Assembly (NCBI GenBank): GCA_018052705.1 | Contig: JAGPMW010000010.1 | Coordinates: forward strand, 1-64,000 | Direction: 5' to 3' | Source of the DNA: Selenomonas sp. | Lineage (GTDB): Bacteria > Bacillota > Negativicutes > Selenomonadales > Selenomonadaceae | DNA: 64,000 nt | Shown here: positions 1 to 64,000 of the stretch, piece by piece | How the letters are laid out: the number at the start of each line of letters is the position of its first letter | Position numbering within the stretch: the first letter of the stretch is position 1 | Notes under the pieces: model-generated | Seen by the model: the letters and a program-made list of their open reading frames with translations, nothing else | Database searches by the model: none | What the model was told of the DNA's origin: nothing | Made by a program: the position numbers and the translations under genes

Positions 1-2
1 AG

Positions 3-92
3 CGTCCACGCCGTATTTTAGGCTACCATTCTCCCACAGAACTATTTGATACATTCCTCGACGAGGTTTATTCTATTGATAATGTTTCTTGA
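3..92 (+). CDS. C-terminal end of an IS30-family transposase (partial, cut by window edge)
   Basis: The first 29 codons in this frame read into a stop at 90-92 and resemble the end of IS30-family DDE transposases: an Arg/Pro-rich start, then LGYHSPTELFDTFL, which matches the usual 'RPRK.LG(Y/W).TP.E.F' tail. Only the tail is inside the window, so whether the gene is intact cannot be judged. It lies just upstream of the promoter of the activator gene, so the element's insertion point may shape that promoter. The assignment rests on one short motif. Confidence 0.6.
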   Translation, partial: RPRRILGYHSPTELFDTFLDEVYSIDNVS

Positions 93-102
93 TTATATTT
101 TT

Positions 103-127
103 GTTCAATTTCAACTTGCAATTTACC
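103..127 (+). repeat. Possible right terminal repeat of the IS30-like element
   Basis: About ten bases after the transposase stop lies an AT-rich stretch (GTTCAATTTCAACTTGCAAT and following bases) of the kind seen at the ends of IS30-family elements. The left end is outside the window, so the inverted repeat and target duplication cannot be confirmed. Confidence 0.3.
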
Positions 128-145
128 CTTATGTAACAATTACAC

Positions 146-174
146 TTGCACCGCATGGGGGAATAGGTTAAAAT
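146..174 (+). promoter_or_regulatory. Sigma-A-type promoter for the activator gene
   Basis: TTGCAC and TAAAAT are separated by exactly 17 nt. The predicted transcription start is near 181, which leaves a leader of about 55 nt before the ATG at 237. It lies just beyond the possible IS end. Confidence 0.6.
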
Positions 175-236
175 ATGAAAAGACCCTGAAAGTGAGTGGG
201 TCTTGTTCTATATGCATTTTTTCAGGTGGTGAAAAC

Positions 237-3200
237 ATGAAATCGATACTAAATGTAGGCATTGATGTAGGTTCTACAACAATCAAACTGGTCGTTCTGG
301 ACCATGAGAAGAATATTCTCTATAAGAACTATGCCCGTCATTTCTCGGAAATCGGCAATGCTTTGCAGGAAAACCTCACACATTTAAAAAGCATTGTAGG
401 CGAACAGAAATTTTCTTTTGCCCTGACTGGTTCTGCGGGAATGGGAATTGCGCAGCGTATCGGTCTGCCGTTTGTGCAGGAAGTCATTGCCTGTGCGGCT
501 GCCGTTAAGCAGCTGATCCCCCAGACGGATACCGTCGTGGAGCTTGGCGGCGAGGATGCTAAGATCACGTACTTCGGCGATGCGCCGGAGCAGCGCATGA
601 ATGGTGTCTGTGCCGGTGGTACGGGATCGTTTATTGACCATATGGCCTCGCTGCTCTCGACGGATGCGCCGGGACTCGATGAACTGGCTGCTAAAGGCAG
701 GCAGATTTATACGATTGCTTCCCGCTGTGGTGTGTTTGCCAAGACCGATATCCAGGCATTGATGAATGATGGTGCAGAGAAAGCAGATATTGCTTTGTCC
801 ATTTTTCAGGCTGTTGTGAATCAGACTATTGGTAATCTGGCACAGGGGCGTCCCATCGATGGGCATGTTGCGTTCCTTGGTGGACCGCTGCATTTCCTGC
901 CGGAACTGCGCAAGCGCTTCATCGAGACCTTGAAGCTCGATGATGAGCATGTGGTGAATGTCGACTATGGCAACTATTTTGTTGCGATGGGGGCCGCACT
1001 CTCAGACGAGGCACAGTCTATTGATGTCGTGCAGCTCGAGAGCAGCATTCAGCGGGCGAAAGAAGCCGCTGCCGGTGAGACGCGAAAAGCCGATTTTACC
1101 TTGTTCGAGGATGAAGAGGATTACCGGAATTTCCGGGAGCGCCATGACAAGGATAAGGTTCAACGCGGCGATTTTGCCAGCTACGCTGGTCCCGTCTATG
1201 TCGGTATTGATGCCGGCTCGACGACGACGAAGATTACTGCTATTGGCCGCGATAAGGAAATTCTCTATACTTCTTATGGCAGCAATGAAGGTTCGCCGCT
1301 CAAAACTGTCGTTAAAGAAATGAAGGAATTCTACAAGGCGATGCCAGACAAGGCCTGGCTTGCCAGCACGATGACGACCGGCTATGGCGAGGCTATTATC
1401 AAAGCCGCCATCCATGCAGATGGCGGCGAAGTAGAGACCTTTGCTCATCTGCGGGCGGCACAGGAATTCTGCCCCGAGGTCACGTTTGTCCTCGATATCG
1501 GCGGCCAGGATATGAAGTGCTTCTTCGTTAAGGATGGCAGCATCGGCAGCATTACGCTCAATGAGGCTTGCTCAGCCGGCTGCGGATCGTTCATTCAGAA
1601 CTTTGCCGAAGGTCTGCATATGACACCGGCAGAGTTTGCGGCCAAAGCCGTGGGGTCGGCAGCACCGGTGGACCTCGGAACCCGCTGTACGGTATTCATG
1701 AACTCTAAAGTAAAGCAGGCACAGAAGGAAGGGGCCGAAGTAGCAGATATCTCAGCTGGTATTGCGTTTTCGGTCATCAAGAATGCGCTGTTTAAAGTCA
1801 TGCAGCTTAAGGATGTCCGTGAACTGGGCGATCACATTGTCGTGCAGGGCGGAACTTTCTATAATGATGCTGTGCTGCGCTGCATGGAGAAACTGCTGGA
1901 CCGCGACGTTATCCGCCCGGATATTGCCGGGCTTATGGGTGCTTATGGTGCGGCCATACTGGCGCTGGAAAGCGGTCAGGAGAAATCGACGATCTTGTCG
2001 GCTGAAGCCCTGGATACTTTTTCCGTGGATACCAGTTCGTATCGTTGCAATAGCTGTGGCAACAAGTGCCTGATTACCATGCAGAAATTCCCGGATGGCA
2101 GTAAATACTTTACTGGCAACCGCTGTGAACGCGGTATTGGCGGTGAAAAAACGACCGAAGCCGAGACGCCTAATATCTACGCGTACAAGTATAAACGTGT
2201 GTTCCGGCATTATCGCCCGCTGGAGCAGCCGAAGCGGGGCCGGATCGGTATTCCGCGCGTGCTCAATATGTATGAAGACTATCCGTTCTGGTTTACGTTC
2301 CTGACCTCTCTGGGCTATCAGGTTGTGCTGTCGGGCAAATCCAGTGCGAAGATGTATTACAAGGGGATGGCGACAGTGCCCTCTGATTCCTTGTGCTATC
2401 CTGCCAAGATCGCACATGGGCATATCGTCGATCTGATCGAGAAGGGTGTCACAAAGATATTTTATCCGTGTGAACCATATAATATGGAAGATGAAGTCAA
2501 TGGATCAGACAATCATTTCAATTGTCCGATTGTGGCTTCCTATGCAGAGAATATCCGGGGGAATATGGATATTCTGCGTGAGAAGCATATCGATTTCATC
2601 CAGCCTTTCCTGCCAATCCATGATCGCAAACGCTTGATTCAGCGCCTGTATGAAGAACTGGGAGAGCGGGAGAAGCTTGGCAAGCCGGAAATCACGGCGG
2701 CGGTAGAGGCTGCTTATGCGGAGCTCGATCATTATCGGCAGGATGTTCGTGACTATGGGCAGAAGATCCTGGACCGCATTGAAAAAACTGGTGAACAGGC
2801 TATCCTGCTGGTCGGGCGTCCCTATCATATCGATCCAGAGATCAATCACGGAATCCCGGAGATGATTCAGTCTTATAAGCTGCCAGTCTTATCGGAGGAT
2901 GCTGTATATCATATTCCTGTCAAGGCGGCACGGCTTCAGGTGGTTAATCAGTGGAGTTACCATGCTCGTCTCTATCATGCGGCTCAGTTTGCAGCCGAGC
3001 ATCAGAATCTGACATTGATTCAGTTCAGCTCCTTTGGCTGTGGTCTGGATGCGTTGACAACAGGTCAGGTCAAGGAAATTCTCGAGCAGCATCACCGCAT
3101 CTATACGATGATCAAGCTCGATGAAGTGTCGAATCTCGGTGCGGCCCGTATCCGTCTGCGTTCCCTGATGGCAGCGCTGGCTCGTCGAACGCCGGTGCCC

Positions 3201-4523
3201 TACGAGGAAATGCCAACAATCGAACGGCCGCATTTCACTGAGGAATGCAAGGCTGTGCATACAATTCTTGCCCCACAGATGGCGCCCATTCATTTCGAGT
3301 TGTTCCAGACGGCGCTTCAGAGTCATGGCTATCGGGTGGTCATCCCGCCGATGCCGGGCAAAGAAGCCATTGATACCGGATTGCGTTATGTCAACAACGA
3401 CATGTGCTATCCAGCCATTGTTGTTATCGGCCAGCTGATATCAGCTCTGAAGTCAGGCATGAGCGATCCAGATCATACCAGCATTATGTTGTTTCAGACC
3501 TGTGGGGCCTGCCGGGCAACGAATTATCTGAGTGTGCTGCGTCAGGCGCTGAAATATGCGGGGTTCCCGCAGGTTCCCGTTTTTGCCGTTCATGGCATGA
3601 AAGACGAGACGGATGCATTTCAGATGGACCGCGGTATGCTGACCGATGCCATCAAGGCCGCTGTTTATGGCGATACGTTGATGAATGTGCGTAATCGCAC
3701 TTTGCCATATGAGCTGACCAAAGGCTCAACGCAGGCGCTTTTCCGTAAATGGATGGAGCGCTGCAAAGAAGAGCTGCAGCATGGCAGTTATTTCAAGTTC
3801 CGGAAGAACATCCGGGCGCTGGTTCGCGATTTCGATAATCTGCCAGTGGATGAGGAGCTTTGGAAGCCGAAGGTCGGCATCGTCGGTGAAATTCTGGCCA
3901 AGTATCATCCGGTAGCCAATAATCATATTGAACAGGTGCTGGTCGACGAAGGGGCCGAAGTAGTCATGCCGGACTTTGTGGATTTCTTCCTATACTCAGC
4001 CTATGATGCGATCGCCAAGCATGATCTGCTGGCAGGGAAATACAAGGATGAGTTGTTCGGCAAGATGTTCATTAAGTTCATCGAATTCTTCCGCCAGCCA
4101 ATGCGCAAGGCACTTATGGAGAGCCGTCGTTTCCTGCCGCCACATACGATTTATCAGACGGCTGAACTTGCTTCGCGCCATGTGAGCCTTGGCAATATGG
4201 CTGGTGAAGGCTGGTTCCTGACCGGCGAGATGGTCAAGCTGATCGATGAAGGCGTGCCGAATGTGGTCTGCCTGCAGCCGTTTGGCTGCCTCCCAAATCA
4301 CATCACTGGTAAGGGCGTCATGCATGAGCTGCGCGACAGTTATAAAGGAGCAAACATTACGGCTATCGACTGTGATGCAGGTTCCTCCGAGGTCAATCAG
4401 CTGAACCGGATCAAACTGATGCTGGCTGTGGCCAAGGAACGGGGACCAAAACATAAGGTGACTGTCGATCAGGAGGACGTGGCCGACAGCCTGTCCGAAT
4501 CACGGACAGTGCCTGTGAACTGA
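237..4523 (+). CDS. Fused 2-hydroxyacyl-CoA dehydratase activator/dehydratase-like protein (BcrAD/BadFG + HgdB-like)
   Basis: A 1428-residue member of the large acyl-CoA dehydratase activase family. Two ASKHA ATPase domains are visible: GIDVGSTTIK near residue 8 and GIDAGSTTTK near residue 322. Each is followed by a glycine/cysteine motif (VCAGGTGSF near 125, ACSAGCGSF near 444) where the activator dimer would bind a [4Fe-4S] cluster. A Cys cluster, CNSCGNKC, follows near 604. The second half resembles the DUF2229/HgdB-like dehydratase regions. In the studied two-component family the activator hydrolyses ATP to pass a low-potential electron to a dehydratase. The substrate of these giant fusions is unknown. 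The ATG at 237 follows AGGTGG with good spacing, so the upstream in-frame ATG at 192 is unlikely. It is monocistronic with its own promoter and terminator. Confidence 0.85.
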   Translation: MKSILNVGIDVGSTTIKLVVLDHEKNILYKNYARHFSEIGNALQENLTHLKSIVGEQKFSFALTGSAGMGIAQRIGLPFVQEVIACAAAVKQLIPQTDTVVELGGEDAKITYFGDAPEQRMNGVCAGGTGSFIDHMASLLSTDAPGLDELAAKGRQIYTIASRCGVFAKTDIQALMNDGAEKADIALSIFQAVVNQTIGNLAQGRPIDGHVAFLGGPLHFLPELRKRFIETLKLDDEHVVNVDYGNYFVAMGAALSDEAQSIDVVQLESSIQRAKEAAAGETRKADFTLFEDEEDYRNFRERHDKDKVQRGDFASYAGPVYVGIDAGSTTTKITAIGRDKEILYTSYGSNEGSPLKTVVKEMKEFYKAMPDKAWLASTMTTGYGEAIIKAAIHADGGEVETFAHLRAAQEFCPEVTFVLDIGGQDMKCFFVKDGSIGSITLNEACSAGCGSFIQNFAEGLHMTPAEFAAKAVGSAAPVDLGTRCTVFMNSKVKQAQKEGAEVADISAGIAFSVIKNALFKVMQLKDVRELGDHIVVQGGTFYNDAVLRCMEKLLDRDVIRPDIAGLMGAYGAAILALESGQEKSTILSAEALDTFSVDTSSYRCNSCGNKCLITMQKFPDGSKYFTGNRCERGIGGEKTTEAETPNIYAYKYKRVFRHYRPLEQPKRGRIGIPRVLNMYEDYPFWFTFLTSLGYQVVLSGKSSAKMYYKGMATVPSDSLCYPAKIAHGHIVDLIEKGVTKIFYPCEPYNMEDEVNGSDNHFNCPIVASYAENIRGNMDILREKHIDFIQPFLPIHDRKRLIQRLYEELGEREKLGKPEITAAVEAAYAELDHYRQDVRDYGQKILDRIEKTGEQAILLVGRPYHIDPEINHGIPEMIQSYKLPVLSEDAVYHIPVKAARLQVVNQWSYHARLYHAAQFAAEHQNLTLIQFSSFGCGLDALTTGQVKEILEQHHRIYTMIKLDEVSNLGAARIRLRSLMAALARRTPVPYEEMPTIERPHFTEECKAVHTILAPQMAPIHFELFQTALQSHGYRVVIPPMPGKEAIDTGLRYVNNDMCYPAIVVIGQLISALKSGMSDPDHTSIMLFQTCGACRATNYLSVLRQALKYAGFPQVPVFAVHGMKDETDAFQMDRGMLTDAIKAAVYGDTLMNVRNRTLPYELTKGSTQALFRKWMERCKEELQHGSYFKFRKNIRALVRDFDNLPVDEELWKPKVGIVGEILAKYHPVANNHIEQVLVDEGAEVVMPDFVDFFLYSAYDAIAKHDLLAGKYKDELFGKMFIKFIEFFRQPMRKALMESRRFLPPHTIYQTAELASRHVSLGNMAGEGWFLTGEMVKLIDEGVPNVVCLQPFGCLPNHITGKGVMHELRDSYKGANITAIDCDAGSSEVNQLNRIKLMLAVAKERGPKHKVTVDQEDVADSLSESRTVPVN

Positions 4524-4565
4524 AGCAGCTCTGTAGATTGCCGAAGTGCAGTCGACAGGGAGCAG

Positions 4566-4610
4566 AACAGGATGGATATCCGCTATTTTACGGGTATCCG
4601 TCCTGTTTTT
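4566..4610 (+). terminator. Rho-independent terminator after the activator gene
   Basis: A 16-bp stem (AACAGGATGGATATCC with its complement, two G-U pairs) and a 10-nt loop run directly into TTTTT. Confidence 0.85.
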
Positions 4611-4742
4611 GTGTTTTGGCTAATTGGCATTTTATTTCATTTTTTAATAAAAATAATAAGTATATTGCTGTAATATAACAATTAGTTGCATTATTATAAT
4701 GGATATGATAGTCTTAAGGCGTATAGGAAGATCCTACGATTC

Positions 4743-4779
4743 AGCCAAAGGAAACGATGAGCTTTTTCTTATTTTGGCT
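4743..4779 (+). promoter_or_regulatory. Inverted repeat in the nagB leader
   Basis: AGCCAAA and TTTGGCT form a 7-bp inverted repeat 36 bp before the nagB start codon. The AT-rich 4613-4742 stretch must hold the nag promoter, but no convincing -35/-10 pair with 17-nt spacing was found. A short TAGGA-aga-TCCTA repeat lies just upstream. The role (operator or leader hairpin) is open. Confidence 0.3.
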
Positions 4780-4814
4780 GGCAGAGAAGCTGTAAATTTA
4801 GGAGGATGTGTAGT

Positions 4815-5576
4815 ATGCGTATTATTGTAACGGACTCATATAAGGACATGAGTCTTGAAGCGACAAAAATTGTAGCGGGGCAGATCTATCTGAAACCCAA
4901 TAGCGTGCTGGGGCTGGCTACTGGCAGCACGCCACTGGGCATGTATGAGAATCTGGTAGCAATTCATAAGACTGTCGGACTTGATTTTTCCCAGTCTACG
5001 TCATTTAACCTGGATGAATATATCGGTATGCCGCCGGAAAATCCGCAGAGTTATCATTATTTCATGCATAAGAACTTTTTTGACCTTATCAATATGAAAT
5101 CAGAAAATATTTTTATTCCGGATGGCATGGCTGAGGATGTAATTTGTGCCGGTAAAGCTTATGATGCGCTGATCCGTCAGAAAGGAGGGATCGATCTGCA
5201 GGTTCTGGGAATCGGCCAGAATGCTCATATCGGCTTCAATGAACCGGATGTGAAGTTTGAAGCGACGACGCATAAGGTTAAGCTGGACGATGAGACAATC
5301 CAGGCCAATTCGCGTTTTTTCCAGGATGAAAAAGATGTTCCGCGTTATGCCATCAGCATGGGCATTAAGACCATTATGCTGGCTCGTAAGGTGATTCTGC
5401 TGGCTAGTGGGAAAAACAAAGCAGAAGCTGTATATAAGGCGGTATGCAGCAGCGTAAGTCCGGCTGCGCCGGCATCTATCCTGCAGCTGCATCAGGATGT
5501 GACCGTGATTGTTGACCACGAGGCGGCCTCACAGCTGCCGAAAGAGTATCAGGCCGGCAATCTGGATATCGGCTAA
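4815..5576 (+). CDS. nagB: Glucosamine-6-phosphate deaminase
   Basis: A 253-residue enzyme that converts glucosamine-6-phosphate to fructose-6-phosphate and ammonia, the last step of amino-sugar catabolism. The family's phosphate loop LATGSTPLG, the NLDEY segment and the GIGQNAHIGFNEP active-site segment are present. The ATG at 4815 is preceded by GGAGG at 4801-4805 with ideal spacing. The ATG at 4806 would abut that site and is rejected. It heads the operon nagB-nagE-IIA-nagA, which imports N-acetylglucosamine and carries it into glycolysis. Confidence 0.95.
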   Translation: MRIIVTDSYKDMSLEATKIVAGQIYLKPNSVLGLATGSTPLGMYENLVAIHKTVGLDFSQSTSFNLDEYIGMPPENPQSYHYFMHKNFFDLINMKSENIFIPDGMAEDVICAGKAYDALIRQKGGIDLQVLGIGQNAHIGFNEPDVKFEATTHKVKLDDETIQANSRFFQDEKDVPRYAISMGIKTIMLARKVILLASGKNKAEAVYKAVCSSVSPAAPASILQLHQDVTVIVDHEAASQLPKEYQAGNLDIG

Positions 5577-5631
5577 GAATATTGGGGAAAATAATTGCAT
5601 ATGGATTTATTTATAAGTGAGGAGGATATTC

Positions 5632-7008
5632 ATGGGAAACTGGTTTGAAAAATTACAGAGCATCGGCAAAGCACTCATGCTGCCGATTGCTGTACTGCCG
5701 GCAGCGGCACTGCTGCTCCGTCTTGGTGCTCCGGATGTACTGGACATTCCATTTATTACTAAGGCTGGTGGTGCTATATTTGATAATCTGGCATTGATTT
5801 TTGCTATCGGCATTGGTGTCGGGCTGGCCAAGGATAACAATGGTGCAGCTGGTCTGGCCGGCGGTATTGGCTATCTGATTCTGACCGCAGGCCTCAAAGC
5901 CATCGATAAGGATCTTAATATGAGTGTTCTGGCTGGTATCATCAGTGGTATTGAAGCAGGTATGCTCTATAATCGTTTTCATGCCATTAAGCTGCCAGAA
6001 TTTCTGGGCTTTTTTGGCGGGCGGCGTTTTGTGCCGATCGCTACTGCTGTGACATCCATCATTCTGGCGGCGATATTCGGCGTGATCTGGGGTCCATGTC
6101 AGGCCGCAATACATGCTGTTGGTGAGTGGATCATTGGTGCTGGTGTAGTCGGTACTTTCGTCTATGGTGTATTGAACCGTTTGTTGATCCCGATTGGGCT
6201 GCATCACATCCTGAACAGCTTCATCTGGTTTGTATTTGGTGAGTACACAACTCCGGCCGGCGTCGTTGCTACCGGTGATCTCAATCGTTTCTTTGCCGGC
6301 GACCCGAATGCAGGTATGTTTATGGGTGGCTTCTATATCATGATGATGTTTGGTATGCCGGCGGTAGCACTGGCGATGTATCGTGCTGCTAAACCGGAGA
6401 ATCGTTCGAAAGTGGGCGGCGCGCTGGCGTCCGTAGCATTCACGGCTTTCCTGACTGGTATAACGGAACCAATCGAGTTTATGTTCATGTTCCTGGCACC
6501 GGGACTGTATGCCGTCCATGCAGTACTTACTGGTATTGCGCTGTCGGTATCTTATTCGCTCGGCATTCTGCACGGCTTCGGATTCTCAGCCGGTTTCATC
6601 GATTATGTCCTGAACTGGGGGCTGGCGACCAAGCCGATGCTGATCATCCCGGTCGGACTGGTATTTGCCGTTATTTATTATATCATCTTCAGCTGGGCTA
6701 TCCGTCATTTTGACATTCCGACAATCGGGCGTTATGATGAGGAAGCGACGATTGATGAGAATGCTGATATGAATGAATACACGCAGCAGATGATCGAGAA
6801 ACTGGGCGGCCTTGATAACCTTGCGGAAGTCGGTTCGTGCATTACGCGTCTGCGTCTTAAAGTCGTTGATGCGGAAAAGATTGATGAGGCAGCATTGAAG
6901 TCCATGGGGGCCAAAGGCATCATCAAAAAAGGTACGGCTGTACAGGTGGTCATCGGTACCCGGGCAGAACTCATAGCCAATGAGATCAATGCGTCCATGA
7001 AAAAGTAA
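5632..7008 (+). CDS. nagE: N-acetylglucosamine-type PTS permease, EIICB
   Basis: A 458-residue membrane protein with an N-terminal EIIC domain of about ten hydrophobic segments (residues 10-370), followed by an EIIB domain. The phosphorylated Cys lies in SCITRLRLKV. The GITEPIEF motif of glucose-family EIIC proteins is present. The specificity (GlcNAc rather than glucose) follows from its position between nagB and nagA. The EIIA domain that E. coli NagE carries at its C-terminus is a separate downstream gene here. The ATG at 5632 has a GAGGAGG site upstream, which is better than the GTG at 5617. Confidence 0.92.
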   Translation: MGNWFEKLQSIGKALMLPIAVLPAAALLLRLGAPDVLDIPFITKAGGAIFDNLALIFAIGIGVGLAKDNNGAAGLAGGIGYLILTAGLKAIDKDLNMSVLAGIISGIEAGMLYNRFHAIKLPEFLGFFGGRRFVPIATAVTSIILAAIFGVIWGPCQAAIHAVGEWIIGAGVVGTFVYGVLNRLLIPIGLHHILNSFIWFVFGEYTTPAGVVATGDLNRFFAGDPNAGMFMGGFYIMMMFGMPAVALAMYRAAKPENRSKVGGALASVAFTAFLTGITEPIEFMFMFLAPGLYAVHAVLTGIALSVSYSLGILHGFGFSAGFIDYVLNWGLATKPMLIIPVGLVFAVIYYIIFSWAIRHFDIPTIGRYDEEATIDENADMNEYTQQMIEKLGGLDNLAEVGSCITRLRLKVVDAEKIDEAALKSMGAKGIIKKGTAVQVVIGTRAELIANEINASMKK

Positions 7009-7032
7009 GGAATATAGGAAGAGGTGGCAGTA

Positions 7033-7497
7033 GTGTTTGGTTTCGGCAAAAAGAAAATCACGGTAGCGGCGCCAGTGGCCGGCAGCCTGATCGATATTAC
7101 GGATGTGAAGGATGAGGTCTTTTCCTCAAAAATGATGGGTGATGGGTTTGCCGTTGAGCCGGAGGGCGACACAATCGTGGCGCCCTGTGATGGTAAGATC
7201 GTGCTGCTGGCCCATACGCTGCATGCTGTTGCCATCGAGCATGAGGGAGTCGAGCTGTTAATCCATATCGGCCTCGAAACGGTCGAACTTGACGGCAAGG
7301 GCTTCACAGCCAGCGTCAGTAATGGCGATATGGTGAAAAAAGGCGATGCGCTGATCCAGTTTGATCCGGCTTACCTGACTGCACAGCAGAAACCGCTGAC
7401 GACTATGATCGTCATTACGAATATGGATGAGCGCGTTAAATCTTTGGAAAAAGATTTGCATGATACAGACAAGGTACTGACCATTCAGGTGAAATGA
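7033..7497 (+). CDS. PTS glucose-family EIIA protein
   Basis: A cytoplasmic phosphocarrier of about 154 residues that passes phosphate from HPr to the EIIB domain of the preceding permease. It shows the typical AP(V)AG start, the KMMGDGFAVEP loop and the His-containing LLIHIGLETV segment with the phospho-accepting His. The start is uncertain. The AGGAAGAGG site at about 7017-7024 suits the GTG at 7033 better than the GTG at 7024. It sits 24 nt after nagE and completes the split EII complex. Confidence 0.9.
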   Translation: MFGFGKKKITVAAPVAGSLIDITDVKDEVFSSKMMGDGFAVEPEGDTIVAPCDGKIVLLAHTLHAVAIEHEGVELLIHIGLETVELDGKGFTASVSNGDMVKKGDALIQFDPAYLTAQQKPLTTMIVITNMDERVKSLEKDLHDTDKVLTIQVK

Positions 7498-7511
7498 GAG
7501 AAGGAACATAA

Positions 7512-8684
7512 ATGAAGGCAATCATCAACAGTACGGCAATCCTGCCCAATGAACAGGGGGATTTCCGTGCCGTGGAAGATGTGGCAATCCTCTATGGGGA
7601 AAAGATCGAGCGCATTCTTCCTATGGCGGAGTTTCAGCAGACAGCAGCCGTGGAATCAATATACGATGCGGGGGGCGGCTATGTGTCACCTGGCTTTATC
7701 AATATCCATATTCATGGCTGTGTCGGCTATGATGCCATGGATGATGATGCCAGGGCACTGCCAGCAATGCAGGAATTTCAGGCAACGACCGGTGTGACGT
7801 CATTTTATCCAACGACAATGACCTATGATTTCCCAACGATTTACCGGGCACTTGACCGTGTGCGGCAGGCGATGGCGGGAGCTGCCCAGGGAGCGCGGAT
7901 TTCAGGCTGTCATATGGAAGGACCCTTCATCAACCTGCAGTTCAAAGGCGCTCAGGCGGGGGAAAATATCACCCGAGCTGATTTTGCGGCGATTGAGCCT
8001 TATCAGGATATCGTGAAACTCATTACGCTGGCTCCGGAAATGCTGGAGGGGGATTATCAGTTCCTGGATCAGTGCCGGAAAGCCGGTATCATAGTATCCT
8101 GCGGCCATAGCGCTGTGGACTATGATACGGCAGTAGATGTTATCACTCATCATGGGGCAGCGCATATTACGCATTTATTCAACGGAATGCCGGTAATGCA
8201 TCATCGCCAGCCGGGGCTGGTCGGTGCGGCATTGGATACGATGGCGAACTGCGAGCTGATTGCCGACAATGTTCATTCGCATCCTGCAGCGCAGCGGATT
8301 GTTTATCATGCCAAACAGGGAAAGCATATTATCCTGATTACAGACTCAATGCGGGCCTGTGGATTGGCTGATGGAGAATCTGAGCTTGGCGGGCAGAAGG
8401 TCTTTGTCAAGGGAACTCATGCGACGCTGGCTGACGGTACGATTGCCGGCAGTGTTCTGCGTATGAATGATGCCGTAGCGATATTTGCGGAAAACACCGG
8501 GGCACCGCTGTCCGCTGTCATTGGGATGGTCACGAGAACACCGGCTGAAGAGCTGGGAATCTATGACCGGACAGGTTCACTTACTACCGGGAAATTGGCA
8601 GATATCACGATCCTGAACCAGCAGCTTAAGGTTCAGGCGACTATCGTCGCGGGACAGATGGTCTATTCGCGCAAACAAGAATAA
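7512..8684 (+). CDS. nagA: N-acetylglucosamine-6-phosphate deacetylase
   Basis: A 390-residue amidohydrolase that removes acetate from GlcNAc-6-P to give the substrate of NagB. It shows the metal-binding HIHG motif, the HMEGPFI glutamate, the histidines of CGHSA and THLFNGM, and the catalytic Asp in ILITDSM. Length is normal for the family. It is the last gene of the nag operon, 14 nt after the EIIA gene and just before a strong terminator. Confidence 0.95.
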   Translation: MKAIINSTAILPNEQGDFRAVEDVAILYGEKIERILPMAEFQQTAAVESIYDAGGGYVSPGFINIHIHGCVGYDAMDDDARALPAMQEFQATTGVTSFYPTTMTYDFPTIYRALDRVRQAMAGAAQGARISGCHMEGPFINLQFKGAQAGENITRADFAAIEPYQDIVKLITLAPEMLEGDYQFLDQCRKAGIIVSCGHSAVDYDTAVDVITHHGAAHITHLFNGMPVMHHRQPGLVGAALDTMANCELIADNVHSHPAAQRIVYHAKQGKHIILITDSMRACGLADGESELGGQKVFVKGTHATLADGTIAGSVLRMNDAVAIFAENTGAPLSAVIGMVTRTPAEELGIYDRTGSLTTGKLADITILNQQLKVQATIVAGQMVYSRKQE

Positions 8685-8691
8685 ACAAATA

Positions 8692-8744
8692 AAAACAGAC
8701 CACCGACTGCGATCTATTCAGATTGCAATCGGTGGTCTGTTTTT
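8692..8744 (+). terminator. Terminator of the nag operon
   Basis: AAACAGACCACCGA and TCGGTGGTCTGTTT form a long stem with inner pairing (TGCGATCT/AGATTGCA), followed by a T-run. The A-rich start means it may also act on the other strand. Confidence 0.9.
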
Positions 8745-8763
8745 GGTAATTCACAAAACTTCA

Positions 8764-8777
8764 AGGACACGTGTCCT
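8764..8777. promoter_or_regulatory. 14-bp perfect palindrome upstream of the pur promoter
   Basis: AGGACACGTGTCCT is a perfect palindrome ending 8 bp before the -35 box. It does not resemble the B. subtilis PurBox. The same GGACA-N2-TGTCC pattern recurs before the chemoreceptor gene (18588-18599). The regulator is unknown. Confidence 0.5.
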
Positions 8778-8785
8778 GAATTTGG

Positions 8786-8814
8786 TTGACAGTTAGAAAA
8801 AATCCCGTTATCAT
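8786..8814 (+). promoter_or_regulatory. Sigma-A promoter of the purine operon
   Basis: A perfect TTGACA and a TATCAT are separated by 17 nt. The predicted start is near 8821, giving a leader of about 40 nt. That is too short for a purine riboswitch, and no PurR-type box is seen. Confidence 0.8.
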
Positions 8815-8861
8815 GGAGAGGTAGGTTGTTCACTATTATTTTATGGGAGACGATAAAATCC

Positions 8862-9734
8862 ATGAAAACGTACAAACCATTTAAATCCGGTAAGGTTCGC
8901 GAGGTCTATGATGTCGATAACAGCATCATTATGGTTGCAACGGACCGCATCTCCGCGTTCGATCACATTCTGAAGAACAAAATCACGAAAAAGGGCGCCA
9001 TCCTTACGCAGATGTCCCGTTTCTGGTTCGACTTCACGCAGGACATCCTGCCGAACCACATGATTTCGGTCGACAATCAGGATATGCCGGAATATTTCCA
9101 GCAGGAGCAGTTCGTTGGCAACAGCATGAAATGCAAGAAGCTCAACATGATTCCGATGGAGTGCATTGTCCGTGGCTACATTACGGGCAGCGGCTGGGAA
9201 AGCTATCAGGAGAACGGCACGGTATGTGGCATTAAGCTGCCAGAGGGTCTTAAAGAGTCCCAGAAACTGCCAGAGCCAATCTTCACGCCGAGCACCAAAG
9301 CAGAGCTGGGCGATCATGATGAGAACGTTTCCCTGGAACAGGGCGCAGCCGTTTTGGAGAAAGCCTTCCCAGGTCATGGCCGTGAGTATGTGGAAAAAGT
9401 CCGCGACTACACGATTGCCATCTACAAGAAATGCGCCGATTATGCACTGACGCGCGGTATTATCATTGCGGATACGAAATTTGAGTTTGGTCTTGATGAG
9501 CAGGGAAATATCGTCATCGGTGACGAGGTCCTGACACCGGACAGCTCGCGCTTCTGGCCGCTTGAGGGCTATAAAGAGGGTCAGTCCCAGCCGTCCTATG
9601 ACAAGCAGTTCGTTCGTGACTGGCTTAAGGCAAATCCGGACAGTGATTTTGAGCTGCCGCAGGAAGTTATTGACAAAACCATTGCCAAATACAAGGAAGC
9701 ATTCGAGATGCTGACCGGTAAAGAATTCAAATAA
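8862..9734 (+). CDS. purC: SAICAR synthetase (phosphoribosylaminoimidazole-succinocarboxamide synthase)
   Basis: A 290-residue ATP-dependent ligase that joins aspartate to CAIR in purine synthesis. The N-terminal KSGKVREVYDVD, the ATDRISAFD segment, ECIVRGYITGSGW and the late LTPDSSRFWP motif are all typical. It belongs to the longer form of the family (about 290-300 residues, as in yeast) rather than the roughly 237-residue E. coli form. The ATG at 8862 is preceded by GGGAG. It is the first gene of an operon in which all genes run the same way. Confidence 0.95.
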   Translation: MKTYKPFKSGKVREVYDVDNSIIMVATDRISAFDHILKNKITKKGAILTQMSRFWFDFTQDILPNHMISVDNQDMPEYFQQEQFVGNSMKCKKLNMIPMECIVRGYITGSGWESYQENGTVCGIKLPEGLKESQKLPEPIFTPSTKAELGDHDENVSLEQGAAVLEKAFPGHGREYVEKVRDYTIAIYKKCADYALTRGIIIADTKFEFGLDEQGNIVIGDEVLTPDSSRFWPLEGYKEGQSQPSYDKQFVRDWLKANPDSDFELPQEVIDKTIAKYKEAFEMLTGKEFK

Positions 9735-9761
9735 TTGAGCAGGAAGGGAGATTGATCACGA

Positions 9762-10247
9762 ATGAAAGTTGCAGTTCTTATGGGAAGCGACTCAGACTGG
9801 CCGATTCTGAAACCGGCGGTCGAGCTCCTCAAACAGTTCGATATTGAAGCAGAAGTTGTCGTGGCATCGGCGCATCGTACGCCAGCTAAAGTGCGTGAGT
9901 TTGTGGTGTCCGCTCCCGACAAGGGGATCGGTGCGTTCATTGTGGCTGCTGGTGCAGCTGCACATCTGGCTGGAGTTGTTGCCAGCTACACCACCCTGCC
10001 TGTTATTGGTGTGCCAATCAATGCAACGGCGCTCAATGGCATGGATGCATTGCTGAGTACTGTCCAGATGCCGTCCGGCGTTCCGGTAGCGACTATGGCC
10101 ATCAATGGTGCGAAGAATGCGGCCATTTTTGCTGTGCAGATTTTTGCAGTGTCCGATAAAGCCCTGTCTGACAGACTGGTCAGCTATCGGAGCCAGATGA
10201 TTCAGGACGTAGAGAAGAAGGCAGCCCGTGTTGCTGCTCAGCTTTAA
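9762..10247 (+). CDS. purE: 5-(carboxyamino)imidazole ribonucleotide mutase / AIR carboxylase
   Basis: A 161-residue protein with the GSDSDWP nucleotide loop, the SAHRTP active-site histidine and the [12 protein letters not shown] segment. In most bacteria PurE acts on the product of PurK. No purK lies in this cluster, so the enzyme may be a class II PurE that carboxylates AIR directly, or purK is elsewhere. I cannot tell the two classes apart with certainty by eye. Overlapping its end, a weak GGCAGCCCG...CCGGACTGCC-TTTTTT pairing (about 10219-10276) might attenuate transcription into purF. Confidence 0.92.
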
Positions 10248-10344
10248 GCTGTGCGGAAACCGGACTGCCTTTTTTGACGAGAAATCTCGGAAATCATGTT
10301 TTGAAGCATATTAACTGTAGAGGAAAAGAGAGAAAACAATAACC

Positions 10345-11787
10345 ATGTATGAAAATGGCTATAACCTAGAACCCAAATGGAAAGAAGAGTGTGGCGTCTT
10401 CGGTGTGTATTCGCATACGGAAGATGTCTCAGGCATGACGTATCTCGGCCTTTATGCCCTGCAGCATCGCGGACAGGAGAGTGCTGGTATTGCTCTCACC
10501 GACGGTGCCTGGATGGATGTGACCCGTGGCATGGGCCTTGTTAATGAGGTATTCCGTCATCAGGTGCCGCATATGGACAACCAGTGTATTGCTATTGGCC
10601 ATGTGCGTTACTCCACGACAGGCTCGAGTCTGCTGACCAATACACAGCCGTTAATGGTTAACTATGCCGGCGGCAAAATTGCGCTGGCACATAATGGCAA
10701 CCTGACAAATGCGTCTGAAATACGACATGAACTTGAGCTGGAAGGCACAATCTTTCAGACGTCGATCGACTCCGAGGTATTTGTAAACCTCATTGCGCGT
10801 TCCCGCCAGGAGCGTGTCGAGGATAAAGTCATCGAAAGCCTGAAGAAGATCAAAGGGGCTTACTGCCTGACAATCATGACGGAGAACAAGCTTATTGGTG
10901 CCCGCGATCCGCAGGGATTCCGCCCACTGTGCCTCGGCAAGACTGAGGAGGGCAGCTGGGTGCTGTCTTCAGAAAGCTGTGGTCTCGATGTTGTCGGTGC
11001 TGAGTTCGTCCGCGATATCCTGCCCGGTGAAATGGTTGTCATCGACGATCAGGGCGTGCAGTCCTATCCATTTGCGACCGAGGAGAAGAAGGCTGCCTGT
11101 ATCTTTGAGTACATCTATTTTGCCCGCCCGGATTCTGTTATCGATGGACAGAGTGTCCACGATGCCCGTTTCATGATGGGCCGGGTGCTGGCTCGTGAAT
11201 CCCAGTTCAAAGGGGATATCGTCATCTCGGTACCAGACTCAGGTACGACGGCAGCAACGGGGTATGCCTATGAATCCGGCATTCCATTTGTTGAAGGGCT
11301 CATCAAGAACCGTTATATCGGCCGAACCTTTATCCAGCCGACACAGAAAAAACGTGATACGGCGGTCAAACTCAAGCTCAACGCGATTCGTTCCGTGGTC
11401 GAGGGGAAATCGGTCATTATGGTCGATGATTCTATTGTCCGCGGCACGACCAGCGGCAAGATCGTCAAGATGCTTCGCAGTGCTGGTGCAAAGTCCGTTC
11501 ACATGTGTATCAGCAGCCCGCCAATCGGCTATCCGTGTTTCTACGGTATTGATACCTCCGTACGCAAGGAATTGATCGCTGCGACCAAGAGCGTGGATGA
11601 GATCCGTGACTTCATTGGTGCAGACTCATTGCATTTTCTTTCCATTGAAGGGCTTAAGCAGTGCGTGCCGAAGATCAATGCTGAGGACATGTGCTATGCC
11701 TGCTTTAACAGTGCCTATCCGATCGAGGATGGAGCAAAGCCGGCTGGCGAGAATAAATATGTATTTGAACAGCGCAAGAAGTGCTGA
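10345..11787 (+). CDS. purF: Amidophosphoribosyltransferase
   Basis: A 480-residue enzyme that catalyses the first committed step, PRPP + glutamine to phosphoribosylamine. The catalytic Cys is residue 16 (EECGVFG), so a 15-residue propeptide must be removed, as in Bacillus PurF. Cysteines near 252, 398, 450 and 453 (AACIFEY, YPCFYG, MCYACF) match the ligands of the structural [4Fe-4S] cluster of the Bacillus-type enzyme. The PRPP-binding VIMVDDSIVRGTT motif is clear. It sits about 100 nt after purE. Confidence 0.95.
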   Translation: MYENGYNLEPKWKEECGVFGVYSHTEDVSGMTYLGLYALQHRGQESAGIALTDGAWMDVTRGMGLVNEVFRHQVPHMDNQCIAIGHVRYSTTGSSLLTNTQPLMVNYAGGKIALAHNGNLTNASEIRHELELEGTIFQTSIDSEVFVNLIARSRQERVEDKVIESLKKIKGAYCLTIMTENKLIGARDPQGFRPLCLGKTEEGSWVLSSESCGLDVVGAEFVRDILPGEMVVIDDQGVQSYPFATEEKKAACIFEYIYFARPDSVIDGQSVHDARFMMGRVLARESQFKGDIVISVPDSGTTAATGYAYESGIPFVEGLIKNRYIGRTFIQPTQKKRDTAVKLKLNAIRSVVEGKSVIMVDDSIVRGTTSGKIVKMLRSAGAKSVHMCISSPPIGYPCFYGIDTSVRKELIAATKSVDEIRDFIGADSLHFLSIEGLKQCVPKINAEDMCYACFNSAYPIEDGAKPAGENKYVFEQRKKC

Positions 11788-11810
11788 GGGAAAGGATAGA
11801 AAGCATAGAA

Positions 11811-12863
11811 ATGGCAGAACAACTTACCTATAAAGATTCTGGTGTCGATATCGATGCGGGCAATCGCTCCGTCAAGCTGATCAAGGACAGTGTCAAAGCA
11901 ACCTATCGCCCGGAAGTACTTGGTGATTTAGGCGGCTTCGGCGGCCTTTTTGCGCTGAACTCCGGCAAATATAAAGAACCGGTCCTCGTATCGGGAACCG
12001 ATGGCGTCGGCACGAAACTTCGTCTGGCTTTCATGCTCGACCGGCATGATACTGTTGGACAGGATGCTGTTGCCATGTGTGTCAATGACATTCTCGTGCA
12101 GGGAGCAGAACCGCTGTTCTTCCTGGACTATCTGGCTGTCGGCAAACTCAACCCGGAACAGGTCGCTGATGTAGTCAAAGGTGTAGCTGGTGCCTGCAAG
12201 GAATCTGGCTGCGCCCTGATTGGCGGCGAGACTGCTGAGATGTCCGGTTTCTATCCGGCTGGGGAATATGACATTGCCGGCTTTGCTGTCGGTGTGGTCG
12301 AGAAAGCAAAACTCATCACCAGTGAGAAGATTCAGGACGGTGATGTACTGCTGGGCCTGCCATCCTCCGGTGTCCATTCCAATGGTTACTCATTGGTCCG
12401 CAAGATCGTTTTTGATCATAAGGGCTTCAAGGGGGACGAATACATTGATGAACTTGGTAAGACCATCGGCGAAGAACTCCTGACGCCGACTCGTCTTTAC
12501 CCGAAATCCTGTCTGCCGCTGATTCAGCAGTTTGACATCCATGGAATGGTCCATATTACGGGCGGCGGCTTCTATGAAAATATTCCACGCGCCCTGCCAG
12601 ACGATATGGGCGTCGAAATCGACAGCACGGCCTGGAAGATGCCGGCTATCTTCGGCCTGCTTCAGCAGTGGGGTAATGTGGACTGGAAAGAAATGTACCG
12701 TACATTTAATATGGGTATCGGTATGGTCATCATGGCCAGTCGTGAAGAAGCTGATAAGATCAAGGCTTATCTGGCGGAAATCGACGAGACCGTCTATGAG
12801 ATCGGCCATGTTGCGAAAGGCAGCCACGAAGTAACCATCAAAGGCGGCGTATTCCATGACTGA
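11811..12863 (+). CDS. purM: Phosphoribosylformylglycinamidine cyclo-ligase (AIR synthetase)
   Basis: A 350-residue ATP-dependent enzyme that closes the imidazole ring (FGAM to AIR). The family N-terminus YKDSGVDIDAG, the VSGTDGVGTKL loop and GGGFYENIPR are present. The ATG at 11811 (MAEQLTYKDSG) is chosen because it matches the family start. An upstream in-frame GTG at 11781 would run into purF. Its last 8 nt overlap purN, so translation is probably coupled. Confidence 0.95.
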   Translation: MAEQLTYKDSGVDIDAGNRSVKLIKDSVKATYRPEVLGDLGGFGGLFALNSGKYKEPVLVSGTDGVGTKLRLAFMLDRHDTVGQDAVAMCVNDILVQGAEPLFFLDYLAVGKLNPEQVADVVKGVAGACKESGCALIGGETAEMSGFYPAGEYDIAGFAVGVVEKAKLITSEKIQDGDVLLGLPSSGVHSNGYSLVRKIVFDHKGFKGDEYIDELGKTIGEELLTPTRLYPKSCLPLIQQFDIHGMVHITGGGFYENIPRALPDDMGVEIDSTAWKMPAIFGLLQQWGNVDWKEMYRTFNMGIGMVIMASREEADKIKAYLAEIDETVYEIGHVAKGSHEVTIKGGVFHD

Positions 12864-13473
12864 AGCAAGGCAGAAACTGGGGGTGCTCTGCTCCGGCCGG
12901 GGTACTGACCTCCAGTCCATCATGGACGCCATTAATAACGGCGAGGTAGCCGCTGATATTGCCGTGGTCCTCACCGATAAACCGGATGCCTTTGCCTTGG
13001 AGCGGGCGGCAAGCGCCGGTATCAAAGCCGTTTGTGTCAATCGCAAACAGTTTGATGGCCGTGAATCTTTTGAACAGGCACTTGTCAGCGAACTGCAGGC
13101 GTCAGGCGTCACACTGGTTGTACTGGCTGGCTTTATGCGCATACTGACGCCGTATTTCGTGCGTCAGTATGCGGGCCGGATCATGAATATCCATCCGGCT
13201 TTGCTGCCGAGCTTTCCCGGTGCTCATGCCCATCAGGATGTGCTTGCCTATGGAGTCAAGATCAGTGGCTGCACCGTGCACTTCGTTGATGAGGGTACGG
13301 ATTCCGGTCCGATCATCCTGCAGGCAGCTGTGCCGGTACTTGATGGCGATACCGAGGAAGCTCTTGGCGCCCGGGTTCTGGAGCAGGAGCACATCATCTA
13401 TCCCCAGGCTATCCAGTTGTACTGCGAGGGGAAACTGGAGATTCATGGCCGTCATGTCCATATCCTGGAATAA
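12856..13473 (+). CDS. purN: Phosphoribosylglycinamide formyltransferase (GAR transformylase 1)
   Basis: A 205-residue folate-dependent enzyme transferring a formyl group from 10-formyl-THF to GAR. The catalytic Asn/His lie in NIHPALLPSFPG and the Asp in DEGTDSGPI. It overlaps the end of purM (ATGACTGA), a sign of coupled translation. Confidence 0.94.
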   Translation: MTEARQKLGVLCSGRGTDLQSIMDAINNGEVAADIAVVLTDKPDAFALERAASAGIKAVCVNRKQFDGRESFEQALVSELQASGVTLVVLAGFMRILTPYFVRQYAGRIMNIHPALLPSFPGAHAHQDVLAYGVKISGCTVHFVDEGTDSGPIILQAAVPVLDGDTEEALGARVLEQEHIIYPQAIQLYCEGKLEIHGRHVHILE

Positions 13474-13500
13474 ATCGTCAAATAAGGAGAAATCATTATC

Positions 13501-14094
13501 ATGCAGATTAAACGCGCACTCATCAGCGTATCCAATAAAGATGGTGTTGTCGAATTCGCTCGTCAGCTTCACGAAGCCGGTGTAGAGATCGTTTCGACTG
13601 GTGGCACGATGAAGGCTATTAAGGAAGCCGGTATCCCGGTTACCTATGTCAGTGATGTCACGGGTTTTCCCGAGATCATGGATGGCCGCGTCAAGACCCT
13701 GAATCCGTACATTCATGGCGGTATTCTGGCCGTTCGTGACAATCCGGATCATGTCCAGCAGATGAAAGAGCACAAGATCACGGGTATCGATCTCGTTGCT
13801 GTCAACCTGTATCCTTTCAGGGAAACTATCGCCAAACCGAACGTCACGCTGGCAGAGGCTATCGAGAACATCGACATCGGCGGTCCGGCAATGGTTCGTG
13901 CAGCAGCCAAGAATTTCAAATTCGTCACTATCGTGACAAATCCGGCCCGCTACAACGAAATTGCCCGTCAGGTTAAAGAAAATGACTGTGTCGATGACAA
14001 GACCCGCATGGAACTGGCACAGGAAGCATTTGCCCATACGGCAGCCTATGACGATATGATCCAGCACTATCTGGCTGAACAGCTGAAGAAATAA
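13501..14094 (+). CDS. purH: IMP cyclohydrolase (N-terminal PurH domain only)
   Basis: A 197-residue protein that covers only the MGS-like IMP cyclohydrolase domain of PurH. It has [10 protein letters not shown] at the start, the STGGT phosphate loop, [14 protein letters not shown] and the [17 protein letters not shown] signature. Bifunctional PurH is about 510 residues. The AICAR transformylase half is absent and the next gene, purD, begins 13 nt later. There is no frameshift remnant: the stop is clean and followed by a ribosome-binding site. The formylation step must therefore be done by a separate protein outside the window. Confidence 0.92.
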
Positions 14095-14107
14095 GGGGCA
14101 TAGGAGC

Positions 14108-15382
14108 ATGAATATATTAGTAATCGGCTCCGGCGGCCGTGAACACACCCTCGCCTGGAAACTGGCCCAGTCCCCGCAGGCAACGAAAATTTATGCCATA
14201 CCGGGAAATCCGGGCATGGCAGCTGTTGCTGAGTGCGTCAGTGGCATATCGATCACCGACAATGCAGCGGTTGTTGACTTTGCTAAAGCAAAGAATATCG
14301 ACCTCGCCGTTGTTGGTCCGGAAGTTCCGCTGACCAATGGCATGGTTGATGCCCTGAATGCAGTTGGCATCAAGGCTTTTGGCCCGACCAGACTCGCGGC
14401 GGAGATTGAAGGCTCCAAGGCCTTTTCCAAAGGACTCATGAAGAAATATGGCATCCCAACGGCTAAATATGAAGTATTCACTGATGCTGAAGCAGCCCGT
14501 GCCTATATCTGTCAGGAAGGCGCGCCGATCGTTATCAAGGCTGATGGTCTGGCGGCTGGCAAAGGTGTCATTGTGGCGATGACTGAGCAGGAAGCACTGG
14601 CAGCTATTGCTGACATTATGGAAGATCAGGAATTCGGTGCCGCTGGCAGCCGTGTCGTCATTGAGGAATTCATGGAAGGTGAGGAAGCGTCGCTGCTATG
14701 CTTCACCGATGGCAAGACCATCTGCCCGATGATCAGCTCGCAGGACCATAAACGCGCCTATGATGGCGATAAAGGCCCGAATACCGGTGGCATGGGAACC
14801 TATGCCCCGGCACCTGTCATGACCAAAGAGATGGTCGACAAAGCCTATGAGACCATTCTCGTTCCGACCATTCGTGCGATGGAGCAGGAAGGCCGTCTCT
14901 ATAAAGGTTGTCTCTATGCCGGGCTTATGATTACTGATGCTGGCCCGCGCGTGGTAGAATTCAATGCCCGTTTTGGTGATCCGGAGACACAGGTTGTTCT
15001 TCCGTTGCTTGAAAGTGACCTCGTGGATATCATGCTGGCCTGTGCTGATGGTACATTGGCACATCAGGATATTCAGTGGAGCGATGGTGCTGCTGTCTGC
15101 GTCGTCATCGCCTCGGGCGGCTACCCGAAAGCTTATGAAAAAGGCAAGGTCATTCATGGTATGGAGGCGGCGGAAGCTGCGGGGAGTCTCGTATTCCACG
15201 CGGGTACTGCCGAAAAAGACAACCAGGTCGTCACCGACGGCGGCCGGGTCCTGGGAGTGGTTGCGAAAGCTGACGACATCCAGTCTGCTGTCGACAAAGC
15301 CTATAACGGGGTAGCCAAGATTTCCTTTGATGGAGCCTTCCATCGCAACGACATCGCACATCGTGCCCTGGAACGTCTCTGA
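14108..15382 (+). CDS. purD: Phosphoribosylamine-glycine ligase (GAR synthetase)
   Basis: A 424-residue ATP-grasp ligase for the second step of purine synthesis. It shows the N-terminal NILVIGSGGREHTLAWKL, the KADGLAAGKGV ATP-grasp loop, the GPNTGGMGTYAP motif and VVEFNARFGDPETQ with metal-binding residues. It is the last gene of the operon and is followed by a strong terminator. purL, purQ, purS, purB, purK and the PurH transformylase half are not in this cluster. Confidence 0.96.
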   Translation: MNILVIGSGGREHTLAWKLAQSPQATKIYAIPGNPGMAAVAECVSGISITDNAAVVDFAKAKNIDLAVVGPEVPLTNGMVDALNAVGIKAFGPTRLAAEIEGSKAFSKGLMKKYGIPTAKYEVFTDAEAARAYICQEGAPIVIKADGLAAGKGVIVAMTEQEALAAIADIMEDQEFGAAGSRVVIEEFMEGEEASLLCFTDGKTICPMISSQDHKRAYDGDKGPNTGGMGTYAPAPVMTKEMVDKAYETILVPTIRAMEQEGRLYKGCLYAGLMITDAGPRVVEFNARFGDPETQVVLPLLESDLVDIMLACADGTLAHQDIQWSDGAAVCVVIASGGYPKAYEKGKVIHGMEAAEAAGSLVFHAGTAEKDNQVVTDGGRVLGVVAKADDIQSAVDKAYNGVAKISFDGAFHRNDIAHRALERL

Positions 15383-15413
15383 TTGAATCAGACTCCTTAA
15401 ATTTTTGCGCTGT

Positions 15414-15465
15414 AAACTGCCCCTATAAGTTAGAATTATAAATTTAACTTATGGGGGCAGTTTTG
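15414..15465 (+). terminator. Terminator of the purine operon
   Basis: AAACTGCCCC-TATAAGTTA pairs with TAACTTAT-GGGGGCAGTTT, followed by T residues. The stem is long and GC-rich at the base. Confidence 0.9.
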
Positions 15466-15501
15466 TCATGACATTTGTAGGTAATTATCTGAAAAATTAC
15501 A

Positions 15502-15530
15502 TTGACAATTTTTAGAAAAAGAGTTATTGT
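15502..15530 (+). promoter_or_regulatory. Sigma-A promoter of cstA
   Basis: TTGACA and TATTGT are spaced by 17 nt, with a leader of about 100 nt that holds no recognised riboswitch. Confidence 0.65.
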
Positions 15531-15634
15531 AGTATTGGTATTATTTATAGATGGATAATATCAAGCAATGGAAGGGGCGATACTGGATTTATAGTTGTTA
15601 CTTTTTTATTAATTTTTTGAAATGAGGCGATTTT

Positions 15635-17479
15635 ATGAATGGAGTGTATCTTGTAATCATTACAGCCTGCGTTTTAATCCTTGCTTACCGTTTTTATGGC
15701 GCATTCATTGCTGCAAAAGTTCTGACACTCAATCAGTTTAAAACGACACCGGCAGTCAAACTGGATGATGGACACGATTATGTACCTACGAATAAATGGG
15801 TAGTGTTTGGCCATCATTTTGCAGCGATCGCTGGTGCAGGTCCACTGGTCGGACCAGTAATTGCTGCCCAGTTCGGCTATTTGCCAGGAACGCTTTGGAT
15901 TCTCATTGGTTCTGTCATGGCCGGAGCAGTACATGATATGGTTATCCTGTTTGCATCTATACGCCATAATGGCAAGTCGATTGCAGAAATTGCCAAGGCG
16001 GAGATCAGTAAATTAGCCGGAACGAGCGCTTTGTGGGCAACGCTTTTTCTGTTGATCATCACCGAGGCTGGTATGGCTGTAGTTGTTGCAAACTCTCTAT
16101 TCAACAGCCCTTGGGGAACGTTTACTGTCGGTATGACCATTCCTATTGCTATTTTCATCGGTTTGTACCTGCGGTATCTGCGTCCGGGCAGAATTCGCGA
16201 GGCAACAATTATTGGTGTGACGCTGATACTGCTGGCCGTGGGCTTTGGCCCAATGGTTCGCGATTCGGCGGTACTGGCTCCGTATTTCACTTTCTCTATC
16301 GTGCAGCTTGAAATTGGCATTGCTGTATACGGTTTTCTGGCTTCTGTGCTGCCGGTATGGCTTTTGCTGGCTCCGCGTGATTATTTGAGCACTTATATGA
16401 AAATCGGTACGATTGCGGCATTGGCTATTGGTATCATTATTGTTGCTCCGGAGATTCGTATGCCGGCAACTTCGCAATTTCTCTGGGGTGGCGGTCCAGT
16501 CATTAAAGGTTCAGTCATTCCGTTTGTATTCATTACGATTGCCTGTGGTGCATTGTCAGGCTTCCATAGTCTGATTTCGACGGGCACGACACCGAAAATG
16601 CTCACCAATGAGCGCCAGATCCTGCCAATCGGTTATGGTGCAATGCTTACAGAATCCTTCATTTCAATGATGGCATTGATTGCTGCTACGAGTCTTCATC
16701 CGGCAGATTACTTCGCCATTAACTCGACGCAGGAAGCATTCCAGGCTTTGGGACTTCAGGTGCAGGATTTGCCAGCACTGTCGGCAATGGTAGGTGAGAA
16801 CCTTATGCATCGCCCAGGTGGTGCTGTTTCGTTAGCCGTTGGTATGGCAGATGTATTCTCGAAAATTCCGTTCATGGATCAGTTTATGGGCTTTTGGTAT
16901 CATTTCTGCATCATGTTTGAGGCGCTGTTCATCCTTACTCTTATTGATGCGGGTTCCCGTGTTGGACGTTACCTATTGCAGGAACTTTTAGGTAAAGTTT
17001 ATGAGCCATTTGGTGATACTGAGTGGTGGCCTGGGATCATCTTCTGCAGTGCATTTATCAGTGTGTGCTGGGGTTATCTGGTCTTGCAGGGAAATATCAG
17101 CGAAATATGGCCATTGTTTGGTGTATCGAATCAGCTGCTGGGAACAATTACGTTAGCCATTGGAACGGCGGTTATTTATCGCATGGGACGTGGGCGTTAT
17201 GCCTGGGTCACGATGATTCCGTGCCTGTTTATGGCTGTTATCACCTGCTATGCGGACTATCTGAACATTTTTGATAGTTATATTCCTAGTGGGAAATGGC
17301 TGCTGGTCCTGATCAGCGTGATCATGTTTGTCCTGGTTGCGATCGTAATGGTTGAGTCCATACGCAGCTGGATTCGTTATGCGAAAACAGTGCCTCAGGA
17401 CTATCGTACGCAGGCAGAACTTGAAGCGGAGACGCAAAGAGAGCTGGCCGAAAATAAAGATCGTGCTTGTGCAGAATGA
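15635..17479 (+). CDS. cstA: CstA-family transporter (carbon starvation / pyruvate-peptide permease)
   Basis: A 614-residue polytopic membrane protein. CstA-family features are visible: the N-terminal helix and AYRFYG motif, GHHFAAIAGAGPLVGPVIAAQ, the SVMAGAVHDM loop and the FHSLISTGTTPK segment. About 15 hydrophobic segments fill the rest. Family members studied in E. coli (CstA, BtsT) take up pyruvate or are linked to peptide use under carbon starvation. The substrate here is not determined. A GAGG site precedes the ATG. It stands alone between its own promoter and terminator. Confidence 0.9.
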   Translation: MNGVYLVIITACVLILAYRFYGAFIAAKVLTLNQFKTTPAVKLDDGHDYVPTNKWVVFGHHFAAIAGAGPLVGPVIAAQFGYLPGTLWILIGSVMAGAVHDMVILFASIRHNGKSIAEIAKAEISKLAGTSALWATLFLLIITEAGMAVVVANSLFNSPWGTFTVGMTIPIAIFIGLYLRYLRPGRIREATIIGVTLILLAVGFGPMVRDSAVLAPYFTFSIVQLEIGIAVYGFLASVLPVWLLLAPRDYLSTYMKIGTIAALAIGIIIVAPEIRMPATSQFLWGGGPVIKGSVIPFVFITIACGALSGFHSLISTGTTPKMLTNERQILPIGYGAMLTESFISMMALIAATSLHPADYFAINSTQEAFQALGLQVQDLPALSAMVGENLMHRPGGAVSLAVGMADVFSKIPFMDQFMGFWYHFCIMFEALFILTLIDAGSRVGRYLLQELLGKVYEPFGDTEWWPGIIFCSAFISVCWGYLVLQGNISEIWPLFGVSNQLLGTITLAIGTAVIYRMGRGRYAWVTMIPCLFMAVITCYADYLNIFDSYIPSGKWLLVLISVIMFVLVAIVMVESIRSWIRYAKTVPQDYRTQAELEAETQRELAENKDRACAE

Positions 17480-17566
17480 CAAGTTGTATTGTCTCGTTTT
17501 CACCTGTTGGTCACAAATAGAAGTTCAGCCGGTCCAGTTTTATTTTTAAATGACCGTAAAACGATG

Positions 17567-17607
17567 AAAAGCTCCTGGACTGCATAAAAGCAGCCCGGGA
17601 GCTTTTT
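17567..17607 (+). terminator. Terminator after cstA
   Basis: AAAAGCTCCTGG-CTGC and GCAG-CCGGGAGCTTTTT form a stem with a short loop, followed by T5. Confidence 0.9.
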
Positions 17608-17691
17608 CGTCTCTATTTCGTATTAGCTGGCAATTATTGTCATGTGAGGCAGTGCCCTGTTGATTTATAACGCACTAGAGAATATAGTGTC

Positions 17692-17716
17692 CTTTTTAAT
17701 AATTATTATTAAAAAG
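17692..17716. promoter_or_regulatory. Fur-family box upstream of ferritin
   Basis: A 25-bp palindrome centred at 17704 is perfect apart from the central base. Its core TAATAATTATTATTA has the 7-1-7 architecture of Fur/PerR boxes. It ends one base before the -35 hexamer of the ferritin promoter. Iron or peroxide control through Fur or PerR is likely, but which protein binds cannot be read from the site. Confidence 0.65.
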
Positions 17717-17745
17717 TTGATTTATTTACTCAGCTGTATTATAAT
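17717..17745 (+). promoter_or_regulatory. Sigma-A promoter P1 of ferritin
   Basis: TTGATT and a perfect TATAAT are 17 nt apart, directly abutting the Fur-type palindrome. The leader would be about 155 nt. Confidence 0.7.
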
Positions 17746-17810
17746 AAGCAATAAGAAACGTCTTGCTGCGTTGTAGTGCACTGGTTTATTCCGGTAATTT
17801 AGAAATATTC

Positions 17811-17839
17811 TTGCAAATTAACGGCAAAACGCTCATAAT
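17811..17839 (+). promoter_or_regulatory. Possible second promoter of ferritin
   Basis: TTGCAA and CATAAT are separated by 17 nt, closer to the gene and free of the palindrome. It could give basal expression independent of the Fur-type site. Confidence 0.4.
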
Positions 17840-17906
17840 GGGGATAGAGTATTCTATCCAGTTATTTTAAGGGCATATGGCCCGACCATATTGAAGGAGG
17901 AGAACT

Positions 17907-18419
17907 ATGTTAGAGAAGCAACTTGTTGATTTGTTGAACGATCAAGTAAACATGGAGTGGTATTCGGCATATTTTTATCTGGGAATTTATGGGTACTACA
18001 CCGACAAAAACCTGGATGGTTTTGCTAACTGGTTCCATGTGCAGGCGCAGGAAGAGCGCGATCATGCCATGCTGTTTGTTACTTATTTGTTGAATAACGG
18101 CAGCAAATTGGATTTGGGCGATGTGAAAGCAGCGTCAACTTCTTTTGCCAATTATAAAGAACCTTTGCAGGCAGCTTTCCAGCATGAGCTGGCAGTAACC
18201 AAATCTATTTACAAGATTTATGATGAGGCACAGAACCTCAAAGATTTCCGCACGATGCAGTTCCTGGACTGGTTTGTCAAGGAACAAGGCGAAGAAGAAA
18301 AGAATATTGAAGATCTCGTAAAGAAGTATGATTTGTTTGGCAATGATGAGCGAGGCCTGTTCCTGTTGAATACTGAAGCGGCAGCGCGGCCTTATGTGGC
18401 GCCATCGCTGACACTTTGA
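17907..18419 (+). CDS. ftnA: Ferritin, non-haem iron storage protein
   Basis: A 170-residue ferritin that would assemble into a 24-mer shell and oxidise and store iron. Ferroxidase-type residues are visible: the Glu in MEWYSAYFYLG, the QEERDHA motif with Glu and His, and EQGEEEKN. The length fits bacterial ferritin rather than Dps. A strong GAAGGAGGAG site precedes the ATG. It is monocistronic. The Fur-type box next to its promoter fits iron-dependent control. Confidence 0.93.
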   Translation: MLEKQLVDLLNDQVNMEWYSAYFYLGIYGYYTDKNLDGFANWFHVQAQEERDHAMLFVTYLLNNGSKLDLGDVKAASTSFANYKEPLQAAFQHELAVTKSIYKIYDEAQNLKDFRTMQFLDWFVKEQGEEEKNIEDLVKKYDLFGNDERGLFLLNTEAAARPYVAPSLTL

Positions 18420-18457
18420 ACAGGCAGAGCTGCTGACAAGATTATCTATAAGACCGG

Positions 18458-18487
18458 GGACCAGCTGATAATAAGCTGGTCCTTTTT
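18458..18487 (+). terminator. Terminator after ferritin
   Basis: GGACCAGCT and AGCTGGTCC form a 9-bp stem with a 6-nt loop, followed by TTTTT. Confidence 0.9.
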
Positions 18488-18587
18488 GATTAAAAAAAGG
18501 ATAAAGGTGTTTCGTCTTTCTCCCTGCAGGATTAAGCGTGGGTGCATAGTATCGGACTACATTATTGTCGGTATAAAAGGGCGTTGT

Positions 18588-18599
18588 GGACAGGTGTCC
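18588..18599. promoter_or_regulatory. GGACA-N2-TGTCC palindrome before the chemoreceptor gene
   Basis: GGACAGGTGTCC matches the palindrome before the purine promoter (8765-8776) at all five bases of each half site. It lies just upstream of the expected -35 position. Confidence 0.4.
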
Positions 18600-18609
18600 T
18601 ATTTTCAGC

Positions 18610-18628
18610 CAAAGCGCTTTGCTATAAT
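18610..18628 (+). promoter_or_regulatory. LacI-type operator overlapping the chemoreceptor promoter
   Basis: CAAAGCGCTTTG (18610-18621) is a perfect 12-bp palindrome with the central CG typical of LacI/CcpA-family operators. It sits directly before a perfect TATAAT (18623-18628), that is, inside the spacer. No good -35 box is visible (about TATTTT), so the promoter may need an activator. A bound repressor would block it. Confidence 0.45.
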
Positions 18629-18701
18629 AATGATATTGATATAACACTTTTTGTATTTTCGGATAAGTTCGAGAATGGAATCAATCGTGGGGGGACAGGA
18701 T

Positions 18702-20408
18702 ATGAAATGGTTAAGTAATATGAAAGTTACAGCAAAGATTGTTTGCCTTATTGCCATGGCCGGTATTGCTCTGGCGACCGTAGGATGGACAGGCGCTTCC
18801 TATTTGCGCGCGGTACAAGCGGATATGGATCAGATGTATACGCAGAAGATGCAGGCGGTGCGGCTGCTTAGTGAATGTTCCATTACGGTGCGTGCAGTAC
18901 AGGCTCGTATTTTAGAGAATGTAAGTCTGACGGATAGAAAGCAGATTGAGAAGAATAAAAGGGATATCCAGAACTATATGGATGCTTATGAAAAGACTTG
19001 GCAAGAGTATGAAGCACTGGACAATGGTACAGCTTCAACCGTCGAGGTTAAAAAACATTGGCAGGATTTCCGAGGCTCTGTGGATCAGATGATGGAGCTG
19101 TCCTTAGAAGGAAATCAGAAAGGTGCCAGTGATCTTTATGGAACGAAGGCTATAAAGGAAATTATAGACTGGGATAACAGTATGGTGCCGCTTCGTCAGG
19201 CTGTTAATGATGAGGCTGAGGCCATCAACAATCAGAATCAGCAGGAAGTTCGTACCGCAATATATAGTATGTCTATAAAGACTTTGGTGGCTATGGTGCT
19301 TATGGGGGTATTTGGCTGGATGTTGATTCGGACCATTACGCATCCACTGACGGAGATGATTGGAGTCTGTCAGCGCTTGAGTGAGGGAGATTTCCGTCAG
19401 ATGGCACGTCAGATTGATCGGAATGATGAGTTCGGTGATATGGCAAATATCGTAACGATGATGCGGGAAAAATTGAATGGTCTTATGGGAAAGACGAGCA
19501 AGTCTGCGAAACAGATAGCTGCTGCATCAGAGGAACTGACCGCAAGTTCTCAACAGTCGGCGCAGGCATCTCAGCAGGTAGCAGCTTCGGTGACGCAGGC
19601 TTCCGATGCGGTAACCTGTCAGCAGCAGGGGATTGAAAAAAGTACCGAGTCTGTCCGTAAGGTGGCTGGTGCAGTGCAACAACTGCAAGGTGAGGCTGAC
19701 CGGGTGGCTTCGCATGCCAGCGCAGCTTATGATCAGGCTGTTGCGGGTAATTCGGCGATTGAGGCATCTGTTGCGCAGATTCGCAGCGTAGAAACAACAG
19801 TTGGTGAATCTGCGGCGACGGTAGATAAACTGGGGCAACGTTCGCAGGAAATTGGTCAAATTGTGGCAACGATTTCTGGTATTGCAGAGCAGACCAATCT
19901 GTTAGCATTGAATGCAGCGATTGAGGCAGCACGGGCTGGCGAACAGGGGCGTGGATTTTCGGTGGTTGCAGATGAGGTTCGCAAGTTGGCGGAGCAGTCT
20001 CAGGAAGCGGCACAGCAGATTTCTTTGCTGATCCTAGGGATACAGTCTGATACAAGTAATGCCGTCAACTCGATGAAACAGGGGAGTACCGCTGTAGCTG
20101 ATGGAGCGAAGTCGGTAGAGAATTTGCGGGCAACATTCGATCATATCCGAAACTTTGTTGATAATGTATCGAAGGAAGTTGCTGGAATGGCAGAAGCAAT
20201 TCGTGGAGTAGCAGAGGATACACAGACCATTACGGAGCATATTGCAGAAATTGATCGTCAGGGTGATAAGGTAGCATCTGAGATGCAGAGTGTTTCGGCG
20301 CTATCAGAAGAACAATCGGCTGCTGCATCGGAAATTGCTTCTGCCAGCGATTCGCTAGCCCGACTGGCACAAGAATTGCAGGTATCCCTGCAGGCCTTTG
20401 AGTTTTGA
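18702..20408 (+). CDS. Methyl-accepting chemotaxis protein
   Basis: A 568-residue transmembrane chemoreceptor. It has a first membrane helix (about 10-33), a four-helix-bundle-like periplasmic domain to about residue 195, a second helix ([15 protein letters not shown]), a HAMP domain ([10 protein letters not shown] onwards) and a long cytoplasmic coiled coil. The hairpin tip is nearly canonical: [20 protein letters not shown] followed by [19 protein letters not shown]. The ligand is unknown. The ATG at 18702 follows a GGGGGGACAGG stretch and gives a normal N-terminus, so the upstream in-frame ATG at 18651 is rejected. No che genes are nearby. Confidence 0.95.
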
Positions 20409-20423
20409 ACGGTAACAGAGTTT

Positions 20424-20454
20424 GTCCTGCAGCTGATAGCTGTGGGACTTTTTT
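20424..20454 (+). terminator. Terminator after the chemoreceptor gene
   Basis: GTCC-TG-CAGCT and AGCTG-TG-GGAC pair around a 3-nt loop, followed by T6. Confidence 0.8.
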
Positions 20455-20497
20455 CTAAGGACAGATTTTACTGACTATATATAAATAAAAAGACAAC

Positions 20498-20526
20498 AAA
20501 AAAGCCGACATCCTAAGATATCGGCT
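20498..20526 (-). terminator. Terminator of the tRNA-Pro gene
   Basis: On the minus strand AGCCGATATC...TCGGCT forms a hairpin followed by TTTTTT, starting about 10 nt after the tRNA 3' end. Confidence 0.8.
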
Positions 20527-20536
20527 GATTATACAA

Positions 20537-20613
20537 TGGTCGGGATGACAGGATTCGAACCTGCGGCCTCCTCGTCCCGAACGAGGCGCGCTACCAAACT
20601 GTGCCACATCCCG
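20537..20613 (-). tRNA. tRNA-Pro (anticodon CGG), CCA encoded
   Basis: The complement folds as a cloverleaf. It has acceptor stem CGGGATG/CATCCCG, anticodon stem-loop CCTCG-TTCGGGA-CGAGG with anticodon CGG, T-arm GCAGG-TTCGAAT-CCTGT and an encoded 3' A-CCA. It closely resembles E. coli proK. One oddity is the D-stem (GCAC against GCGC), which contains an A-C mismatch in the third pair. Confidence 0.96.
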
Positions 20614-20693
20614 TAGCTACAAGAAATATTATACGCATTGTGCGCCACTGTGTCAAGTGTTTATTTTTATTTTTTTCATAGACTTCGTCTGTC

Positions 20694-20722
20694 TTGCATA
20701 ATGGACGTTTCTTTGTTAAACT
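20694..20722 (+). promoter_or_regulatory. Promoter of the TPP riboswitch/thiC transcript
   Basis: TTGCAT and TAAACT are spaced by 17 nt and place the transcript start about 20 nt before the riboswitch. Confidence 0.5.
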
Positions 20723-20749
20723 AGAGGCAGACAAACGAATAAAACGATT

Positions 20750-20831
20750 CACTAGGGGAGCAGAAATGATCTGCTGAGAGACGGATGTCGACCCTTGGAA
20801 CCTGTTGGGGTAATACCTGCGTAGGGAAGTG
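20750..20831 (+). ncRNA. TPP (THI-box) riboswitch
   Basis: All hallmark segments of the thi-box occur in order: AGGGGAGC, CTGCTGAGAGA, GACCCTTGGAACCTG, TAATACCTGCGTAGGGAAG. The CACT/AGTG ends close the basal stem. It binds thiamine pyrophosphate and switches off thiC when thiamine is plentiful, through the hairpin that follows. Confidence 0.95.
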
Positions 20832-20843
20832 ACAAGCAAGATT

Positions 20844-20878
20844 GCCGTTCAGCTACGCTGGACGGCTTTATTTTTTTT
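20844..20878 (+). terminator. Riboswitch-controlled terminator
   Basis: GCCGTTCAGC and GCTGGACGGC form a 10-bp stem (one G-U pair) with a 3-nt loop, followed by TTTATTTTTTTT. It lies 12 nt after the aptamer and 24 nt before the thiC start codon. Confidence 0.9.
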
Positions 20879-20901
20879 AGTTTTTTAGGAGGAATAGTTT
20901 T

Positions 20902-22209
20902 ATGGCAACACAAATGCAGCTGGCACGCGAGGGTAAGATCACCGATGAAATGAAACAGGTAGCGGCTGATGAGCAGATTGATGTCGAGGTCATCCGTGAA
21001 TGTGTAGCGAAAGGTACGATTGCCATTCCTGCAAATATCAATCATAAGGGGCTCAAGGCTCGCGGCGTAGGTGAGGGACTGCGGATCAAGGTTAATGCAA
21101 ATATTGGGACGTCGAGTACGTATCCGGATATCGATCCAGAGATCCTCAAGCTGGAGGAGGCAGTCAGGTGTGGTGCAGATGCCGTGATGGATCTTTCGAC
21201 AGGCAGTAATATTGATGTGTCGCGCAAAACGATTATCGAGCATTCGCCAATCATGGTCGGGACGGTTCCGCTCTATCAGGCAACGGTTCGTGCTATCCGC
21301 GAACATGGGGCTGTGGTAGACATGACCGAGGAAGATATTCTGGAGACAATCGAGAAACAGGCCAGAGATGGTGCGGATTTCATGACGCTGCACTGCGGGG
21401 TTACGCGGTCAGCCATTGAGCGTATGCGTCGTCAGGGACGTATTATGGATATCGTGAGCCGCGGGGGATCGTTCATTGCTGGCTGGATGCTGCATAATGA
21501 GCGGGAAAATCCACTCTATGAACGTTATGATGAGATTCTTGATATTTGCGAGAAGTACGATGTGACGCTCAGTCTTGGTGATGGTATGCGTCCCGGGTGT
21601 ACGGCAGATGCTACGGATCGTGGGCAGCTGACGGAGCTTATCACACTGGGGGAACTGGTGGATCGCGCCTGGAGGCGTGGAGTACAGGTCATGGTTGAGG
21701 GACCGGGGCATGTGCCTTATGATCAGATCGCAGCCAATATGACGCTCGAGAAGCGCATTTGCCGTAATGCACCGTTTTATGTGCTTGGACCGTTGGTTAC
21801 AGATGTAGCGCCGGGCTACGACCATATCACGGCTGCTATCGGTGGGACGCTGGCAGCTGTCAGTGGGGCGGATTTCCTTTGCTACGTCACACCGGCTGAG
21901 CATCTGGCGCTGCCGACGATTGAGGATGTTCATACGGGGGTCATTACGTCACGGATTGCGGCCCATGCGGCAGATCTTGTCCGTAATGTACCGGGAGCGC
22001 GGGACTGGGACCGCAAGATGGCTGAGGCGCGTAAGGTACTGGATTGGGATGCACAGATGGAGCTTGCTATTGATCCGGATCTGGCCCGTGCCAAGCGGGG
22101 GGCGCGCAATAAGGCTGGCGAGGAAGCCTGTTCGATGTGCGGCGATTACTGTGCGGTGAAGATTATCAGCAAATATTTTGACAAACCGGCTTGTCCTTGC
22201 AACGATTAA
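20902..22209 (+). CDS. thiC: Phosphomethylpyrimidine synthase (HMP-P synthase)
   Basis: A 435-residue radical SAM enzyme that rearranges AIR into hydroxymethylpyrimidine phosphate for thiamine. The unusual C-terminal cluster motif CSMCGDYC near residue 413 holds the [4Fe-4S] cysteines. SLGDGMRPG, EGPGHVPYDQI and the DVAPGYDHI segments are typical. It is the short form common in anaerobes, without the N-terminal extension of proteobacterial ThiC. Its substrate AIR comes from the nearby purine operon. A TAGGAGGAAT site precedes the ATG. Confidence 0.96.
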   Translation: MATQMQLAREGKITDEMKQVAADEQIDVEVIRECVAKGTIAIPANINHKGLKARGVGEGLRIKVNANIGTSSTYPDIDPEILKLEEAVRCGADAVMDLSTGSNIDVSRKTIIEHSPIMVGTVPLYQATVRAIREHGAVVDMTEEDILETIEKQARDGADFMTLHCGVTRSAIERMRRQGRIMDIVSRGGSFIAGWMLHNERENPLYERYDEILDICEKYDVTLSLGDGMRPGCTADATDRGQLTELITLGELVDRAWRRGVQVMVEGPGHVPYDQIAANMTLEKRICRNAPFYVLGPLVTDVAPGYDHITAAIGGTLAAVSGADFLCYVTPAEHLALPTIEDVHTGVITSRIAAHAADLVRNVPGARDWDRKMAEARKVLDWDAQMELAIDPDLARAKRGARNKAGEEACSMCGDYCAVKIISKYFDKPACPCND

Positions 22210-22333
22210 ATGGTGATCTGCCGGTACGCTGGAATGATTGAAAAAATTCTGTCTAAAAAGAAGGAATCTTCCCTGTAGATACCGAATTAACAAGTATAAA
22301 GAATAAAGCAAAACTCATTTGGGAGGTTTTATT

Positions 22334-22714
22334 ATGGGCAAGATAAAAAAAATTCTGGTTCCGGTAGATGGCTCTGTGAATGGCTGTAAGGCAGTTGATC
22401 AGGCAATCTTTTTTGCCGAGAAATGCAAGGCTGATCTTGATTTCGTCTATGTGGCCAGCAATATCAATAAAGATATTCCGAGTCATATCGTGTTTGACCG
22501 CATCTGGGAGAAAATTCCTGAAGAGATCCGTGCCTCTAAGCATGTAGAGACGGGCAATATTCCGAAGGCAATTATCCGGATCGCAGGGCAGGAGCACAGT
22601 GATCTTATCATCATGGGCAGCCGTGGACTGGGGCTCTTCAAAGGGGCATTGATTGGCAGTGTCAGTCAGAAGGTCATCGAGGAGTCGCCCATTCCAGTGA
22701 TGGTCATAAAATAA
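22334..22714 (+). CDS. Universal stress protein, UspA family
   Basis: A 126-residue single-domain Usp. It begins with the IKKILVPVDGS strand/loop and ends with GSRGLGLFKGALIGSVS, which matches the ATP-binding G-2X-G-9X-G-(S/T) pattern, so it is probably an ATP-binding type. The ATG at 22334 follows GGGAGG with proper spacing. The partner and trigger are not known. No clear promoter was found in the 120 nt after thiC. Confidence 0.9.
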   Translation: MGKIKKILVPVDGSVNGCKAVDQAIFFAEKCKADLDFVYVASNINKDIPSHIVFDRIWEKIPEEIRASKHVETGNIPKAIIRIAGQEHSDLIIMGSRGLGLFKGALIGSVSQKVIEESPIPVMVIK

Positions 22715-22722
22715 GAATCAGG

Positions 22723-22764
22723 CAGCTGCCGATGGACTTTTTAGGTTTGTCAGCAGCTGTTTTT
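22723..22764 (+). terminator. Probable terminator after the Usp gene
   Basis: CAGCTGC and GCAGCTG pair across a 23-nt loop and are followed by TTTTT. The long loop makes it a weaker candidate. Confidence 0.45.
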
Positions 22765-22809
22765 GGATGAAGTGTCATATAAGCGTTGGTTGGAAACGGG
22801 GTGTTGATC

Positions 22810-23253
22810 GTGTTGGCAAAAGAAATCATGACAAAGAACGTTATCTCGGTCAAGCCGGAAGCATCGATTCGTGAGCTGGCGGAGCTGTTGCTGGCTGAAC
22901 GGATCTCTGGCGTGCCGGTCGTGGATGATACGGGGGCGCTTTGTGGAATTGTCAGTGAGAGCGACCTCATGCGTAAGGAGATTGCGCCGGAGATGCCGGA
23001 CGAGTTGTGCATCTTAGGTGCGGTCATTTATTACAACGGGCTGCAGGAGTATCGGGATGCGTTCCGTAAGTTCGCAGCGATGACCGCGCAGGAGATTATG
23101 ACGGAAAAGGTGTTGACGGTCAAGGCTGACGATGATGTCAGCAAGGTAGCCAAGCTTATGCTGAACAAGCATATAAAAAGGCTGCCCGTCATGGATGGAA
23201 GCAGTCTGGTCGGGATCATCAGCCGCTCGGATATCGTAAAGATGCTGCTGTGA
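22810..23253 (+). CDS. CBS-pair domain protein
   Basis: About 147 residues consisting of two CBS motifs (IMTKNVISVKPEASIRELAE and IMTEKVLTVKADDDVSKVAK regions) with the usual ISGVPVVDD and IKRLPVMDG strands, so it forms one Bateman module that probably binds adenine nucleotides. No catalytic domain is attached. The start is uncertain: GTG at 22810 fits the family start LAKEIMTKNV, while GTG at 22801 and TTG at 22786 are in frame upstream. Confidence 0.85.
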   Translation: MLAKEIMTKNVISVKPEASIRELAELLLAERISGVPVVDDTGALCGIVSESDLMRKEIAPEMPDELCILGAVIYYNGLQEYRDAFRKFAAMTAQEIMTEKVLTVKADDDVSKVAKLMLNKHIKRLPVMDGSSLVGIISRSDIVKMLL

Positions 23254-23261
23254 AGCTGAAC

Positions 23262-23313
23262 CTGAACACCAAAGGAGGTCTTCGTATTTACGAAGACCTC
23301 CTTTGGCGTTCAG
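23262..23313. terminator. Long hairpin between convergent genes
   Basis: CTGAAC-CCAAAGGAGGTCTTCGTA pairs almost perfectly with its complement across a very short loop. It lies between the converging CBS and AI-2E-type genes, so it may end both transcripts. There is no clean T-run on either side. Confidence 0.6.
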
Positions 23314-23316
23314 GGG

Positions 23317-24366
23317 CTACTTTTCCTGCTTTTTGGCGAGCCAGCGGGAATCACAGCGACGTTTGCGGGCCTGAATGCGGTCATCATAGATGTCCTCAAT
23401 TACCAGCTTACATATAACGATGAATGGTACGGCGAGGAACATTCCAGGGGCACCGAGCAGCTCACCGCCAAGGATGATCCCGAGGATGATGGCGATTGGA
23501 TGGAGGTTCAGCGACTTGCCAATCAGCGTCGGGTAGACGAAGTTATGGTTGATTTGTGTCAGAATGAGGTAGAAGCCGGCTGTCTGCAGTGCGATAAAGG
23601 GATCTTCGGTAGCGGTCAGCAGCGTGCCGAAAGCCGAAGCTACGGTCGGTCCGAGTACCGGGATGAACTCACAGATACCGGAGACCATACCAAATACTGA
23701 TCCGTATGGCAGTCCGCGCAGCGTGAAGTAGAGGAAGACAATGATGGCTGTAATGCAGCAGATAACAAGCTGGCTGCAGATATAGGTGCGCAGTGCTGCC
23801 AGAATGCGGTTGAACAGTTTCATGACACGGCCGTAATCATTAGTAGGGAAACGGCTCACAAGATAGGATTTGATTTCGTCACCGTCTTTGAGCAGATAAA
23901 AGGTAACGAAGAGAATGATCACGATATCGATAATCTTGCTGAAGAGGGAAATCAGCATGGACAGTGACGATTTCAGGGCATCGACACTGGCAGATTTTAA
24001 TTCCGTCCAGACATTGCCCAGCTCGTCATTCAGAAAGTCTGAGTTTGACAGGATCGTAATATTTTGCAATTTTTCGCTGATCTGTGGGAAGTCGGTGACG
24101 AATTTTGTAAGGGTTGGTACGAAAGTGCTGGATACAATAGTCAGCAGGGCGATGGTCAGCAGCAGAAAGGAGATCAGGACTATGCCAGCAGCTGCGGCCC
24201 GCGGAATCTTGCGGCTGAGCCGTTCGACAAGTGGGGTCAGCAGCAGCTGGAGCAGCAGAGAAATGAAGATAATGAAAGCGAGTTGCGGCAGGTACCAGAA
24301 GGTGGATAACATCACGGTGAAGGTGATACCGAGCAGAATTGAGGTGCGGTAGGCTTTTAGATGCAT
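23317..24366 (-). CDS. AI-2E family permease (PerM/YdiK/YueF type)
   Basis: A 349-residue membrane protein with about eight helices: two N-terminal hydrophobic segments, a soluble loop of about 100 residues, then a C-terminal helix cluster with the family's PYGSVFGMVSGICEFIPVLGPT and LLGAPGMFLAVPF motifs. Members have been linked to AI-2 export or Na+/H+ antiport. The substrate here is unknown. AAAGGAG lies ahead of the ATG, and a TATAAT on the minus strand (complement of 24422-24427) may be its -10. Confidence 0.88.
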   Translation of the reverse strand: MHLKAYRTSILLGITFTVMLSTFWYLPQLAFIIFISLLLQLLLTPLVERLSRKIPRAAAAGIVLISFLLLTIALLTIVSSTFVPTLTKFVTDFPQISEKLQNITILSNSDFLNDELGNVWTELKSASVDALKSSLSMLISLFSKIIDIVIILFVTFYLLKDGDEIKSYLVSRFPTNDYGRVMKLFNRILAALRTYICSQLVICCITAIIVFLYFTLRGLPYGSVFGMVSGICEFIPVLGPTVASAFGTLLTATEDPFIALQTAGFYLILTQINHNFVYPTLIGKSLNLHPIAIILGIILGGELLGAPGMFLAVPFIVICKLVIEDIYDDRIQARKRRCDSRWLAKKQEK

Positions 24367-24449
24367 AAGAGAATGCTCCTTTGATCGGCAGAGACGTAAT
24401 GGAACGCATAGTTACAATATCATTATAGCAAACTTGTTGCAGGAATGCA

Positions 24450-24507
24450 GAGAAAAAGAAAACCCTCCCACAAGCCGGCTCCAAAATTGGAAACTTGTGG
24501 AAGGGTG
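24450..24507 (-). terminator. Terminator of the M48 peptidase gene
   Basis: On the minus strand ACCCTTCCACAAG and CTTGTGGGAGGGT pair, followed by TTTTCTTTTTC. Confidence 0.85.
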
Positions 24508-24524
24508 GGATTATATTGGTAAAT

Positions 24525-25598
24525 TTATTTAATCTTGTTCAGGCGTTGAGCCAGTGTATCAGCATCTTCGTCACCAGCAACGCAGGTCATGATCGGCTGA
24601 CTGCCGAGCATGACTGTATTGCCATCCGTTGTAGCAGCATTTTTGGACTGACCGTTATGATAGGCAGCAGACAAATTGCCCATGACAAAATAAGAACGTT
24701 CTTTGGCACTCATTCCGCCTGCGGCTGCCGGCGTAGCGAACACCTGCGTGTTGACTTTTATGATCCCGTCCTGAGCGGTGACGTGCCCATCGCTGTACTG
24801 GGTCAGTTTCTTCACATAGGTATCGCGGCGGCTGTCATCAGCCGGGTGGTCTGACAGGAACTGGTTGACTGCACTGGGACGGCTCTTCTGGAGATCCATG
24901 ACGCGCTGCCAGACGGCGGCACAGGCACCAGGATTGTAGTTGGTGTGTGTGATGTAGTCGAAGGCCAGTGCATCAGCTTCGCGTTCCATCGGTTTGGTGA
25001 TGTTGCGGTTATTGATGACCTGAGCCATGACAGCACCTGCCTGGCTGCCGGTAGCTGCACCAAGGATTTCCATATTGAGGGATTGACGGGCTCCCTTAGC
25101 CGGATGATCCTTTTGCCCATGACCCATCTCGTGACCAAGTACGACCGCAATCTCATCTTCGTTGGTCAGGACTTTGTAAAGGCCGGTATTGACACTCAGA
25201 TTATGACCGAGACTGCAGAAGGCGTTGAAGCTGTCCTGTGAATTAATGAAGTAATTGTACGGTTTATTGTAGACGGTAGCGTCAACGGAACCAATCCCTG
25301 CGGTCAGGTTGGTCATAATGCGTTCGAGCTGCTGGTTCAGCGCCCAGTCGTCGTTGACGCCATATTCCTTCTTCATGGACTGCAGGAATTCCTGCCGGCC
25401 CTCTTCTGTGTCATTGTATTTATGCAACACTTCGTTCAGCTGGGAATGGGCGGCAATACCGTTGGCAATGGCACCAAAAATATTGGAACCAGCGGCACTG
25501 GCTGTTGGCATTGGCGCAGCGCCGAATACCATCGGCATTGCTAAAAGGCTCGCTGCCAGCGTTCCCGTTATCTGTCGTTGTAGTTGCTTCTTGTTCAT
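24525..25598 (-). CDS. Secreted M48-family zinc metallopeptidase
   Basis: A 357-residue protein with an N-terminal signal peptide (hydrophobic stretch ending near APMPTASA-AG, cut around residue 36). The zinc motif HEMGH sits in AVVLGHEMGHGQKDHP, and the third ligand Glu is in EREADALAFDY, as in BepA/Loi-like M48 peptidases that act in the periplasm on misfolded outer-membrane proteins. A periplasmic housekeeping role is inferred from the family. A perfect palindrome overlaps its likely -10 region. Confidence 0.9.
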   Translation of the reverse strand: MNKKQLQRQITGTLAASLLAMPMVFGAAPMPTASAAGSNIFGAIANGIAAHSQLNEVLHKYNDTEEGRQEFLQSMKKEYGVNDDWALNQQLERIMTNLTAGIGSVDATVYNKPYNYFINSQDSFNAFCSLGHNLSVNTGLYKVLTNEDEIAVVLGHEMGHGQKDHPAKGARQSLNMEILGAATGSQAGAVMAQVINNRNITKPMEREADALAFDYITHTNYNPGACAAVWQRVMDLQKSRPSAVNQFLSDHPADDSRRDTYVKKLTQYSDGHVTAQDGIIKVNTQVFATPAAAGGMSAKERSYFVMGNLSAAYHNGQSKNAATTDGNTVMLGSQPIMTCVAGDEDADTLAQRLNKIK

Positions 25599-25630
25599 AA
25601 AAAAAATCCTCCTGTAAATAAATCGTATCC

Positions 25631-25647
25631 ATACTTATTATAAGTAT
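25631..25647. promoter_or_regulatory. 17-bp palindrome over the -10 region of the M48 gene
   Basis: ATACTTAT-T-ATAAGTAT is a perfect 8-1-8 palindrome about 33 bp upstream of the minus-strand ATG at 25598. The minus-strand sequence contains TATAAT, so a bound protein would cover the -10 box. The spacing pattern resembles Fur/PerR-family sites. ATACGAT occurs as a direct repeat on both sides. Confidence 0.45.
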
Positions 25648-25716
25648 ATCGTATTTTTACTACATTTTGGGCAGTCCTTTATAGAATTAATCGAATTTTA
25701 AGGAATGAAGAAAGAT

Positions 25717-25745
25717 TTGAGAAAATTGTTAGAATTTGCTATGAT
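25717..25745 (+). promoter_or_regulatory. Sigma-A promoter of the kinase-like gene
   Basis: TTGAGA and TATGAT are 17 nt apart. The predicted start is only about 20 nt before the start codon. Confidence 0.7.
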
Positions 25746-25772
25746 AGTAGAATATAAAGGAGCGTGATCTTC

Positions 25773-26798
25773 ATGGATGAAAAAGAGTGGCGTACCTGCC
25801 GGTTTACGGTCAATGGAGTGGTACACAAGGTGCAGTTCAATCAGGCAACGATTGATAATCTGTTTCTGCCGTTTCTGCGGCGTATGACAAAACTGCAGCA
25901 GGCGGCTAAGCAGCGGATTGTCGTATATCTGGCAGCGCCTCCGGGAGCTGGCAAGTCGACTCTGGCTTTGATGATGGAGAAACTGTCACTCACCACTGAT
26001 GGGCTTGTGCCCGTGCAGTCGCTGGCGCTGGATGGCTTTCACTATGATAGCGACTATATTCGCAAGCATACAGTGGAACGGGATGGCAGGCAGATTCCCA
26101 TGAATGCGGTGAAGGGATGTCCCGAGACCTTTAATGTCGAACACTTGTTGGAAAAACTGCAGCAGATAAAAACTATGGATGTCCGCTGGCCAATCTATGA
26201 CCGGAATATCCATGATGTAGTCGAAGAGATTGTTACTGTCCGGCGTCCGATTGTGCTATTGGAAGGCAATTGGCTTTTGTTGGGGGAGGACCGCTGGCAG
26301 CGGGTGCGTAGTTTTGCTGATTACTCGTTATTCATTACAGCTGATCCGTTGGCGCTCAAGGACCGGCTGATTCGGCGCAAGATGTCTGGCGGGGTATCCC
26401 AGCCGGCGGCTGAGCAGTTTTATCAGCAGAGCGACCGTGTCAATATTGAGCGGGTGCTGCGACGGTCGTGGCCCGCTGATGAGACCTGGCAGCTGCTGCC
26501 GGATATGGACTATCAGCTGAAAGGAAAGATTATTCCAACTAAATTGGTAGATCGGGTAGCGCTCTGGCAAAAGCCGAATGTTGTTATTGATAATTCGTTG
26601 CTTGGCGGTGTGAATCGGCGCCTGAGTGCGGATGGAGCCGAAAATGCCTTGTATGAGAACGGCTATGCAGAAGGGCTTTCGATGGCACGACGCTCAATCC
26701 TGCGGAAACTTTATCAGAGTGGGACGATGAGCAGTAAGGCAATCATGGATACATTCCGCCTGAGTGCTGAAGAACTGGCTGATATCCTGCGTAAATAA
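25773..26798 (+). CDS. P-loop nucleoside/sugar kinase-like protein with a C-terminal helical tail
   Basis: A 341-residue protein with a uridine-kinase/phosphoribulokinase-like fold. It has Walker A LAAPPGAGKSTL near residue 55, the LALDGFHYD segment with the expected catalytic Asp, a PIYDRNIHD segment and a lid-like RRKMSGG region. The substrate cannot be named. Similar proteins are annotated only as nucleoside/nucleotide kinase family. The last 60 residues (YENGYAEGLSMARRS... then TFRLSAEELADILRK) form a helical tail resembling an HTH, unusual for this kinase group. The ATG at 25773 lies 10 nt after AAAGGAG. Confidence 0.7.
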   Translation: MDEKEWRTCRFTVNGVVHKVQFNQATIDNLFLPFLRRMTKLQQAAKQRIVVYLAAPPGAGKSTLALMMEKLSLTTDGLVPVQSLALDGFHYDSDYIRKHTVERDGRQIPMNAVKGCPETFNVEHLLEKLQQIKTMDVRWPIYDRNIHDVVEEIVTVRRPIVLLEGNWLLLGEDRWQRVRSFADYSLFITADPLALKDRLIRRKMSGGVSQPAAEQFYQQSDRVNIERVLRRSWPADETWQLLPDMDYQLKGKIIPTKLVDRVALWQKPNVVIDNSLLGGVNRRLSADGAENALYENGYAEGLSMARRSILRKLYQSGTMSSKAIMDTFRLSAEELADILRK

Positions 26799-26882
26799 AA
26801 AGGAACCCCATCGTGTAGTGACTTCCTAACGTGAGCCTTAGCAGAGCTTACTTAGGATGATCAGTACAGGGGGTTCCTTTTA
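26797..26882. terminator. Long bidirectional terminator with inner hairpin
   Basis: AAAAGGAACCCC and GGGGGTTCCTTTT form the outer stem, with A-run and T-run on opposite sides so that it works both ways between the converging genes. The 60-nt interior contains a second imperfect stem (CCTAACGTGAGC with GCTTACTTAGG), which makes the whole element unusually large. Confidence 0.75.
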
Positions 26883-27170
26883 TTTTGCTTTGCTGGAGAA
26901 AAAATAGACCAGGACCGTCAGCACAAGGCCGCCAACGCCCCATTCCCAGCCTTTGGTATAGCAGGCATAGCCGGTAGCAGCCAGGCAGAACAGGACGGCA
27001 AAGAAGGTTTGTTTGGCATTTTCTTTGCGGTAGGCAAAGGTCTTATAGTCGGTGCCGGTCAGTTTCTGGAAACATTCCGGGCAGATAACCCGTTTATTTC
27101 CCTGACTGTCTTTATTGACGAGCGCATCCTTTTCTTCAAGATTGCGGCCACATTCAGAACATTTCAGCAT
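26880..27170 (-). CDS. Small zinc-ribbon membrane protein of unknown function
   Basis: 96 residues. Two CxxC pairs (CSECG near residue 4 and CPECF near 35) probably bind one zinc ion in a short ribbon, followed by two hydrophobic helices (FFAVLFCLAATGYACY and WGVGGLVLTVLVYFF). The soluble head is predicted to be cytoplasmic. I do not recognise the family. An AGGAGG site precedes the ATG, which supports a real gene. It stands alone. Confidence 0.7.
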   Translation of the reverse strand: MLKCSECGRNLEEKDALVNKDSQGNKRVICPECFQKLTGTDYKTFAYRKENAKQTFFAVLFCLAATGYACYTKGWEWGVGGLVLTVLVYFFSSKAK

Positions 27171-27258
27171 GGCGGAATTCCTCCTAGATCGGTTCTCATT
27201 TTGTTGTTGTATGCATTTTTTAATTTTACCCCATTAATGGCGATTTGACTAGGATTTC

Positions 27259-27287
27259 TTGACACTACACGCGAAAAACATTAGAAT
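27259..27287 (+). promoter_or_regulatory. Sigma-A promoter of rny
   Basis: A perfect TTGACA and TAGAAT have a 17-nt spacer. The start would fall at about 27294, at the edge of a perfect TATAGTT-N8-AACTATA inverted repeat (27295-27316). Confidence 0.8.
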
Positions 27288-27331
27288 ATAAATGTATAGT
27301 TGTGTAATGAACTATAAATAAGAAATAATGC

Positions 27332-28903
27332 ATGAAAACAAAAAAACAGAAGGGGGTGAGTATTATCGTTATCGAAATAGTAGTAGCGGTAATAGTTGCA
27401 GTAGTTATCGGCGCAGGTGCTGGCTATACGGCTCGCAAGAAGACAGCAGAAGCCCAGCTTGGATCCGCCGAAGAAGAAGCAAAACGTATTGTAGCAGATG
27501 CTGAAGAAAAAGGCGAGACCAGGAAGAAAGAGGCGTTGTTGGAGGCGAAGGAGGATATCCATCGTCTGCGTCAGGAGCTCGACCGGGATACCAAAGAGCG
27601 CCGGAGTGAGCTTCAGCGTCAGGAACGCCGTGTTGTACAGAAGGAAGAGAACCTCGACCGCAAGCTCGATTCGATCGAGAAGAAGGAAGAGGCGCTGAAC
27701 CGTAAGGAAGCCAAACTGGACAAGACGCAGCAGACGCTTGATGAAATGCATGAAACGCAGAAAGCGGAACTGGAACGCATTTCCGGATTGACGTCGGAGG
27801 ATGCCCGGACGATGCTCATGGCCGAGGCTGAGGAAGAACTCAAGCACGAGAAAGCCATGAAGATCAAAGAGTATGAGCAGCAGACGAAGGATGAGGCGGA
27901 CAAGAAGTCACGCGATATCCTGAGTCAGGCGATTCAGCGCTGTGCAGCAGAGCATGTGGCCGAGACGACAGTATCGGTGGTTGCCCTGCCAAGTGATGAG
28001 ATGAAGGGACGTATTATCGGCCGCGAGGGCCGTAATATCCGGACCCTTGAGACATTGACGGGTATTGATCTCATTATCGATGATACTCCAGAGGCGGTTA
28101 TCCTGTCCGGTTTTGATCCGGTGCGCCGTGAGATTGCGCGCATTGCGTTGGAAAAACTGATTCAGGATGGACGCATTCATCCGGCACGTATTGAGGAAAT
28201 GGTCGATAAGGCGAAACGCGAAGTCGACCAGCGCATCAAGGAAGCCGGTGAGCAGGCAACCTTTGACACGGGGGTACATGGTATCCATCCGGAGATGATC
28301 AAGCTGCTGGGGCGTTTGCGCTATCGTACCAGCTATGGTCAGAATGTGCTGAACCACTCTATCGAAGTATCGCATCTGGCTGGTGTCATGGCATCGGAAC
28401 TGGGCTGCGATGTCACGCTGGCAAAGCGTGGTGGTCTGCTGCATGATATCGGCAAGGCTATCGATCATGAGGTTGAGGGCTCGCATACGAGCATTGGTGC
28501 TGATCTGGCCCGCAAATATCGCGAGTCCAAGGATGTCATCAACTGTATTGCATCCCATCATGGAGATGTCGAGGCTACGAGTGTTGAGGCCGTTCTGGTG
28601 GCTGCTGCTGATGCGGTATCTGCTGCCAGACCTGGTGCCCGCCGTGAGAGCCTTGAGTCTTACCTGAAGCGGTTGAAACGCCTTGAGGAGATTGCCGAGT
28701 CCTATGAGGGTGTTGAGCGTTGCTTTGCCATCCAGGCCGGCCGTGAGATTCGTGTTATGGTCAAGCCGGACAAGGTTAACGATGTCGAATCTGTGGCATT
28801 GGCACATGATATTGTCAAGAAAATTGAGGATGAGCTCGAATATCCGGGCCAGATCCGGGCAACGATCATCCGTGAAACACGTGTTGTCGATTATGCGAAG
28901 TAA
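27332..28903 (+). CDS. rny: Ribonuclease Y
   Basis: A 523-residue membrane-anchored endoribonuclease that starts mRNA decay in Firmicutes. The order is: one N-terminal helix ([20 protein letters not shown]), a long charged coiled coil (about 35-200), a KH domain ([17 protein letters not shown]), and an HD domain with [10 protein letters not shown]. The start is not settled. The ATG at 27332 lacks a good ribosome site, while a GTG at 27356 overlaps the purine-rich AGAAGGGGG, which is too close to serve it. It heads a conserved gene group with ymdB and spoVS. Confidence 0.95.
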
Positions 28904-28989
28904 TCGACGCGCAGGATAAAATGATTCTGACTGAGGGTGTGGGGCGTCAGCCTTGCACCCTCTGTTGTACCTATAAGAGGATGAAGGAC

Positions 28990-29532
28990 ATGTTTGGGTT
29001 CAAATGGAAAAATCAACAGGCAGGCGGACGGCAGACGACACAGCCGGGGATTCAGCTGCTGGCATCAATGCTGGTCTGTTATCCCGAAATTGAATCGGTG
29101 ACCTATGAACCGAAAGATACTGAACTGACGATGGATTTTATCGTCAGCCGGGCTGTTTCGCAGCAGGAACTGGAAGGCTTCGTGAAGTTTCTCGACGAAA
29201 GCCTGCAGACCTATCATAGTCTTGAGACTGGACAGGCTGTCTGGCTGGCAGCTGAAGCTGAAGCACATGGGGAAACGGTGCTGCTGCATATCCGCCGCCA
29301 ATTGCAGACAATGACTCGTGGAGAACTGACGTTGATCACGGCATTGCTCAGCGATAAATTTGGGGAGCAGTTGAAGGTTGATGCTCATACGCCTACCTCA
29401 TTGGAACCGGATTTCTCCGATATACAGAGTGATCTGCTGGATCAGCTGCTGGACCAGGCACAGGAACTGCGAATCCGTGAACGCATGGTAGGTATGCGGG
29501 ATAACGACAAGGTCGTTGTCTACAATCGTTGA
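28990..29532 (+). CDS. Conserved protein of unknown function between rny and ymdB
   Basis: A 180-residue, soluble, acidic protein with no signal peptide or membrane helix. The ATG at 28990 (MFGFKWKN) is preceded by AGGATGAAGGA. An ATG at 28981 and a longer frame from 28921 are possible but have poorer sites. It starts about 90 nt after rny and ends 15 nt before ymdB in the same direction, so co-transcription is likely and a link to RNA turnover is a guess from position only. I recognise no motif. Confidence 0.7.
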   Translation: MFGFKWKNQQAGGRQTTQPGIQLLASMLVCYPEIESVTYEPKDTELTMDFIVSRAVSQQELEGFVKFLDESLQTYHSLETGQAVWLAAEAEAHGETVLLHIRRQLQTMTRGELTLITALLSDKFGEQLKVDAHTPTSLEPDFSDIQSDLLDQLLDQAQELRIRERMVGMRDNDKVVVYNR

Positions 29533-29547
29533 GCAGGGAGGAAATAT

Positions 29548-30327
29548 ATGCGAGTAATGTTGACCGGGGATGTCATAGGCCGTCCAGGCCGCAAGACGTT
29601 TCAGGAGTATACGGCGAAGCTTCGCCGGGAGAAGAATGTCGATGTCGTCATCGTAAATGGTGAAAACTCGGCCGGTGGCAAAGGGATCACGCGTAAGTCA
29701 TTGGATGCGCTCTATCATGGTGGTGCGGATATTGTCACTGCTGGCAACCACGTTTGGGATAAGAAGGATGTGCTGGAGTTTATTGATCAGGAGCCTTTCC
29801 TGATTCGTCCGGCGAATTATCCGGAAGGTACGCCGGGAAAAGGCTGGTGCGTCTATCCGTTCAAGGCCAAGAATATTGGTGTAATTAATTTGTCCGGACG
29901 GGCCTTTATGCCAGCGTTGGATTGTCCATTTCAGAAAATTGAGGATATCCTGTATGAGATGAGAGATGAGTGTGACATCATTTTTCTCGATTTTCATGCG
30001 GAGACAACCTCGGAGAAAATGGCGATGGGCTGGTATCTCGATGGCCGGGTCAATGGTGTAGTGGGAACGCATACACATATCCAGACAGTCGATGCCCGCG
30101 TATTGCCGGAAGGGACGGCGTATATTACGGATCTTGGCATGGTCGGCCCCTGGAACTCGGTGCTCGGCGTAAAAACGGATATCATCCTGCGCAAGTTTAC
30201 CACAGGGATGCCCTGTCGTTTTGATCTGGAGGAAACGGGGCCGATGGTTTACTCAGCGGTTATCGTTGATATTGATGACCAGACGAACCGGACTACAGGC
30301 ATCGAGCGTATATTGATTACGGAATAA
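29548..30327 (+). CDS. ymdB: YmdB-family metallophosphoesterase (cyclic-nucleotide/RNA-linked)
   Basis: A 259-residue calcineurin-like phosphoesterase of the TIGR00282 type. The metal-binding blocks are present in order: GDVIGRPGRK, NGENSAGGKGIT, AGNHVWD, DFHAETTSEK and GTHTHIQT. In B. subtilis the orthologue lies beside rny and hydrolyses 2',3'-cyclic nucleotides, affecting biofilm and motility genes. The same neighbourhood occurs here. An AGGAGG-like site precedes the ATG. Confidence 0.93.
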   Translation: MRVMLTGDVIGRPGRKTFQEYTAKLRREKNVDVVIVNGENSAGGKGITRKSLDALYHGGADIVTAGNHVWDKKDVLEFIDQEPFLIRPANYPEGTPGKGWCVYPFKAKNIGVINLSGRAFMPALDCPFQKIEDILYEMRDECDIIFLDFHAETTSEKMAMGWYLDGRVNGVVGTHTHIQTVDARVLPEGTAYITDLGMVGPWNSVLGVKTDIILRKFTTGMPCRFDLEETGPMVYSAVIVDIDDQTNRTTGIERILITE

Positions 30328-30348
30328 GCCTTGAAGTTTTTTGAGCAG

Positions 30349-30377
30349 GCAGGATTCCCTGGAAAAAGGCAGAATAT
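30349..30377 (+). promoter_or_regulatory. Sigma-H-like promoter upstream of spoVS
   Basis: GCAGGATTC, an 11-nt spacer and GCAGAATAT match the B. subtilis sigma-H consensus RNAGGAWWW-N11/12-RNNGAATWW at every fixed position except the last W of the -35. In B. subtilis spoVS is a sigma-H gene. A weaker sigma-A-type pair (GTGACA-N16-TAGAAT, 30386-30413) lies just downstream. Confidence 0.5.
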
Positions 30378-30447
30378 ATTCATTAGTGACAGTAAGTTTA
30401 CGTATGGTAGAATGGTAGACATTGTAGCAGGAGAGGACGTGCTGATC

Positions 30448-30708
30448 ATGGATATATTGAAAGTCTCTGCCAAATCGAATCCAAACTCGGTCGCGGGAGC
30501 GCTGGCCGGGGTACTGCGTGAAAACGGCAGTGCAGAAATGCAGGCTATTGGTGCTGGTGCACTGAATCAGGCGGTCAAGGCAGTAGCCATTGCCCGCGGT
30601 TTTGTGGCCCCGCATGGCGTTGACCTCATCTGTATCCCCGCTTTTACGGATATACAGATTGATGGTGAGGAGCGTACGGCAATCAAATTGATTGTGGAGC
30701 CCCGCTGA
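30448..30708 (+). CDS. spoVS: Stage V sporulation protein S homologue
   Basis: An 86-residue Alba-like protein. The sequence from MDILKVSAKSNPNSVAGALA to the IKLIVEPR end covers the whole SpoVS family length. SpoVS affects coat assembly and septation in sporulating bacilli, but is also kept in non-spore-formers, where its role is unknown and nucleic-acid binding is suspected. The ATG at 30448 lies 7-10 nt after AGGAGAGGA. The longer frame upstream is not part of the family. Confidence 0.93.
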   Translation: MDILKVSAKSNPNSVAGALAGVLRENGSAEMQAIGAGALNQAVKAVAIARGFVAPHGVDLICIPAFTDIQIDGEERTAIKLIVEPR

Positions 30709-30734
30709 AGATAGAGTATAGGAGTGACTACAGG

Positions 30735-31568
30735 ATGCCTAGTGATTTGCATATGCATACGACGTTCTCAGACGGTCGTTTGACACCGGAGGAGCTCGTT
30801 GCAGCAGCAAAGACCGCCGGCCTCAGCTATATGGCGATTACCGACCACGATACCGTGGAGGGAATCAGTTATCTTTATGAGAATGGTCTTTATCCCTGCA
30901 AGGGAATCCATATTATCCCCGGAATTGAGTTCAGTGCACACCATCCGACGACCGAAATCCATATCCTTGGTTATAATGTGGATATTTATTATCGTGATCT
31001 GCTGGATAAGCTCAATGATGTGACTGAGGCCCGCTGGACCAGATTTAGTGAAATGATCGGGAAGCTTCAGCAGCTGGGGTATACCCTCAGTGAGGCTGAA
31101 GTTTTGACCATTGCTGGAACCAGTAAGTCCATCAGCCGTTCACATATTGCGCGTGTTTTGGTCAAGAAAGGGTATTTCAACTCAGTCCATGAGGCCTTTG
31201 ATACTGTTCTGATGAAGGGCAAACCGGGTTACGTCTCTCACTTTCGGCTGGAGGTCGGAGAGATCATCGCGCTGATTAAAGCTGCCGGTGGTACGCCGGT
31301 ATTGGCACATCCCAAGCTCATTGGGGATGATGAACTCGTTCGGCAGCTCTGCCAGCAGGGGATTGAAGGCATCGAAGCTTTGTACCCGCAGCATGACGAA
31401 GCCGATACGAACCGCTATTTGGCAATGGCCGCTGAGTATGGGCTTAAAGTGACAGGCGGTTCAGATTTTCATGGGTTTCCAACCCGTTATCCGCAGGAAG
31501 TCGGCATTTTTACGATCGATGATCAGTGGGCCGAGCCTTTTTATCATCCCGAGCAGAAGTTTGGGTAA
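30735..31568 (+). CDS. PHP-domain metal-dependent phosphoesterase (YciV/TrpH/RNase AM-like)
   Basis: A 277-residue PHP-fold hydrolase. Metal ligands are visible in DLHMHTTFSDG, ITDHDT, PGIEFSAHH, LAHPKLIG and GGSDFHG. E. coli YciV/RNase AM of this family hydrolyses 3',5'-nucleotide bisphosphates and trims short RNA 5' ends, which would fit the nearby rny and ymdB. It sits 26 nt after spoVS and 21 nt before the next gene. Confidence 0.88.
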   Translation: MPSDLHMHTTFSDGRLTPEELVAAAKTAGLSYMAITDHDTVEGISYLYENGLYPCKGIHIIPGIEFSAHHPTTEIHILGYNVDIYYRDLLDKLNDVTEARWTRFSEMIGKLQQLGYTLSEAEVLTIAGTSKSISRSHIARVLVKKGYFNSVHEAFDTVLMKGKPGYVSHFRLEVGEIIALIKAAGGTPVLAHPKLIGDDELVRQLCQQGIEGIEALYPQHDEADTNRYLAMAAEYGLKVTGGSDFHGFPTRYPQEVGIFTIDDQWAEPFYHPEQKFG

Positions 31569-31589
31569 GTACAGTCAGGAGTTAGCACT

Positions 31590-32423
31590 ATGGATGTGAT
31601 TGCTTTAGTCGGGCCAAGCGGCACTGGCAAGAGCCACCATGCGTTGATTGTAGCGCATAAACATAAAGCCGATGCGATCATCGATGATGGTATCCTGATC
31701 AAGGACGGTAAAATCCTCGGTGGGCACTCGGCCAAGAAAGAAAAGAGCAAGATCATGGCTGTACGGCGGGCAATCTTTGTCCTGCCCGGGCATGCGGAAG
31801 AAGTGAGGGCAGCGATACAGCAAGCAAAACCTCACCGGATCATGATACTCGGAACATCAGAAAATATGGTGCAGAAGATTGCCAAAGCCCTGCAGCTTCC
31901 GTCTATCGCAAAGATTATTCATATCGAAGATGTGGCAACAAAGCAGGAGATGGAAAAAGCACAGTTCTATCGGCTGAAGCAGGGCAAGCACATCATTCCG
32001 GTACCGACAATCGAACTTAAACCGCATTTTTCAGGCTATCTGGTTGACCCGCTGCAGACGCTGTTCAAACGTTCGCCCAAGCGTCGCCGTCGTCTGGGTG
32101 AGAAATCTATTGTGCGGCCGGTATTCAGTTACTATGGCAAGCTCAGTATTGATGACTCAGCTATTGAGGCGATTATCCGGCAGGTGGTAGGCCGGACGGA
32201 GGGCGTGACCAAAATCAGCCGGATTCAGGTCAGACATCTGATGAAGGGCGACGAGGATCTGGGGCTGACGATAGCTGGGGAGGTCGTTCTAAGTTATGGC
32301 AATCATATCCCGACCCTGATCAACCATGTACAGCAGGAGGTCCGGGAGTCTGTCGAATACATGACAGGTATGATTATCCACGAAGTCAATATCCGGGTCA
32401 AAGCCCTGTATGTGCAGGCATGA
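31590..32423 (+). CDS. P-loop protein with C-terminal Asp23/Gls24-like domain
   Basis: A 277-residue protein with a clear Walker A (VGPSGTGKSHHA, residues 7-18) opening a roughly 150-residue nucleotide-binding region, then a basic linker (KRSPKRRRRLGEKS) and a C-terminal domain resembling Asp23/Gls24. The latter shows KLSIDDSAIEAIIRQVVGRT followed by strands and a VRESVEYMTG helix. Asp23 proteins are envelope-stress proteins of Gram-positives. Fusion to a P-loop is unusual and its function is not known. No Walker B is obvious. Confidence 0.75.
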   Translation: MDVIALVGPSGTGKSHHALIVAHKHKADAIIDDGILIKDGKILGGHSAKKEKSKIMAVRRAIFVLPGHAEEVRAAIQQAKPHRIMILGTSENMVQKIAKALQLPSIAKIIHIEDVATKQEMEKAQFYRLKQGKHIIPVPTIELKPHFSGYLVDPLQTLFKRSPKRRRRLGEKSIVRPVFSYYGKLSIDDSAIEAIIRQVVGRTEGVTKISRIQVRHLMKGDEDLGLTIAGEVVLSYGNHIPTLINHVQQEVRESVEYMTGMIIHEVNIRVKALYVQA

Positions 32424-32510
32424 ACGAGCCCCTGTGGAGAGGTATCTTCACAGGGGCTTTCTCATATCGATTCATTTTGGCGGCCGGGGCCGCAGTGGAG
32501 GAGGAAAAAG

Positions 32511-34382
32511 ATGCAGGAAATCAAGCCACCAAAAAAATCATTGACGTTCTACTATGTTCTGGTGCTGGCCATTATCCTGCTGTTCAACGATATGGCACGG
32601 CCATATTTTACCCAGCAGCAGATTGAGCAGGTGGACTATGGCACCTTCATGACAATGATTGATGACAAGAAGATAGACAAGGTCGAGATCAAGGACAACC
32701 AGATCCTGTTCATCGGCAAGGATGACAACAAGAAATATAAGACCGGTATCGTGCAGGACCCGCAGCTGGCCGAGCGCCTGCATGCGTCGGGGGCGGTATT
32801 CTCACAGGACATCAAAGAGGAAACGTCGCCTTTCGTAAACTTCTTCATGACATGGATACTGCCACTGTTGATTTTCTTTGCCATAGGCCAGTATATGAGT
32901 CGTAAACTCATGGAAAAAGCCGGTGGCAATTCAATGATGTTCGGCATGGGGGGCGGCGGCAATCAGGCCAAGGTTTATGTGCCATCGTCAGAAGGCATTC
33001 ACTTCAAGGATGTCGCCGGTGAGGATGAGGCCAAGGAGAACCTGTCGGAGATTGTCGATTATCTGCATAATCCGGAAAAATATTCCGAGATTGGTGCAGC
33101 TATGCCAAAGGGGGTCCTGCTGGTCGGTCCTCCGGGCACAGGCAAGACGATGCTGGCCAAGGCCGTAGCGGGTGAAGCCAATGTGCCCTTTTTCTCCATT
33201 GCCGGATCGGAATTCGTTGAAATGTTTGTCGGCATGGGCGCTTCCAAAGTCCGGGATCTTTTTAAGCAGGCGAAGGAGAAAGCCCCCTGCATTGTCTTTA
33301 TTGATGAGATTGATGCCATTGGACAGAAGCGTAATGGCAACATGATGGGCAATGATGAACGGGAACAGACCCTCAACCAGTTGTTGACGGAGATGGATGG
33401 TTTTGAAGGTAATAATGGTGTCATCATTCTGGCCGCGACGAACCGTCCGGAGTCACTTGATCCGGCCCTGCTGCGTCCGGGACGTTTTGACCGCCGCGTG
33501 CCGGTTGAACTGCCAGATCTTGCCGGACGAGAGGCAATTCTCGAGGTCCATGCCCGTAAGGTGAAGCTGGCCGATGATGTGGATTTCCACACCATTGCCC
33601 GCATGGCATCTGGTGCCTCAGGCGCAGAGCTGGCCAATATTATCAATGAGGGTGCCCTGCGTGCGGTCCGGGCCCAGCGCAATCTTGTAACCCAGTCCGA
33701 TCTGGAGGAGAGTGTGGAAGTGGTCATTGCAGGCTATCAGAAGAAGAATGCAATCCTGTCGGATAAAGAGAAGCATACCGTAGCCTATCATGAGATTGGT
33801 CATGCGCTGGTCGCCGCGCTGCAGACAAACTCGGCACCAGTCCAGAAAATTACGATCATCCCGCGAACCTCGGGCGCGCTGGGCTATACGATGCAGGTGG
33901 AGCAGAAAGATAAATATATCCTGACGCGTGAAGAACTGGAGAATAAGATTGCAACCTTCACGGCCGGACGCGCGGCTGAGGAAGTTAAATTCGGTCAGGT
34001 CAGCACCGGGGCGGCCAATGATATTGAGCAGGCCACGAAGCTGGCCCGGGCCATGATCACCCGTTACGGCATGAGTCCGGATTTTGATATGGTAGCGATG
34101 GAGACCGTCACCAATAAATATCTGGGCGGCGACACTTCGCTGGCCTGCTCTGCGGCAACCCAGAATCAGATCGACAAGCAGGTCGTTGAACTGGTCAAGA
34201 AACAGCATGACAAAGCAAGGAAAATGCTTGAAGAGAACCGCGAAAAGCTTGATGAACTGGCAGCGCATCTCTATGAGAGTGAAACGATTACAGGCGATGA
34301 ATTTATGAAAATCCTGAAGCCGGAAACGGCCGCGGCCCTAGCGGATACGGACCATAATCAAACAATGGATATTGAGGCATAA
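32511..34382 (+). CDS. ftsH: ATP-dependent zinc metalloprotease FtsH
   Basis: A 623-residue AAA+ membrane protease that degrades misfolded membrane and regulatory proteins. It has two membrane helices (about 12-28 and 110-128) around a periplasmic domain, Walker A GPPGTGKT, Walker [13 protein letters not shown], the second region of homology with RPGRFDRR, and the zinc site HEIGH (more often HEAGH). The third ligand Asp is in [18 protein letters not shown] site lies ahead of the ATG. It is the last gene of the rny-to-ftsH run and is closed by a terminator. Confidence 0.96.
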
Positions 34383-34442
34383 AAAAACTGCTGTATATAG
34401 ATTCGCATTATGCGTGCAGAATCTGTGTTCAGCAGTTTTTCT
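34383..34442 (+). terminator. Terminator after ftsH
   Basis: AAAACTGCTG and CAGCAGTTTTT form the outer stem, with an inner ATTC...GAAT pairing. It lies between ftsH and the end of the opposing ECF gene and probably serves both. Confidence 0.8.
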
Positions 34443-34447
34443 GTTTT

Positions 34448-34954
34448 TTAATGGATGGATCGAAGGGCTGGCAGCAGCAACAGAGCCGCCAAAGAATTGA
34501 GCAGGCCCTCCATGATGAGTCCGGGGGCCGAGGCCAGTCCGGCAGCGAGACTGTCATAGAGCAGCGCACCGAAAACCGTATAGCCGATGACCATCCAGGC
34601 AGAGGCCAGCAGAAAGGCTGTAATCATACGTCTACGGTCAGGCGTTATAGAGCCCGTGCGGGCAACGCGCCAGACGATGTCGGCCATGATGAATTTGATC
34701 AACAGCGTGGGCAGAATCCAGAGCGGGAATCCACCCAGCAAATCCGAAAGAGCTGAGCCGAGACAAGCCGCCAATAGTGCTTCGCGCCGCCCTAGCAAAA
34801 GAACGATCAGAAAAATGGCGGCATCACCCAGATGGGCATAACCTAGCGGAATCGGGATACGCGGGACGAAGGTAGCCAGAAAAACCACAGCAGTCATGAC
34901 TGCCGTGATGCAGAGCTCATGTGGTGTAAATGTTTTTTGTTTGCAGATAAACAT
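34448..34954 (-). CDS. ECF transporter S component, probable vitamin B6-type substrate
   Basis: A 168-residue integral membrane protein with five to six hydrophobic segments and the short soluble N-terminus typical of ECF S components (AVMTAVVFLATFVPRIPIPL, then HLGDAAIF). It would capture a vitamin and pair with a shared EcfAA'T module encoded elsewhere. The substrate is inferred. It is divergent from a MocR-type regulator and shares an 11-bp upstream motif with pdxS, so a B6 vitamer is the best guess. The ATG at 34954 has AGAAGTG upstream. Longer upstream in-frame starts lack a site. Confidence 0.78.
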   Translation of the reverse strand: MFICKQKTFTPHELCITAVMTAVVFLATFVPRIPIPLGYAHLGDAAIFLIVLLLGRREALLAACLGSALSDLLGGFPLWILPTLLIKFIMADIVWRVARTGSITPDRRRMITAFLLASAWMVIGYTVFGALLYDSLAAGLASAPGLIMEGLLNSLAALLLLPALRSIH

Positions 34955-35059
34955 CGAATCACTTCTTTCTGAGATAGAGGCGTTAGGCCTTGTTTCGGGA
35001 ATGATTCCAGTGTATACTGAAATTGACCTTAATGGAATAACCAAAAATATAAAATTTAT

Positions 35060-35080
35060 GAGGTCAGATTGGAGGTCAGA
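35060..35080 (+). promoter_or_regulatory. Direct repeats of GAGGTCAGA, candidate MocR/PdxR operator
   Basis: GAGGTCAGA occurs at 35060-35068 and 35072-35080 (12-bp period), with an inverted GGTCA at 35023-35028. GGTCAGATTGG (35062-35072) is identical to a site upstream of pdxS (42358-42368) and lies at nearly the same distance from the ECF gene start (108 bp) as that one does from pdxS (106 bp). MocR regulators bind direct repeats. The second copy overlaps the regulator's own ribosome site, which weakens it as independent evidence. Confidence 0.5.
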
Positions 35081-35084
35081 ATCC

Positions 35085-36479
35085 ATGCTGACCTATTCAT
35101 TTGCAGCCAGAAAAAAAGAGCCGCTCTATGAGCAGCTCTATCACTTTATTCGGCAGGACATTCTGGCAGGGCAGCTTCGTCCGGGGGAAAAGCTGCCTTC
35201 AAAGCGATCGCTGGCCCAGCATTTGGGAATCAGTACCATCACGGTCGAAGGGGCTTATGGTCAGTTGACTGCTGAGGGGTATTGCTATACACAACCCAAG
35301 CGGGGGTTTTTTGTATCAAGTCTTGAAGGGATTGGTGAAAAAAAGAGGCCAGTTCAGGTGCGCAAGACGGTTTCGCGGCCAGAACCTGTGCGTTATCTGG
35401 CTGATTTTGCGGCCAATAGTGTCAATCCGGCGGATTTTCCCTTTCAGATATGGACGAAGATGCTGCGCGAAGTAGTTGCCGATGAAGCTAAAGCATTGCT
35501 TAACCGGTCGCCCAGTGGCGGTGTGGCGGCACTGCGGGAGGCAATCGCGGAACACCTGCAGCATTTTCGGGGGCTGCAGGCAGCACCTGATCAGATCCTG
35601 GTAGGAGCGGGGACGGAGTATCTATACAGCCTGTTGGTAAAGTTTCTTGGGCGGGATAAATGTTTCTGCGTTGAGGAGCCGGGATATGCGCGTATCCGAC
35701 AGATTTACGAAAGCAATGGCGCCAGATGTGCACTGGTGGGAATGGATGAACAGGGTATCCGGCTGTCAGAGCTCCGTGCACAAGGGGCACAGGTCGTGCA
35801 TATCAGTCCGTCACATCATTTTCCGACTGGCCGCATCATGCCGATCAGCCGCCGCTATGAACTGTTGGCCTGGGCAAACGAACAGCCGGACCGCTATATC
35901 ATCGAGGATGATTATGACAGCGAATTCCGTCTGACAGGGCGACCAATACCAACTATGATGGGGATTGATGTCAGCAGCAAGGTCATCTACATGAACACAT
36001 TCTCCAAGAGCCTCACGCCGACCATCCGGATCAGTTATATGGTCCTCCCAGTTGAACTGGTCCGGCCTTTTTATGAGCAGCTGGGCTTCTATAGCTGTAC
36101 GGTCTCTAATTTTGAACAGTATACCCTGGCCAGATTCATCCGCGAGGGGCATTTTGAGAAGCATATCAATCGGATGCGCACGCATTATCGCAAGCGCCGT
36201 GAAAAATTGCTTGGTCTGCTGCGCAAAGGCCCACTGGCGGGGAAGGCCGAGATCATTGAGCGTGGATCAGGGCTTCATATGCTGCTGCGCTTTGATACGC
36301 AGAAATCGGACCAGCAGCTTCAGCAGGACTTTTGTCAGGCTGGTATCCAGCTAAAGCCCCTGCAGGAATATTACACAGCAGCCAACCCTGCTGCTATGCA
36401 TACCTTTGTTCTGAACTATTCTGGCGTTGAGGATCAGCAGCTGTCTGAGGCTATTGTGCGGATCGCCCGTTGTCTGTAG
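35085..36479 (+). CDS. MocR/PdxR-family transcriptional regulator (GntR HTH + aminotransferase-like domain)
   Basis: A 464-residue fusion. A GntR winged helix (residues 10-75: EPLYEQLYHFIRQDI, LPSKRSLAQHLGIS) is joined to a fold-type I aminotransferase-like domain with the PLP Lys in NTFSKSLTPTIRISY and the PLP-anchoring IIEDDYDSEFR. Such proteins sense PLP or amino acids. PdxR members activate pdxST when B6 is short and repress themselves. pdxST lie 4 kb away with a matching upstream motif, so a PdxR role is likely. The ATG at 35085 follows GGAGG at 35071-35075. The 3' end overlaps the opposing kinase gene by 29 bp. Confidence 0.9.
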   Translation: MLTYSFAARKKEPLYEQLYHFIRQDILAGQLRPGEKLPSKRSLAQHLGISTITVEGAYGQLTAEGYCYTQPKRGFFVSSLEGIGEKKRPVQVRKTVSRPEPVRYLADFAANSVNPADFPFQIWTKMLREVVADEAKALLNRSPSGGVAALREAIAEHLQHFRGLQAAPDQILVGAGTEYLYSLLVKFLGRDKCFCVEEPGYARIRQIYESNGARCALVGMDEQGIRLSELRAQGAQVVHISPSHHFPTGRIMPISRRYELLAWANEQPDRYIIEDDYDSEFRLTGRPIPTMMGIDVSSKVIYMNTFSKSLTPTIRISYMVLPVELVRPFYEQLGFYSCTVSNFEQYTLARFIREGHFEKHINRMRTHYRKRREKLLGLLRKGPLAGKAEIIERGSGLHMLLRFDTQKSDQQLQQDFCQAGIQLKPLQEYYTAANPAAMHTFVLNYSGVEDQQLSEAIVRIARCL

Positions 36480-39400
36480 CTGTCTGCCGTTGGAAAAGAT
36501 CTGCCAGCGTGGAATACAGGATTTGAGTATCAATCGGTTTGGCGATATGTCCATCCATTCCTGCTTCCAGGGCCTGATTCACGTCCTCGGTGAAAGCATT
36601 CGCCGTCATGGCAAAAATGGGAATCGTCTGGGCTTCGGGATGCTGGCTGGTGCGGATTTTGCGTGTTGCTTCGTAGCCATCCATAACTGGCATCTGGATA
36701 TCCATAAGTATGACATCAAATGTGCCGGGAGGATTGTCGAGGAATAACTCGACGGCTTCCTGTCCGTCGTGTGCTGCTATGATTGTTGCCTGATTGAGTT
36801 CCAGCAGTTCTGTAGCGATTTCGCGGTTGAGCTGATTATCCTCGACCAGCAGGATACGGCGCCCCTCGAAATTGTAGGTCGTTTCAGCTGCTGTATCTGC
36901 ATGGCGTCCCTGTTTCTCGCTAAGCTTCAAGAGCATATTGAAGATGGCAGACTGCAGCAAAGGCTTGGCCAGATAGGCATCTGCACCGGCTTCATGCAGC
37001 TTGTCCTGAATATTATCAAGCGTATAGGCCGAGATGATTGTGATGAGTATTTTGGGGCATTGGGCCCGGATTTCTTTTGCGGTTGCAAATCCGTTGACAT
37101 CCGGCATATTCCAGTCAATGAAGCAGATATCATAAGGAGCCTTCGCCTTGTTCGTCAAGGCAATCCGCTTCAGGGCAGCAGCACAAGAGGGAGCAGTGTC
37201 GTAGCGGACACCGAGCCGGCTCAGGATTACGCCCATATATTCTAAAGTATGAGGATCATCATCAATCAGCAGGACACGCAGCGCATGCAGGGCTTTGCGG
37301 TGCGACAGGCTGATACTACTGGTCGTTTGTTCGAAGGGCAATTCGACGGTGAAGGTACTTCCTTTCCCCATTGAACTTGCTACGCTTATTTTTCCGCCCA
37401 TGAGCTCACAGAGACTTTTGGTAATTGACAGTCCCAGACCGCTGCCACCAAATTTCTGGAAGGTTGAGGCTGAGGCCTGCTCGAAGGGCTGAAACAGGCG
37501 CTGCTGAAATTCTTCATCCATACCGATGCCATTGTCACTGATTTGGAAGCATAGACGCAGCGTATTTCCCTGCTGGCTGATCTGCCAGACTCTAAGCTGT
37601 ATCTTGCCGCCGGCAGGGGTAAACTTCAGGGCATTGGAGAGCAGGTTGAGCAGGATCTGATTCAGGCGGACAGCATCGCCAATCAGCTGTAGATCTGGCA
37701 GTTGAATATCCGCCGTGAATTCAATCTTTTTGTCGACACAGAGATTGTGATAGATTTCATATAGCGAGTGAATGGCGGTCTGCAAATTGAATGGATCATG
37801 CGCAATATGTAATTTTTCATTTTCAATAGCTGATATATCCAGTATGTTGTTGATGATGGACAGCAGAACGCGCGAAGCCAGCGTAATCTTGTTCAGATAG
37901 TCGGCCATGCGAGGCGGCTCATCCAGATAACGCTGAGCCAGTGTCGTCATGCCGATAATCGCATTCATGGGCGTGCGGATCTCGTGACTCATACTGGACA
38001 GGAAATGACTTTTGGCCTGACTGGCCAGTTCCGCCTGTTTGATGGCCAGGGATAACTGTTCATTTTTTTGATTCAGCAGCATATAATGCCGATGACGCTG
38101 TTGGATGATGAAGGCAGCAAGACTCAGGCAGACCAGCAGCAGGAGTCCGGCAACACTCACCGTGACGCGATATTTATGAAACAAGTCCATCCAGGTGGGC
38201 TGATAAGGTGTGCCAACGGTATATTTCATGGTAATGTTATGCAGTTTGTCATAATCCAGTGCGATGATTGTCTTGTTCAGGATATGCATGAGTAGCGGAT
38301 TCTGTGAGGCATCGGCTGCAATGCTGAAATCCTCTTTGGCGCGGTCGCTCGTATCCCAGGTCGTCAGATCATCGAATTGCGGGTGCTGCAGCAGGGCATC
38401 GATAATCTCGGTGTTCTGGATGAGGATATCGGCTTTTCCGTCCAGCACGGCATTCATACAATCCTGCGTGGTATTGAACGTAGTAACCAGCGTGTAGTCG
38501 GGGTAGGTATCTTTTACATAACTGATAATTCCGCGGGCATCACTGGGAATTGCGATACGGTACGAACTCTCGGGATTAAAGCGCTGGTCTTTTCGACCGA
38601 CAATAACCAGCTTTCCATGGAAATAGGGAACGGACATCCGGATGGTGGGATCATTGCGATGCTCACGAGTCAGGATAAAGCCTGTGGCCAGGTCGATTTT
38701 CCCCGCTCGCAGGAGATCCAGCGGAGCAACACCAGGGGTGATGGGGACATGTTCGAATTTCAGGCCGCTTTTTTCGCTGATGAGATTCAACAAGTCAATC
38801 GTAATACCATACAACTGTCCCTGCGAAGCATCATAGGCAGAAAATGGATAGCGGGAACTGAAATGACCAATGCGGATGACCGGGTGGCTTTTGATATAGG
38901 CGATTTCTTCTTTGGTATATAAAGGGGAGGCCAGCTGGAAGGTGTTTCCGTAATATTGCGAAAATAATTGGCTTTCGAGTTCCGGTTGAGTGAAGCGCAG
39001 CTGTTCCATTGCTTCATTAAGAACCGTCATGAGTCCATCGGTACGGCCCTTACGCGCGACAAAATAGAATGGATCCATAGAAATCTGTCCGATGATCTTG
39101 TAGTTTCGCGCTGAGTAGAGCGTACAGCCGACAAAAGCATCAATCTGGCCGGCATCGAGCGCGGCAAACATGTCAGTTCCCTCAGCAAAAGGCACCTCCG
39201 TGTACTGGAAACCACGCTGTCGGGCGTAGTGGCGCAGAAGCTCCTGATGGTAAGAGTCGGCGGTGACGCCGATACGCATTCCATTGAAAGCCTGATAGTC
39301 TTCGAAGAAAACCTTCTGATTGTCCGGCTGCGTAAAAAGCACCGCCGAATCCACGCCAATCGGCTGACGGCTGAATTCATAACGGGATTCCCCTTCAGGC

Positions 39401-39699
39401 GTCCTGGTAATTGAACAGAGCAAATCGATTTCGCCAGTCTGCAATTTAGCCTGTAAGTCGGAACTTGAACCATAGATGAATGTATAATTCCAATTCGTAT
39501 GCCGGGCAAGCTCTGTCAGGTAGGCATACATATAGCCGTCGTAAGTGCCATCTGGCTGCTGCTCGAGAAATCCATGTGTATTCCTGTAGCCAATCCGTAA
39601 TGTCATGGGCGCATTGGGTGGCGTTTCTTCGGCAGCTGCCGGGACCACGGGGGAAAGCAACAACACCAATAAAGCAAACAGCAGGCAAAGCCTTTTCAT
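36451..39699 (-). CDS. Hybrid sensor histidine kinase with two periplasmic solute-binding domains (BvgS/EvgS-like)
   Basis: 1082 residues in the order: signal peptide (to about residue 23), two consecutive SBP_bac_3 domains (about 30-250 and 260-500), one membrane helix (VTVSAGLLLLVCLSLAAFII), HisKA with the phospho-His in FLSSMSHEIRTPMNAIIG, HATPase with NLLSNALKFTP, DNGIGMD and GSGLGLSI, then two receiver domains (Asp in CFIDWNMPDVNG and in VILMDIQMPVMDG). BvgS/EvgS share the tandem Venus-flytrap plan but end in an Hpt domain, which is missing here. The output partner is not in the window. The ATG at 39699 follows AAGGATGGTG. Confidence 0.93.
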   Translation of the reverse strand: MKRLCLLFALLVLLLSPVVPAAAEETPPNAPMTLRIGYRNTHGFLEQQPDGTYDGYMYAYLTELARHTNWNYTFIYGSSSDLQAKLQTGEIDLLCSITRTPEGESRYEFSRQPIGVDSAVLFTQPDNQKVFFEDYQAFNGMRIGVTADSYHQELLRHYARQRGFQYTEVPFAEGTDMFAALDAGQIDAFVGCTLYSARNYKIIGQISMDPFYFVARKGRTDGLMTVLNEAMEQLRFTQPELESQLFSQYYGNTFQLASPLYTKEEIAYIKSHPVIRIGHFSSRYPFSAYDASQGQLYGITIDLLNLISEKSGLKFEHVPITPGVAPLDLLRAGKIDLATGFILTREHRNDPTIRMSVPYFHGKLVIVGRKDQRFNPESSYRIAIPSDARGIISYVKDTYPDYTLVTTFNTTQDCMNAVLDGKADILIQNTEIIDALLQHPQFDDLTTWDTSDRAKEDFSIAADASQNPLLMHILNKTIIALDYDKLHNITMKYTVGTPYQPTWMDLFHKYRVTVSVAGLLLLVCLSLAAFIIQQRHRHYMLLNQKNEQLSLAIKQAELASQAKSHFLSSMSHEIRTPMNAIIGMTTLAQRYLDEPPRMADYLNKITLASRVLLSIINNILDISAIENEKLHIAHDPFNLQTAIHSLYEIYHNLCVDKKIEFTADIQLPDLQLIGDAVRLNQILLNLLSNALKFTPAGGKIQLRVWQISQQGNTLRLCFQISDNGIGMDEEFQQRLFQPFEQASASTFQKFGGSGLGLSITKSLCELMGGKISVASSMGKGSTFTVELPFEQTTSSISLSHRKALHALRVLLIDDDPHTLEYMGVILSRLGVRYDTAPSCAAALKRIALTNKAKAPYDICFIDWNMPDVNGFATAKEIRAQCPKILITIISAYTLDNIQDKLHEAGADAYLAKPLLQSAIFNMLLKLSEKQGRHADTAAETTYNFEGRRILLVEDNQLNREIATELLELNQATIIAAHDGQEAVELFLDNPPGTFDVILMDIQMPVMDGYEATRKIRTSQHPEAQTIPIFAMTANAFTEDVNQALEAGMDGHIAKPIDTQILYSTLADLFQRQTATDNGRSAQ

Positions 39700-39814
39700 C
39701 GAAATCACCATCCTTATCATTGTTATCGTCACAAAATTTTGCAAACTATACAATTATACAATATCATATTTTGCCCGATTTTCAAAGGGGCGGAAGATAT
39801 GATATTTATGTGTT

Positions 39815-39846
39815 AGAAAAAGCTGCCCGCTGGCAGCTTTTTCTAT
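39815..39846 (-). terminator. Terminator of the pdxS-pdxT-FAH gene group
   Basis: AAAAAGCTGCC and GGCAGCTTTTT pair around a 4-nt loop. It lies directly after the FAH-family stop codon on the minus strand and is symmetric enough to work both ways. Confidence 0.85.
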
Positions 39847-39848
39847 TG

Positions 39849-40694
39849 CTATTCATGTAAAGGTGTGGTTAATGAACCAATTCCTTCAATTTCTACAGTT
39901 ACTATATCGCCAGACTTCAGCCAGTTCTGCCTATCCTTGGGATAGCCCATGATTACACCTTTGGGAGTACCGGTGAAAATCAGATCGCCGGGCTTCAGTG
40001 TGAGGTATTGAGAAATATAGCTGACAATCGTCGCGCAGTCAAAGATCATATCCCGGGTGTTGCCATCCTGACGCAGCTCACCATTGACATAGCTTCGGAT
40101 CTGCAGGGCTGCAGGATTAAGCTCGTCAGCTGTTGTGATGCAGGGACCAATCGGTGCAAAGCCATCGGGCGTCTTGCCGAGCAGCCACTGCGTTGTGCGC
40201 AGCTGAAGGTCACGCGCCGAAAAATCATTGCCGGCCGTGTAGCCGAAGATATACTTCGGCGCATCCTCAAGGCTGACCTTGCGGGCTGCATGGCCGATGA
40301 CAATGACCAGCTCGGCTTCATAGTCATAGTGGCTGGCCGTATCGGGCAGGATGATCGGATGATTATGGGCGTTCAACGCATTGTTGAACTTGCTGAAAAG
40401 CGCCGGATAGGCTGGTTTCTCCAGCTGTGTTTCGGCCGTATGCTCGGCATAGTTGAGCCCGACGCAGAGAATTTTTTCCGGTGCGATGACCGGCGGGGCG
40501 AAGTGCGCGACATGAGTGAGTGGCTTGCCATGCTTTAGAATGCGGGCGACATTTTCGCGGTGCAGGCCGCTGCGATCGGCGATGACATCCATCATCGTGA
40601 CCGGATAGCCGCAGCGATTCACATCGACGAAGCGCTGCCCGTCCGTGACACCCAGGTGCAATTCGTTGTCCTGATAAAAATTGAAGAGTTTCAT
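39849..40694 (-). CDS. Fumarylacetoacetate hydrolase-family protein
   Basis: A 281-residue FAH-fold hydrolase/decarboxylase. Metal-binding Glu/Asp residues are visible in the DYEAELVIVIG region, and YTAGNDFSARD and GDLIFTGTPKGV are family signatures. The family includes acylpyruvate hydrolases, oxaloacetate decarboxylases and 2-oxo-acid isomerases. The substrate here is not known. It lies 31 nt downstream of pdxT in the same direction, so it is probably in the pdx transcript. Whether it serves B6 metabolism is open. Confidence 0.88.
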   Translation of the reverse strand: MKLFNFYQDNELHLGVTDGQRFVDVNRCGYPVTMMDVIADRSGLHRENVARILKHGKPLTHVAHFAPPVIAPEKILCVGLNYAEHTAETQLEKPAYPALFSKFNNALNAHNHPIILPDTASHYDYEAELVIVIGHAARKVSLEDAPKYIFGYTAGNDFSARDLQLRTTQWLLGKTPDGFAPIGPCITTADELNPAALQIRSYVNGELRQDGNTRDMIFDCATIVSYISQYLTLKPGDLIFTGTPKGVIMGYPKDRQNWLKSGDIVTVEIEGIGSLTTPLHE

Positions 40695-40725
40695 ACGAAC
40701 ACCTCACTTATTTTCAAAATTGCCT

Positions 40726-41349
40726 TTATTGTAACATATTTTGAGGTGCATTGGTAGGAGCGATGCGTCTGTTTTGCCGGCAAAGAGCAGCAAAACGTTT
40801 GTGAATACGCAGGTCTGGACATAGCTCTGGATGGAAGGCCATTGCCAGCTGATTGTGATATTGCACAGCCACAATCGTCGTACCGGCATGCGCGAGTATG
40901 ACTACCCCCGGCTGTACGGATTTGATGGCCGGAGCCCGGATGAAGCGCATCTCGATGGGGCCAAGATCTGCGAACCTGCCCGTTGTTGTGAAACTGCCAA
41001 GCTGACGGCCATAGGCATTGCGGCACACTGCGACAGGCAGCGTCTGGAAGCCGGGCTGCGTTTCCCCCTCGACTTCCTCAGCCAGCAGGATCAGACCGGC
41101 ACAGGTCGCCAGGACAGGCATCCCCTGACGGATGCGTTCCTGCAGCGGTAAGAAGAGATTGAGATCACGCAGCAGCTTCTTTTGGACACTGCTCTCGCCG
41201 CCGGGCAGTACCAGCCCGGACAGATCATCGTCGAGGTCGGCGCGCTGCCGGATTTCCCGGCAGTGGAGACCCAGTGAAGTCAGCTTCTGTTCATGTTCGA
41301 TGAAGGCGCCCTGCAGAGCCAGCACGCCAATCGTTTGCTGATAATTCAT
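40726..41349 (-). CDS. pdxT: Pyridoxal 5'-phosphate synthase glutaminase subunit
   Basis: A 207-residue class I glutaminase that feeds ammonia to PdxS. It starts with IGVLALQGAFIEHE, has the LPGGESS oxyanion segment, the nucleophile Cys in VLATCAGLILLA, and a C-terminal His/Glu pair in MAFHPELC. It is 9 nt downstream of pdxS on the minus strand. Confidence 0.95.
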   Translation of the reverse strand: MNYQQTIGVLALQGAFIEHEQKLTSLGLHCREIRQRADLDDDLSGLVLPGGESSVQKKLLRDLNLFLPLQERIRQGMPVLATCAGLILLAEEVEGETQPGFQTLPVAVCRNAYGRQLGSFTTTGRFADLGPIEMRFIRAPAIKSVQPGVVILAHAGTTIVAVQYHNQLAMAFHPELCPDLRIHKRFAALCRQNRRIAPTNAPQNMLQ

Positions 41350-41358
41350 TGTCAGACC

Positions 41359-42252
41359 TCATTTCCCGCGCTCAGCCATGAGCAGCTCAATCTCCTGGGC
41401 ATTGATTCCAACCATGGCCTCGCCCAGATTCTCTGACAAAGCCGCGATGAGGGAGGCATCCTGATAGTTTGTGACCGCCTGTACAATTGCGGCTGCGCGC
41501 TTCGCCGGATTGCCGGACTTGAATATACCGGAACCGACGAATACGCCCTCCGCACCGAGCTGCATCATGAGTGCAGCATCAGCTGGGGTAGCGACGCCGC
41601 CGGCTGCGAAATTGACGACTGGCAGCTTCCTGTGGTCGTGGACGTAGCAGATCAGATCATAGGGCACCTCGAACTGCTTGGCCGCCTCGAACAGCTCATC
41701 TTGGCGGAGCGCAGCAACGCGGGCAATTTCGCCATTGATCTTGCGCAGATGATGCACGGCCTGGATCACATCGCCGGTGCCCGGTTCGCCCTTGGTGCGG
41801 ATCATCGAGGCACCCTCACTGATCCGCCGTAATGCCTCGCCGAGATTCTTGGCACCACAGACAAATGGAACCTTGAATGCATGCTTGTCGATATGGAAGA
41901 CATCATCTGCTGGTGAAAGCACCTCACTTTCATCAATATAGTCGATTTCGATCGCCTCCAGCAGCTGGGCCTCGACAAAATGTCCAATGCGGCACTTGGC
42001 CATGACCGGAATCGAAACAGCTTCCTGGATTCCGTGGATCATGGCCGGGTCGCTCATGCGCGAAACACCGCCCGCTGCACGGATATCTGCCGGAATCCGC
42101 TCCAAAGCCATAACCGCACAGGCACCGGCTTGTTCCGCAATCCGCGCCTGTCCGGGCGTCGTGACATCCATAATAACCCCGCCCTTGAGCATCTGGGCCA
42201 GTTCCTTGTTAAGTTCATAACGATCCTGTACATCCGTCTTCACAGCTGTCAT
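41359..42252 (-). CDS. pdxS: Pyridoxal 5'-phosphate synthase lyase subunit
   Basis: A 297-residue TIM-barrel enzyme that makes PLP from ribose 5-phosphate, glyceraldehyde 3-phosphate and ammonia. Family segments: [33 protein letters not shown], the MAKCRIGHF lysine and [18 protein letters not shown]. The minus-strand ATG at 42252 has AGGAG 8 nt upstream, so the in-frame ATG at 42273 is unlikely. A candidate PdxR site lies 106 bp upstream. Confidence 0.97.
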
Positions 42253-42357
42253 AGAAAGCACTCCTTTAGCCAATAACTCAGACTGAATTGCCTGATGTGC
42301 TCTATGATACAGATATACTGGTTATATAAAAATGCCCAATTTTATATTTTATAAAAT

Positions 42358-42368
42358 GGTCAGATTGG
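42358..42368 (+). promoter_or_regulatory. Candidate PdxR site upstream of pdxS
   Basis: GGTCAGATTGG is identical to the site in the MocR/ECF intergenic region. It is followed on the plus strand by four partly repeated (A)(C/T)TGGC boxes (ATTGGCAT 42364, ACTGGCAT 42395, ACTGGCCT 42414, ATTGGCCC 42428). A loose minus-strand promoter (TTGGGC-N16-TATATC) lies between it and pdxS, which would fit an activator site. Confidence 0.5.
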
Positions 42369-42436
42369 CATGATGGGAAGCACTTTTATCAGCAACTGGC
42401 ATAAAAGGACAAAACTGGCCTTGCAAAATTGGCCCT

Positions 42437-42778
42437 TGTTAATGACTTAAGGTGATCATACCGTAAGTCAATTGGAATGACGGTATTTAAAGAGTTGATT
42501 CTTATGTTAGATATAGTAGTATATGATTTTACCCAAAATTTTGAGAGTGTGAATAAGCCCAGTAAAATCAAAGGCTTTTTTAGAACTTTTTATTTTGGGT
42601 ATTTAAAGGGAATTGGCCCTCAAGCTAGAATAGCTAAAGGTAAGATGTTGTTTTGCTGTCAGTTATCCGCCGTATAGGCGGCTTAGTATTTGACTAAAGC
42701 TGAGGGGAATGAATAAGATGATATTCTGTCGGCTCGTTATCAAAGCCGGTAGAATATGGAATTGGCTATAATTAATTA
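42437..42778. other. AT-rich intergenic stretch with nested hairpins, no gene recognised
   Basis: This gap between the pdxS and sulfate operons holds several inverted repeats. ACCCAAAAT (42531-42539) pairs with ATTTTGGGT (42592-42600) and encloses AAGCC-N13-GGCTT-TTTTT, a terminator-like hairpin (42555-42581). CCGCC-GTATA-GGCGG (42667-42681) is followed by CTTAGT/ACTAAAG, then ATATTCT-GT-CGGCT...AGCCG-GT-AGAATAT (42721-42757). A short frame from 42477 has no ribosome site and looks spurious. A small RNA is possible. Confidence 0.35.
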
Positions 42779-42807
42779 TTGACAAACGCTCGTATAAGGA
42801 GTAGGAT
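42779..42807 (+). promoter_or_regulatory. Sigma-A promoter of the sulfate uptake/reduction operon
   Basis: TTGACA and TAGGAT are 17 nt apart. The start near 42814 lies about 10 nt before the conserved leader element. Confidence 0.75.
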
Positions 42808-42823
42808 GGTTTTATCGATTTAA

Positions 42824-42969
42824 AAAACATATACGAAAAGTATGATTAAACGGATTACCGCAGGTCATTCGACAAACGAAAGCCTATGGATCGTGTTTCA
42901 TCAAAGCAGATCTCATCTGAGCCCACAGGGGCGGAGAGATGCTTGGTGGAGTGCGGCCATAGGCTTTTT
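42824..42969 (+). ncRNA. Conserved leader element 1 with terminator (candidate sulfur-responsive attenuator or riboswitch)
   Basis: The first 62 nt (42824-42885) match element 2 (51568-51629) at 55 positions without gaps. Predicted pieces are hairpin 42828-42844, hairpin CGG-atta-CCG (42851-42860), and hairpin AGGU-ca-UUCG-acaaa-CGAA-a-GCCU (42862-42885). The last overlaps the 5' arm of a terminator, AAAGCCTATGG (42879-42889) with CCATAGGCTTT (42957-42967) and T5. The two structures exclude each other. The interior 42890-42956 is not similar to that of element 2. It does not fit SAM-I, T-box, TPP, cobalamin or c-di-GMP consensus as I know them. Function is inferred. Confidence 0.7.
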
Positions 42970-43024
42970 GGTATGTGTGGTTTGATCGGAGAAATGGAAA
43001 GCATTATGGATGGGAGTGACGATA

Positions 43025-44062
43025 ATGAACAAGAAAAAGGCAGTTGGTCTGTTACTAGGAACGTTGTTGGCAATGGGGATGCTGGCGGGATGCGGCAGTG
43101 AGGATCAGTCGGCTGATAGTGACAGCGGAGCAGCAAAGGAATTCCTGAATGTCTCGTATGATCCGACGCGTGAGCTGTATGCTGAGTTCAATGAGAAGTT
43201 CAAGCCGGAGTGGAAGGGGCAATCCGGCGAGGACATCACGTTCTCCCAGTCGCATGGCGGTTCGGGCAAGCAGGCACGTTCGGTTGAGGAAGGGCTGGAG
43301 GCGGATGTGGTGACGCTGGCATTGGCTTATGATGTGGATGAGATCAGTCAGGCCGGGCTCATTGATAAGGATTGGATCAAGAAATTCCCTAACAATTCGG
43401 CGCCGTATACGTCGACAATCGTATTTCTGGTTCGCAAGGGCAATCCGAAACAGATCCATGACTGGAATGATCTGACGCGTGAGGATGTGCAGGTGGTTAC
43501 GCCGAATCCCAAGACGTCGGGCGGGGCGCGCTGGAATTATTTGGCGGCCTGTGCTTATGCTAGTGAGCAGTTCCATGGTGATGAGGGTCAGATTAAGGAT
43601 TTTATGAAGAAAATGTTCAGCCATGTTGTCGCTCTGGACTCTGGAGCCCGTGGCGCGACAACGTCCTTTGTGCAGCGTGGTCAGGGGGATGTACTGATTG
43701 CCTGGGAGAATGAGGCCTTGCTGTCGGTGAAGGATGACCCGGATAAATACGAGGTTGTGATTCCGTCGATCAGTATTCTGGCTGAGCCATCGGTGGCGGT
43801 TGTGGATGAAGTGGTTGACCGCAAGGGGACGCGCAAGCTGGCTGAGGCCTACATCAATTATCTCTATAGTGCGCAGGGGCAGGAGATTGCGGCCAAAAAT
43901 TTCTACCGGCCGCGCGATCCGGAGATTGCGGCTAAATATGCCAGTCAGTTCCCCGCTCTTAAGCTGGTGACAATCGATGATGCGTTTGGCGGCTGGGCTA
44001 AAGCGCAGAAGGTACATTTCGCGGATGGCGGATCATTTGACCAGATTTATGAGAAGCAATAA
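43025..44062 (+). CDS. sbp: Sulfate/thiosulfate ABC transporter substrate-binding lipoprotein
   Basis: A 345-residue binding protein. The lipoprotein signal ends in [10 protein letters not shown], so Cys becomes lipid-anchored. The mature part follows the Sbp/CysP family: [53 protein letters not shown] and [15 protein letters not shown], which surround the sulfate oxyanion. The ATG at 43025 follows a GGGAG site, better than the ATG at 43010. It is the first gene of sbp-cysTWA-aprAB-cysDN and stands 55 nt after the leader terminator. Confidence 0.94.
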
Positions 44063-44094
44063 GCAGGCAGTTTGAGAAAGAGAGGCTAATATTG

Positions 44095-44919
44095 ATGAGG
44101 GGGAACCGCAAGATCATCCCAGGGTATTCGTTTACGCTGGGTGTTACATTCTTTTATTTGTCGCTGATCCTGCTGATCCCTTTAGCGGCGTTTGTTCTGT
44201 ATGCGAGTGGTATGGGCTGGGCAAAATTTTGGGCTGAAATCGCTGATTTTCGGGTGTTTCATGCCTATGCCATCAGTTTCGGCTGTGCATTGGCAGCAGC
44301 TGTGATCAATGCGGTATTCGGTCTGCTGATTGCCTGGGTACTGGTCCGCTATGATTTTCCGGGCAAGCGTATTCTGGATGGGCTGATTGATTTGCCATTT
44401 GCGCTGCCCACGGCAGTGGCGGGTATTGCGCTCACGACGCTTTATGCGGAGAATGGCTGGCTCGGACGATACTTCTATGCCGCGGGTATTCCCTCAGCGT
44501 TTTCCGTGCTTGGTATCACGATTGCGTTGATCTTTGTTGGTATTCCGTTCGTGACCCGCAGTGTACAGCCTGTTCTGCGCGATCTGGACCCGCAGCTTGA
44601 GGAGGCTGCCCGCATGTTAGGCGCAGATGAGCGGCGTACATTCTGGTCGGTGATTTTTCCGGAACTGGTGCCGCCGCTGCTCACTGGTTTTGCGCTGGCT
44701 TTTGCCCGTGGCATTGGAGAGTATGGCAGTGTCGTATTTATTGCCGGTAATCTTCCCTATGCGACGGAGATTGCGCCGCTGCTGATCATGGCCAAGCTGG
44801 AGCAGTTCGACTATCAGGCGGCAGCAGCGATTGCTATCGTGCTGATGGGATTGTCTTTTGCAATCCTGCTGGGGATCAATGGCTATCAGCGATATCGGAT
44901 GAGGAAGATGGGGGTGTGA
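44095..44919 (+). CDS. cysT: Sulfate ABC transporter permease CysT
   Basis: A 274-residue inner-membrane permease with six hydrophobic segments and the ATPase-contacting EAA loop (LDPQLEEAARMLGADERRTFW). DLPFALPTAVAGIAL is typical of CysT/CysU. Start at the ATG at 44095, with a GAGAGG site upstream. It pairs with CysW, 3 nt downstream. Confidence 0.94.
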   Translation: MRGNRKIIPGYSFTLGVTFFYLSLILLIPLAAFVLYASGMGWAKFWAEIADFRVFHAYAISFGCALAAAVINAVFGLLIAWVLVRYDFPGKRILDGLIDLPFALPTAVAGIALTTLYAENGWLGRYFYAAGIPSAFSVLGITIALIFVGIPFVTRSVQPVLRDLDPQLEEAARMLGADERRTFWSVIFPELVPPLLTGFALAFARGIGEYGSVVFIAGNLPYATEIAPLLIMAKLEQFDYQAAAAIAIVLMGLSFAILLGINGYQRYRMRKMGV

Positions 44920-44922
44920 GGT

Positions 44923-45750
44923 ATGCGTAGAGCAAAACAGTCATGGCGCTGCTGGGTGATGATCAGTATGGCGGCAGCGTTTCTATTCGTCATGCTGGTT
45001 CTGCCCCTGCTGCTCGTGTCAATCGAGGCGCTGCGTAAGGGCTGGACGGCCTATATGGCGGCGCTGACGGAGCCTTTTGCCGTCAAGGCGTTATACCTTA
45101 CGCTTGAGGCGACGGTACTGGCGGTTGTACTCAATACGTTGTTTGGTCTGGCTTCGGCCTGGCTGCTCACGAAATATGATTTTCGTGGCAAGGCCTGGCT
45201 GGGGGCATTCATTGATCTGCCCTTTGCAATTTCGCCAGTGGTAGCCGGTCTGTTTTTTATTATGCTGTTTGGGCGGATGAGTCCGCTGCATCCCTTCCTG
45301 CAGGCTGAGCATATTGCGATTGTCTTTGCGGTGCCGGGCATTATACTGGCTACCATCTTCGTGACGCTCCCGTTTATTACCCGGGAGCTGATACCGGTGA
45401 TGGAGGCGCAGGGACGCAGTGAGGAGGAGGCAGCGGCAACGATGGGCGCTGGTGGCTGGACGATATTTCGCCGGGTGACACTCCCAAATATCCGCTGGGC
45501 GCTGCTGTACAGCGTTATCCTTTGTACGGCCAGAGCACTGGGCGAGTTTGGTGCAGTCTCAGTGGTGTCCGGACATATTCGGGGTAAAACAAATACTCTG
45601 CCGCTGCATATCGAGATCTTGTATAACGAATATAATTTTACGGCGGCTTTTGCCGTAGCGTCCATTCTCGTACTGCTGGCAGTTGCGATTTTGGTCGTAC
45701 GCAATCTGGTGGAATGGCAGGCGAAAAGGGGGAGTGAAAATGCCGATTGA
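44923..45750 (+). CDS. cysW: Sulfate ABC transporter permease CysW
   Basis: A 275-residue permease partner of CysT. Six membrane segments, the DLPFAISPVVAGLFF motif, FITRELIPVMEAQGRSEEEA as the coupling loop, and GEFGAVSVVSGHIRG are CysW traits. It overlaps cysA by 11 bp, so the two are probably translated together. Confidence 0.94.
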   Translation: MRRAKQSWRCWVMISMAAAFLFVMLVLPLLLVSIEALRKGWTAYMAALTEPFAVKALYLTLEATVLAVVLNTLFGLASAWLLTKYDFRGKAWLGAFIDLPFAISPVVAGLFFIMLFGRMSPLHPFLQAEHIAIVFAVPGIILATIFVTLPFITRELIPVMEAQGRSEEEAAATMGAGGWTIFRRVTLPNIRWALLYSVILCTARALGEFGAVSVVSGHIRGKTNTLPLHIEILYNEYNFTAAFAVASILVLLAVAILVVRNLVEWQAKRGSENAD

Positions 45751-46804
45751 AGTAGAGCTGAGGCAGATAGGAAAAATGTTTGGCAGCTTTCAGGCCGCAG
45801 ATGATGTCAATCTTCAGGTGGAAAAAGGTCAGCTGGTCGGACTGCTCGGCCCGTCAGGCAGTGGCAAGACAACAATCCTGCGCATGATCGCAGGACTAGA
45901 GACGCCGGATACAGGAGATATTCTGATTGGCGGGCGCCGGGTCAATGATCTGCCACCGGGCAGGCGGGGCATTGGTTTTGTTTTTCAAAACTATGCTTTG
46001 TTCCGGCACATGACGGTTCGCGAGAATATTGCCTTTGGGTTGAAGGTGCAGCATTTGCCGGCAGCGAAGAGCCGGGAACGGGTCGATACGCTGATTGAGC
46101 TGATTGGGCTCAAGGAGTTCGGCAGCCGCTATCCGCTGCAGCTGTCGGGCGGCCAGCGTCAGCGGGTCGCGTTTGCCCGGGCGCTGGCACCGCAGCCGGA
46201 GCTGCTGCTGCTCGATGAACCGTTTGCGGCAATCGATGCGAAGGTTCGCAAGGAACTGCGCCAATGGCTGCGGCAGACGATTCATCAGCTGGGAATTACG
46301 AGTATTTTTGTGACGCATGATCAGGATGAGGCGGTAGAGGTGGCAGATTCTATTCTGATTACCAGCCGGGGGCGTATCGAGCAGAGCGGGACACCGGTCG
46401 AGATCTATCAGCATCCGCAGACACCATTTGTGGCCGATTTTATTGGCGAGGCCATACATGTGCCGGACTATACGATTTTTAAGGGATTTCAGAATGGTGA
46501 AGGGGATCACGAGGGAATCATACGGCCGGAGTTCCTGGAGGTCGGAGCTGATGAGAGTGAGATTCTCATGCCGCTGGCTGCGGAGCGCGGGATCGTCCGA
46601 GGGACTTATTTCCGGGGCAGCAATGTTCAGGTGGATATCGAGGTTTGCGGGCAGGTACTGCGGGCCTGGCGCAGTCTTGAGAAACGGCCTTTACAGGAGG
46701 GCGATGAGGTACTGGTCCTGATTCATCGGATCTACAGTTTTGCTCATGGGCAGACACAGATTATCGAAAATCAGGCCAAGCAGGATATTTCGGTGGTCAT
46801 TTGA
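45740..46804 (+). CDS. cysA: Sulfate ABC transporter ATP-binding protein
   Basis: A 354-residue ATPase with Walker A GPSGSGKTT, Q-loop VFQNYALF, signature LSGGQRQRVAFARAL, Walker B LLLLDEPFAAID and the switch His in FVTHDQDEA. A C-terminal regulatory/TOBE-like region follows. The ATG at 45740 follows AAGGGGGAG inside the cysW end. It powers sulfate import through CysTW. Confidence 0.95.
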   Translation: MPIEVELRQIGKMFGSFQAADDVNLQVEKGQLVGLLGPSGSGKTTILRMIAGLETPDTGDILIGGRRVNDLPPGRRGIGFVFQNYALFRHMTVRENIAFGLKVQHLPAAKSRERVDTLIELIGLKEFGSRYPLQLSGGQRQRVAFARALAPQPELLLLDEPFAAIDAKVRKELRQWLRQTIHQLGITSIFVTHDQDEAVEVADSILITSRGRIEQSGTPVEIYQHPQTPFVADFIGEAIHVPDYTIFKGFQNGEGDHEGIIRPEFLEVGADESEILMPLAAERGIVRGTYFRGSNVQVDIEVCGQVLRAWRSLEKRPLQEGDEVLVLIHRIYSFAHGQTQIIENQAKQDISVVI

Positions 46805-46820
46805 TGGGAAGGAGCAGGAT

Positions 46821-48512
46821 ATGCAGAAAATAGAGAAATCAGCCGATATCCTGATTATTGGCGGTGGTGCCGCGGGCTGTTTTGCTGCTATCACGTTGGC
46901 AGATAAGCATCCGGAGATGAGCGTGCTGCTGGTGGACAAGGCAAATATCCGGCGTAGTGGCTGTCTGGCGGCGGGAGTCAATGCACTCAATGCGTATATC
47001 GGGATTGGACATACGCCAGAGGACTATGTGGATTATGCGGCGGCTGATGCAGCCGGCATCGTGCGGGAGGACCTGCTGCTCTCGATGGCCAGAGGACTTA
47101 ATGCGGTTACGCGGCAGATGGAGCAGCTGGGCCTGGTCATCCTGAAAGATGAAGCTGGCAACTATGCCTCTCGTGGCTGGCGTAATATCAAGATTAATGG
47201 CGAGAATATCAAGCCGCTGCTGGCAGCGGCAGTTCGGCAGTCTCCATCGGTCGAGGTGGTCGAGCATGTGGCTGTGGTGGACTATCTGCAGGCCGCGGAT
47301 GGGAAGACGGTAACTGGTGCCTGGGGCATCAGTGTTCGGGAGGACACGGTGTATTTCCTGCAGGCGAAAGTGGTCATCTGTGCGACGGGCGGTGCATCGG
47401 GGCTTTATCGGCCAAACCACCCGGGCAGTGCCCGGCACACGATGTGGTATAGCCCGTTCAATACTGGAGCAGGTTATGCGATGGGACTGAGGGCCGGCGC
47501 AGAGATGACAACTTTTGAAATGCGGTTTATAGCCTTGCGCTGCAAGGATACGATAGCGCCGACGGGGACGCTGGCGCAGGGAGTCGGAGCGCAGCAGGTC
47601 AATGCACAGGGCAGGCATTATCAGGCCGCCTATGGCAATACAACGTCCGAGCGCCTCTATGCCGTGGTCAGCGAGAATCTGGCCGGGCGGGGTCCCTGCT
47701 ATTTGGAGACCCATGGGATTACGGCGGAGCAGCAGGCTTCGCTCGAGAAAGCCTATCTTAATATGGCGCCGGCGCAGACGATGCGCTGGCGGGAGACTGG
47801 GCTTGGGCCGTCAGCAGCCGATGTGGAGATTGAGGGGACGGAGCCTTATGTGGTCGGTGGGCATACGGCCAGTGGTTATTGGATCGACACTCGTCGGGCG
47901 ACGACACTGCCGGGGCTGTTTGCGGCCGGGGACGTGGCTGGTGGGTGTCCACAGAAATATGTGACCGGGGCTTTTGTTGAAGGGCGCATTGCAGCCGAAG
48001 CGGCAGCTGAGTATGCGGCTGGCAGGCCGCTGCCAGCCGCCGCTGCCGGCCAGTGGCAGCAGATCCTGGCCCGGGTCAGGCGGTTGCGCGCGGCCCCGAC
48101 GGGAGCAGTGTTATTTTCGACGGATGGGTTGGAGGAGGCCATGCAGCAGGTTATGGATGAGTATGCGGGTGGCATTGCAACGGCCTATCGCTACACGGAG
48201 CAGCAGCTTCGGCTGGGCCAGAAACATATCGCCCGGCTGATCCGGCTCAGCGAGAGCCTGCGGGCGAGGGATGGTTATGATCTTTTAAAGCTGTTTGAGC
48301 TGCAGGAGCGGCTGCTGGTCTGCCGCGTACTCATCGAACATCTGCTGGCCCGGCGTGAGACGCGCTGGCATAGTTTTGCGGAGAACATGGACCATCCGGG
48401 TCGCAGCCATGATTTCGAGAAATATGTCAATTCCCGGCTGGAACAGGGGGAGGTCCGGATTATCTTCCGCGATCTGGTGAAGCGAGGTGAGCACTATGAG
48501 CATCAGCATTGA
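46821..48512 (+). CDS. aprA: Adenylylsulfate reductase alpha subunit-like flavoprotein (AprA-like)
   Basis: A 563-residue FAD protein of the succinate dehydrogenase/fumarate reductase flavoprotein superfamily. It has a dinucleotide-binding start (ADILIIGGGAAGCFAAI), a second FAD contact (VVICATGGASGLYRPN) and the FAAGDVAGGCPQKYVTGAFVEG end loop. Its place between the sulfate importer and cysDN, with a two-cluster ferredoxin partner overlapping its 3' end, indicates APS reduction to sulfite plus AMP. Dissimilatory AprA is longer (about 620-660 residues). Catalytic residues were not checked by alignment. The ATG at 46821 follows GGGAAGGAG. Confidence 0.85.
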   Translation: MQKIEKSADILIIGGGAAGCFAAITLADKHPEMSVLLVDKANIRRSGCLAAGVNALNAYIGIGHTPEDYVDYAAADAAGIVREDLLLSMARGLNAVTRQMEQLGLVILKDEAGNYASRGWRNIKINGENIKPLLAAAVRQSPSVEVVEHVAVVDYLQAADGKTVTGAWGISVREDTVYFLQAKVVICATGGASGLYRPNHPGSARHTMWYSPFNTGAGYAMGLRAGAEMTTFEMRFIALRCKDTIAPTGTLAQGVGAQQVNAQGRHYQAAYGNTTSERLYAVVSENLAGRGPCYLETHGITAEQQASLEKAYLNMAPAQTMRWRETGLGPSAADVEIEGTEPYVVGGHTASGYWIDTRRATTLPGLFAAGDVAGGCPQKYVTGAFVEGRIAAEAAAEYAAGRPLPAAAAGQWQQILARVRRLRAAPTGAVLFSTDGLEEAMQQVMDEYAGGIATAYRYTEQQLRLGQKHIARLIRLSESLRARDGYDLLKLFELQERLLVCRVLIEHLLARRETRWHSFAENMDHPGRSHDFEKYVNSRLEQGEVRIIFRDLVKRGEHYEHQH

Positions 48513-48807
48513 TGCCACGCGATGCATCGGTTGTGGCCGCTGCGCCGAGGTCTGCCCCGGAAATCTGCTGCAGCTGTCAGCGGGACGGGCGGTCATCCGT
48601 GAAGCCCGGGACTGCTGGGGCTGCACGGCCTGCATCAAGTCGTGTTCCAAGGCGGCAATCAGCTATTATCTGGCAGCCAGTCTGGGCGGGGCTGGTGGCA
48701 GGCTATATGCAGATGATGGTCCACAGCAGCTGATCTGGCGGCTGGAACTGGCTGATGGATCATCGCAGCAGATCATTGTAAACAAGGCCGAGGCCAATCA
48801 ATATTGA
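48496..48807 (+). CDS. aprB: Adenylylsulfate reductase beta subunit-like ferredoxin (AprB-like)
   Basis: A 103-residue iron-sulfur protein with two [4Fe-4S] motifs, CIGCGRCAEVCP and CWGCTACIKSCSK, and a short C-terminal strand region. It would pass electrons to the FAD of the AprA-like subunit. The start codon lies 17 bp inside the aprA end, behind GAGGTG, so translation is coupled. It is shorter than dissimilatory AprB (about 150 residues), which also fits an assimilatory variant. Confidence 0.85.
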   Translation: MSISIDATRCIGCGRCAEVCPGNLLQLSAGRAVIREARDCWGCTACIKSCSKAAISYYLAASLGGAGGRLYADDGPQQLIWRLELADGSSQQIIVNKAEANQY

Positions 48808-48836
48808 TTGACGGTTGAAGATAGGAGAGAATGCAA

Positions 48837-49643
48837 ATGGCAATGGATCATCTGGACCAATTGGAAGCAGAAAGTATCTATATTCTGCGGGAAGCATATA
48901 AGAAACTGGGCAAGCTGGGAATGCTCTGGTCAATCGGCAAAGATTCGACGGTGCTGCTGTGGCTGGCCAAGAAGGCCTTTTATGGTCATGTGCCATTTCC
49001 GTTTATCCATGTGGATACAAAGCATAAGATTCCGGCAATGATCGAATATCGGGATCGTGTGGCCAAAGAGCTGGGACTCGATCTCATCGTCCATACCAAC
49101 TGGGAGGCTATCCATGCGGGCATGGGACCGGATAAAGGCCGGCTTGCCTGCTGCAAGGCGCTCAAGACCGATGGCCTGCGCCAGGTGGTAAAGGAGTATG
49201 GTTTTGACGGATTGATTGTTGGTGTGCGCCGGGATGAAGAAGGTTCCCGCTCCAAGGAACGGGTATTCAGTGAACGTACGCGGGATGACGGCTGGGACTA
49301 TACCAATCAGCCGCCAGAGCTTTGGGACCAGTTCAAGACGGATTTCCCGAAAGGCAATCATATTCGGGTTCATCCGATCCTGGCCTGGAGCGAGGTGGAT
49401 ATCTGGGAGTATATCCGCCGGGAACAGATTCCAATCATCGATTTATATTTTGCCAAGAATGGCAAGCGATATCGGAGCCTTGGCTGCGCCTGCTGTACAG
49501 GAAGAATCGATTCGGAGGCGGACACGCTCGATAAGATCATTGAGGAACTCAAGCATACGAAGACGGGCGAGCGGGCGGGCCGCAAGCAGGATCAGGAAGA
49601 TGCCTATGCGATGCAGAAACTGCGTAAAGAGGGGTATATGTAA
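48837..49643 (+). CDS. cysD: Sulfate adenylyltransferase subunit 2
   Basis: A 268-residue PAPS-reductase-fold ATP pyrophosphatase that makes APS from sulfate and ATP. It has the PP-loop-type [42 protein letters not shown] and the [11 protein letters not shown] end. The ATG at 48837 is chosen (9 nt from AGGAG). The ATG at 48831 would be too near the site. It shares one base with cysN. Confidence 0.96.
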
Positions 49644-51370
49644 TGGAACAGAATGCGAAAGAAGAAGGGCTGCGCGTCGTTGTGGTCGGTCATGTGGATC
49701 ATGGGAAATCAACCGTTATCGGCCGACTGCTTTATGATACGGAGTCATTGCCTGAAGGCGCGGTGGACAAGGTCCGGCGCATCGCCAAGGAGACGGGCAA
49801 GCCGTTCGAGTATGCGTATCTGCTGGATGCTTTTGAGGAAGAACAGAAGCAGGGCATCACGATTGACACGACGCAGATCCAGTTCGCGACCGACAAGCGG
49901 GAATATGTCATCATCGATGCCCCAGGTCATAAGGAATTTCTCAAGAACATGATCTCCGGTGCAGCAAATGCGAATGCGGCGCTGCTCATCGTCGATGCGC
50001 AGCAGGGCGTGCAGGAGCAGTCCCGCCGCCATGGCTACATGCTGAGTCTGCTGGGCATTCGTAAGGTTTATGTGGTGATCAATAAGATGGATCTGGTCAG
50101 CTGGTCGGAGATGGCATTCCATCAGGCAGCCAAAGATATGAAAGAATTTCTCGACGGACTTGGCGTTCATCCGCTGCGCTATATCCCCGTATCGGGATTT
50201 CTCGGCGACAATATTGCTACGCCATCGGTCAATATGCCCTGGTATGATGGCGCCACTTTACTGAACTCTCTGGACCTGTTGGAAGGAGAGGCCAGTATTG
50301 CGGATAAGGCGCTGCGGCTGCCGATACAGGATGTGTTCAAATTTGATGACCGTCGGATCATTGCTGGCCGGATCGAGTCAGGCCAGCTTCATGTGGGCGA
50401 TGAAATTGCAATCTATCCTTCTGGACGGCGAACGACGATTACTGAGATTGCGTGCTGGCAGGAACGGGATCGCCGGACCACGGCTGCTGCTGGGGAGTCG
50501 ACAGGAATCATTGTCAAAGATGAATTCTTCAATCAGCGTGGTGAAATTATCACGCATCCCAGTGATGAGCCGCCAGCAGTATCCAATCGTCTGCGTGCAT
50601 CGTTGTTCTGGATGGGGAAAGAACCGCTGCGGCTGAATAAGACTTACAAGCTCAAACTTGCTACGCAGGAAGTCGAGGCCGAGGTTGAAAGCATTGTCAA
50701 GACCATCGACGCATCGAATCTCGACAGCCGTGAGGGGGTCAGTGAGATCCAGCTTAACGATGTGGCCGAGGTAATTCTACGGCTGAAGGACACCATTGCG
50801 TTTGATGTGTTCCAATCCCATCAGGCTACGGGGCGTTTTGTACTGGTCGACGGTTATGATGTGGCTGGTGGAGGAATCGTGGTGACGGCAGAATCCGCGG
50901 CAGACACTCAGGATCCTGTATTTATCGGCGAACGGATAACAGCTCGGGGAGACCTGTTTGATGAGTTCTACTATGATGTGGAACGCTACACGATAACGAA
51001 GGTTGCGGCTGCCCCGCAGAGTACCTATCGGGTCGGCGATACGATCCCGACCAAAGGACTCAGCTTTGACTATCCGGCCGATTTCGACATACTGGTTTTG
51101 CGCGATCAGGCAGCTATAGCGGTCCGCCAGCGCCAGATTACGGCTATTTGCCCGCTGTCAGAATATCAATACAGCGGCTATCCGCTGATCAATGGGCGGG
51201 GCTTTGGTTTGAAGGTGCGGGATGAGGCTGCCCTTCAGCAGCTGCTCACAGAGTATTCTACTCTGGTCACTGGACAGGCAGCGCCCAAGCAAAGGGCAGA
51301 TTTTGCGAATCGCAATTATTTCCTGAACCAGTACCGGACATTGAAATTCTATTTTGATTATGTAATCTGA
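49643..51370 (+). CDS. cysN: Sulfate adenylyltransferase subunit 1 (GTPase) with an unusual C-terminal extension
   Basis: A 575-residue translation-factor-like GTPase that drives APS formation by CysD. G-motifs: [25 protein letters not shown] and NKMDLVSW. Domains II and III follow to about residue 450. E. coli CysN has 475 residues. CysNC fusions add an APS kinase with its own Walker A. Here the extra C-terminal 100 residues ([18 protein letters not shown], then [16 protein letters not shown]) contain no second P-loop, so this is not an APS kinase. Its role is unknown. Confidence 0.93.
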
Positions 51371-51374
51371 ACGC

Positions 51375-51420
51375 AAAAGCCAGACAGCTGCATGGGATAC
51401 ATGTACGGTCTGGCTTTTCT
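51375..51420 (+). terminator. Terminator of the sulfate operon
   Basis: AAAAGCCAGAC and GTCTGGCTTTT form an 11-bp stem with a long loop containing a small CATG repeat, and TTTTCTTG follows. Confidence 0.85.
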
Positions 51421-51522
51421 TGTCAACCATGGAGGTTGTTGGTGCGTTTATTGGACCTGTTTAATTCTGGCTTATCTCGATTAGTCAGCTGAATAAACTG
51501 TGGCAGAAAATAAGAAAAACAC

Positions 51523-51551
51523 TTGACTTTCATGGGAGGCTGAGCTATGAT
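51523..51551 (+). promoter_or_regulatory. Sigma-A promoter of the sulfite-reduction/sulfur-carrier operon
   Basis: TTGACT and TATGAT have a 17-nt spacer. The start near 51558 lies about 10 nt before leader element 2, the same geometry as in the sulfate operon. Confidence 0.75.
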
Positions 51552-51567
51552 AAAAATATCAGTTTAT

Positions 51568-51730
51568 AAAACATATACAAATAATATGATTAAACGGAAT
51601 ACCGTAGGTCATTCGAAACACGAAAGCCTGCTGGAACCGCACGAGAGCCATGTAGAGCATCAGTTATCCGGCAGATTGCAGTCGGTGCTGGGCATCTGCT
51701 GGAGACGTCTGCGATTCCAGCAGGCTTTTT
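51568..51730 (+). ncRNA. Conserved leader element 2 with terminator (candidate sulfur-responsive attenuator or riboswitch)
   Basis: The second copy of the 62-nt element (51568-51629). It keeps the AGGU-ca-UUCG-N5-CGAA-a-GCCU hairpin. The terminator stem is AAAGCCTGCTGGAA (51623-51636) with TTCCAGCAGGCTTT (51715-51728), extended inward by CGCA/TGCG and followed by T5. Relative to copy 1 the stem bases after AAAGCCT differ on both arms so that pairing is kept (ATGG/CCAT against GCTGGAA/TTCCAGC). The interior also holds GCAGAT/ATCTGC. The terminator ends 27 nt before the ThiS-like gene. Confidence 0.7.
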
Positions 51731-51757
51731 CTTTTGGAAGAGGAAGGAAAATAGGAC

Positions 51758-51967
51758 ATGAAGGTAGCAGTGAATGGTGAACCGCTCGAGTTGGCAGGGG
51801 AAATCAACATCAAGGAACTATTAGTGGCTGCCAAGGCAGATCAGCCGGAATATGTGACGGTGCAGCTTAATGGAGAGTTCATTGATCATTCTGGATTTGA
51901 GGATACCTTTGTCAAAGAAGGCGATACGATAGAATTTCTGTATTTCATGGGAGGCGGTGCACGATGA
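51758..51967 (+). CDS. ThiS/HcyS-like sulfur carrier protein with a masked C-terminus
   Basis: A 69-residue ubiquitin-fold carrier (MKVAVNGEPLEL start, QLNGEFI, EGDTIEFLYFMGGG end). Mature carriers must end in Gly-Gly to be adenylated and thiocarboxylated. Here two more residues, Ala-Arg, follow GGG. In Wolinella succinogenes the carrier HcyS likewise ends with an extra Ala that the JAMM protease HcyD removes. The next genes encode an E1-like enzyme and a JAMM protease, so this is probably an HcyS-type carrier for cysteine, homocysteine or thiamine sulfur. The ATG follows GGAAGGAAAATAGGA, and the stop overlaps the next start. Confidence 0.88.
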   Translation: MKVAVNGEPLELAGEINIKELLVAAKADQPEYVTVQLNGEFIDHSGFEDTFVKEGDTIEFLYFMGGGAR

Positions 51968-52782
51968 GCAGTCTGACGAATGAGCAGCTGGAGCGGTATT
52001 CCCGCCATATCCTGTTGCAGCAGGTCGGTGGTAAAGGTCAGAAGAAACTGTTGCAGGGAAGGGTGCTGGTCATCGGTACAGGTGGTCTTGGTTCGCCGGC
52101 CGCGATGTATCTCGCTGCAGCCGGTGTCGGGAAGATTGGCCTGGTTGATTTTGATGTCGTGGACTTGTCTAATCTGCAGCGGCAGATCATTCATCAGACG
52201 AAGGATGTAGGGCGCCCGAAGATTGATTCCGGCCGGGAGACGATTGCGGCCATCAATCCTGATGTGCAGGTCCATACCTACAATGAGATGGTCCGTGCCA
52301 ACAATATTCGTGATATCATCCGCGATCAGGATTATGATTTCATTATTGATGGCACCGATAATTTTCCAGCCAAGTTTTTGATCAATGATGCCTGTGTTTT
52401 TGAGAAGAAGGCCTATTCTCATGCCGGGATTATTCGGTTTCAGGGGCAGACAATGACTTATGTGCCAGGGCAGGGGCCATGCTATCGCTGCGTATTTCCG
52501 ACGATGCCGCCGAAAGATGCTGTCCCGACCTGTCGTCAGGCTGGAGTGCTGGGCGTAATGGGCGGTGTGATTGGGACGCTGCAGGCAACGGAGGCCCTCA
52601 AGTATCTACTGGGCATTGGTGATCTGTTGACTGGCTATCTGCTCACCTATGATGCATTGACGATGACGTTCCGTAAGGTGAAGCTGCCGAAGAACCCGCA
52701 TTGCGCAGTCTGCGGTGATGAGCCGACGATAACCAGACTGATTGATTATGAGCAGCCGGCCTGTGATCTCGGAACGCATTGA
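51964..52782 (+). CDS. E1-like sulfur-carrier adenylyltransferase (ThiF/MoeB/HcyF family)
   Basis: A 272-residue ATP-dependent activating enzyme that adenylates the carrier's C-terminal glycine. It has the VLVIGTGGLGSPAA nucleotide loop, NLQRQIIHQ arginine segment, IIDGTDNFPAKFL, and structural zinc Cys pairs CYRC and CAVC. No rhodanese domain is fused, so sulfide or a TusA-type donor must supply sulfur. Its ATGA overlap with the carrier gene and the JAMM gene downstream point to the HcyF role rather than thiamine or molybdopterin synthesis. Confidence 0.92.
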   Translation: MSSLTNEQLERYSRHILLQQVGGKGQKKLLQGRVLVIGTGGLGSPAAMYLAAAGVGKIGLVDFDVVDLSNLQRQIIHQTKDVGRPKIDSGRETIAAINPDVQVHTYNEMVRANNIRDIIRDQDYDFIIDGTDNFPAKFLINDACVFEKKAYSHAGIIRFQGQTMTYVPGQGPCYRCVFPTMPPKDAVPTCRQAGVLGVMGGVIGTLQATEALKYLLGIGDLLTGYLLTYDALTMTFRKVKLPKNPHCAVCGDEPTITRLIDYEQPACDLGTH

Positions 52783-52796
52783 GATAGGGGGAAATG

Positions 52797-53213
52797 ATGC
52801 AGATTCGCTTGAAACGCGCCGATTATGAGGCGCTGATCATCCATGCCAGGCAGCAGGCGCCAGCTGAGGACTGTGGTCTGCTGGGGGGCAGAATACAGGA
52901 TGGGATAAAGATGGTAGAGAAGGTATACTATCTGACGAACACGGATCATAGTCCGGAACATTTTGCTATGGAACCGCAGGAGCAGTTTGCGGTGGTTCGC
53001 GAATTGCGGAGCCATGGCTGGATACTTTTGGGTAACTGGCATAGCCATCCGGCTACGCCGTCGCGTCCCAGTGAAGAGGATAAGCGGCTCGCGTTCGATC
53101 CGGCGGCCAGTTATCTGATCCTTTCGCTGGCGGCTGACCAGCCGGTATTGCATAGTTTTCAGGTGGCAAAGGATAAGACGGTGACGAAAGAAGCTTTGGA
53201 AATTATCGCATAA
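52797..53213 (+). CDS. JAMM/MPN+ zinc metalloprotease (HcyD/Mec+-like)
   Basis: A 138-residue single-domain JAMM protein. The complete active site is seen: Glu24 in AEDCGLL, His82 and His84 in NWHSHP, Ser92 and Asp95 in PSEED. Bacterial relatives (Mec+ in actinobacteria, HcyD in Wolinella) remove residues after Gly-Gly of a sulfur carrier or free the amino acid formed on it. The extra Ala-Arg on the carrier encoded upstream is the obvious substrate. The start is ATG 52797 (or the ATG three bases earlier). Confidence 0.9.
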   Translation: MQIRLKRADYEALIIHARQQAPAEDCGLLGGRIQDGIKMVEKVYYLTNTDHSPEHFAMEPQEQFAVVRELRSHGWILLGNWHSHPATPSRPSEEDKRLAFDPAASYLILSLAADQPVLHSFQVAKDKTVTKEALEIIA

Positions 53214-53278
53214 GAATCAGGGATATCGTAATAGAATGCAGCCTGGCAGGCTGCAGCTTAATTCAGGAGGGAATAACG

Positions 53279-54139
53279 ATGGCTGTGGATTATAAGGAAC
53301 TCAAGAAGGGCGGCTTTATGCGCCAGAAGCAGAAAGACAACTTTTCAATGCGGCTGAAATCAGTCGGTGGACACTTTACTGCTGCGCAATTGGCGACAGT
53401 CCAACAGGTAGCGGAGCAGTATGGCAAAGGCTATGTCCATCTGACCTCGCGGCAGGGCATTGAAATTCCGTTCATCCAGTTGGCAGATATTGACAATGTC
53501 AAGAAAACTTTGCTGGCTGGTGGTGTACAGGTAGGAGTCTGTGGCCCGCGGGTGCGTACAATCACGGCCTGTCAGGGCAATGCAGTCTGTCCGTCGGGGC
53601 TTATCGATACCGCGAAGCTGGCCAATGAATTTGATAAGCGCTATGGCGGGCGGGAACTGCCACATAAATTTAAGTTCGGTTTCACCGGCTGCCATAACAA
53701 CTGCCTTAAGAGCGAGGAAAACGATCTGGGAATTAAGGGCGGTACACAGCCGGACTGGCAGGCCTCTGCCTGCACATACTGTGGTGTTTGTCAGGCAGTC
53801 TGCCCGGAAAAGGCGATTATCGTGGATAAAGCAGCACAGACCGTTCAGCTCGATCAGGATAAGTGTGTATACTGTGGCAAATGCATTAAGAGCTGTCCGA
53901 CGGATGCATGGACTGGTCAGAACGGATTCGTGCTGTCTTTCGGTGGGCTTTATGGCAATCGTATCGCTGTTGGCCGGCATTTCCTGCCGATCATCTTTGA
54001 TGAGGCCAAGGTTTATGAAATTGTTGATGTGACACTGGCATTTTTCGAAAAAAATGCAAAGCCGAGTGAGCGCTTTGGCAACTGTCTCGATCGCGTGGGC
54101 TGGGATAAGTTCCAGCAGGAAGTGGAGGCTGTATTATGA
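53279..54139 (+). CDS. Siroheme sulfite reductase, small ferredoxin-fused type
   Basis: A 286-residue protein of the nitrite/sulfite reductase family. The siroheme-[4Fe-4S] ligands appear as C-x5-C (Cys98, Cys104) and C-x3-C (Cys138, Cys142). Two ferredoxin clusters are inserted after them (CTYCGVCQAVCP from 165, CVYCGKCIKSCP from 196). The size and plan resemble AsrC and low-molecular-weight anaerobic sulfite reductases rather than CysI (about 570 residues). It would reduce sulfite from the AprAB reaction to sulfide for loading on the carrier. An AGGAGGG site precedes the ATG. Confidence 0.9.
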   Translation: MAVDYKELKKGGFMRQKQKDNFSMRLKSVGGHFTAAQLATVQQVAEQYGKGYVHLTSRQGIEIPFIQLADIDNVKKTLLAGGVQVGVCGPRVRTITACQGNAVCPSGLIDTAKLANEFDKRYGGRELPHKFKFGFTGCHNNCLKSEENDLGIKGGTQPDWQASACTYCGVCQAVCPEKAIIVDKAAQTVQLDQDKCVYCGKCIKSCPTDAWTGQNGFVLSFGGLYGNRIAVGRHFLPIIFDEAKVYEIVDVTLAFFEKNAKPSERFGNCLDRVGWDKFQQEVEAVL

Positions 54140-54387
54140 GCCGCAAACCTGATGATACGCTGGACATCACTGATGTAGTATGCCCGATGACGTTTGTGAA
54201 GACAAAGATGAGTCTGGAGGATATGGAAGACGGACAAGTGCTGGCTGTTCATCTCAATGATGGTGAACCCATTCAGAATGTACCGCGCAGTCTTAAGGAT
54301 GAGGGGCATAAGGTTCTGTCTGTCAATCAAAATACTGACGGCACCTATGATCTGTTGGTCGAAAAGAACGGGCTTAGTGCATCATGA
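54136..54387 (+). CDS. TusA-family sulfur-transfer protein
   Basis: An 83-residue protein with the TusA motif DVVCPMTFVKTK, whose Cys carries persulfide sulfur, and the usual VLAVHLNDGEP strand. It overlaps the sulfite reductase gene by 4 bp. It could take sulfide or persulfide from the reductase, or hand it to the carrier adenylate. The partner is inferred from position. Confidence 0.9.
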   Translation: MSRKPDDTLDITDVVCPMTFVKTKMSLEDMEDGQVLAVHLNDGEPIQNVPRSLKDEGHKVLSVNQNTDGTYDLLVEKNGLSAS

Positions 54388-54473
54388 CAGAAAACAATCA
54401 GTGAGAATGCAAAGCAGATCGTGGAGGATAATGCAGCGAGACTGCAAGAAAAAATAGATAATTTTATTTTGGT

Positions 54474-54502
54474 GGCGGATTGTTGTTGACAATCTGCCTT
54501 TT
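54474..54502 (+). terminator. Terminator of the sulfite-reduction operon
   Basis: GGCGGATTGT and ACAATCTGCC pair (one G-T pair) around a 5-nt loop, followed by TTTTT. The loop and 3' arm contain the -35 box of the next promoter. Confidence 0.85.
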
Positions 54503-54514
54503 TATCGCTAATAT
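54486..54514 (+). promoter_or_regulatory. Sigma-A promoter nested in the preceding terminator
   Basis: TTGACA (54486-54491) and TAATAT (54509-54514) have a 17-nt spacer. The -35 lies within the terminator hairpin, an unusually compact arrangement. Confidence 0.7.
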
Positions 54515-54553
54515 ATAGCATATAAAATAAAACATAGCTAATATGTATGCTAT
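54507..54553. promoter_or_regulatory. Paired inverted repeats around the start of the amidohydrolase transcript
   Basis: GCTA-atata-TAGC (54507-54519) covers the -10 box. ATAGC-N10-GCTAT (54534-54553) follows. TAGCATA (54517) and TATGCTA (54546) form a wider repeat. The layout suggests a repressor with two sites. Confidence 0.4.
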
Positions 54554-54577
54554 TTACTGGCTGGAGATGGGGCTGTT

Positions 54578-55288
54578 ATGAAGAAAATTATTGGAATCGG
54601 GGGCAATCTGGCGTTTATGTCCGAGGGGATGTTCCCGGGCTATGGCAAGGCTTATGTTAATCGGGACTATACCGCCGCGGTGGAGTCTGTTGGCGGTGTG
54701 CCGCTGATCCTGCCGGTGACCGTAGATGCAGCGATCGTTGCCGCTCAATTGTCAGCGGTAGATGCACTGGTCATCTCGGGAGGCTGGGATGTTGATCCGC
54801 TGCTTTGGGGGGAGGAACCGCATGGGAAACTTGGGGATACCCTGCCTGAGCGGGATACATTTGATCTGCTACTGATCCGTGAAGCGCGTCGGCGGGACAT
54901 TCCTATTTTGGGCATTTGTCGCGGATTGCAGATCCTTAATGTCGCCGCAGGCGGCAGTCTTTATCAGGATATGAGCGAGCAGCCGGATAGTTTTGTACGG
55001 CACTGGCAGAATTCGCATCCGGATCAGGCTACGCATACCGTGACCACGGAAAAAGGGTCAATCCTGAATAAGATACTGGGTGAAAGTATCACCGTTAATT
55101 CATTCCATCATATGGCTGTGCATGAACCGGCACGAGGATATGAGGTAACGGCCCGGGCAGCTGATGGCACGATTGAGGGCATGGAGTCGACGGAGGGTTC
55201 GCCAGTGCTGGCGGTACAATGGCATCCAGAGATGATGCACCGCAAATCGGCCGGCATGCGTCAGCTTTTCAGCTGGCTGCTCAGATGA
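54578..55288 (+). CDS. Class I glutamine amidotransferase-like hydrolase, C26 family (PuuD-like)
   Basis: A 236-residue gamma-glutamyl hydrolase-type enzyme. It has ISGGWDVDPLLWGEEP, the nucleophile Cys in PILGICRGLQILN, and the His/Glu pair in AVQWHPEMM. PuuD splits gamma-glutamyl-GABA in putrescine breakdown, but the other puu genes are absent. The next gene is an amino-acid permease, so the true substrate is probably an imported gamma-glutamyl or amide compound. Confidence 0.88.
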   Translation: MKKIIGIGGNLAFMSEGMFPGYGKAYVNRDYTAAVESVGGVPLILPVTVDAAIVAAQLSAVDALVISGGWDVDPLLWGEEPHGKLGDTLPERDTFDLLLIREARRRDIPILGICRGLQILNVAAGGSLYQDMSEQPDSFVRHWQNSHPDQATHTVTTEKGSILNKILGESITVNSFHHMAVHEPARGYEVTARAADGTIEGMESTEGSPVLAVQWHPEMMHRKSAGMRQLFSWLLR

Positions 55289-55325
55289 TTGGTATGATTA
55301 AGTCATAGAAAGCGATGGGTGAACC

Positions 55326-56624
55326 ATGGTAAAAAGCAAATTCGGTTTTTGGAGTATTGTGCTCCTGGGTATTAACGCAATTATCGGCTCCGGAATATTC
55401 CTGCTGCCAAATCAGGCGTACGCATTGTCTGGCGCATTTTCATTAGTTGTTGTGCTGTTCGATGCTGTGCTGGCGATGTCATTGGCGCTTTGCTTTGCCG
55501 AAGCCAGCGGCCGGTTCCATCGGAATGGGGGGCCATATATCTACGCACGCGCAGCCTTTGGCAATTTCATCGGCTTCGAGGTAGGTTTCATGAAAGCCGC
55601 AATCAGTATCATTGCCTGGGCAGCTATGGCCAATGGTTTTGCGACTGCGCTTAGTGCGGTTGTACCGGCGCTCAATGACCCGTTTTATAAAAATGCTATT
55701 ATTATTCTGCTCATGGGCAGTCTGGGCCTGATCAATGTCCTTGGTGTTCAGGTATCCAAGATCATCAATAATATTGTGACGGTCGGCAAATTACTGCCCT
55801 TGCTGTTATTTATTGCTGTAGGGTTATTTTATGTGAATGCCGGCAATTTTACGCCAATGCTGCCGACTGGCGCAGCGGCTGAAACCTTCTCGTTTGGGGC
55901 GGCGGCACTCTTGATCTTTTACGCATTTACCGGCTTTGAAGCTATCGCTGAGGCAGCTGAGGATATGGAGAATCCGCAGCGGAATATTCCGCGGGCCATC
56001 ATGGTTGTTATGGGGCTGGTCTCGTTGTTCTATTTTCTGATTCTGGCCATATCGATTGGCGTGTTGGGGCCGGATCTGGCAAATACCAAAACGCCAATTG
56101 CTACAGCTGCAGCAGTATTCCTGGGATCGGCAGGCGGTTTTCTGGTGACGGCTGGAACACTGGTTTCTATTGGCGGGATTAACCTTGCATCATCTTTCCT
56201 AACGCCGCGGGTCATTGTAGCGATTGCTGATGACCACATGCTGCCACCGGTCTTTTCCAGATACAGCCGTTTTGGTACACCGTATGTTGCCATCTTGTTC
56301 GCGACAGTGGTCGGTATCCTGATTGCCTTGTCGGGGAGTTTCACAACGCTGGCAGCTATCAGTGTTGTATCGCGTTTTGCCCAGTATGTACCGACATGTC
56401 TGGCGATTCTGGTCCTGCGCCGCAAAGATCCGGAGCATCCGAGTACTTTGTCCGTACCATGGGGGCCGGTTATTCCGGTCGTGGCCATTCTCGTCAGTCT
56501 CTGGCTGCTCGTGCAGGCAGATGCTCAGAAGATCCTGATTGGTCTGGGCGGACTGATCATCGCGATGCCTTTCTATTTCATCATGAAAAAGCAGTATCTG
56601 CAGCAGGGGGCTCAGCGGGACTGA
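55326..56624 (+). CDS. APC-superfamily amino acid permease
   Basis: A 432-residue membrane protein with twelve predicted helices. The APC substrate-binding loop IIGSGIFLLPNQAYAL in helix 1 and the GFEAIAEAAEDMENPQRNIPRAI motif after helix 6 are clear. It lies 37 nt after the C26 hydrolase in the same direction, so the pair probably works together. The substrate is not known. Confidence 0.9.
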   Translation: MVKSKFGFWSIVLLGINAIIGSGIFLLPNQAYALSGAFSLVVVLFDAVLAMSLALCFAEASGRFHRNGGPYIYARAAFGNFIGFEVGFMKAAISIIAWAAMANGFATALSAVVPALNDPFYKNAIIILLMGSLGLINVLGVQVSKIINNIVTVGKLLPLLLFIAVGLFYVNAGNFTPMLPTGAAAETFSFGAAALLIFYAFTGFEAIAEAAEDMENPQRNIPRAIMVVMGLVSLFYFLILAISIGVLGPDLANTKTPIATAAAVFLGSAGGFLVTAGTLVSIGGINLASSFLTPRVIVAIADDHMLPPVFSRYSRFGTPYVAILFATVVGILIALSGSFTTLAAISVVSRFAQYVPTCLAILVLRRKDPEHPSTLSVPWGPVIPVVAILVSLWLLVQADAQKILIGLGGLIIAMPFYFIMKKQYLQQGAQRD

Positions 56625-56698
56625 ATCGATATTTTGGCAGTACAGGTACCAGTTTTGACTGATCGTGTTAAGATTGTGTAAAGATTCCTTTCCCGTTG

Positions 56699-56727
56699 TT
56701 GTAAACCACTTCGGGGTAAATTAGAAT
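56699..56727 (+). promoter_or_regulatory. Possible promoter directly before the permease-gene terminator
   Basis: TTGTAA and TAGAAT with a 17-nt spacer end exactly where the terminator hairpin begins, so a transcript starting near 56734 would lack most of the hairpin's 5' arm and escape it. Confidence 0.45.
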
Positions 56728-56776
56728 AAAGACAGGAAAAAGCTGAAGCGTTCTCTCAGCTTTTTCCTGTCTTTTT
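56728..56776 (+). terminator. Terminator after the amino acid permease gene
   Basis: AAAGACAGGAAAAAGCTGA and TCAGCTTTTTCCTGTCTTT are perfectly complementary (19 bp) and are followed by T residues. The A/T symmetry allows either direction. Confidence 0.85.
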
Positions 56777-56802
56777 GAGTGTAGAAGCAGGAGGTGGTAA
56801 AT

Positions 56803-56913
56803 ATGGATGCTGGCGCAGATGGCAGTCGGGACGACGAATCTGAAATTTGCAGGAGGAAGCTATATGACTATATTTACGACACAAACAAGATCCCGCTATG
56901 GTTGGCTGACTGA
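56803..56913 (+). CDS. Possible 36-codon leader ORF overlapping the ABC permease start
   Basis: An ATG at 56803 follows a consensus AGGAGGTG (56789-56796) and opens a 36-codon, acidic, hydrophilic frame. It ends at a TGA 50 bp inside the permease gene, in another frame. It might couple translation to the permease start, which has its own AGAGG-like site, or the strong site may instead serve an in-frame permease ATG at 56807. I cannot decide between these. Confidence 0.35.
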   Translation: MDAGADGSRDDESEICRRKLYDYIYDTNKIPLWLAD

Positions 56914-58606
56914 TGCGGTCTTGTTGATCCTGGTTTTTATTGTATTTTATGTGCTGTTTCGGCTGGGCGAAGGGATGGTTGTTCCCTTTTCAACGTCACA
57001 ACAGCCGGTAGTGGATCTGGCACCGGACGGTCTGCCGTATTATGCTGGACGTTCGCTGCTGCGGATGTTTCTGGCCTTTGGGGCATCGCTGCTGTTCTCT
57101 TTAGTGTACGGTTACGTGGCTGCCAAGAGCCGTGTGGCCGGCTATGTGCTCGTGCCATTGCTGGATATCCTTCAGTCGATACCGGTACTGGGCTTTTTGT
57201 CCGCAACTATTGCTGCGTTTATCGCATTCTTTCCCGGCAGTTTATTTGGGGTAGAGTGTGCTTCGATTTTTGCGATCTTTACGGGGCAGGCCTGGAATAT
57301 GACCTTCAGTTTTTATCATTCACTGACAACGCTGCCAAGGGAACTGCAGGAGGCCGCGGAAATGCTGCATCTGAACTGGTGGCAGCGGTTTCGCCGGTTG
57401 GAACTGCCAGCAGCAACGATGGGACTGATCTGGAATGGCATGATGTCGTTTGGCGGCGGCTGGTTTTTTCTGGCGGCCAGTGAAGCGATTACCGTGATGG
57501 GAGAAGATATCCATCTGCCGGGCGTCGGTTCCTATCTGGCAGCGGCAGTAGATGCTGGTGATATGCAGGCCATGCTTTATGCGATGCTCACCATGCTGGT
57601 CATGATTCTGCTGGTCGATCAGCTCTTTTGGCGGCCGCTGGTTGTATGGGGGCAGAAGTTCAAGCTCGAAACTTCGACTTCTGAGGTACAGCCAACTTCT
57701 TTTGTCTATGATATCCTGCAGGGGTCCAGGCTGATCTGGCTATTCCGGCAGCGGGTGCTGGCACCTGTTGGCAGGATCGTGAATAAAGGCATCGACTGGC
57801 TGGTCAAACAGGCATTAGCTGGTGCGATGCATGTGCCCATAAAACAGCGTCCGGCAGCCGGCAATAAAATACTGGCCGCAGCCGCAGCCATAGTCTTTTT
57901 GGCATTAATTGGACGGCCGGCTCTGGAGGCCTGGTCGATGATCACCAGCCGGGGGCTGGCTGATATCCTGATGGTGCTGGAGCTGGGCGCGCTGACCTGG
58001 AGCCGTGTCATGGTTGCCCTGATCGTTGGTGCCTTGTGGACGATACCCGTTGGTGTCTGGATTGGTACTCATCCGCGGATTGCCGGACGGATGCAGCCAC
58101 TGGTTCTGTTGGCGGCATCTTTTCCGGCCAATATGCTGTTTCCTTTTTTGATTGTATTCTTTGTCTGGAGCCATGTGGATTTTGAATATGGCTCGATCCT
58201 GTTGATGCTTCTAGGGACGCAGTGGTATATCTTGTTTAATGTTATTGCCGGCGCTATGAGTCTGCCGAATGATCTGCTGGAAGCTTCGTCGATGCTGCAG
58301 CTGAGCGGCTGGAAGAAATGGCGTACGGTTATCCTGCCGGGGATTTTTCCACAATTGGTGACTGGACTGGTGACGGCCTGCGGTGGTGCCTGGAATGCCA
58401 GCATCGTAGCCGAGATTGCCAGCTGGCGGGATATTGATCTCTCGGCAACCGGTTTGGGAGCGTATATCAGTCAGGCGACGGCAGCCGGAAACTGGTCCGA
58501 TATCGTAATCGGAATCATGGTTATGTGTTTCTTTGTCGTGGCGTTCAACCGGCTGGTCTGGCAAAAGCTGTATGACTTGTCTGTTTCGAAGTACCATATC
58601 GGATAG
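56864..58606 (+). CDS. ABC transporter permease, two fused permease domains (sulfonate/nitrate/taurine type)
   Basis: A 580-residue membrane protein with two BPD_transp_1 domains in tandem. Each carries an EAA-like coupling loop: LPRELQEAAEMLHLNWWQRF in the first half and LPNDLLEASSMLQLSGWKKW in the second. It therefore supplies both channel halves alone. SsuC/NrtB-like relatives move sulfonates, nitrate or taurine. No binding protein gene is adjacent. Its position downstream of sulfur operons favours a sulfur compound, as inference only. Start at ATG 56864 behind AGGAGG. ATG 56807 would add 19 residues. Confidence 0.88.
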   Translation: MTIFTTQTRSRYGWLTDAVLLILVFIVFYVLFRLGEGMVVPFSTSQQPVVDLAPDGLPYYAGRSLLRMFLAFGASLLFSLVYGYVAAKSRVAGYVLVPLLDILQSIPVLGFLSATIAAFIAFFPGSLFGVECASIFAIFTGQAWNMTFSFYHSLTTLPRELQEAAEMLHLNWWQRFRRLELPAATMGLIWNGMMSFGGGWFFLAASEAITVMGEDIHLPGVGSYLAAAVDAGDMQAMLYAMLTMLVMILLVDQLFWRPLVVWGQKFKLETSTSEVQPTSFVYDILQGSRLIWLFRQRVLAPVGRIVNKGIDWLVKQALAGAMHVPIKQRPAAGNKILAAAAAIVFLALIGRPALEAWSMITSRGLADILMVLELGALTWSRVMVALIVGALWTIPVGVWIGTHPRIAGRMQPLVLLAASFPANMLFPFLIVFFVWSHVDFEYGSILLMLLGTQWYILFNVIAGAMSLPNDLLEASSMLQLSGWKKWRTVILPGIFPQLVTGLVTACGGAWNASIVAEIASWRDIDLSATGLGAYISQATAAGNWSDIVIGIMVMCFFVVAFNRLVWQKLYDLSVSKYHIG

Positions 58607-58618
58607 GAGGGCGACTCT

Positions 58619-59917
58619 ATGAACACTTTATTGGAATTACAGCAGATCGGGCGGAGTTTTGATCTGCCTGGAGATAATGGCAAAGAAGTCATACACAAAG
58701 TAATCCTGGATCAGGTAAATCTGCAGGTAGCAGAAGGCGAATTTCTGGCTATTCTCGGGCCCTCCGGCTCAGGCAAGTCGACATTGCTCCGCATCATTGC
58801 TGGTCTGATACCAGCCACTACGGGGACGGTGTCCTATCTGGGGCAGCCAGTGCAGGGAATCAATGCCGGTGTCGGGATGGTGTTTCAATCGTTTGCCCTG
58901 TTCCCGTGGCTTACTGTACTCGAGAATGTGATGCTCGGGCTGGAAAATAAGCCGTTGAGTGAGGCAGAGAAACAGGAAAAATCCATGCAGGTATTGGATG
59001 TGGTTGGGCTCGATGGTTTTGAGAATGCCTATCCTAAGGAGCTTTCTGGTGGTATGCGGCAGCGGGTTGGCATCGGGCGCGCACTGGTGTCGGAGCCGGA
59101 TATCCTATTGATGGATGAAGCGTTTTCGGCTCTTGACGTACTTACCGCTGAGAATCTGCGCCGAGATCTGCTCGAATTATGGCTGGAGAAAAAGATCCCG
59201 ACCAAGGCAATCATCCTTGTCACTCATGGCATTGAGGAAGCAGTCTATATGGCTGACCGCGCTGTGATTTTGTCCTCGGGACCAGCGACGGTTATTGAAA
59301 ACCTGTCTATCGATATCCCCCGTTGGCGGGATCGTAAGTCACCAGAATTTTTGACCTACGTGGATCGGATCTATTCTCTTATGACCAAAAAAAGGAATCC
59401 GGAAAAGATTCCGCTCAAGAAAAAGGATATCAAGCTGCCGTTGGTTCGGGCGGGAGCATTGACGGGATTTCTGGAATTGTTGGAGGATCGCGATATAGCG
59501 ACAGACTTGTATAAAATGGCAGGTCTCTTGATGATGGATATCGAGGATTTCTTTCCGTTGGTTGAAGCGTCGGATCTATTGCAGTTCACACGTGTGGTTG
59601 AAGGGGATATCGAGCTGACGGATCAGGGCCGATTTTTTGCGCAGGCAACGGTTCTGGAACGCAAGGAAATATTCCGTCAGCAGCTGCTGAGCAGCATTCC
59701 TATGGTGAAGCAGATGCTGCAGGTCCTGCGTGCAAAGGCTAACCATGAAATGAACCGCGATTTTTTCCTCGACATTTTGATGCGGACGATGGGCGAAAGA
59801 GATGCCTTGGAGCAGCTGGATCTGCTGATTGGCTGGGAGCGTTATGCCGAGCTCATCGCATACGATCAGGACCGGGAAGTAATAAGCCTGGAAGATGGTG
59901 CGGATACAATCAATTGA
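58619..59917 (+). CDS. ABC transporter ATP-binding protein with C-terminal AAA-associated domain
   Basis: A 432-residue ATPase. Its first 260 residues are SsuB/NrtD-like (Walker A GPSGSGKST, Q-loop VFQSFALFPW, signature ELSGGMRQRVGIGRAL, Walker B ILLMDEAFSALD). From about residue 290 a C-terminal all-alpha domain of 130 residues follows, resembling the AAA-associated C-terminal domain of some nitrate/sulfonate-type ATPases. It pairs with the fused permease 12 nt upstream. The C-terminal domain may be regulatory. Confidence 0.9.
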   Translation: MNTLLELQQIGRSFDLPGDNGKEVIHKVILDQVNLQVAEGEFLAILGPSGSGKSTLLRIIAGLIPATTGTVSYLGQPVQGINAGVGMVFQSFALFPWLTVLENVMLGLENKPLSEAEKQEKSMQVLDVVGLDGFENAYPKELSGGMRQRVGIGRALVSEPDILLMDEAFSALDVLTAENLRRDLLELWLEKKIPTKAIILVTHGIEEAVYMADRAVILSSGPATVIENLSIDIPRWRDRKSPEFLTYVDRIYSLMTKKRNPEKIPLKKKDIKLPLVRAGALTGFLELLEDRDIATDLYKMAGLLMMDIEDFFPLVEASDLLQFTRVVEGDIELTDQGRFFAQATVLERKEIFRQQLLSSIPMVKQMLQVLRAKANHEMNRDFFLDILMRTMGERDALEQLDLLIGWERYAELIAYDQDREVISLEDGADTIN

Positions 59918-59927
59918 CAACTGAATC

Positions 59928-59980
59928 GATACAAAATAGAGGCTGGGTGGTATTAATACTGCCCAGCCTCTATTTGTATC
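59928..59980 (+). terminator. Terminator after the ABC ATPase gene
   Basis: GATACAAAATAGAGGCTGGG pairs with CCCAGCCTCTATTTGTATC over 19 bp with one bulged A. The loop contains a smaller TAT/ATA pairing. The downstream side is only moderately T-rich. Confidence 0.75.
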
Positions 59981-60004
59981 GGAATAAATATGAGTAAAGC
60001 ATAC

Positions 60005-60033
60005 TTGACATATATGAAAATATGATGTAATAT
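60005..60033 (+). promoter_or_regulatory. Sigma-A promoter of the URO-D/ABC transporter operon
   Basis: TTGACA and TAATAT with a 17-nt spacer. A CATAC-N7-GTATG inverted repeat lies between the predicted start and the first gene and could be an operator. Confidence 0.75.
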
Positions 60034-60096
60034 AGTGCCATCATCGAATTTAAGTAAACATACATATTAAGTATGACATACGTGGGAGGAATTATA

Positions 60097-61119
60097 ATGG
60101 CACAAAATGATAAATGGCAAAACAGGAAACAACTGGTATTAGACGCTATGGATAATAAGCCGGTATCACGGGTACCATCCGGATTCTGGTTTCATTTTTT
60201 GGACGATGAGATCCACGCTGATGCGTTTCAGCAGCCATCGCTGACAGAGCAGGTATTGGCTGGAGAAAAGCATTATATAGAAAAATTTCAGCCTGATTTT
60301 GTGAAGATCATGACAGATGGATTTTTCCCTTATCGCAATCCGGCACTCGAGAGCGCGGTATCTGTTCAGGATTTGGCCGATATACGTCCCCTGCCTGCAG
60401 ATGATCCATGGTTCACCCAGCAGATTGCTTATGCAAAGCAGATCACCAGCCAGTATGGAGATGAAGCGGCAACCTTCTACAATATATTTTGTGCAGGTAC
60501 GACGCTGAAGTTCATGCAGCCGGGGCCCTTGGAAAATGGAGAAACCTTCCTGGTCAGACTGGTACAGGAAGATAAGCAGGCGTTGAAGAAGGCCTTTGAG
60601 GTTATTTCGAGCGATCTGGCACGGCTGGCAAGACGGATTATTACCGAAGGCGGTGTCACGGGTATTTATTTCAGTTTGCAGAATCTGATTGGTGTAGGGG
60701 TCGATCGTAAGGTATATGATGAAGTTTTTGCACCAGGCGAAAAACAGATACTTGCGGCAGCCAACAGTGTGAGTGATTATAATATTCTCCATATCTGCGG
60801 CTATGCAGGACATCACAATGATTTGAGCTGGTATACAGATTACGATGTAAAAACGATTAACTGGGCGGCAGTAGTCGAGAATGTATCCCTTGAAGAAGGA
60901 AAGGATCTGTTTGCCGGCCGGTCAGTACTGGGAGGCTTTGGCAATCTGGACAGTGCTGTGCTGTATCGTGGCAGCAAGCAGGAGATCCAGGCCGAAACCC
61001 GCCGTCTGCTCAAGAAGGCGGGCCGTACAGGCATTCTGCTTGGGGCAGACTGCACGGTTCCGCGGGATATCGATCGGCAGCATCTGGAATGGGTGCGTGA
61101 AGCGGCAGCTGAAGATTGA
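60097..61119 (+). CDS. Uroporphyrinogen decarboxylase (URO-D) family protein
   Basis: A 340-residue TIM-barrel protein of the URO-D superfamily (RVPSGFWFHF start, VKIMTDGFFPY, HICGYAGHHNDL, GGFGNLDSAVL and the GILLGADCTVP end). No heme genes are near. In anaerobes many members are methyltransferases (MtaA/CmuA-like) acting on corrinoid-bound methyl groups. It leads an operon with an amino-acid ABC transporter, so it may demethylate or otherwise process the imported compound, for example a methylated thiol. That is inference. The ATG at 60097 follows GGGAGGA. Confidence 0.82.
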   Translation: MAQNDKWQNRKQLVLDAMDNKPVSRVPSGFWFHFLDDEIHADAFQQPSLTEQVLAGEKHYIEKFQPDFVKIMTDGFFPYRNPALESAVSVQDLADIRPLPADDPWFTQQIAYAKQITSQYGDEAATFYNIFCAGTTLKFMQPGPLENGETFLVRLVQEDKQALKKAFEVISSDLARLARRIITEGGVTGIYFSLQNLIGVGVDRKVYDEVFAPGEKQILAAANSVSDYNILHICGYAGHHNDLSWYTDYDVKTINWAAVVENVSLEEGKDLFAGRSVLGGFGNLDSAVLYRGSKQEIQAETRRLLKKAGRTGILLGADCTVPRDIDRQHLEWVREAAAED

Positions 61120-61163
61120 AATACAGAGCAGCATATTGGGAATAGAGCAGGGGAGGAACTATC

Positions 61164-62030
61164 ATGAATCTGAAGAAGACAGGAAAAGCAATCGTGACGG
61201 CATTATTGATCGGTGCATTAGCCGTTTCCGTTACGGGCTGCGGCAAGGATAAATCAAAGGGTGCTTCGAGTGATGCGGGTAATGGCAAGAAAGTCGTTAC
61301 CGTTGCCCATACGAACTATTACGTGCCATACGACTACGTAAATGAGCAGGGAGAATCCGATGGTTTTGAAGTGGCGGTTATGAAGGAAGTAGCGAAAAAA
61401 CTGCCACAGTATGAGTTCAAATATGTGCCGACGTCAGATGATGATCTGTTAATCGGCGTAGAGTCTGGGAAATACACCGTGGGTACAAAGGGCATCTGGA
61501 TTACCGATGCCAGAAAAAAGAAGTATGTGTTCCCGAAAAATAATATTGGTGCCAGCGTAATCGGACTCGTTGTCCGCAAAGAAAATGCGGATCAGATCAA
61601 GGATCTGGATTCATTTGCACAATTCAGCGGCAAACTGGTGCCGATTGCACCACAAGATGCCCGTTATAATGTTATTGATGGTTACAACAAGGAGCATCCG
61701 GACAAGCCAATCAAGCTTACGTCAGCCGAGTCATTTCAGATTGCCGACGCCTATTCATGGGTCATGGAGGGACGGTATGATGCTTATCTGGAAGTTGAGC
61801 TGAGCTATAAGAATAACATTGCCAAAGAAGATGCCCCATATCATCAGTTTGCAGATAAGCTTACCTATATCCGCTATAAGGGAATCCCAACCTATCCGAT
61901 CTTCAACAAGGATCAGCAGCAGCTCGCTGATGAGTATGATAAGGCCATCGAAGAATTGCGGGCAGAAGGAAAAATTGATGAATTGGAACAGAAATACTTT
62001 GGCGAGAGTCTGTCAAACTACCTGAAGTAA
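61164..62030 (+). CDS. Polar amino-acid ABC transporter substrate-binding lipoprotein (cystine-type candidate)
   Basis: A 288-residue SBP_bac_3 protein. The lipoprotein signal ends in LAVSVTGC. The fold markers VPYDYVNEQGESDGFEVAVM, IGVESGKYTVGTKGIWIT and KYVFPKN follow the polar amino-acid family. The overall look is close to cystine-binding proteins, and the sulfur context supports that, but specificity cannot be read directly. A GGGGAGGAAC site precedes the ATG. Confidence 0.88.
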   Translation: MNLKKTGKAIVTALLIGALAVSVTGCGKDKSKGASSDAGNGKKVVTVAHTNYYVPYDYVNEQGESDGFEVAVMKEVAKKLPQYEFKYVPTSDDDLLIGVESGKYTVGTKGIWITDARKKKYVFPKNNIGASVIGLVVRKENADQIKDLDSFAQFSGKLVPIAPQDARYNVIDGYNKEHPDKPIKLTSAESFQIADAYSWVMEGRYDAYLEVELSYKNNIAKEDAPYHQFADKLTYIRYKGIPTYPIFNKDQQQLADEYDKAIEELRAEGKIDELEQKYFGESLSNYLK

Positions 62031-62059
62031 TCTAAGAAAGTCATGAGGAGGTGCAGACT

Positions 62060-62848
62060 ATGGAAACGAGGGCTTTTGACGCAGCAATGATTGCAAAGTC
62101 CATTCCGGATCTGCTGGCATATTTGGATATTACCTTACTGGTAGGCATCAGCAGTATCGTACTAGGGTCTGCGCTGGGGATGCTGCTGGCCTGGGCCAAA
62201 TTGGGACAGAACCGCCTGCTTCGCTGGGCTGCACACGGCTATACCTATGTTATGCGATGCACGCCATCCATTGTCTTGTTATTTATCGTGTTTTATGGAC
62301 TGCCGGAACTGGCCGATGAACTGCTGGATTATAATCTGAACGACATGAACCGGGCTGTTTTTGCGATTATTGCCTTTGGCTTACTGTTTGGTGCATATAT
62401 TTCGGAAGTATTTCGCGCGGCTTATTGCGGCGTTCCGGCCGGACAATATGAAGCGGCGGTGAGCATCGGGATTTCTCCGGTGCAGGCCTTCTTCCGCGTG
62501 ATGCTGCCACAGGCAGCCTTGATTGCCTTGCCAAATTTCGGAAATTCAGTCATCAATCTGCTGAAGGAAGGGGCCCTGGCTTATACAATCGGTCTGATCG
62601 ATTTGATCGGTCGGGGTAATCTGTTGATTGCGCAGAATTTCGGTGCTTATGGAATTGAGATCTATCTGGCCTGTATGCTGATCTATTGGGTGATGACAAT
62701 ACTGATCGAGCAGTCTTTCGGCTGGTTTGAGCGCCGACTCAGCAAGGGGCGGCGGCCTATGCAGCAAAAACAATCGCAACGAGCTGGCAGATCAAAACTG
62801 CCTGCCTGGCTGAAGAGAGGAGACGATGCAAATGGAGCTCAATATTGA
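62060..62848 (+). CDS. Amino-acid ABC transporter permease 1
   Basis: A 262-residue HisM/GlnP-type permease with about five helices, the MRCTPSIVLLFIVFYGLP motif and the coupling loop VPAGQYEAAVSIGISPVQAF. The C-terminal 30 residues are basic. Start at ATG 62060 behind GAGGAGGTG. It overlaps the next permease gene by 17 bp. Confidence 0.92.
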   Translation: METRAFDAAMIAKSIPDLLAYLDITLLVGISSIVLGSALGMLLAWAKLGQNRLLRWAAHGYTYVMRCTPSIVLLFIVFYGLPELADELLDYNLNDMNRAVFAIIAFGLLFGAYISEVFRAAYCGVPAGQYEAAVSIGISPVQAFFRVMLPQAALIALPNFGNSVINLLKEGALAYTIGLIDLIGRGNLLIAQNFGAYGIEIYLACMLIYWVMTILIEQSFGWFERRLSKGRRPMQQKQSQRAGRSKLPAWLKRGDDANGAQY

Positions 62849-63542
62849 TTTCATGCAGGAAACCTTTCCCAAGGTCTGGCAGGGAGCGGGTGTTACCTTG
62901 GAATTGACAGTGCTGGCACTTTTGCTGGCCGCACCGATCGCATTCTATATGGCTGTTCTGCGTATTCGGGGCCATCGCTTTGGATCGGCCGCTACGCAGC
63001 TTTATGTTTCTTTTGTCCGTGGAACGCCGATTATCTTGCAGATTCTGCTGATTTATAGTCTGCTGCCTAGTGTCCTCAATGTTATAATCAGAGCTTTGGG
63101 CCTGCAGATCAACATCTTTGATGCAATAGATCCTTTCTGGTATGCAGTCGTCGTGTTTACACTGAATACAGTTGCCCTGCTTACAGAAGTATTCCGGTCT
63201 GCCCTTATCAGTATTCCTGATGGGCAGCATGAAGCTGGATTATCTGTTGGCTTATCGGAATTCCAGACCTATATCCGCATCATCATTCCGCAGGCCATCG
63301 TAGTGGCATTGCCGAGTATCTGTAATATTACAGTAAATCTGATCAAGGGAACATCACTAGCGTTCCTGATGACGGTCAAAGATGTGATGGCTATCGGCAA
63401 AGTGGCGGCTTCTTATGGGTATAATTATCTGGAAGCTTATCTGGATGTATTTCTGGTATATCTGGTACTGTGCACGATAATTCAGCTGGCATATCATGCC
63501 GCAGAATCACGGCTCGGGGCATTCCGCAGCCGTCGGGCGTAA
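62832..63542 (+). CDS. Amino-acid ABC transporter permease 2
   Basis: A 236-residue partner permease with FVRGTPIILQILLIYSLLP and the coupling loop IPDGQHEAGLSVGLSEFQTY. Start at ATG 62832, 9 nt after AGGAG. The ATG at 62826 is too close to the site. With permease 1 it forms a heterodimeric channel. Confidence 0.92.
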   Translation: MELNIDFMQETFPKVWQGAGVTLELTVLALLLAAPIAFYMAVLRIRGHRFGSAATQLYVSFVRGTPIILQILLIYSLLPSVLNVIIRALGLQINIFDAIDPFWYAVVVFTLNTVALLTEVFRSALISIPDGQHEAGLSVGLSEFQTYIRIIIPQAIVVALPSICNITVNLIKGTSLAFLMTVKDVMAIGKVAASYGYNYLEAYLDVFLVYLVLCTIIQLAYHAAESRLGAFRSRRA

Positions 63543-63557
63543 GGAGGGAATCGTATT

Positions 63558-64000
63558 ATGCTGATGCGAATAAATAATGTAAAGAAAAGTTTTAATCATG
63601 TTCCCGTATTAAAAGATGTTAATATGGAAATCCATCAGGGCGACGTGGTGGTCATCCTTGGTCCCAGTGGTTCGGGCAAGACAACCTTCTTACGATGCCT
63701 GAACTTCCTGGAACAGGCTGATGGTGGCGAGATGCAGTTTCATGATACGCATCTTTCGCTCAATAAAGCTTCGCGGCATGAGATTGCAGAGATTCGTCGC
63801 AAGACGGCTTTTGTATTTCAGAACTATAACCTGTTTGCGAATAAGACAGCTTTAGAAAATGTTACGTTGGGGCTTACAGCCGGTCGTGGCGTGGGGAAAA
63901 AGCAGGCCCGGGAGATTGGTATGGCTGCGCTGGCTAAGGTCGGGATGTCTGACCGGGCGTATTATTATCCGTCGCAGCTTTCCGGTGGTCAGCAGCAGCG
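63558..64000 (+). CDS. Amino-acid ABC transporter ATP-binding protein (3' end beyond window)
   Basis: The first 147 codons of a GlnQ/TcyN-type ATPase. Walker A is GPSGSGKTT, the Q-loop VFQNYNLFANKTALENV and the signature LSGGQQQR just before the edge. Walker B lies outside. AAGGAGGG is 9 nt ahead of the ATG. It powers the two permeases before it. Confidence 0.93.
   Translation, partial: MLMRINNVKKSFNHVPVLKDVNMEIHQGDVVVILGPSGSGKTTFLRCLNFLEQADGGEMQFHDTHLSLNKASRHEIAEIRRKTAFVFQNYNLFANKTALENVTLGLTAGRGVGKKQAREIGMAALAKVGMSDRAYYYPSQLSGGQQQ

Follow-up and report, generated by a model that had tools for sequence, protein, structure and literature searches.

A candidate antiterminator hairpin in the leaders of sulfur genes in the Selenomonadaceae

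Two sulfur operons of a Selenomonas sp. genome, both lying within the 64,000-nucleotide stretch of contig JAGPMW010000010.1 analysed here (the window), are preceded by leaders that share a hairpin of 24 nucleotides. Judged by comparison with its homologues, the hairpin represents a real, new and well-supported RNA family whose mechanism is of a known kind, and it most likely switches sulfur genes on and off throughout the Selenomonadaceae. We consider it probable that the hairpin is an antiterminator stabilised by a trans-acting factor, most likely an RNA-binding protein. On balance, we also lean slightly towards a wider picture, an RNA sulfur regulon of the Selenomonadaceae in which a hairpin of ∼24 nucleotides, read by a sulfur-sensing protein (perhaps YezD) or a metabolite, would control termination, and for some copies translation, of sulfate, cysteine and methionine genes. 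Note that the label “sulfur-responsive” comes solely from the gene context, from which we infer regulation by sulfur status.

Leaders of the two window operons

Positions 42824-42885 and 51568-51629 had been described in a first-pass annotation as two copies of a single 62-nucleotide RNA element. Their agreement at 55 of 62 positions with no gaps was confirmed (89% identity, E 3.9e-17), and the probability of so good an ungapped match by chance is about 5e-26 per offset pair. Each copy had been placed about 10 nucleotides after a predicted transcription start, which fits the promoters read from the sequence, and had been said to end inside the 5′ arm of an intrinsic terminator, which it does (Table 1). 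Also as described, the terminator stem bases past the shared AAAGCCU differ between the copies on both arms, and an alternative hairpin, AGGU-CA-UUCG-N5-CGAA-A-GCCU, can be drawn on the same GCCU in both. The protein identities of both operons, and of representative genes at other loci, were confirmed with Pfam and NCBIfam. The window also contains an ordinary TPP riboswitch (RF00059, positions 20744-20844).

Table 1. Features of the two leaders and their operons (positions in the window; s.d., standard deviations relative to shuffled sequences)
Feature	Position	Strand	Basis
Sulfate operon promoter, TTGACA, 17-nt spacer, TAGGAT	42779..42807	+	consensus match read from sequence
Dyad AAACATATACGAAAAGTATGA, probable DNA operator of the sulfur regulon, copy 1	42825..42845	+	genome pattern scan
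Putative antiterminator hairpin AGGU-CA-UUCG-ACAAA-CGAA-A-GCCU, copy 1	42862..42885	+	covariance model R2, 42.1 bits; covariation
Intrinsic terminator, GAAAGCCU common to hairpin copy 1, then U run	42878..42968	+	fold -56.6 kcal/mol, 6.0 s.d. below shuffles (z -6.0)
Operon 1: sulfate-binding protein, two permeases, CysA-like ATPase, FAD and ferredoxin proteins (APS reductase-like), CysD, CysN	43010..51370	+	ORFs, Pfam
thiS operon promoter, TTGACT, 17-nt spacer, TATGAT	51523..51551	+	consensus match read from sequence
Dyad AAACATATACAAATAATATGA, probable DNA operator, copy 2	51569..51589	+	genome pattern scan
Putative antiterminator hairpin AGGU-CA-UUCG-AAACA-CGAA-A-GCCU, copy 2	51606..51629	+	covariance model R2, 38.5 bits
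Intrinsic terminator, GAAAGCCU common to hairpin copy 2, then U run	51622..51729	+	fold -65.2 kcal/mol, 5.8 s.d. below shuffles (z -5.8)
Operon 2: ThiS, ThiF, JAB protease, sulfite reductase-like protein, TusA	51758..54387	+	Pfam

The claim of one 62-nucleotide RNA element did not survive, because its 5′ and 3′ ends occur separately and are found independently of each other. The first ∼21 nucleotides are operator-like, and the conserved RNA is confined to the last ∼25. The dyad in the 5′ part, AAACATAY-N8-TATGA, has exactly seven copies in the genome, which precede the sulfate operon, the thiS operon, yezD, metY, a symporter gene, a metN-like gene and a UroD-like gene; a copy with one mismatch lies upstream of cysK. 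(The symporter, metY, metN-like and cysK identities were obtained by reading translations.) The hairpin is present at only three of the seven exact sites, and among 75 hairpin leaders the dyad half-site occurs in 25 and is absent from 50. The hairpin can thus accompany the dyad or stand alone, and is an independent unit. Due to its position directly 3′ of the -10 box the dyad resembles a repressor site, and it is probably the DNA operator of a sulfur regulon. By its behaviour as a shared operator, rather than by motif comparison, it is like the CymR-type operators of Firmicutes sulfur regulons. The dyad thus stands at sulfur promoters that have no hairpin and the hairpin often stands without the dyad, so the long identity first noticed consists of two neighbouring modules, the operator and the RNA switch.

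Two other structures within the leaders were rejected. CATAC/GTATG does not behave as an RNA helix, since many homologues have lost or altered the second half without compensation, and exact copies precede sulfur genes that have no hairpin. A middle hairpin, CGG..CCG, is missing from three homologues (L013, L037 and L039). One dyad without a hairpin lies in the window itself at 60056-60076, with a near copy at 59997-60017, ahead of the UroD-like gene (60097-61119), which follows a sulfonate/nitrate-type ABC transporter. In Selenomonas genomes that lack the hairpin, a different repeated promoter sequence, TTGACATGATAGGTGTAATAGTGTAACAT, precedes yezD (L274, G099; similar in L275 and L276), and in G099 it also precedes a sulfate-binding gene (L274:2960-3060 and L274:5450-5620).

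Covariation, distribution and gene context of the hairpin

The family core derived from diverse copies is GGY-NA-UUCG-(3-5 nt)-CGAA-A-GCC. Across 37 sequences, 98% of cells are paired, and the count of double changes is 17, where shuffles give 3.2 and slid controls 0 to 5. Compensatory variants of UUCG/CGAA include UCUG/CAGA, UCCG/CGGA, UUAG/CUAA, UUUG/CAAA and UUCU/AGAA, and AGG/CCU also appears as GAG/CUC. For 22 further sequences outside model building, aligned by MAFFT without structure, 98.3% of cells are paired and 24 double changes were found versus 5.2 in shuffles; note that this set was retrieved with the model and leans towards structure. Hardly any variation is seen in the internal loop (N-A opposite A) or in the pairs that close it (G-C, U.G and U-A), so the sequence is conserved beyond the needs of pairing. 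On this comparative evidence, the 3′ part of the shared sequence is a genuine RNA hairpin. The 62 nucleotides could instead be a duplicated promoter-operator region conserved as DNA, and the 5′ part, a DNA-like operator at many sulfur promoters, would agree with that. Covariation of the 3′ part as RNA, including the three-way covariation described below, in many leaders that lack the operator refutes this account for the 3′ part and leaves it hardly any probability overall.

The first-pass annotation had suggested a covariance-model search and an Rfam scan. The former, in which the RNA model was used alone and gene context ignored, yielded many more homologues, with pairing kept by compensatory change, ahead of sulfur genes in the Selenomonadaceae. 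A DNA-only search matched 25 of 151 genomes of the family, covariance model R1 (built from 17 sequences) matched 32 of 189 genomes of the order, and the later core model R2 matched 50 of 380 genomes of the class, 46 of the 50 being Selenomonadaceae. The R1 search exposed a third copy in this genome (G000), on contig C27:2722-2784 (L165:2722-2784), before yezD. Outside the family, a phylum-wide R2 search gave few or chance-level matches, the weak ones being fewer than expected by chance. The weakest R2 matches (E > ∼0.001) include false ones with no sulfur context (L222, L254, L256, L257 and L268). A pattern scan of named genomes placed the family in Selenomonas and Mitsuokella; exact-pattern matches outside the Negativicutes lack a terminator, lie mostly within apparent coding sequence, and were judged to be chance. 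One genome of another family (G272) has two strong, near-identical hairpin-terminator copies (L218:3560-3587 and L219:2895-2922) with no sulfur gene downstream, one of which follows a truncated glutamate dehydrogenase-like frame.

In the Rfam 15 scan, neither window leader matched at the gathering score, and matches up to E 5 were of the chance kind, for example an alignment of the terminator with a plant miRNA family. The leaders of relatives likewise matched no family. The earlier statement that SAM riboswitch and T-box signatures are lacking here proved correct: RF00162 has a single match in this genome (C25:15151-15253), away from these loci, and none of the 14 RF00230 matches falls at 42824 or 51568 of contig C5. 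Searches of the open-access literature, and term searches within structured-RNA surveys, returned no mention of the motif, which is no proof of novelty.

A sulfur gene signature, or that of a linked gene, was found after 72 of 81 matches within 1.3 kb, with signatures assigned after the loci were seen and related genomes counted more than once. These comprised sulfate-binding protein (24), yezD (16), thiS (13), metN (5), sulfonate-type binding protein (3), esterase (3), metY (2), nifB-like (2), permease (2), cystine-type binding protein (1) and cysK (1). Because the genome search used the RNA alone, the association with sulfur genes was not built in. At two loci (L177:9741-9769 and L179:1255-1283) the hairpin precedes a NifB-like radical SAM gene directly 3′ of yezD. 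In genus g13, hairpins precede metN and metY; neither a SAM riboswitch nor an ANTAR protein was found in two genomes of this genus (G040 and G092), G040 is also without a T-box, and other family members differ in these respects.

Competition with the terminator and the proposed mechanism

By a permissive criterion, the GCC arm of the hairpin doubles in 76 of 81 matches as the 5′ arm of a second hairpin further downstream, which has a U run behind it. Since this arm serves both structures, hairpin and terminator are mutually exclusive, and the two exclusive folds proposed in the first pass are upheld by the sharing of the arm and by three-way covariation. The bases at the hairpin, shared and terminator positions are G/C/G in 61 cases, A/U/G in 6 and A/U/A in 4. 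A shared base of U instead of C is accompanied by A instead of G at the hairpin partner; the terminator partner is likewise A instead of G in 4 of 10, the others forming G.U. Terminator loops vary in sequence and length among copies. Predicted energies are mostly -3 to -7 kcal/mol for the antiterminator hairpin and mostly -15 to -58 kcal/mol for the terminator.

An overlapping terminator is lacking in three of the family's leaders, namely L165, L175 and the first of the copies in L266. In L165, GCCUGA can pair with the yezD ribosome site UCAGGAG, in a predicted structure that is weak; ribosome-site folds of the terminator-less copies were weak throughout and no better than shuffles. In a few copies of this type, among them the yezD copy of this genome, GCCU may control access to the ribosome-binding site instead. 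One leader (G020, L178:2648-2728) carries a tandem pair of hairpins before one terminator and an SsuA-like gene.

In the mechanism that we propose, the hairpin would form first, and the much stronger terminator would then displace it (the hairpin being weak, ∼-5 kcal/mol), so that the default state would be OFF. With a weak hairpin and a strong terminator, a helper should be needed for read-through. A trans-acting factor would recognise the invariant features of the hairpin, namely its A-rich apical loop and the 2x1 internal loop (N-A / A) with the neighbouring G-C, U.G and U-A, and once bound would stabilise the hairpin and allow RNA polymerase to read through when sulfur is short. This factor is most likely an RNA-binding protein that uses the hairpin much as LicT and SacY use theirs, but from a different protein family. 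The DNA operator at the start site would form a second, independent layer of control.

Attenuation by a leader peptide, or by tRNA sensing as in a T-box, was also considered. Both window copies contain an ATG-started frame (MIKRxTxGHSxxESL), and T-boxes occur commonly in genomes of this group. However, a one-base frame shift in close relatives (L030 and others) breaks the reading frame, no ribosome site or run of Cys or Met codons accompanies it, and no T-box match falls at either locus. The peptide is ruled out because its frame is not kept in relatives, and attenuation of either type is largely refuted and very improbable. Terminators in leaders can also be constitutive, and the hairpin could then belong to a passive attenuator with fixed read-through or be a stability element. 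A passive stem would have no need of internal-loop and stem sequence kept far beyond pairing, across genera and before different genes, and such an unregulated leader seems to us quite improbable.

The same architecture and comparative evidence would equally accommodate a metabolite riboswitch with a minimal aptamer, in which the internal loop would be the binding site for cysteine, O-acetylserine, homocysteine or sulfide and the bound metabolite would stabilise the hairpin. The conserved unpaired A residues are consistent with this, terminator and terminator-less platforms both fit, and the HMP-PP riboswitch is a precedent for a very small aptamer that competes with a terminator (PMC6478431). 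Against it, conservation is confined to ∼24 nucleotides and one stem, the apical loop is variable in length and sequence, the alignments show no second conserved strand or pseudoknot partner, and the distribution is mostly limited to one bacterial family. We regard a riboswitch of this kind as unlikely, if the least so of the alternatives. The small size, single stem and sequence-specific loops would favour a protein site over the known metabolite aptamers, and a protein is the more likely factor.

For the protein-bound antiterminator, several candidate readers were assessed. LicT-type CAT_RBD domains (PF03123) gave no match in this genome and many other hairpin-bearing genomes, and ANTAR proteins are absent from the hairpin-bearing G040 and G092; both types were ruled out as the binder because their genome distribution does not fit. 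Comparison of neighbourhoods revealed no dedicated regulator gene kept beside the loci; only structural sulfur genes and YezD recur. YezD (PF10055, DUF2292) is a recurrent neighbour and often the first gene; it is present in nearly all hairpin genomes, and also in many genomes without the hairpin. AlphaFold models of YezD (L165:2797-3150 and homologues) are confident and show two tandem alpha-beta-beta domains, for which Foldseek found no significant match in the PDB; the best VIA-align Z, 3.8, was not informative. A short basic stretch at the YezD N-terminus tends to occur in hairpin-bearing genomes and is missing in hairpin-less Selenomonas. As a pointer to hairpin binding, this feature of the protein sequence should be considered only a lead.

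Relation to known systems

The RAT sequences of the LicT/SacY/BglG systems are short imperfect hairpins with an asymmetric internal loop that overlap the 5′ arm of a terminator; termination is the default, and a single type of hairpin can serve several operons. The hairpin described here overlaps a terminator in the same manner, but differs in its consensus, in having no Rfam match, in the lack of a CAT_RBD protein in a genome with three copies, in preceding sulfur rather than sugar genes, and in that some copies have no terminator. ANTAR targets consist of two hairpins with hexanucleotide loops. These are protein-bound RNAs, and competition with a terminator is common to them and the present hairpin, which unlike them is single and has loops of 3-5 nucleotides, and whose hosts G040 and G092 have no ANTAR protein. 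SAM riboswitches (S-box) and T-boxes also regulate sulfur amino-acid genes of Firmicutes from the leader RNA; they are larger, unrelated structures found elsewhere in this genome.

The HMP-PP riboswitch (thiS motif) is very small, has a fold exclusive with the terminator, is ON when its own fold is stabilised, and occurs before thiS (PMC6478431, PMC6429828). The present hairpin is similarly tiny and terminator-exclusive, with some copies before thiS. The HMP-PP aptamer is, however, embedded in the terminator with a conserved loop and a possible pseudoknot, whereas here the terminator loops vary and it is the hairpin upstream that holds the conserved bases. The genes also differ, being those of sulfate, cysteine and methionine rather than thiamin, and no Rfam family matched here in the general scan, in which no thiS-motif model was singled out.

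These results add a well-supported new family of cis-regulatory RNA for a group of rumen, gut and oral bacteria in which few descriptions of sulfur control exist. The RNA is very small and is met repeatedly upstream of sulfate, cysteine and methionine genes, and in g13 it stands at metN and metY although both genomes tested are without a SAM riboswitch. Its effector would imply either antiterminator proteins of a new family or an aptamer of exceptionally small size.
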